A DNA stretch of 20,447 nt from a virus, in IMG/VR virus record IMGVR_UViG_3300036985_000496, positions 1-20,447 of that record; one strand, given 5' to 3'. Below are positions 1 through 20,447 of this stretch, one piece after another. A model generated the notes under the pieces. That model was not told the origin of the DNA and searched no databases. It was given only the letters and a program-made list of their open reading frames with translations. The position numbers were made by a program, and so were the translations under genes. The number at the start of each line of letters is the position of its first letter. The stretch's first letter is position 1.

Positions 1-325
1 CAACAGCATTAACCGTAAGAACAGTACCTGCTGTAACAGTTGAACCACTTATGTTTAACACACAAGTTTGAAGATAACCGCTTGTACCGCTATAAGTCAC
101 TAAAGCTTGTGTAGCAGATATTGTGGTCACTGATGTGTAGTTACTAACAACAGCATTAACCGTAAGAACAGTACCAGCTGAAACAGTTGAACCACTTATG
201 TTTAACACACAAGTTTGAAGATAATTGCTTGTACCTCTATATGTCACTAAAGCTTGTGTAGCTGATATTGTGGTCACTGACATGTAGGCACTAGCAACAG
301 CATTAACCGTAAGAACAGGACCTGC
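1..325 (-). repeat. 147-base tandem repeat (49-residue protein repeat) inside the fibre gene
   Basis: Bases 1-147 and 148-294 are near-identical direct repeats; I count about 12 differences by hand. A third copy begins at 295 and diverges near 325. The period is exactly 49 codons, so the reading frame is kept. The array probably continues past the window edge at base 1. Confidence 0.95.
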
Positions 326-991
326 AAATATAGCCGCTAAAAATGAGTATGTAGATTGATTGCCAACTGCCCAAACCCCTGCTGATGTAGAATTATTAGT
401 TAAATAAATCCCGACAATTTGCCCGGGTGCAACAATTGCAATTAAGGTACCTGCCGAATTGCGAACAGTAAAAGTATATGCGCCTGTATTTTTAATGACA
501 TACAGCGAGCCTTTTGTCGAAATAGTTGTCGCGTCTGGAAGTGTTACGGCTTTTGTATCTGCCGTCATCGTGACTGCTTGAACCAGCGTACTTGCGTTTG
601 TTAATGTTATATTAACGGCACTACTTGTTTCAGTTGCACCACCGCTGATAGCACCAAAAGACTGCTCAGCCGCAAACGTAATTGCACCCGTCATCACGCC
701 GCCAGCTAGTGGTAAGTAACTACCAGACGCGCCAGCAGTCCATGACAAAACACCTGCTCCGTCAGTTTTTATAACTTGCCCGTTTGTACCATCCGCTGTC
801 GGATATTTTAAACCCGCAGGGTTGTTCATCAACCTTTTAACTGTACCAGAAGCGTTTTCAGCATAAAGAGCCATGTCAGCGTCATTAATGTTGATAGCAA
901 GCTCACCAGGATTTAAATTTGCAGTTAACGGCACAGCAGCTGCAGTGGTTGTGCGGTAAAGTTGTATTGGTGTGTAGCCTGTTTGAGCCAT
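1..991 (-). CDS. Tail fibre/appendage protein with tandem 49-residue repeats, C-terminus beyond the window
   Basis: Partial gene: it starts at ATG 991 behind a GAGG ribosome site (7 bases away) and stays open for 330 codons to the window edge. The N-terminus (MAQTGYTPIQLYRTTTAAAV, then a PGELAINI motif near residues 30-37) is the kind that opens many phage fibre or structural proteins. The middle is Ser/Thr/Ala-rich beta sequence, including a 'DATTISTKGSLYVIKN' stretch typical of phage fibre beta domains. The last third enters repeats of 49 residues (VLTVNAV, then SVTTISATQALVTY, then LQTCVLNISGS), two full copies plus the start of a third. Such repeats resemble beta-propeller blades in other phage and bacterial surface proteins; that fold is inferred. 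The likely role is an exposed appendage, perhaps receptor or glycan binding. It follows the Dps-like gene by 4 bases and is probably cotranscribed with it. Confidence 0.75.
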   Translation of the reverse strand, partial: MAQTGYTPIQLYRTTTAAAVPLTANLNPGELAININDADMALYAENASGTVKRLMNNPAGLKYPTADGTNGQVIKTDGAGVLSWTAGASGSYLPLAGGVMTGAITFAAEQSFGAISGGATETSSAVNITLTNASTLVQAVTMTADTKAVTLPDATTISTKGSLYVIKNTGAYTFTVRNSAGTLIAIVAPGQIVGIYLTNNSTSAGVWAVGNQSTYSFLAAIFAGPVLTVNAVASAYMSVTTISATQALVTYRGTSNYLQTCVLNISGSTVSAGTVLTVNAVVSNYTSVTTISATQALVTYSGTSGYLQTCVLNISGSTVTAGTVLTVNAV

Positions 992-995
992 ATTG

Positions 996-1346
996 TTACC
1001 TCAAATTTTCTAATTTATAAAGTGTGGTCATGTGTAAACCCGTCAACTCATCAATAATGTTTTCAAGTGCTGGGATATTTTTTGCTATTTTACTTCTGTT
1101 TTCGTTAAGCCAAATCACCTCATCATGTATCAACCGCGTAACGTCACTGACTTCACCTTCAACACTACCAATGATACCGAACGTGCCTTGATACGCTTCA
1201 ACAAGTTTGTCTGTCATTTCAATGACATCGTCATAATAAGATCCAAGTGCACGATGAACTTCACCGTTTTTAGTTTTCCAATGTTCAATGTGAGCCGCAT
1301 TCCTGCTTTCAAACATTTTATCTATTAAATCTTCAATATTTACCAC
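996..1346 (-). CDS. Small Dps/ferritin-like four-helix protein, unknown phage role
   Basis: 116 residues starting at GTG 1346. The start overlaps the upstream stop by one base (TAGTG) and has a GGAGG ribosome site 9 bases away. The protein looks wholly helical. Residues 19-50 read AHIEHWKTK, then H31, D39, D40, D46 and E50 (KLVEAYQG). That spacing recalls the first two helices of Dps/ferritin-like proteins (HWNxxG, F/LH, D, DxxAE), where His, Asp and Glu bind iron. Similar 'HxxHWxTK...D.LvE.yqG' proteins occur in other tailed phages, often as uncharacterised domains. A canonical Dps is about 160-170 residues, so this is short and may lack the full fold. It lies between two fibre genes and could be virion-associated, an assembly factor, or a DNA- or iron-related protein. 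The fold resemblance is moderate and the function is unproven. Confidence 0.6.
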   Translation of the reverse strand: MVNIEDLIDKMFESRNAAHIEHWKTKNGEVHRALGSYYDDVIEMTDKLVEAYQGTFGIIGSVEGEVSDVTRLIHDEVIWLNENRSKIAKNIPALENIIDELTGLHMTTLYKLENLR

Positions 1347-3115
1347 TAGAATGTACCTCCGTCCGTACCATAGGCGTTACCCGTTCCACCGTTAGCCACT
1401 GCGACTATTCCTGTTACATTTGCTGCTGTACCTGTTGTGTTTTGGTTAAGTGTTGGAAATGTACAGTTTGTAAGTGTACCGCTTGATGGCGTACCAAGCG
1501 CACCGCCAGGAGCAACATAATCAGTACCTGATGTTGCTGCTGAGATAGCAGTACCGTTACCTTTAAGAACTCCAGTAATGCTGGTCGTTAACGTGATAGC
1601 AGGAGTCGTTGTTGCTGTGGCTACTGTCCCTGCAAAACCGTTTGCGCTGGTAACAGACACTGACGTTACTGCGCCGCCAGAACTAGTAGCGTTAATAGTT
1701 TGGTTTGGCCATGTACCGGACACAGTCACGTTAGTTCCTGCTACTAATGCCGGCGTTGTTGTACCTGTACCGCCGTTTAATACCGGAAGTGTACCAGAAA
1801 CCTGCGTTGTTAAGCTAACGCCACTAAGTGTACCTCCGAGCGTTAAATTTCCCGTACTGGTCACTGTCCCAGTTAACGTAATCCCGTTTACAGTTCCTGT
1901 ACCGTCTACTGAAGTTACCGTACCGACGCTAACTGCACCGGTTTGACCGTTTACTGACGTGACAGTATTAGTTTGATCAATTTTTTGCCAAGCCGTGCCG
2001 TTAAATATTGCCCAATCGCCTATTGCCCAATCAGTAATGCCGTTTAAATTTGTAGATCCAGCAGTGGTGACAACGTAATAATAACCGTTCGTACCGACAC
2101 TAGAAACTAAAGTCGGTACGTTTGTTGATGCGTTCCAGCCGCCTTGATATGACAATGTGCCAATCACGGATGAGGTTGTAACACCGGTAACAACGCCTTT
2201 AGCATTGACGGTAATAACAGGTATCGTTGTTGATGAACCGTAAGTGTTAGCAGTCACCCCAGACGAAGGTAAATCAGCATTAACTAAGGCTCTAAAAGCA
2301 ATAGGAGCAGCAGCTCCGGCGGCTGGACCAGCGTAGACTACGTTTGCAGCTTGGTCAGAAATAACAATTGCAGATCCCCAAGTTGGCGCAGCAGTACCGC
2401 CAGAAACTAACACCTGCCCAGCAGAACCAGCGGGGCTAACATACAAGCCGTCAGCACCACACCAAATCATTGCACCGGAGTTAGGTGTAAGGCTTCTTGC
2501 TGTACCGCCATGACTTAAACCAAGAATGTTTTCAACTTCATTAGCACTCGATAAATCAACTTGCGGGTGTTTGTGATCTGATCGTGAAATAGACGTTGCT
2601 GTGCCGGCAGAACCTGTGGTTAACCCTGTCAACGGTAGACTGTCAGAAAGATTAGCCGCGATCGTTACGTTGGCGTTTAATGCCCCACCGCAGGTTAACC
2701 CTGTTCCGGCAATAACTTGACGTGTAACAGGAACATAACCAGCAATGGTTGCAGCAATCGTTGATGCCGCAGTTACACGCCCAGTAGAATCTACTGTAAA
2801 AACAGGAATATTGGTAGCATCACCATACGATCCAGCAGTAACGCCGGTGGTGTTTAGCTGCGTGCTTGTAATACCGCCAGTGGCAACATTAAGTGTCACG
2901 TTACTAGATAGTTGACCACCGCCAGTTAAACTGGTTCCGGCGATAACTTGACGTGTCGTTGGCACGCCCGAAACACTCAAAAGATCTCCGACTCGGATTT
3001 GATAATTATTACCGTTGTAGACAATCATCATCAAGCTGTCTTCGTCAGCTGTTCCTGGAGCAGTTGGCAGTTGTGTTATCCGCGTAGGGATTAAATTACT
3101 TGGTACGTCAGACAT
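1346..3115 (-). CDS. Repeat-rich tail fibre protein
   Basis: 589 residues, rich in Gly, Thr, Val and Ser, typical of phage fibres made of triple beta-helix segments. It starts with MSDVPSNLIPTRITQLPTAP; an 'LPTAPGTADEDSLMMIV...' start followed by short beta repeats is common in fibre attachment regions. Internal repeats are visible: TRQVIAGT at residue 54 and again at 131 (77 apart), and GVTAxxYGxxTxIPVxTV at about 91 and 286. Residues 322-396 (YQGGWNAS ... GYYYVV ... DWAIFNGTAW ... SVNGQTGAVSV) form a module widely shared among phage fibres. The C-terminus is VANGGTG then a short tail ending in DGGTF, without an obvious receptor-binding tip or chaperone domain. It ends against the next gene (TAGTG overlap). 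I am confident it is a fibre or appendage; host target unknown. Confidence 0.85.
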   Translation of the reverse strand: MSDVPSNLIPTRITQLPTAPGTADEDSLMMIVYNGNNYQIRVGDLLSVSGVPTTRQVIAGTSLTGGGQLSSNVTLNVATGGITSTQLNTTGVTAGSYGDATNIPVFTVDSTGRVTAASTIAATIAGYVPVTRQVIAGTGLTCGGALNANVTIAANLSDSLPLTGLTTGSAGTATSISRSDHKHPQVDLSSANEVENILGLSHGGTARSLTPNSGAMIWCGADGLYVSPAGSAGQVLVSGGTAAPTWGSAIVISDQAANVVYAGPAAGAAAPIAFRALVNADLPSSGVTANTYGSSTTIPVITVNAKGVVTGVTTSSVIGTLSYQGGWNASTNVPTLVSSVGTNGYYYVVTTAGSTNLNGITDWAIGDWAIFNGTAWQKIDQTNTVTSVNGQTGAVSVGTVTSVDGTGTVNGITLTGTVTSTGNLTLGGTLSGVSLTTQVSGTLPVLNGGTGTTTPALVAGTNVTVSGTWPNQTINATSSGGAVTSVSVTSANGFAGTVATATTTPAITLTTSITGVLKGNGTAISAATSGTDYVAPGGALGTPSSGTLTNCTFPTLNQNTTGTAANVTGIVAVANGGTGNAYGTDGGTF

Positions 3116-3118
3116 TCT

Positions 3119-3421
3119 TTACATCTCCAGATAAGAATTACCGTCCTCGGTAATGAAAAATTCGTCGCCTGCTTCTTGTATGACGCCGGCAGGATGGGTG
3201 TTAATTGACGTGTCTGGACGATTGAACGGTAACACAATTTGATCCGGTCTACGAGGCGAAAGACGGTAAGGGTCGTAATCATCTCTATCATCTTTACACA
3301 CCATTAAACCAGGATAATTTGGATCCGGTGAAAGCTCAGACAATAACATTTTGCGCGAACAACGACCGCAAATGGCAATACCATATGTTGGCTGTCCACT
3401 TGGATCGAGAAATAAGCTCAT
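3119..3421 (-). CDS. Small phage protein with Cys knuckle, unknown function
   Basis: 100 residues. Its ATG overlaps the stop of the upstream connector gene (ATGA, 4 bases), which suggests translational coupling. Near the N-terminus C18-x2-C21 is followed by C42 in a VCKDD context, resembling a treble-clef or zinc-knuckle, but a fourth Cys is absent; D45 sits where it might be expected. The middle, DPYRLSPRRPDQIVLPFNRPD, is Pro/Arg-rich. Small proteins of this kind appear next to head-tail connector genes in related phages, so a structural or tail-completion role is possible. I cannot assign a function. Confidence 0.65.
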   Translation of the reverse strand: MSLFLDPSGQPTYGIAICGRCSRKMLLSELSPDPNYPGLMVCKDDRDDYDPYRLSPRRPDQIVLPFNRPDTSINTHPAGVIQEAGDEFFITEDGNSYLEM

Positions 3422-4398
3422 CGCGTATAAACTCCAATACCAGGGTTAATTTGAATCGGTGAGCCGTCATTGTCACCATCCCAAGCTCTCTGTAAACTGA
3501 CCGATGCTTTTTGAGCAAGGATAGCCATCAGTTGCATGTCTACTTGTGCTGTTTCACCGGCAACAGCCGCCGCTAAACCGTCAACTATACAATTCAACCA
3601 ACGTTGTGGGATCTCGACGTCTTGTTGCAGATTCTGCGTATCCATAATTTGACGATGCCGCCACAATATTAATTGCGCTTGCTCTGCAGACGAGAACGGT
3701 GCTGGCCATAAATTAACGACAGGTTGCGGTAAATCACGCTGGAAATAATAACTACTGGGACGTCCAGGAAACACTTTGTTGCTCTGATTAACATAACTGT
3801 CACGATTCAATTGACCGAGAGGAATCTCTTGAGGTAAATTACCCATCGTAATTGAGGTGTACGAAATAGTCGACGTTGATGTTATTCTAAAATATTGATA
3901 AGCTAACGCGCCGGATATGTCTGTCCATGTTATCTGACCTGCCGTAGCGGTGTCAGAAGACGTTCCTACCGTAACCCAAACTGATCCATTGGTGCTAACT
4001 TGAAACGTCAGAGGAACGGCGTTTCCTGACCATTCAACACCAACGGTATCGACAGTAGTTTGAGTTGTGAAATTTACAGTGTACGCCATTGATGTTGAAA
4101 CGACTGAGCCGGTCACCGCCTGCAAAGTTCTATAATTCAAATTGAGAACCTCTACAGTGCCGTTAGGCAGAGTCACAATCGGTTGATTCTCATACATAGG
4201 TAGAATAACTTTCTCAATACACCAGCTCGGTGTTTTGATATTGGCTAAATCAGAAAGTAGTAAATAAAGAGACTCTAAGGCGTAAGTTTGCATCTCTGCC
4301 GTGATAGCCTGAGCAGGGAGGCGACAACGTCTGAAGGCGTGATCTACTACCTTTATTGCGTTGAAAACTGTTGTGCTAACTTCACCAGAGTATGCCAT
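3418..4398 (-). CDS. P22 gp4-like head-to-tail connector/adaptor with inserted beta domain
   Basis: 326 residues, ATG at 4398. Residues 1-94 are helical (VDHAFRRCRLPAQAITAEMQTYALESLYLLLSDL is the core), followed by LPNGTVEVL. This resembles the helical core of gp4-type connectors that dock on the portal and receive the tail. Residues 188-234 (IPLGQLNRDSYVNQSNKVFPGRPSSYYFQ region, then NLWPAP) and the helical C-terminus (IPQRWLNCIVDGLAAAVAGE) are typical of these connector proteins. Residues about 95-185 are a Thr/Val/Ser-rich beta insertion (VEWSGNAVPLTFQVSTNGS ... YFRITST) resembling a galactose-binding or jelly-roll domain. P22 gp4 is 166 residues, so this protein is nearly twice as long. 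It sits downstream of the head genes and just before the fibres, as expected for a connector. Confidence 0.7.
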   Translation of the reverse strand: MAYSGEVSTTVFNAIKVVDHAFRRCRLPAQAITAEMQTYALESLYLLLSDLANIKTPSWCIEKVILPMYENQPIVTLPNGTVEVLNLNYRTLQAVTGSVVSTSMAYTVNFTTQTTVDTVGVEWSGNAVPLTFQVSTNGSVWVTVGTSSDTATAGQITWTDISGALAYQYFRITSTSTISYTSITMGNLPQEIPLGQLNRDSYVNQSNKVFPGRPSSYYFQRDLPQPVVNLWPAPFSSAEQAQLILWRHRQIMDTQNLQQDVEIPQRWLNCIVDGLAAAVAGETAQVDMQLMAILAQKASVSLQRAWDGDNDGSPIQINPGIGVYTR

Positions 4399-4409
4399 GT
4401 CAAATACAC

Positions 4410-4904
4410 CTATTTTTTCTTAGTAGCGTTTCTAGCTTCTGACAACGCCATGGCGATTGCCTGTTTTGGGTTTTTACTTTCTTCTTTCGTTGAGCCGCCT
4501 TTCTTCATCATAGCTTGACCAGGAATATTAGGTTGAGCTTGAGCGATAGCGTTTAACGCGCCTTCAGGAGGTCTAACAGCCGGTCTGCGGTCTTTTGCAG
4601 CGATCATAGGCTCACCACGTTTACGCATCTGAGGTGCTTTGACAATTTGACGTTTAACCGTTTCTTCACGTTGCATTCTTGGTGTTTCAAGTGATTCATG
4701 TTTAATCATAGCTTGTTTACTAGGATATTTTTCATTAGTCGCTTTTTCAATGATCGGACCACCTTTAGCTTTCATGACTTTCCCGCCACATGAGCAAGAA
4801 CCACCTTTGGCGTATCCTTTTACCGGCGTGCTGGCGCAAGAACCGGTATAACCTTTATCAGCAGGGAATTCGAACTCTGTTACATATTTTAATGATTTGC
4901 CCAC
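4410..4904 (-). CDS. Lysine-rich protein with GGS motifs and DUF6496-like C-terminus
   Basis: 164 residues from a GTG start at 4904; an AAGGGG ribosome site lies about 9 bases upstream, and no in-frame ATG is better placed. The N-terminal quarter contains GYAKGGSCSCGGK (residues 30-42) with C37 and C39. A second KKGGST lies at 134-139. The C-terminus, NPKQAIAMALSEAR (145-158) followed by a Lys tail, matches a short motif of phage proteins grouped as DUF6496, which has no known function. The whole protein is strongly basic (many K and R), so nucleic acid or capsid-interior contact is possible. Its GYAKGGS motif recurs in the 1504-residue protein at 12574-17088. It follows the upstream stop by 4 bases. 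Function not known. Confidence 0.7.
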   Translation of the reverse strand: MGKSLKYVTEFEFPADKGYTGSCASTPVKGYAKGGSCSCGGKVMKAKGGPIIEKATNEKYPSKQAMIKHESLETPRMQREETVKRQIVKAPQMRKRGEPMIAAKDRRPAVRPPEGALNAIAQAQPNIPGQAMMKKGGSTKEESKNPKQAIAMALSEARNATKKK

Positions 4905-4908
4905 GGTA

Positions 4909-5154
4909 TTAACCCCTTTCTATAATTCTGTCTAACTTTGCGTCTAAGATTTCCAGCCGACTCATTAAACGATCAATTTCTGTGTGAACTTCTACTTTTG
5001 TGACGTATTCACGCGCCATGTCTTCGCGAGTTTTATTTAGCAAAATGTTAATTCGAGTTAGTTCATCACACTTGTATTTCAAAATAGCACCCATCGCGGT
5101 GATAATAAGTGAAAGCCCAATGTTCCAAAACATGATCTGCATTTCAACAGTCAT
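4909..5154 (-). CDS. Small single-span membrane protein with coiled-coil tail
   Basis: 81 residues from ATG 5154, four bases after the upstream stop. A longer reading back to 5247 would overlap the upstream gene by about 90 bases and its N-terminus looks unlike a protein start, so I prefer 5154. Residues about 8-25 (MFWNIGLSLIITAMGAIL) form one hydrophobic helix. The rest is charged helix with leucine/isoleucine heptads (EIDRLMSRLEILDAKLDRI). A membrane span plus a cytoplasmic or periplasmic coiled coil is common in small phage proteins near structural genes. Some are called holin-like, but one span and this charge pattern do not prove lysis. No endolysin gene is present in the window. Confidence 0.65.
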   Translation of the reverse strand: MTVEMQIMFWNIGLSLIITAMGAILKYKCDELTRINILLNKTREDMAREYVTKVEVHTEIDRLMSRLEILDAKLDRIIERG

Positions 5155-5158
5155 ATCT

Positions 5159-5569
5159 TTAAGCCGCCGCATACGTTTTAATGCACTCAATGACAATTGC
5201 GTACATGTCGCCAGCAGATTGATCAGAAGTGGTGAATGTAATGTCACCAGTCACACCGGCTCCAGCGTTGTTAGTTAGTCCGCCAAATGATGAGAAGTCT
5301 ATCTCATAAATATTATTTTGTGGAATGACCCATGCAACCACCGGAGATGTAGCCGCCCAAAGCACCCTAATTTCTAGTCCGTGAGTGCTGATCCATATTT
5401 TGTTAATTTTAACGCCAGTACATGCGTTACCTGCTGCATTGTTAGCTAAAGTGGATACGTCTACTTTTACAACGTTAGTTTCACCTGTACCGTCAGAGAT
5501 GTTTGTGTACTTGCCAATAAACAATCGTTCACCGTCAAGCAATGTTTGTGATGCTACTGCGTCAGCCAT
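5159..5569 (-). CDS. Beta-rich virion structural protein, conserved type
   Basis: 136 residues, ATG 5569 with an AGGAG ribosome site (CAGGAGAGCATC before ATG). The sequence begins MADAVASQTLLDGERLFIGKYTNISDGTGE and has a DFSSFGGLTNNAGAGVTGDI motif at about residues 91-110. A TNxSDGTGE start combined with an NNAGxGxTGDI motif recurs in small virion proteins of many aquatic phages. These are usually annotated only as structural or hypothetical. It is predicted to be nearly all beta strand. Candidate roles are head decoration or a tail component; I cannot choose. A hairpin (5590-5613) separates it from the upstream decoration-like gene. Confidence 0.7.
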   Translation of the reverse strand: MADAVASQTLLDGERLFIGKYTNISDGTGETNVVKVDVSTLANNAAGNACTGVKINKIWISTHGLEIRVLWAATSPVVAWVIPQNNIYEIDFSSFGGLTNNAGAGVTGDITFTTSDQSAGDMYAIVIECIKTYAAA

Positions 5570-5589
5570 GATGCTCTCCTGTTGATTAA

Positions 5590-5613
5590 AATGAGGCGTA
5601 TGAGCGCCTCATT
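5590..5613 (-). terminator. Hairpin between virion genes, weak terminator
   Basis: Arms 5590-5598 and 5605-5613 form a perfect 9-base-pair stem (AATGAGGCG/CGCCTCATT) with a 6-base loop. On the minus strand it comes just after the stop of the 5617-6069 gene and is followed by TTTTAATC, a short imperfect T run. It may partly terminate, or protect the upstream mRNA end. Confidence 0.6.
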
Positions 5614-5616
5614 AAA

Positions 5617-6069
5617 TTAGCTTGCTTGTGTGAATGTCACGCCAGCCGCAACAGCGCAGAACGCTTTGGCAAACCAAGACGTGCCGTCACTGATAACAGT
5701 AACTTGATCGCCAGCAACCGCTTGTGCGTCAACAAAAGAAATCGTGTCGTCAGCAGTGCCGGTATCACCAGCAACGCCAGCTGCGTTAACAGCTTGACCT
5801 TTAATGATGTTAGCACTTGCCGAAGTAACAACGGTATAGCTTGCGCCAGAAGGAGCTGCGGTAACAATGAATGTGTAATTTAAACCGGTCGCAGGTGCAG
5901 GAAGGGTCGTAACAAATTCTGTTGCAGAGTTTAAAAAGAATGTGGTGCCGCTTTGTGCATCAGTCAATGTTGATGCTGCTGTTAATGTAGTAACTGTTTC
6001 TAAACCAGTAGTTGAACCAATAAAGCCATTTAAAGAAGTGACTGGTCCGGTAAACGTAGTTGAAGCCAT
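5617..6069 (-). CDS. Probable capsid decoration or beta-structured virion protein
   Basis: 150 residues, ATG 6069 behind GAGG. It begins MASTTFTGPVTSLNGFIG; a TFxGPVxSxNGF start is common in small beta-rich phage virion proteins encoded beside the coat gene. The body alternates short beta strands rich in Ala, Thr, Val and Ser, with few charged residues and no membrane segment. It is placed directly downstream of the major capsid gene, beyond a terminator, which is consistent with a head decoration protein made at its own level. A fibre-like head appendage is an alternative. The assignment rests on composition and position only. Confidence 0.65.
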   Translation of the reverse strand: MASTTFTGPVTSLNGFIGSTTGLETVTTLTAASTLTDAQSGTTFFLNSATEFVTTLPAPATGLNYTFIVTAAPSGASYTVVTSASANIIKGQAVNAAGVAGDTGTADDTISFVDAQAVAGDQVTVISDGTSWFAKAFCAVAAGVTFTQAS

Positions 6070-6156
6070 TTTGAGTCCTCACATGCGAGTTGCGGATATG
6101 TGTCTGCATGTCGTCAGCCGGAACTGTCAGCATATCCAATTTTTTCCGGGAATAAA

Positions 6157-6180
6157 GAAAGGGGATCGAAATCCCCTTCC
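6157..6180 (-). terminator. Rho-independent-like terminator after the major capsid gene
   Basis: On the minus strand the stem AAGGGGAT/ATCCCCTT closes a TTCG tetraloop, extended by a G-T and a G-C pair, and is followed by TTTATTCC. It begins 6 bases after the capsid stop codon. The strong stem plus tetraloop plus T-rich tail makes this the best terminator in the window. Confidence 0.8.
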
Positions 6181-6185
6181 GTCAA

Positions 6186-7100
6186 TTAAACGCCAGCAGT
6201 ACCGTAAACACCGCGTGGATCTGTCCACCCGAGAGTATAACGCTCTGTCGCTTTATAGCGCATTGAATCAGTTTCAAAATCTCCTTCCATAGATTTTTCT
6301 AAAGCTCTACGCATTAACAATTTCAAACCTTCTGGCGCATCAGTCTGAATCCACCAAGCAGTAGATGAAGTGATACGAGATAAGTTAGCTTGACCTTCAG
6401 CTAATAAACCCATTGATTTAACTGGGTTGATATCGTTGTCGGCTGTTCCTGCTCGCAATGCTGATTTCAATAACACTTCAGCTTGGAAAATGTTTGAAGG
6501 ACCTGTTACGATTTTCTTAGGTGTCAATCTGATACGTTTACCGTTGTTGTCAACAGCGTTACGGATTTGAATTAACAATTGTTCTAAAGAAGTTTGTGAC
6601 AAGTTAGCAGCTGTAGTTAACTGGTTACTGAAAGTACCAGAAACGATAGGATGTGATGTAGAAATTAAAGCTACCCCGTCACCGCCTGTATAAGAACCGT
6701 TAAATGCGCGGTTCAAAATGTTAGCCGCTAACGTTTCTTTTGTTTCAATCAAAGATTGTGCTAAATGTTTCGCATAAGTTTGACCAATACGGATATGGTC
6801 ACCGTCTTCTACTAACACTTTAGTCAAGCTAAATGCTAGACCGTATACTTTGTAAAGATAACGCTGTAAGAACAACACACCGCCTGATTGATAAGATACT
6901 GCCATGCCATCAGGTAATTCTGGAGCCGCGCCGAACCCATAAAGAACAGGTTCTTCGTGGTAATTACGGGGGATACCTTTTTGTTCTTTAAAAACCTGTT
7001 TCCACTCGTCAGCTCTTTGGTCGTAAACGCCATCAAACACTTCGTTAAGGATAGGTTCTACTACCGATCTAAAGTCGGTACTTCTCATTGGAGATGCCAT
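6186..7100 (-). CDS. Major capsid protein, Mu gpT-like (HK97 fold expected)
   Basis: 304 residues from ATG 7100, with a GGGAGGAC ribosome site about 9 bases upstream. Residues 119-134 (ETKETLAANILNRAFN), 141-151 (DGVALISTSHP) and the later NNGKRIRLTPKKIVTGPSN, ADNDINPVKS and WWIQTDAPEGLKLLMRR segments match the conserved pattern of the Mu-type major head subunit family, whose members are near 305 residues. These coats have the HK97 fold and form the icosahedral shell. The gene follows the probable scaffold and decoration genes and is followed by a strong hairpin terminator, as expected for a highly made protein. No protease gene was found beside it, and its N-terminus lacks a long delta domain, so maturation probably uses the separate scaffold. 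Confidence 0.88.
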   Translation of the reverse strand: MASPMRSTDFRSVVEPILNEVFDGVYDQRADEWKQVFKEQKGIPRNYHEEPVLYGFGAAPELPDGMAVSYQSGGVLFLQRYLYKVYGLAFSLTKVLVEDGDHIRIGQTYAKHLAQSLIETKETLAANILNRAFNGSYTGGDGVALISTSHPIVSGTFSNQLTTAANLSQTSLEQLLIQIRNAVDNNGKRIRLTPKKIVTGPSNIFQAEVLLKSALRAGTADNDINPVKSMGLLAEGQANLSRITSSTAWWIQTDAPEGLKLLMRRALEKSMEGDFETDSMRYKATERYTLGWTDPRGVYGTAGV

Positions 7101-7115
7101 GATTCAAGTCCTCCC

Positions 7116-7715
7116 TTAAATGGTGTTAACAGGTGCTTTATATTGTGACTCGTTCAAGCGAACGGTCATATTTACATAGGCATCAGTTAATGAATCGGTA
7201 ATAAGATATGCAGAACCGGTGATTTGGAACTGACCAGATGTAGCTACTTCTGCGGTTAACCATGTTGAACTGATACCGGTAGCAGTAGAGCCACCAGGAG
7301 ACGCAACACGCCAATCACATTCACCGCCAACGGCAACTTGAACTGAATCAGTTCCTGGTGTTCCGGCGTTTGCGAATTGAACATCATAAATTGTTTCTGG
7401 ATCATCATAAACCCAAGCAACCACATTAGTACCCGTAGTACCGCCAGTCCAAAAAGGAGCGATAGTAGGTTTACCCGTTGAATCAGTATATTCAACACCG
7501 GCAAAAATACCGAGTAATGAAATACCGTCAGTGGTTCCTGTACGAGTGCCGTCTGAACTACCAAGTTGAATTGTACCAGCAGCGACTAATTTAACTGGGT
7601 CGCCAGAATAAATAGACGCAGCGTAAGTGCTTGCGATTGTATAGGCTTTAGGACGAACTTGACCACTGTTGTGGAAAGAAGGTCTGAAACCATAGGGTGT
7701 GCTAGTTGAAGACAT
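7116..7715 (-). CDS. Probable capsid-associated/decoration protein
   Basis: 199 residues, ATG 7715, AGGAG site 6 bases upstream (AGGAGCTAATAATG). It begins MSSTSTPYGFRPSFHNSGQVRPKAYTIASTYAASIYSGDPVKLVAAGTI. A TPYGFRP start followed by a YxGDPVKL motif is seen in small proteins coded just before the coat gene in many uncultured phages. The rest is Gly/Thr-rich beta sequence with EYTDSTGKPTIAPFW and WRVASPGGSTATG segments. It is immediately upstream of the major capsid gene (15-base gap), so a head protein such as a decoration or stabilising protein is the best guess. It is not a second coat copy by sequence. Confidence 0.7.
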   Translation of the reverse strand: MSSTSTPYGFRPSFHNSGQVRPKAYTIASTYAASIYSGDPVKLVAAGTIQLGSSDGTRTGTTDGISLLGIFAGVEYTDSTGKPTIAPFWTGGTTGTNVVAWVYDDPETIYDVQFANAGTPGTDSVQVAVGGECDWRVASPGGSTATGISSTWLTAEVATSGQFQITGSAYLITDSLTDAYVNMTVRLNESQYKAPVNTI

Positions 7716-7751
7716 TATTAGCTCCTAAATGGAATAAGTTAAAAAGTTGCA

Positions 7752-8282
7752 TCAAGAAAGCTCAAATTGAGCATCCCGATGTTCTCCAATTTCTAGATTA
7801 CCATCCCCGAGCGTCAATCTCGACTTTGATGACTTTGCCTGTTGCTCTAAGAACTCTGCGGTGTCAGTGAGTTTTTCTTCTTCACGCATCGGAGCGTCAT
7901 GGTGAGCTTCTCTCATATATTTCTCATATAGAGACATTGGCAATTTGAATGCTAACATTTCATTAACACCGATAAACCCAGACCAATCGCCCGTTTTGAG
8001 CGCCGCGTATTCCCATCCAGGAACATCTTCAGGCTTCACGGGTTCGTATCCTAATCGGATACGCATTTGTATAGAGTCACGAGGGTTAGTCGTAGTTAAC
8101 CAGCAGCAGTGCCATCCAGGGATCTTCGGTAAATCCGGTAAACTGGAGTTGAAAAAACTTTGACGGAACATTTCAACCCGCTCATCTTCTGTAACCTCAC
8201 GATTTTGAGTAACTGCGCGATCTGTCATCGCACGATTGTCGCGGTTGTCACCAGCGGTTTTCTTTAAGCGTTCGTCTGTCAT
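7752..8282 (-). CDS. Conserved-type phage protein of unknown function (head gene cluster)
   Basis: 176 residues, ATG 8282 behind AGGAG. The N-terminal 40 residues are charged and probably disordered. The core has PGWHCCWLTTTNPRDSIQMR (about 55-75), GYEPVKPEDVPGWEY (79-93) and a VNEMLAFKLPMSLYEKYM segment followed by EAHHDAPMREEEK. This motif order (CWLxTxN, GYxPV, NEMlxxKxP, HHxxP) recurs in phage proteins coded between scaffold and coat genes; none has a known function that I can name. It is probably a soluble helper of head assembly or a minor virion part. It is the first gene after a candidate promoter at 8314-8341. Confidence 0.7.
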   Translation of the reverse strand: MTDERLKKTAGDNRDNRAMTDRAVTQNREVTEDERVEMFRQSFFNSSLPDLPKIPGWHCCWLTTTNPRDSIQMRIRLGYEPVKPEDVPGWEYAALKTGDWSGFIGVNEMLAFKLPMSLYEKYMREAHHDAPMREEEKLTDTAEFLEQQAKSSKSRLTLGDGNLEIGEHRDAQFELS

Positions 8283-8313
8283 AATATTCGCTCCTATTCA
8301 GCGATTGAAAATA

Positions 8314-8341
8314 AGTATATTGTATAAAAATAAAAAAGCAA
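8314..8341 (-). promoter_or_regulatory. Candidate sigma-70-type promoter for the capsid gene block
   Basis: On the minus strand TTGCTT (8341-8336) is followed after 16 bases by TATACT (8319-8314) inside a very AT-rich gap between the scaffold and the next gene. The -10 fits 5 of 6 consensus bases, the -35 only 3 of 6. It would give a start near 8307 and a short leader containing AGGAG. The T-rich run could alternatively belong to a weak terminator, but no good stem precedes it. Confidence 0.4.
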
Positions 8342-8349
8342 GTTATTCA

Positions 8350-9279
8350 TCATTTTTGGTTACGGTCATAATCAGCGTAACGCTTGACGTATTTCATTCG
8401 TAACACAGGGTCGTCCCACACGCCTGCTTCAACTAAAGCCGCTTTACGTTCAGGACTAATGTAAATTTCTTTACGGGTAGAAGAAGGCGCGTGCTCACGA
8501 CCTGATCCTACAGCGGGACCTCCGCGCGGTGTACGCTCTTCACGATATTGCCGTTCTTTCGGTTGTTTTTTAAATTTTTCAGGTAATCTGCGCGCAACTC
8601 GTTTACGCAATTCATCCCAGTATTCTTCTGTCTGTGGATTTAATCCATCTTTTGCTAAGGCTTGATCAACCGCTATAACAATTGCTGAATCTTCATCACG
8701 ACCTTGTGCATCATACCACGGGTTGTCATTGATAAACTCTTTCGCGTAATGCATTGTCAAATCATCAATTTGATTCGGTTGTGTTATTGGACGCTGCTGA
8801 GCCGCCAACTGTTTTTGATATTGCAATTGATTAACTTTCGCAATGGCTTGGTCACGATAACGCATCGCTTGTGTTACATCTTCTCCGTTGCCATTTTCAA
8901 CAGCTTTAGCGATAACGCGCTCTGCCATATTTGCTTCTTGCGCGGCTTGATTAATATACGCATCATACGCACCTAAATCAGTTTGGTGTGCACGGACTTC
9001 TTGTACAGAAACTCTTCGCTCCAAATCGTCATTACGTTTACGCAAAAAATCTAACTCAAGTTTATCCCGACTAATCGCTTGTGTTTTTCTCTCTTTGCGC
9101 TCTAGTTTTTCTTTTCTACGGCGTTCACGGATGATTTCACGTTCATCTTCTACATCGTCGTTGTCATCAGACCTAGCGATCTGCTCATCATAAGCCTCAT
9201 CACTTAAATCTTCTTCGTTTTCAATGATTTCAATTTCATCATTGAGGTCTTCATCGTCTTCTCTAATTACATCTGACAT
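8350..9279 (-). CDS. Probable scaffolding protein
   Basis: 309 residues, ATG 9279 with an AAGGAG ribosome site. The first 50 residues are extremely acidic (runs of D and E). Residues about 48-100 are Arg/Lys/Glu-rich helix with coiled-coil character (RERRRKEKLERKER, LRKRNDDLERRV), and 120-165 are further helix. The C-terminus (about 265-309: KEIYISPERKAALVEAGVW, then PVLRMKYVKRYADYDR) is a basic helical end, the type that binds coat protein in P22-like scaffolds. The P22 scaffold is 303 residues, close to this length. It is encoded between portal and coat, the usual scaffold place. The acidic, helical, low-aromatic make-up supports the call; no sequence signature proves it. Confidence 0.75.
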   Translation of the reverse strand: MSDVIREDDEDLNDEIEIIENEEDLSDEAYDEQIARSDDNDDVEDEREIIRERRRKEKLERKERKTQAISRDKLELDFLRKRNDDLERRVSVQEVRAHQTDLGAYDAYINQAAQEANMAERVIAKAVENGNGEDVTQAMRYRDQAIAKVNQLQYQKQLAAQQRPITQPNQIDDLTMHYAKEFINDNPWYDAQGRDEDSAIVIAVDQALAKDGLNPQTEEYWDELRKRVARRLPEKFKKQPKERQYREERTPRGGPAVGSGREHAPSSTRKEIYISPERKAALVEAGVWDDPVLRMKYVKRYADYDRNQK

Positions 9280-9291
9280 AACTCATCTCCT

Positions 9292-9717
9292 TTAGATGAA
9301 TGCTTTGATCGCTAACGGATCACCTGTGACTCGACCGATAATGTCAAGATCGTTAAAAATTACAAACATTGCGGAATCAGCACTATCAGGAACTTTAACT
9401 TCCCACCGGTCACCGCCGTACTTCGCTACTCTGACAAATTCACCTACAGTGCACCAATCACCTTCTGGCCAAGGCGTCATGTCATTTCTATTTTTGAACG
9501 CCAGAGGTCCGAGTGAAATAACTTTACCCACCTGTGTGTTCCATTTTTCAGTATCTTGTGTTCCGGTATCTAAAATAATACCCCCGCGTGATACTTTTTT
9601 CGGAGTGCGGATCTGAATCAGAACGCGGCTACCGAAAGGCTGGATACCTGCATTTACTGCGGGGAAAGCCTCTATCATTGCATTCTCAAAGGTCGTTGTC
9701 ACTATGTTTATCCTCAT
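9292..9717 (-). CDS. GroES-like co-chaperonin (Cpn10)
   Basis: 141 residues from ATG 9717; GTG 9702, nine bases after a GAGG, is a credible alternative start. Residues about 27-60 (IQPFGSRVLIQIRTPK, then SRGGIILDTG) resemble GroES: a beta strand 'P..dRVlV' and the mobile loop ending in a hydrophobic tripeptide (GGIIL) that docks on GroEL. VGKVISLGPLAF matches the GroES 'GeVlAVG' strand, GEFVRVAKYGGDRWEV replaces the GDiVlF/YGG region, and the end (FVIFNDLDIIGRV) matches the closing strand. GroES is about 97 residues; this one has N-terminal and C-terminal extensions and an insertion around NRNDMTPWPEGDW. It lies among head genes, so it probably works with host GroEL to fold the coat, as T4 gp31 does. 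Its first 32 bases overlap the upstream gene. Confidence 0.83.
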   Translation of the reverse strand: MRINIVTTTFENAMIEAFPAVNAGIQPFGSRVLIQIRTPKKVSRGGIILDTGTQDTEKWNTQVGKVISLGPLAFKNRNDMTPWPEGDWCTVGEFVRVAKYGGDRWEVKVPDSADSAMFVIFNDLDIIGRVTGDPLAIKAFI

Positions 9718-9883
9718 CTATAAGATTTAAAAGTACATTAATTGCCAATTCATATCCGGCAACTGTCCCGACGCGATACCCGTACTCAAAGGCATCGCGT
9801 GAGTGTGGGTGCTTCAAGGCTTCAACCGCAAATATCTGCTGTTCTACTTTGAGCTTGTTGAGCAATTTGGTTTCTAAATTCAC
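9686..9883 (-). CDS. Small helical protein of unknown function
   Basis: 65 residues from GTG 9883. The start overlaps the upstream stop as GTGA, a typical coupling arrangement, and there is no strong separate ribosome site. The core FEYGYRVGTVAGYELAINVLLNLI is an amphipathic helix pair; a 'FEYGxxxGxxxG' pattern is common in tiny genes beside phage portals. No known catalytic motif is visible. It sits between the portal and the co-chaperonin and is likely cotranslated with them. Confidence 0.65.
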   Translation of the reverse strand: MNLETKLLNKLKVEQQIFAVEALKHPHSRDAFEYGYRVGTVAGYELAINVLLNLIDEDKHSDNDL

Positions 9884-10014
9884 GCAGGCGTTTTAGAAGT
9901 TGACGGAGTTGCGGGTAATTTCTGCCCGTCTACTTTTTCACCAGCCGCCATACGTTTATGTTGTTTAACATCTGCGCCTGTCATAGGTACTTCTTTACTT
10001 TTTTCATTTTTCAT
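9880..10014 (-). CDS. 44-residue basic protein between portal and co-chaperonin genes
   Basis: ATG 10014 to TGA 9880, 44 residues beginning MKNEKSKEVPMTGADVKQHK. It has a near-perfect ribosome site (TAAGGAGATAAC, six bases before ATG) that overlaps the portal stop codon. Its TGA overlaps the GTG of the next gene. Lys-rich, no membrane segment, no recognised domain. The strong ribosome site and tight packing make it a real gene; its role is unknown. Confidence 0.75.
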   Translation of the reverse strand: MKNEKSKEVPMTGADVKQHKRMAAGEKVDGQKLPATPSTSKTPA

Positions 10015-10023
10015 GTTATCTCC

Positions 10024-12540
10024 TTACGGATTGAAGTCAATGCCTGTCCCTGTAGACAATGACGTTTTACTGTCATGCTCCAGTTCTGCAGCGGTAATAA
10101 GTTTAGCGGTGTCATTGTCAGCCATGTTAATAGCTTCACGAGCTTGAATTTCAGCCATTGCTCTTTGGTTTTCAGCGTAAATTCTAGCTTGTTCTGATTG
10201 CATTTTGTCAGACCGTTCTTGCTGTTGTGCAACCATTTTTGATTGCTCAGATTGCGTCTGAGTTTGCATTTTTTGTTGATCAAGTTGAAGCCTACCTTGA
10301 TCAACCTGTGCTCTCTGATCCAACGCTTTCTGTTGAATCCCTGCGCTAATTTGTGCAATCTCAAGAGAATGATCAGACTGCGGAGGAGGAGGCTCTGGCA
10401 TGTACTTTTTAGCTTCTTCAGCTACCGCGTTAAGCTCTTGTCCAAAGTTACCCATTTGTTGCTCAATAAACTGTTGAACCTGTAAAAGAATCGGAACCTG
10501 TTGATCTGGTTTATCTTCTATTAAATTCTCTTTTTGAGCTTTATCCACCGCGTTATGCGACTCTGTTAAATAATAGTTGAGCAGGTGGTCACGTAAATGC
10601 ATAGCCATGGGGAACAAATATGACTGAGCAATGAACGGGTTAGAACCAAACAACGGTGATTTCAAGAACGCCATATGGGTAACAATATGCGCCACGTGAT
10701 CTTGAGACGGTAGCACATAAATAGGCGACGCCATAACTGCCGCTACGTTTTCTGAAGTAGGATCCATGTCATCTTGAGCCGGCTTCGGCTTCAACACTTC
10801 ACTGGCAGGAACTTTTAACGTTTTGAGAAACAGTTCTTCAACTTTACGCATGTCATACATTTGCGGGTAAAGTTGCGAACGTTGCATGATGGCTTGAATT
10901 TGAGCGAACCGTTGTGTTTCACTGAAAATAGCAGGATCACTTACCGGAATGATGTCCATAGGACCGTCAAAGTCAGACGGGTCAATGTCAATACCAGATA
11001 TTTGAGCTTCTATGTCTTCTGTAGTCAAATACGCGCTGTTGATTCGGTGTAAAATTTTCAAACTACGCGCCATTGAGCTGTGTAAACGCGCGTGAATTGA
11101 ATTAAACACCACCATACCTTGTTCAATCAACGCCATCGTAGTACCGACAGGTTGGTTTGGATTTTGGTCTGACAGTTTTTCAAACGAGGTCTGCACAACA
11201 CCTTTACCGGTGTCAACAAGGAAGCCAAGCAACTGCATCAAAACAGGAGAAGGACCATTAAACGGTAACGGCATAGCTAGTTTACGAACGTCATCAATCA
11301 ACGCACCGCCTTCCATCTCGACTACTTCGGTAGGTTGGACGTTTAACGTTTGACCTCCAGGACCGCCTTTAAGTTTGAGCAGAGTAGGGACGTTTTGAAT
11401 ATGTGCTGAATCAAGTAGAGCACGTAGAGCGCCGGTAGCGGCTCCAGACAAACCGCCGATCATGTGAGTCAAACCAATAGGGTAAGCACCTCGCCAAGGT
11501 ACAAAAGCAAACTCAACAATCCAGTCTAGCTCTTTCTTTTGAACGTCATCTGGTTCCCAGTTGCGGTAAAGTGCTAAACCTTTCTCAGTAGATTTATCAA
11601 CACTGAGTATGTAAGGTTCAGGACCATCATCAAAATCTAAATACGTGTAGATTTCAAATATGGTGCGCAGACCGTCTTCATTGTAACTAGTATCTTTTCT
11701 ACCTTCAATTTTATCATTAGCTTGAGACGCCCGACTAAATTCAGGATCAGTAGGCACGCCGAGATCAACATCAATATACATACCACTTTTAACACGACGA
11801 CTATACTCAAACTTAGTAATATATTGTACATGCGTTTTACGCTCTGCGGTGTAGAAATTAGTAGCTGCGAAAGGAAGGTAAATGTCATCAATCGGTACAA
11901 ACTCAGACACCGGACGTTTATGTAAAGCGTTCCACATAAACTTCAGATACTGACCGCCTCCGAGCGGTAGCTGGGTGCTAAGCTGTTCAAACTCACCACG
12001 GAACTCAACCATCTGCTCAGTAAGTTGCCAGTTCATAAAATCTGCTTTACGATCTGCTTTCTCTACTTTACTTTGATCTTTCTCACCTACGATTTTACTT
12101 TTAACCGGACCATTGGCAGGAAATATCTCTTTCATAACGCGAGCCGAAAAATCTACACACGCTTCAACAAGCATCGGATGGACGACTTTATTCGCGCCAC
12201 TGAACTGAGCACCTCCCGGAGCATCGTCACCTAAGCCAGTACGTCGGATACCTTCTTCGTATTGTTTGTCACGTTTTTCGCGTGCTTCTTTGTCGTTAGC
12301 GATCTTGTCAATCAACTCACTAATTGACATTTTCAATTCACCTTGATCCACTTCATCAATAATATTTGCGAAGTGTTCTAAATGCTTTTGCTCATCTTTT
12401 TCGTTTTCAAGACGTATGATTGCCCCACCGTCGTCAGTGTCTTCAACTTCGGTATTGTCTTCATCAAACTCGACGTCTTCACCTTCTTGTTGATCATCTT
12501 CGTTTTGATCTTCGTAATCTTCTTCTAATTGCTTCGCCAT
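10024..12540 (-). CDS. Portal protein
   Basis: 838 residues from ATG 12540. The ATG at 12543 just before it is only three bases after GAGG, so 12540 is better spaced. The N-terminus is highly acidic and likely disordered (1-65). The body has GLGDDAPGGAQFSGANKVVHPMLVEACVDF-type sequence near 105-135, QLPLGGGQYLKF, VPIDDIYLPFAA, then a long helical region with YLFPMAMHLRDHLL. This is the pattern of portal proteins of podovirus-like phages. The C-terminal ~110 residues are Gln-rich coiled coil (QQKALDQRAQVDQGRLQLDQ and on), comparable to the barrel helices of the P22 portal (725 residues), but longer here. The dodecameric ring would form the DNA entry vertex and dock terminase and the connector at 3418-4398. 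The family assignment comes from pattern, order and size. Confidence 0.82.
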   Translation of the reverse strand: MAKQLEEDYEDQNEDDQQEGEDVEFDEDNTEVEDTDDGGAIIRLENEKDEQKHLEHFANIIDEVDQGELKMSISELIDKIANDKEAREKRDKQYEEGIRRTGLGDDAPGGAQFSGANKVVHPMLVEACVDFSARVMKEIFPANGPVKSKIVGEKDQSKVEKADRKADFMNWQLTEQMVEFRGEFEQLSTQLPLGGGQYLKFMWNALHKRPVSEFVPIDDIYLPFAATNFYTAERKTHVQYITKFEYSRRVKSGMYIDVDLGVPTDPEFSRASQANDKIEGRKDTSYNEDGLRTIFEIYTYLDFDDGPEPYILSVDKSTEKGLALYRNWEPDDVQKKELDWIVEFAFVPWRGAYPIGLTHMIGGLSGAATGALRALLDSAHIQNVPTLLKLKGGPGGQTLNVQPTEVVEMEGGALIDDVRKLAMPLPFNGPSPVLMQLLGFLVDTGKGVVQTSFEKLSDQNPNQPVGTTMALIEQGMVVFNSIHARLHSSMARSLKILHRINSAYLTTEDIEAQISGIDIDPSDFDGPMDIIPVSDPAIFSETQRFAQIQAIMQRSQLYPQMYDMRKVEELFLKTLKVPASEVLKPKPAQDDMDPTSENVAAVMASPIYVLPSQDHVAHIVTHMAFLKSPLFGSNPFIAQSYLFPMAMHLRDHLLNYYLTESHNAVDKAQKENLIEDKPDQQVPILLQVQQFIEQQMGNFGQELNAVAEEAKKYMPEPPPPQSDHSLEIAQISAGIQQKALDQRAQVDQGRLQLDQQKMQTQTQSEQSKMVAQQQERSDKMQSEQARIYAENQRAMAEIQAREAINMADNDTAKLITAAELEHDSKTSLSTGTGIDFNP

Positions 12541-12573
12541 CATGTACCTCAGTTTGTTTTATTGAGCAGCTGA

Positions 12574-15500
12574 TCAAGCCGCCATTAAATTATCGTAATG
12601 CTTCATTGCGGTATGATATAAATTTTCTTGCTGAGAAGTAACCGAACCGCCTTTTGAGAACGGCATGTTGTACTCTACCTGTATTTGACGACCTTCGCTT
12701 TTATGATCAGCGGGTTCAAAATAACTTGCGTTCAAATCACCACCTCCAACTTTACCCGTGTATCCCGCAGTGTAACCAGACAAACCGTCGTTATACTTTG
12801 TGTGTAAACCTTGAAGTCCGATTGACGCCCGCCCTTCTCCTACCGGAACAGAGCCACTCAGATTACCGAGGTAAACACCTTCAGCTTCAATCGGTTTGAT
12901 CATAGCGGCGTTTAAGTTTGCACCGTTTCCTAGGTCTAACCCGTAGTCAGCTATCAAAGTGTGTAAGTCTTTATCATGTTCACGATCTCCTTTCGTTGTC
13001 GTGGTGTAATTTACACGAGCCTCACTTTTACCTATTTTCTTTGAGCCGCCTGTGTTTTCTATTACGTCATCGTAATGCTTCATGGCTTGATGATACAAAC
13101 GCAATTGATCTGGATCGTTGAACGGTAGATCACCGACGACTGAACCGCCTCCAGCGTAACCTTGACCAGATATTAATGATTTAAGTTCTTCAGGACTAGC
13201 CCAATCTCCAAATCGTTTTCTAGCTTCATCTAAATTGAAAGAGGAAGGATCAATGTTCATTTCAGTTAATTTTTCGTTTAACCTGTCAGGAGCGTTTTTT
13301 AAATCATAAACTCCTACATCTTTCAAACCTTTAGCCACGTTATTGACGTCTAATCCGGGATGAGAGCGCATGAAATCATGAACCAGGGGTAAATATTTTT
13401 CTAAAACAGGTAGGTTAGTTTTACCGAAAACTTGTGTCAAATTTTCTTGTACGCCCCCCACTTTATTTTTTAACACTTCAAATAAAGAATTGTCATAACT
13501 TAGATGCGGGTTAGAGGCGTTGTATTCAGCTGCTTCTGCGCGCAGCATAGGTAACAGCTCTTTTTGTTTTTCTGCAGGCGTGTTACTCAATAAACTTTCA
13601 TAATAGGCATGAGGTATCCAAGGTTTAGTCTCAATCGTGACGTGCGGTTCATTGGAACGGTTACGCAACGAGAATATACGAGAATTACCGCTTGACACAT
13701 CTGGACAGTAATCACCTACGCATTGGTTCATTCTATCACCTTCGTACTTTAACGCTTTACTTACAAGATCCTCGTTATATTTTCTATTCGCAAGTTCAGA
13801 CATTAATTCTGTCATTCTAAAACGAAAATCATCGCTTTCAGGGTCTAAACCTTCTGATCGAGCCGTTCTTCTTGCTGCTTTATACACATCATTTTGGTCG
13901 TCCGCATTAAGGTCATCATATTCTATTGTCTTTTTAGGGTTTTTAATTTCAAACCATGACAACTTTTTATCAGGATATTGTTTATGTTCAAAAACAGCCG
14001 GATTACGAACAGATTCTTCATACTCTTTAATTTTATTATAATTGTTCAATTTAGCTACGTGTTCAACAACTTGAGGAACATTCATTTTATACATTTTGTT
14101 CGGATCTATTTGGAGTTCAGCAGGTAAAGTTTTATCTAAAACTGCTTTATCTAATCCTGAAATCAATTTATCAAAACCTAAACTATTAGAATAATAAGAT
14201 GGAGAAAAATTATAAACTTTTGAAGAAGGGTCAAGATTATATACCCATTCGTTATCAGGTTTTATAATATCTGTTCTAGGATCACCTTTCTCTTTCTCTT
14301 TAAAAAGATAAGGTAAATTTAACGTGTCACCTACGCTTTTGTCTGACGCATTTTCCCAGTTTTTACCTAGACCGCTTTTAGCTAACCCTTCTTCCGGAAA
14401 ACCACCTTGTTTTCTAGATCTGTTTATACCCCTCATTTCCCATTTAGGAGTAGTTGTAGGAGTATAATGTATAGGATTGTAATCTTTTAAAAACATTATT
14501 TCTTTTTCGATATCACTTATATCTCTATTCGCTGTTCTTATACGAGCTTCTCTCCACGCTTCAGGGTTATCCACTCCGGTAGGAACGTCTTCTATTTCAT
14601 ATTTATTTAAAAGTTTTGACAACCCTGTTAATTTTTTCTTTTTATCAGCTAGTAAAGTTTTCTTTTTAGCTGGCCATTTTTCAGCAATCGCTAATACTGG
14701 ATCTTCAGGTGTTCCTAAATCATTTTTAACATAAGCTGTTAATTTTTTATTAATCCAATCACGAGGAAAGTTTTCTGATAAAATCAAATTGCTTAGTCCT
14801 TTTTCAAAATCCATATCTTTTTGAAGCCAGTTACCGCCTTTAGGTTTAACAGCCATACCTAACGTACCACCAGCAGACGTCGGAGCAAACGGCAACCCAC
14901 CGGTCTGCGCTAGACCGGCTAAATCAAAAGCAGCTTGAGATTGCTCATCTATTGACGGGGCAACACCAATTGGAAATGCACTTGATTCATCTAATATTTC
15001 TCGTGGTCTACCGCCAGCAGTGTCGATGCTACGCATCAAATAATCTTTTGCGCGTTTTGATGCTTCTTGCGGATGCAAAAGTGTCGACGCGATGATTGAG
15101 TCTTCATCACCAAAGTTTTGCTTCGCACTCACGTCATCAAAGTGCGCCATCGCTCGGCGGTACAAACGCTCATGCGCAGGATCTTCAAACTCTGATATTG
15201 AGCCGCCTCCAGCGTAATTATGAGGAGCGTCTATTGATGCAACGATGTCATCTACTTTCATAGGGTCGTACATCGTTGGTGGTGTACCAACTAATCCACC
15301 GTTGGCATAACCTTCAGAAGTTATATTTCTACCAGTCGTAGAAAGTTCACGACGTAACGCATCCAGTTCATCATCAGATACAAATTTACCGTATTTACTC
15401 ACTGCCGCGTTATATAAATCAGGAGACATGTATCGTCTATGTTCATCCAGATCTAGCAGTGCGGTGTTTCCAAAATCTTTAACGCGTTCCCAATCTTTTG

Positions 15501-17088
15501 AACGCACAAAGTCTTGCACGGACGGTAAGTATTTATCAATAGGAGCCTCATTTGCTTTACCTTTTATTTGTTTAATATAGTCTGCCCCAGTGTCCATATT
15601 TTTTCTAGTTTCAATCGTAACATGCGGCTCACCGCGACGGTCACGCAATGAATAGACTTTGTTTACCCCATGCGCTACATCATCACAATACTCACCAACA
15701 CAAGTTCCCATCGTGTCACCTTCAAACTTCAAGGCATCGCCGAGAGCAGTGTAATCTTCTCCTGGTGTGAAGTCGTTAGAAACGCCGGGCATACGTATTT
15801 CCATCCAAGATAACCCTCTATCGGGATAGTCTTTATGCATAAATGTTGCGCGGTTGCGCCCTTCTTTTAGTTTTTCAGCTGCGTCCCACGCGTTAATCTT
15901 TGCGACATATTCAACCGCGTGAGGAATTGTCACGCGAGCGAGTTTATCAGGAGCAATACGTAGTTCGTCAGGTAACTCCGTATCTGAAATTGCTCTATTT
16001 AAACCTTCAGTTAATTTATCTAAACCAGTGTTTTTTAAAACATCAATTCTAGCCTGATAAACAGCTGTATCTGGATCAATTTTAGTTAACCACGGATTAT
16101 TAAACAGTGCGCGTTCTCGCCTTGAATCATCGTGAGCAACGCGCGATGATTCAGGTCTAATCTTACGCTCTAATGTTAACTCGTCATCCACCGCACCCTT
16201 CAAGGGTAAGAAAGAGCTAGCGGGTTTGGTAATAATGTTATAATCAGAAACATCTTCCCAACGTTTACCTAACTCAGATTTAGCGAACCCTTCTTCAGGA
16301 TAACCGGACTCTTTCCTATTCATACGAGTGTTTCGGGTGTGCCAACTCATTGATGCGGGTTTTACGTCGTAATGAAGAGGGTTGTAGTTTTCAAACCCTG
16401 CTATTTTTGCTTGAATGTCGTTTATTTCACGTTGTTTATTAGCAATGTTATTTGTTTTAATGTTGGGAGGCAGCTCAACATTTTGTTCATAACGCGCTAT
16501 CATTTCTTGTAGTTTCGGAATTTTTGTTTGTTGCTCATTGATAAGCGCATCACGTTTGGCTGGCCAGTTTTCTGCGACAGCTCGGATAGGATCTTCAGGC
16601 GTCGCCATTTCATTTTTAACGTAGTGTGCTAATTTTTGGCGGAGCCACTCACGAGGAAAGTTTTCATGTAGGTCATCTTCAAGTCCTTTAAAATGAATAA
16701 GGCTGCTCGGATCGTTAAATACCCAATTACCCCCTTTCGGTTTTATAACCATCCCCACGTTACCGGCAACTGCGTTACGTGCGGTGCTTTCAGCAGGACC
16801 AGCAAACGTTATCGCCGTATCAGCAAGTGATTGAGCACGCCCCCGTTTAAACTGCGGTAAACGACTTGTCTCTGGTATTTGCATTGGGGCATTACCGTAT
16901 GACCAGTTCTCAATCTCCTCTGGTGAGTTACCGAGGAACATGTCACCAACGCCTGTACCGCCTGCTAACGGAACCCAATTAGGTATTGAGTATTGATTAC
17001 CGGCGTTACGGGTGGAGCTAAGCAGTTCAGCAAGTTTAGCTAAATTAGCCTGTTGGTCCAGTGCTCTCATCTGTTGGTTATACGGCAT
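12574..17088 (-). CDS. Giant protein with two PcfJ-like modules (polyvalent-type), between terminase and portal
   Basis: 1504 residues, ATG 17088, overlapping the terminase stop by 11 bases. Two related modules are seen: residues 111-535 and 743-1245. Each begins xxKPKGGNW, continues ENFPR(E/D)W, KLxxYVKN and TPEDPxxAxAExWPAK, and reaches a cysteine motif (CVGEYC at 463-468, CVGDYC at 1123-1128) with SLRxR, EPHVTIET and, in the first copy, QIKGKAN. That motif matches PcfJ-like domains of phage and plasmid 'polyvalent' proteins; their activity is not known to me. Short units, (Y/F)x(G/K)GGS followed by LYxxAMxHxDD/N, occur at 624-653, 1311-1342 and 1478-1500, suggesting linkers. Residues 1357-1476 look like amphipathic beta strands. 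Possible roles are a virion-carried ejected protein or an early host-takeover factor. The position inside the packaging operon is odd and suggests insertion. Confidence 0.75.
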   Translation of the reverse strand: MPYNQQMRALDQQANLAKLAELLSSTRNAGNQYSIPNWVPLAGGTGVGDMFLGNSPEEIENWSYGNAPMQIPETSRLPQFKRGRAQSLADTAITFAGPAESTARNAVAGNVGMVIKPKGGNWVFNDPSSLIHFKGLEDDLHENFPREWLRQKLAHYVKNEMATPEDPIRAVAENWPAKRDALINEQQTKIPKLQEMIARYEQNVELPPNIKTNNIANKQREINDIQAKIAGFENYNPLHYDVKPASMSWHTRNTRMNRKESGYPEEGFAKSELGKRWEDVSDYNIITKPASSFLPLKGAVDDELTLERKIRPESSRVAHDDSRRERALFNNPWLTKIDPDTAVYQARIDVLKNTGLDKLTEGLNRAISDTELPDELRIAPDKLARVTIPHAVEYVAKINAWDAAEKLKEGRNRATFMHKDYPDRGLSWMEIRMPGVSNDFTPGEDYTALGDALKFEGDTMGTCVGEYCDDVAHGVNKVYSLRDRRGEPHVTIETRKNMDTGADYIKQIKGKANEAPIDKYLPSVQDFVRSKDWERVKDFGNTALLDLDEHRRYMSPDLYNAAVSKYGKFVSDDELDALRRELSTTGRNITSEGYANGGLVGTPPTMYDPMKVDDIVASIDAPHNYAGGGSISEFEDPAHERLYRRAMAHFDDVSAKQNFGDEDSIIASTLLHPQEASKRAKDYLMRSIDTAGGRPREILDESSAFPIGVAPSIDEQSQAAFDLAGLAQTGGLPFAPTSAGGTLGMAVKPKGGNWLQKDMDFEKGLSNLILSENFPRDWINKKLTAYVKNDLGTPEDPVLAIAEKWPAKKKTLLADKKKKLTGLSKLLNKYEIEDVPTGVDNPEAWREARIRTANRDISDIEKEIMFLKDYNPIHYTPTTTPKWEMRGINRSRKQGGFPEEGLAKSGLGKNWENASDKSVGDTLNLPYLFKEKEKGDPRTDIIKPDNEWVYNLDPSSKVYNFSPSYYSNSLGFDKLISGLDKAVLDKTLPAELQIDPNKMYKMNVPQVVEHVAKLNNYNKIKEYEESVRNPAVFEHKQYPDKKLSWFEIKNPKKTIEYDDLNADDQNDVYKAARRTARSEGLDPESDDFRFRMTELMSELANRKYNEDLVSKALKYEGDRMNQCVGDYCPDVSSGNSRIFSLRNRSNEPHVTIETKPWIPHAYYESLLSNTPAEKQKELLPMLRAEAAEYNASNPHLSYDNSLFEVLKNKVGGVQENLTQVFGKTNLPVLEKYLPLVHDFMRSHPGLDVNNVAKGLKDVGVYDLKNAPDRLNEKLTEMNIDPSSFNLDEARKRFGDWASPEELKSLISGQGYAGGGSVVGDLPFNDPDQLRLYHQAMKHYDDVIENTGGSKKIGKSEARVNYTTTTKGDREHDKDLHTLIADYGLDLGNGANLNAAMIKPIEAEGVYLGNLSGSVPVGEGRASIGLQGLHTKYNDGLSGYTAGYTGKVGGGDLNASYFEPADHKSEGRQIQVEYNMPFSKGGSVTSQQENLYHTAMKHYDNLMAA
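13354..14862 (-). repeat. Second PcfJ-like module (diverged, AT-rich copy)
   Basis: Encodes residues 743-1245 of the giant protein. It aligns by motif order with the module at 15484-16758 (KPKGGNW, NFPRDW, TPEDP, NPIHY, FPEEG, CVGDYC, EPHVTIET, YLP.V.DFMRS) but has a longer segment before the Cys motif and a ~70-residue insertion after it. The middle of this copy is visibly more AT-rich than the first. Confidence 0.8.
15484..16758 (-). repeat. First PcfJ-like module
   Basis: Encodes residues 111-535 of the giant protein. Shared motifs with the second module, in the same order: KPKGGNW, NFPREW, TPEDP, WPAKRD, NPLHY, YPEEGFAKSELGK, LDKLTEGL, CVGEYC, SLRDR, PHVTIET, YLPSVQDFVRS. The two copies are alike as protein but not as DNA, so the duplication is old or the copies came in separately. 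Confidence 0.8.
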
Positions 17089-18637
17089 ATGGGTTTACCC
17101 TCTCACGTGGTTTAACACGAGGTTCATCAACGTCACGAGCACGGGGTAACTCAAACCAGTTGTCATTCTTGAGGTAGATGATTGCCTGTGTGAAAGTGTC
17201 TACGTAATCGTCATGCTCTGCGACGGGAAACTTCGCTAATTGTTTAATGAATGCTGTTGCCCAACTCACAGCATGAGTAGGGTTTTTCTTTGACTCAGGA
17301 ATCCAAACTAATCCAAGCTCTAACGTCGGAGAGGCTTGATGTGCGCGTGAAATCTTATCAGCGTGACCTGGATTATAACCGACCGCCGGAACTTTCGCAA
17401 GGCGTAAATCTTGCAGCAGTGATTGACCACTGGCTTTCGCTTCAACTAAAATACGGTCTGGACGTCTTGCACGTGAGTATGGCGAGTCTTTCGTCATCCC
17501 CCCGTACTCAACAGTCCAATCTTTCACTGCTCTCGCTCTTAAAGCTGGATAGCTCAAATGTTCATCCCATGCGTCAATCAACATGACGTTGCGCTCACCT
17601 TCGTGCGTAAAGACTGCCCACACCGTGCATGCGGTAGGGTCTCCTGTGGTTTTTTCCGTGAACGCACAGTCGTAAGATTGTAAAATGTATTCGAACGGAG
17701 GCAGACCTTGATCAGCTGGCCAAAGATTGAAGTATTTCGTCTTGAGGATACCGCCTTGAGCAGGAGCGGGTTCTTGCTGAAGCTGTCCGGCTGTTCCGTA
17801 CTCACCTAGAAGTTGCTTGAGGTTAATGATCTCCTTCTCACCAAACCGATCAGGGCAGATTAGCTCTCCTTTTTTCTTGCGCGGGTCGTACTCACCTAAT
17901 ACAGTTTTACGACGTTTACCGTCGTACTCAGCAGGGATACAAATATGTTCCCAACCTTTAATGTCTTCAATGATATGACCGCTGATGTCGCGTTCGTGTA
18001 ACCGCTGCATGACCGTGACCATAGCATCTTTTTTAGGGTTGTTCAGACGTGTTGACCAGACCATGTCAAACCATTCAAGATCAGATTCTCTCATCGCTTC
18101 AGATTGAGCCGCTTGAGCGCCGTGAGGATCGTCAAGTATCAGACGTGAACCGCCTTCACCGGTCGCAGTACCTCCGACTGAGGTCGCAATCCGGTATCCG
18201 GTTTTGTCGTTTTCAAATCGTTGTTTTGCATTCTGATCACCCGCAAAGGCAAACATATGCCCCCAACGTTTTTGGTACCACGGTGATTGAAGCAGCCGGC
18301 GTGTCTTTAAGTTGTCACGAGTTGACAGACCGCCGGAGTAAGACGCACAAAGAAACTTCTGCGCAGGGTCGGTGATCCACTCCCAAGCTGGCCACATGAC
18401 GCTGACGATAGTCGACTTTGAATGACGAGGAGGTATGTTAATGAGCAGGCGTTGGATGTCACCGGAGCTGACTGCTTCAAGATGCTCACAGATCTCTTCA
18501 ATGTGCCAAGAAGCAATGAAAGGGATTCCTGGTTCAACAACATGCCAACTCTGTTTCACGAACTCGTAAAGACAAGCTGAGGCAGATCTACGCGACTGCT
18601 CTTCCTCTACTTGCTGACGCATCTCAACGACGTTCAT
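17078..18637 (-). CDS. terL: Terminase large subunit (ATPase and nuclease)
   Basis: 519 residues; ATG 18637 overlaps the small-subunit stop by one base (TAATG). Motifs seen: Walker A-type PPRHSKST at 69-76, Walker B LILDD at 166-170, and a coupling segment TVMQRLHERD at 208-217. In the C-terminal RNase H-like nuclease, acidic residues lie in SYDCAFTE (D323), ILVEAKASG (E399) and EHDDYVDTFTQA (D476, D477, D480). The length fits headful-type terminases (P22 gp2 is 499). The protein would dock on the portal, pump DNA into the head with ATP and cut it. The next gene (17088) overlaps its last bases. The call is firm; which cutting mode is used is inferred. Confidence 0.96.
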   Translation of the reverse strand: MNVVEMRQQVEEEQSRRSASACLYEFVKQSWHVVEPGIPFIASWHIEEICEHLEAVSSGDIQRLLINIPPRHSKSTIVSVMWPAWEWITDPAQKFLCASYSGGLSTRDNLKTRRLLQSPWYQKRWGHMFAFAGDQNAKQRFENDKTGYRIATSVGGTATGEGGSRLILDDPHGAQAAQSEAMRESDLEWFDMVWSTRLNNPKKDAMVTVMQRLHERDISGHIIEDIKGWEHICIPAEYDGKRRKTVLGEYDPRKKKGELICPDRFGEKEIINLKQLLGEYGTAGQLQQEPAPAQGGILKTKYFNLWPADQGLPPFEYILQSYDCAFTEKTTGDPTACTVWAVFTHEGERNVMLIDAWDEHLSYPALRARAVKDWTVEYGGMTKDSPYSRARRPDRILVEAKASGQSLLQDLRLAKVPAVGYNPGHADKISRAHQASPTLELGLVWIPESKKNPTHAVSWATAFIKQLAKFPVAEHDDYVDTFTQAIIYLKNDNWFELPRARDVDEPRVKPRERVNPYAV

Positions 18638-19245
18638 TATCCTGCAGCTTTTGCGAGCAGCGTGTGCATATTTGCTAATTCATTATCACTGAGGTTTTTC
18701 AAATCTACTGCCGCCATAGTTATAGGACCACCGCCGGATCCAGTTAATTCTTGCGTTACTTTGTCACCATAGATTTTCGGCAGCATCTTTGACAACATCC
18801 ATTTACGCGTATCAATTTGAAGTCGCGTGTGAGCGACAACATCACTGTTAAGAGACATCAGAACTTGCTTCAGACGCGGCTCACCGTTATCGTTATAAAC
18901 GGGTTTACCATATGCATCAAGCTCATGCGTCATGATCCACTCGTGCGTCTTATCTGAAAGATCAACGATCTCATCAGCCAGCATGTGAAATCCAATTGAA
19001 CGAGAACGAGCGTATCTTTCGCCAATACTTTGGTCTTGCTCAACCCAAGTAAGAAAAGTCGCTATCGCCGGCAAGCCGGCACTCACCCTAACCGCTTGGT
19101 TCAAACTCACGCCTTTCTCAAGCTCTGCGCAAATAACGGCAACACACGCGGCACGATCATATTTAGCAGGAGCACCGACTTTCTTTTTTACGACACTTAA
19201 TTCCACAGTTGCTGACATTTCTTCCCCAGCTTTCAACTTACTCAT
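18637..19245 (-). CDS. terS: Terminase small subunit
   Basis: 202 residues from ATG 19245, with AGGAGGT five bases upstream (a longer reading from TTG 19260 would start inside this ribosome site). Residues about 25-75 (GAPAKYDRAACVAVICAELEKGVSLNQAVRVSAGLP, then FLTWVEQD) form a helix-turn-helix DNA-binding region. YARSRSIGFHMLADEI and the conserved LQIDTRKWMLSKMLPKIYGDKV (about 147-168) are the usual signature of the phage terminase small subunit family. It would bind the packaging site as a ring and load the large subunit. It is coded directly after a repeat-rich gene-free stretch that is a likely binding site. Confidence is high from motif and neighbour. Confidence 0.92.
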   Translation of the reverse strand: MSKLKAGEEMSATVELSVVKKKVGAPAKYDRAACVAVICAELEKGVSLNQAVRVSAGLPAIATFLTWVEQDQSIGERYARSRSIGFHMLADEIVDLSDKTHEWIMTHELDAYGKPVYNDNGEPRLKQVLMSLNSDVVAHTRLQIDTRKWMLSKMLPKIYGDKVTQELTGSGGGPITMAAVDLKNLSDNELANMHTLLAKAAG

Positions 19246-19424
19246 ACTATACCTCCTCAAAAATCAAAAACAAAACCCCCAGCGCTTTCCTCTACCGCAC
19301 CACCACTGCCTGGCAGAAAGGTAATCGTCCAGATTTGATCGTTCGTCTCTTCGAGAGAACACCCCGAACGAACGATTACTTTTTACTCAAAAAACAACCA
19401 CTTACGTAAAACTACAACAAAACA

Positions 19425-19450
19425 CCGAACCATTACTCCGAACCATTACC
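19425..19450. repeat. Two tandem 13-base repeats CCGAACCATTACY
   Basis: Copies at 19425-19437 and 19438-19450 differ only in the last base. They share CCGAAC with the neighbouring family and have the same 13-base spacing, suggesting one protein recognises both or that they arose from a common unit. Confidence 0.85.
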
Positions 19451-19497
19451 TCAAACCTATACTCCGTTAGCGTTCGCTATCATTCTGTTCGTTCTTC

Positions 19498-19521
19498 GGA
19501 GGAGGGCTAATTGCCCCCTCC
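19498..19521. other. GC-rich hairpin in the pre-terminase region
   Basis: Arms GGAGG-A-GGGC (19498-19507) and GCCCCCTCC (19513-19521) pair over 9 bases with one bulged A, around a 5-base TAATT loop. No T run follows on either strand, so a simple terminator is unlikely, although one for the upstream small genes cannot be excluded. Confidence 0.7.
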
Positions 19522-19530
19522 TACGAATCA

Positions 19531-19571
19531 AACGAACGATCGGAGATTATGCGGGAAAGTGATCGTTCGTT
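19531..19571. repeat. 11-base inverted repeat with GATC
   Basis: AACGAACGATC (19531-19541) and its exact complement GATCGTTCGTT (19561-19571) are separated by 19 bases. This could be an operator, a cruciform or paired protein sites. Confidence 0.85.
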
Positions 19572-19650
19572 CGGGTAATCGTTCGAACGATCAAACCGAA
19601 CGATCAAAACATAAAAAATAAGACAACATAACCACAGCCCTGCCCAGCCC

Positions 19651-19815
19651 CTAATTTTTCTTAAGCATTCTCACGTAGTCAGCAAAGCAATATGCGGTAG
19701 CTATTTCTTCAAGTTTCAACGCCGCTTCTTCAAGAACGTCATTTCTAAACGAGATTAATTCATCCTCGCTCACTCTTTTTAATTCAATGTATTCCACGCC
19801 GCCTCCCCCGCCCAT
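19651..19815 (-). CDS. Small acidic-helical phage protein, unknown function
   Basis: 54 residues from ATG 19815, which overlaps the upstream stop (TGATG). The N-terminus MGGGGGVEYIEL is odd: the glycine codons contain a GGGGAGG ribosome-like sequence, so GTG 19797 may be the true start (48 residues, MEYIELKRVSEDEL). The remainder is a charged helix (EEAALKLEEIATAYCFADYV). Last gene before the repeat region. Function unknown. Confidence 0.6.
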   Translation of the reverse strand: MGGGGGVEYIELKRVSEDELISFRNDVLEEAALKLEEIATAYCFADYVRMLKKN

Positions 19816-20084
19816 CAGGACTGTTCTTGTTTACGTTCTAAATAAATTTCACGTTTTCTAGCCAACAACCGGTCTTTATTCTCAATATAAAAGTTTCGAC
19901 GTTGCGCTAACACTTTGTCGCGATTAATTTCGCGCCATTCTTTCTGTTGTGATAGTATTTCTCTTTTGCGTTCTTCTTTATACGCAATTTTGTTGTACTC
20001 TCTAGCCGCTCTCAATTGAGCTGTAGTGGGTTTGGCTCTACAGACGGTCATCCCCATCCGCAAGCACATCTCTAAAATACTCAT
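19815..20084 (-). CDS. Basic helical protein with KEWREINRDK-type repeats
   Basis: 89 residues from ATG 20084; AGGAG lies seven bases upstream and the ATG overlaps the preceding stop (TGATG). A GTG three bases further up is less likely. The second half carries short repeats (KEWREINRDKVLAQRRNFY, then IENKDRLLARKREIYLERK) of about 18 residues. Such YxxNKDKxxxxKRxxY repeats are common before HNH nuclease domains and in small phage proteins, but no HNH domain follows here. It is very basic and probably binds nucleic acid; that is inference. Confidence 0.65.
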   Translation of the reverse strand: MSILEMCLRMGMTVCRAKPTTAQLRAAREYNKIAYKEERKREILSQQKEWREINRDKVLAQRRNFYIENKDRLLARKREIYLERKQEQS

Positions 20085-20236
20085 CACATTACTCCTCTGC
20101 TCTCTGCTTCTTTATACAGTTCTTCTAACCGTAACCGGATAGACGGGTTGTTACCTACCGCCGCTTCATGTGTAAGCTCATATATCTGACGGATTAAATC
20201 TGTGTTATCTATATTTGTTTCTATTTCGTGTTCCAT
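20084..20236 (-). CDS. 50-residue protein of unknown function
   Basis: ATG 20236 to TGA 20084, overlapping the next gene's start by one base. Sequence begins MEHEIETNIDNTDLIRQIYE and ends in a charged helix (IRLRLEELYKEAESRG). The ribosome site is weak (AGAG). It is believable because of its overlap with the next gene and clean frame; no domain is recognised. Confidence 0.55.
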   Translation of the reverse strand: MEHEIETNIDNTDLIRQIYELTHEAAVGNNPSIRLRLEELYKEAESRGVM

Positions 20237-20277
20237 TTTATTCTCTGGTTGTTTATCATTTGTAAATGTTAGGGTTT

Positions 20278-20447
20278 TTATTCATGCCAAAAACAAGTTC
20301 CATCTTTGTCCACCCAATTAGCCCAGTCGGGCATAAATTGTTGCGACCTTGCGAAGGGGTGAGAGCTACGGCGTACAACCGCAGGCTCAATCGGATTTTG
20401 TTCAAACCATTCTGCAAGGAGGGTTTCATGCTCAGGTAATGTCAAAT
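20278..20447 (-). CDS. C-terminal part of a gene cut by the window edge
   Basis: An open frame runs from the window edge to TAA at 20280-20278, giving 55 residues (LTLPEHETLLAEWFEQNPIE near the start of what is visible, ending KDGTCFWHE). Composition is protein-like, with Trp and charged residues. The gene start lies outside the window and no family is recognised. Confidence 0.5.
   Translation of the reverse strand, partial: LTLPEHETLLAEWFEQNPIEPAVVRRSSHPFARSQQFMPDWANWVDKDGTCFWHE

Follow-up and report, generated by a model that had tools for sequence, protein, structure and literature searches.

In the searched passages of Iyer et al. (2017, PMC5512222), the term polyvalent proteins covers large chains of many domains, encoded by portal-terminase phages and by conjugative elements, that are likely packaged and injected, with the ADP-ribosyltransferase (ART) as their commonest modifying enzyme and lysozymes as frequent components. 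Genes for phage ARTs often neighbour those for terminase and portal, and head packaging of these ARTs is probable (PMC9503650). The main text of PMC5512222 does not mention PcfJ, and our literature searches found neither a paper on PcfJ-like phage proteins nor a reported activity for the PcfJ family. Here we analyse a 1504-aa protein with two PcfJ-type modules encoded on a 20.4-kb piece of an IMG/VR virus record (the window, 20,447 nucleotides), and consider how the locus that carries it compares with these systems.

As the preliminary description had claimed, a 4.5 kb gene separates the large terminase gene (TerL) from the portal gene in the window. It is a single ORF with an ATG start and no internal stop (Table 1). 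The TerL stop and this ORF overlap by 11 nt (ATGCCGTATAA), and the portal ATG lies ~30 nt past the ORF's own stop, preceded by a GAGG ribosome-binding site. The other flanking genes encode an Sf6-type small terminase, GroES-like and scaffold-like proteins (both assigned by comparison with annotated relatives), the MCP and an SU10-type adaptor. Near the gene, promoters and terminators were no more frequent than in shuffled sequences, searches of the window for RNA families and tRNAs found none, and NCBIfam and PADLOC returned no match for the 1504-aa protein. Elsewhere in the window, an ORF cut by its end (2-991) contains near-identical repeats (VLTVNAV.S.Y.SVTTISATQALVTY.GTS.YLQTCVLNISGSTV) and probably encodes a repeat-built fibre protein.

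Table 1. Coordinates of the 1504-aa protein gene, its parts and its two flanking genes in the window.
Feature	Position	Strand	Basis
Whole gene of the 1504-aa modular protein, occupying the TerL-portal interval	12574..17088	-	single ORF
N-terminal segment, residues 1-107	16768..17088	-	predicted disordered; BLAST segments in relatives
PcfJ-type module 1, residues 108-578	15355..16767	-	Pfam, long-module conservation, AlphaFold2 model, fold matches
CVGEYC motif, module 1, residues 463-468	15685..15702	-	C468 kept in 37/41 relatives
PHVTIET motif, module 1, residues 488-494	15607..15627	-	P488, H489 invariant 41/41
GG tag 1, residues 594-624 (YANGGLVGTPPTMYDPMKVDDIVASIDAPHN)	15217..15309	-	motif scan; amino acid versus third-position identity
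GG tag 2, residues 625-652 (YAGGGSISEFEDPAHERLYRRAMAHFDD)	15133..15216	-	motif scan
Pre-module 2 segment, residues 657-739	14872..15120	-	BLAST segments in relatives
PcfJ-type module 2, residues 740-1305	13174..14871	-	Pfam, long-module conservation, tree
CVGDYC motif, module 2	13705..13722	-	motif scan
PHVTIET motif, module 2	13627..13647	-	motif scan
GG tag 3, residues 1311-1341 (YAGGGSVVGDLPFNDPDQLRLYHQAMKHYDD)	13066..13158	-	motif scan
Beta-meander domain, residues 1343-1474, nine predicted strands	12667..13062	-	structure model; slot-confined
C-terminal GG tag 4, residues 1477-1504 (FSKGGSVTSQQENLYHTAMKHYDNLMAA)	12577..12660	-	motif scan
TerL (upstream flank of the slot)	17078..18637	-	phrog_38, E 6e-89
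Portal protein (downstream flank of the slot)	10024..12543	-	phrog_1216, E 2e-13

Relatives gathered by searching with the 1504-aa protein, the portal and TerL yielded 76 distinct TerL-portal intervals, and the phages that share this slot are uncultured and mostly from lake water. The intervals range from 1.5 to 8.5 kb with an SD of 1573, compared with SDs of 140 for the portal-MCP and 7 for the scaffold-MCP spacing on the same contigs. Each holds one or two large ORFs, mostly of 448-2207 aa, which stay open up to the largest of these lengths without decay. Between the window and its relative L007, TerL is 96% and the portal 95% identical, while the PcfJ modules share ~41-48% and the C-terminal region 82%. 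The TerL of another relative, L177, is 85% identical to that of the window; its 54.6-kb contig was assigned to the bin of an uncultured Methylomonas MAG, which gives a weak hint of the host.

The cultured outgroup phages Roseobacter CRP-902, Planktothrix Pag-Yong1 and Alcaligenes QDWS535 have TerL next to portal or almost so, and in Caulobacter RW a tRNA-Val gene alone separates the two genes. Inserted genes are present between the two in Pelagibacter phages HTVC027P and HTVC023P, in phage 023Pt_psg01, in MW202545 and in DSL-LC04. Because the outgroups have the genes adjacent and other phages carry inserts, we regard the TerL-portal gap as a recurrent insertion point. The preliminary remark that terminase and portal are usually adjacent thus holds for several cultured relatives, but the insertion in the window is not unique and recurs as a slot. 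The slot proteins of HTVC027P, HTVC023P, 023Pt and MW202545 were considered as members of the same family and set aside, since they show no detectable homology and have only the slot and sparse GG motifs in common with it.

Several further observations concern the terminase end of these loci. In Caulobacter phage RW (L169:2445-5247) the annotation splits the large terminase into two parts that flank a SAM-dependent methyltransferase gene. In IMGVR_UViG_3300010158_001721 (L006:2433-3518) TerL carries a ~1.1 kb in-frame insertion with intein hallmarks (a junction Cys, an HDHPVYV block and the ending ...NYFANGLLLHN|C), which in a different frame encodes an HNH-nuclease-like protein; the TerL of the window is free of an insertion of this type. 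Roseobacter phage CRP-902, which has no TerL-portal insert, encodes a protein (gp72, L171:7550-8860) with weak homology (22-23% identity, E 1e-6) to parts of the slot proteins L138_2, L141_2 and L146_2, and some slot modules therefore reside elsewhere in relatives.

The slot proteins are mosaics of about 450-2200 aa. A long PcfJ module is found in 53 of the 88 slot ORFs and in 50 of the 76 intervals, the two counts differing because three intervals (L138, L141 and L146) hold two PcfJ genes side by side. Among 43 representatives, Pfam identified PcfJ in 15, ART-PolyVal in 12, DUF7178 in four, Phage_lysozyme2 in three, and Amidase_2 and GNAT in one each. The C-terminal beta domain of the window protein recurs in slot proteins both with and without PcfJ. 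The segments that precede the modules are likewise reused: residues 7-122 of the window protein are ~60% identical to pre-modules in L018_2, L106_2, L107_1, L108_1, L112_1 and L122_2, with ART-bearing slot proteins among the relatives that carry this segment, and the pre-module 2 segment is 55-70% identical to residues 21-119 of L112_1, L135_1 and L006_2.

Pfam family PF14284 (PcfJ) matches the window protein twice, at 50.4 bits for the whole protein and at 28.8 and 28.2 bits for the copies singly, against a cut-off of 25 bits; each match spans only ~65 residues of a module that is conserved over ~470-570 aa among relatives. Aligned with each other by BLASTP, the two halves are homologous over nearly the whole module (275 bits, E 1e-85, 32% identity). 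The motifs CVGxYC (residues 463 and 1123), SLRxR (480 and 1140) and PHVTIET (488 and 1148) each occur exactly twice in the protein, in agreement with the earlier account of two modules that each bear all three. Across 41 sequences, the residues that are invariant or nearly so are a KPKGGNW stretch together with C468 (37 sequences), P488 and H489 (all 41), K509 (39) and N513 (40), while the first Cys of CVGxYC is kept in 23 and is not conserved family-wide.

An AlphaFold2 model of residues 1-655, based on the 41-sequence alignment, has a mean pLDDT of 75, with a core (114-588) mostly above 90 and residues 1-113 mostly under 50. A Foldseek search of BFVD with the module 1 fold gave 13 matches at E-values up to 0.001, the best down to 4e-31; most of the named ones are PcfJ-like, among them a protein of Enterococcus phage EFDG1. 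The PcfJ-like identity put forward from the motifs is thus supported both by Pfam and by a predicted fold that matches PcfJ-like proteins of other phages, the structure prediction having been proposed at the outset as a check. Matches of module 1 to the PDB were mostly to GNATs and weak (E at least 0.03, TM up to 0.42), and the strand-helix order of the PcfJ core resembles that of GNAT. A candidate acetyl-CoA pyrophosphate loop, QIKGKA (consensus Q/RxxGxG/A), is not kept in 15 of the 41 relatives. Because the matches are weak and this cofactor loop is not conserved, we do not claim that the PcfJ core is a GNAT enzyme and keep the resemblance only as a lead. A sequence search of the PDB found no solved relatives of the PcfJ module and none of the beta domain.

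The window protein is the sole double-PcfJ chain among the 76 intervals, and a tree of 41 modules (a quick search, with some long branches) bears on how it arose. Module 2 clusters with single modules from L003, L007 and L090 (SH-aLRT 99), whose TerL proteins are 96-97% identical to that of the window, and module 1 falls with the modules of the first genes in L018, L106 and L006 and with L112 and L135 (93). A topology in which the two window modules are forced to be sisters is rejected (p-AU 0.011), and the tree and this test together rule out a recent tandem duplication in place. The preliminary description had called the modules a tandem duplicate; they are indeed homologous, but each is nearer to single modules elsewhere than to the other. 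In the slots of L006, L018, L106 and L122 there are two genes, the first of which ends ...DAPHNY-stop, exactly where the window protein continues into GG tag 2. The window gene is therefore best read, from these sequence comparisons, as a fusion or mosaic of divergent PcfJ modules.

The non-duplicated C-terminal beta domain and the four short GG tags were absent from the preliminary description. In the tags, a [YF]AxGG[SL]V core precedes a short predicted helix (YDPxxVDxI... or LYxxAMxHYDD...). The motif occurs 190 times in 52 proteins, compared with 6.7 times in shuffled sequences; it marks module borders, and 41 of the 52 proteins terminate with one. Over the ~25 residues of tag 1 that were compared at the codon level, six of the seven relatives that carry it have 100% amino acid identity and third codon positions that are 48-68% identical, and the seventh has 92% and 28%, respectively. 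Since the amino acids are identical while the third positions have diverged, the tag 1 peptide itself is under selection, and the shared tags are therefore not simply the result of recent DNA exchange. GGSV-xxLxxKYAxGG motifs are also present in large late-cluster proteins that are probable ejection or tail gene products (L160:12483-14918 and L163:1-1405), hinting that these and the slot proteins may share a docking peptide. A small basic protein encoded between MCP and adaptor in the window (4410-4904), like its homologues in G001, G007 and G008, bears AKGG-type motifs as in slot proteins. We suggest that the GG tags are a candidate phage cargo-addressing signal; they could also be simple linkers.

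The beta domain is modelled as a nine-strand meander with a mean pLDDT of 67.5. Its top 50 Foldseek matches in the PDB are almost all outer-membrane beta-barrels, with a best E-value of 0.01, none below 0.001, and TM up to 0.49, so that the model weakly resembles such barrels. The alternation of residues along its strands exceeds that of shuffled sequences (Z 4.8), as can also be the case in soluble beta proteins. All 34 loci that encode the domain lie inside the TerL-portal slot, as judged from a downstream portal gene in 32 and an upstream TerL gene in two. Among cultured phages the only match was to an 'internal virion protein' of the Vibrio ICP2 group, which is not significant (E 0.3-0.6).

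We favour, with moderate confidence, a model in which the slot is occupied by a hypervariable cargo gene of this phage clade, whose product is a polyvalent protein with exchangeable payloads, made late and probably packaged in the virion and ejected. The TerL overlap and the short distance to portal suggest that the gene would be translated late together with the packaging genes; the published HTVC027P transcriptome text does not report on slot genes. The protein would then most likely enter the particle, or bind to the portal or core, and leave with the DNA. The YAxGGxV-helix tags would act as shared docking or hinge elements between interchangeable payloads, among which the lysozyme, the amidase and possibly the beta domain would target the host envelope and the ART, GNAT and PcfJ domains would target host molecules. 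The window's version, with two divergent PcfJ modules and a beta domain, would be a mosaic that joins related modules. Two points weigh against the model: the window's own protein has no ART, peptidase or lysozyme domain, and phages with TerL next to portal show that the basic virion can do without the slot gene. The original proposal of an ejected virion effector has strong context in the ART-PolyVal, lysozyme and amidase domains of the same slot, from which we infer ejection, and the GG motif in large proteins of the likely ejection or tail cluster points the same way. For the other role then proposed, a DNA-processing factor, we found nothing specific. A bolder form of the cargo model, speculative and in our judgment improbable, is that the portable YAxGGxV-helix directs whatever domain is joined to it into the particle, to be ejected, so that payloads such as PcfJ, ART and cell-wall hydrolases can be swapped freely, and that one payload, a small beta-barrel, forms an entry pore in the host outer membrane.

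The gene's position and its translational coupling with TerL indicate only late synthesis, and fit equally well a late intracellular factor of the producing cell that is not carried by the virion, such as a packaging aid or an agent of host shut-off, superinfection exclusion or rival-phage exclusion. PcfJ is named after a conjugative-plasmid protein, and ARTs are also known as intracellular toxins. However, the lysozyme and amidase payloads of the slot are more natural for an entry protein, and both the portal-side position and the GG motifs common to the likely ejection cluster favour a virion role, so an intracellular factor seems possible but unlikely. The same lysozyme and amidase domains, taken with the outer-membrane barrel matches and strand alternation of the beta domain, could instead indicate a structural ejection conduit, mainly a core or ejection protein comparable to T7 gp14-gp16 that builds a channel through the envelope; the beta domain would then be its outer-membrane pore, and PcfJ and ART would be decorations. 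The modest confidence and E-values of the beta model and the alternation seen in soluble proteins argue against this, as does the presence of the domain in only a minority of slots; moreover, ejection proteins already seem to be encoded by another cluster of large late genes. Because some relatives have no slot protein, it cannot be an essential conduit, and we consider a conduit of any kind quite unlikely.

The extreme sequence variation beside conserved structural genes might suggest a surface or receptor-related protein that varies with host range, but the payloads are enzymatic (ART, GNAT and lysozyme), there is no tail-fibre homology and the location is away from the tail-fibre genes, which makes this reading very hard to sustain. 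Equally improbable is that the slot has no organised function and is a permissive hotspot accreting unrelated genes and fusions, the double PcfJ arising by chance. Such a hotspot would account for the slot being empty, or holding only a tRNA, in some cultured relatives and for the lack of detectable homology of the HTVC027P and HTVC023P proteins. Long frames without decay, purifying selection on the tags at the peptide level, the reuse of the same module families across dozens of phages and the confinement of the beta domain to the slot all speak against it.

If the cargo model is correct, the TerL-portal interval is an easily recognisable site at which phages trade probable injected effectors, in the way that polymorphic toxins swap their tips, and such intervals could be a source of new anti-host or anti-defence enzymes. 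The recurring GG tag would then be a concrete candidate for a cargo-addressing signal in phages. The invariant PcfJ residues provide a starting point for studying a family with no activity reported in the papers searched. In those papers we found no description of a fixed hypervariable TerL-portal slot, a regular tag, PcfJ as a main payload or the beta domain.

Among known systems, the PcfJ family itself (PF14284) is recognised in the window protein by two matches above the cut-off, the conserved C, PH and K..N core residues and the predicted fold; the difference is that here the core ends a 470-570 aa module that starts with KPKGGNW, and that two modules share one chain. A counterpart at the locus is WJZ48068 of phage DSL-LC04 (OR003939, proposed 'Dishuiviridae', PMC10611076), a PcfJ-like gene between TerL and portal with the same downstream order of GroES-like gene, scaffold and MCP. 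In contrast to the window protein, it has one module in 825 aa, ~25% identity, and GG motifs that are N-terminal rather than C-terminal. T4 Alt, described in the searched part of PMC5512222 as an ADP-ribosyltransferase carried in the head and injected, is alike only in the way it would work; it has no sequence relation to the window protein, and the ART-PolyVal domains of the relatives belong to a different ART group.

The slot family fits the description of polyvalent proteins in the searched passages of PMC5512222, namely large multidomain chains in terminase-portal phages with predicted packaging and injection, and it contains ART-PolyVal, lysozyme and GNAT domains. The window chain combines at least two distinct domains (two PcfJ modules and the beta domain) and is encoded among the virion genes of a terminase-portal phage. 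Of the domains described for polyvalent proteins (ART, peptidase, lysozyme and LPD), its own chain has none, whereas slot proteins of relatives do carry such domains. It is the slot family, rather than the window chain alone, that qualifies as polyvalent proteins. The family goes beyond what those same passages of PMC5512222 describe in three features that were not met there: the TerL-portal slot is fixed, a YAxGGxV-helix delimiter recurs regularly, and a beta-meander domain is present.
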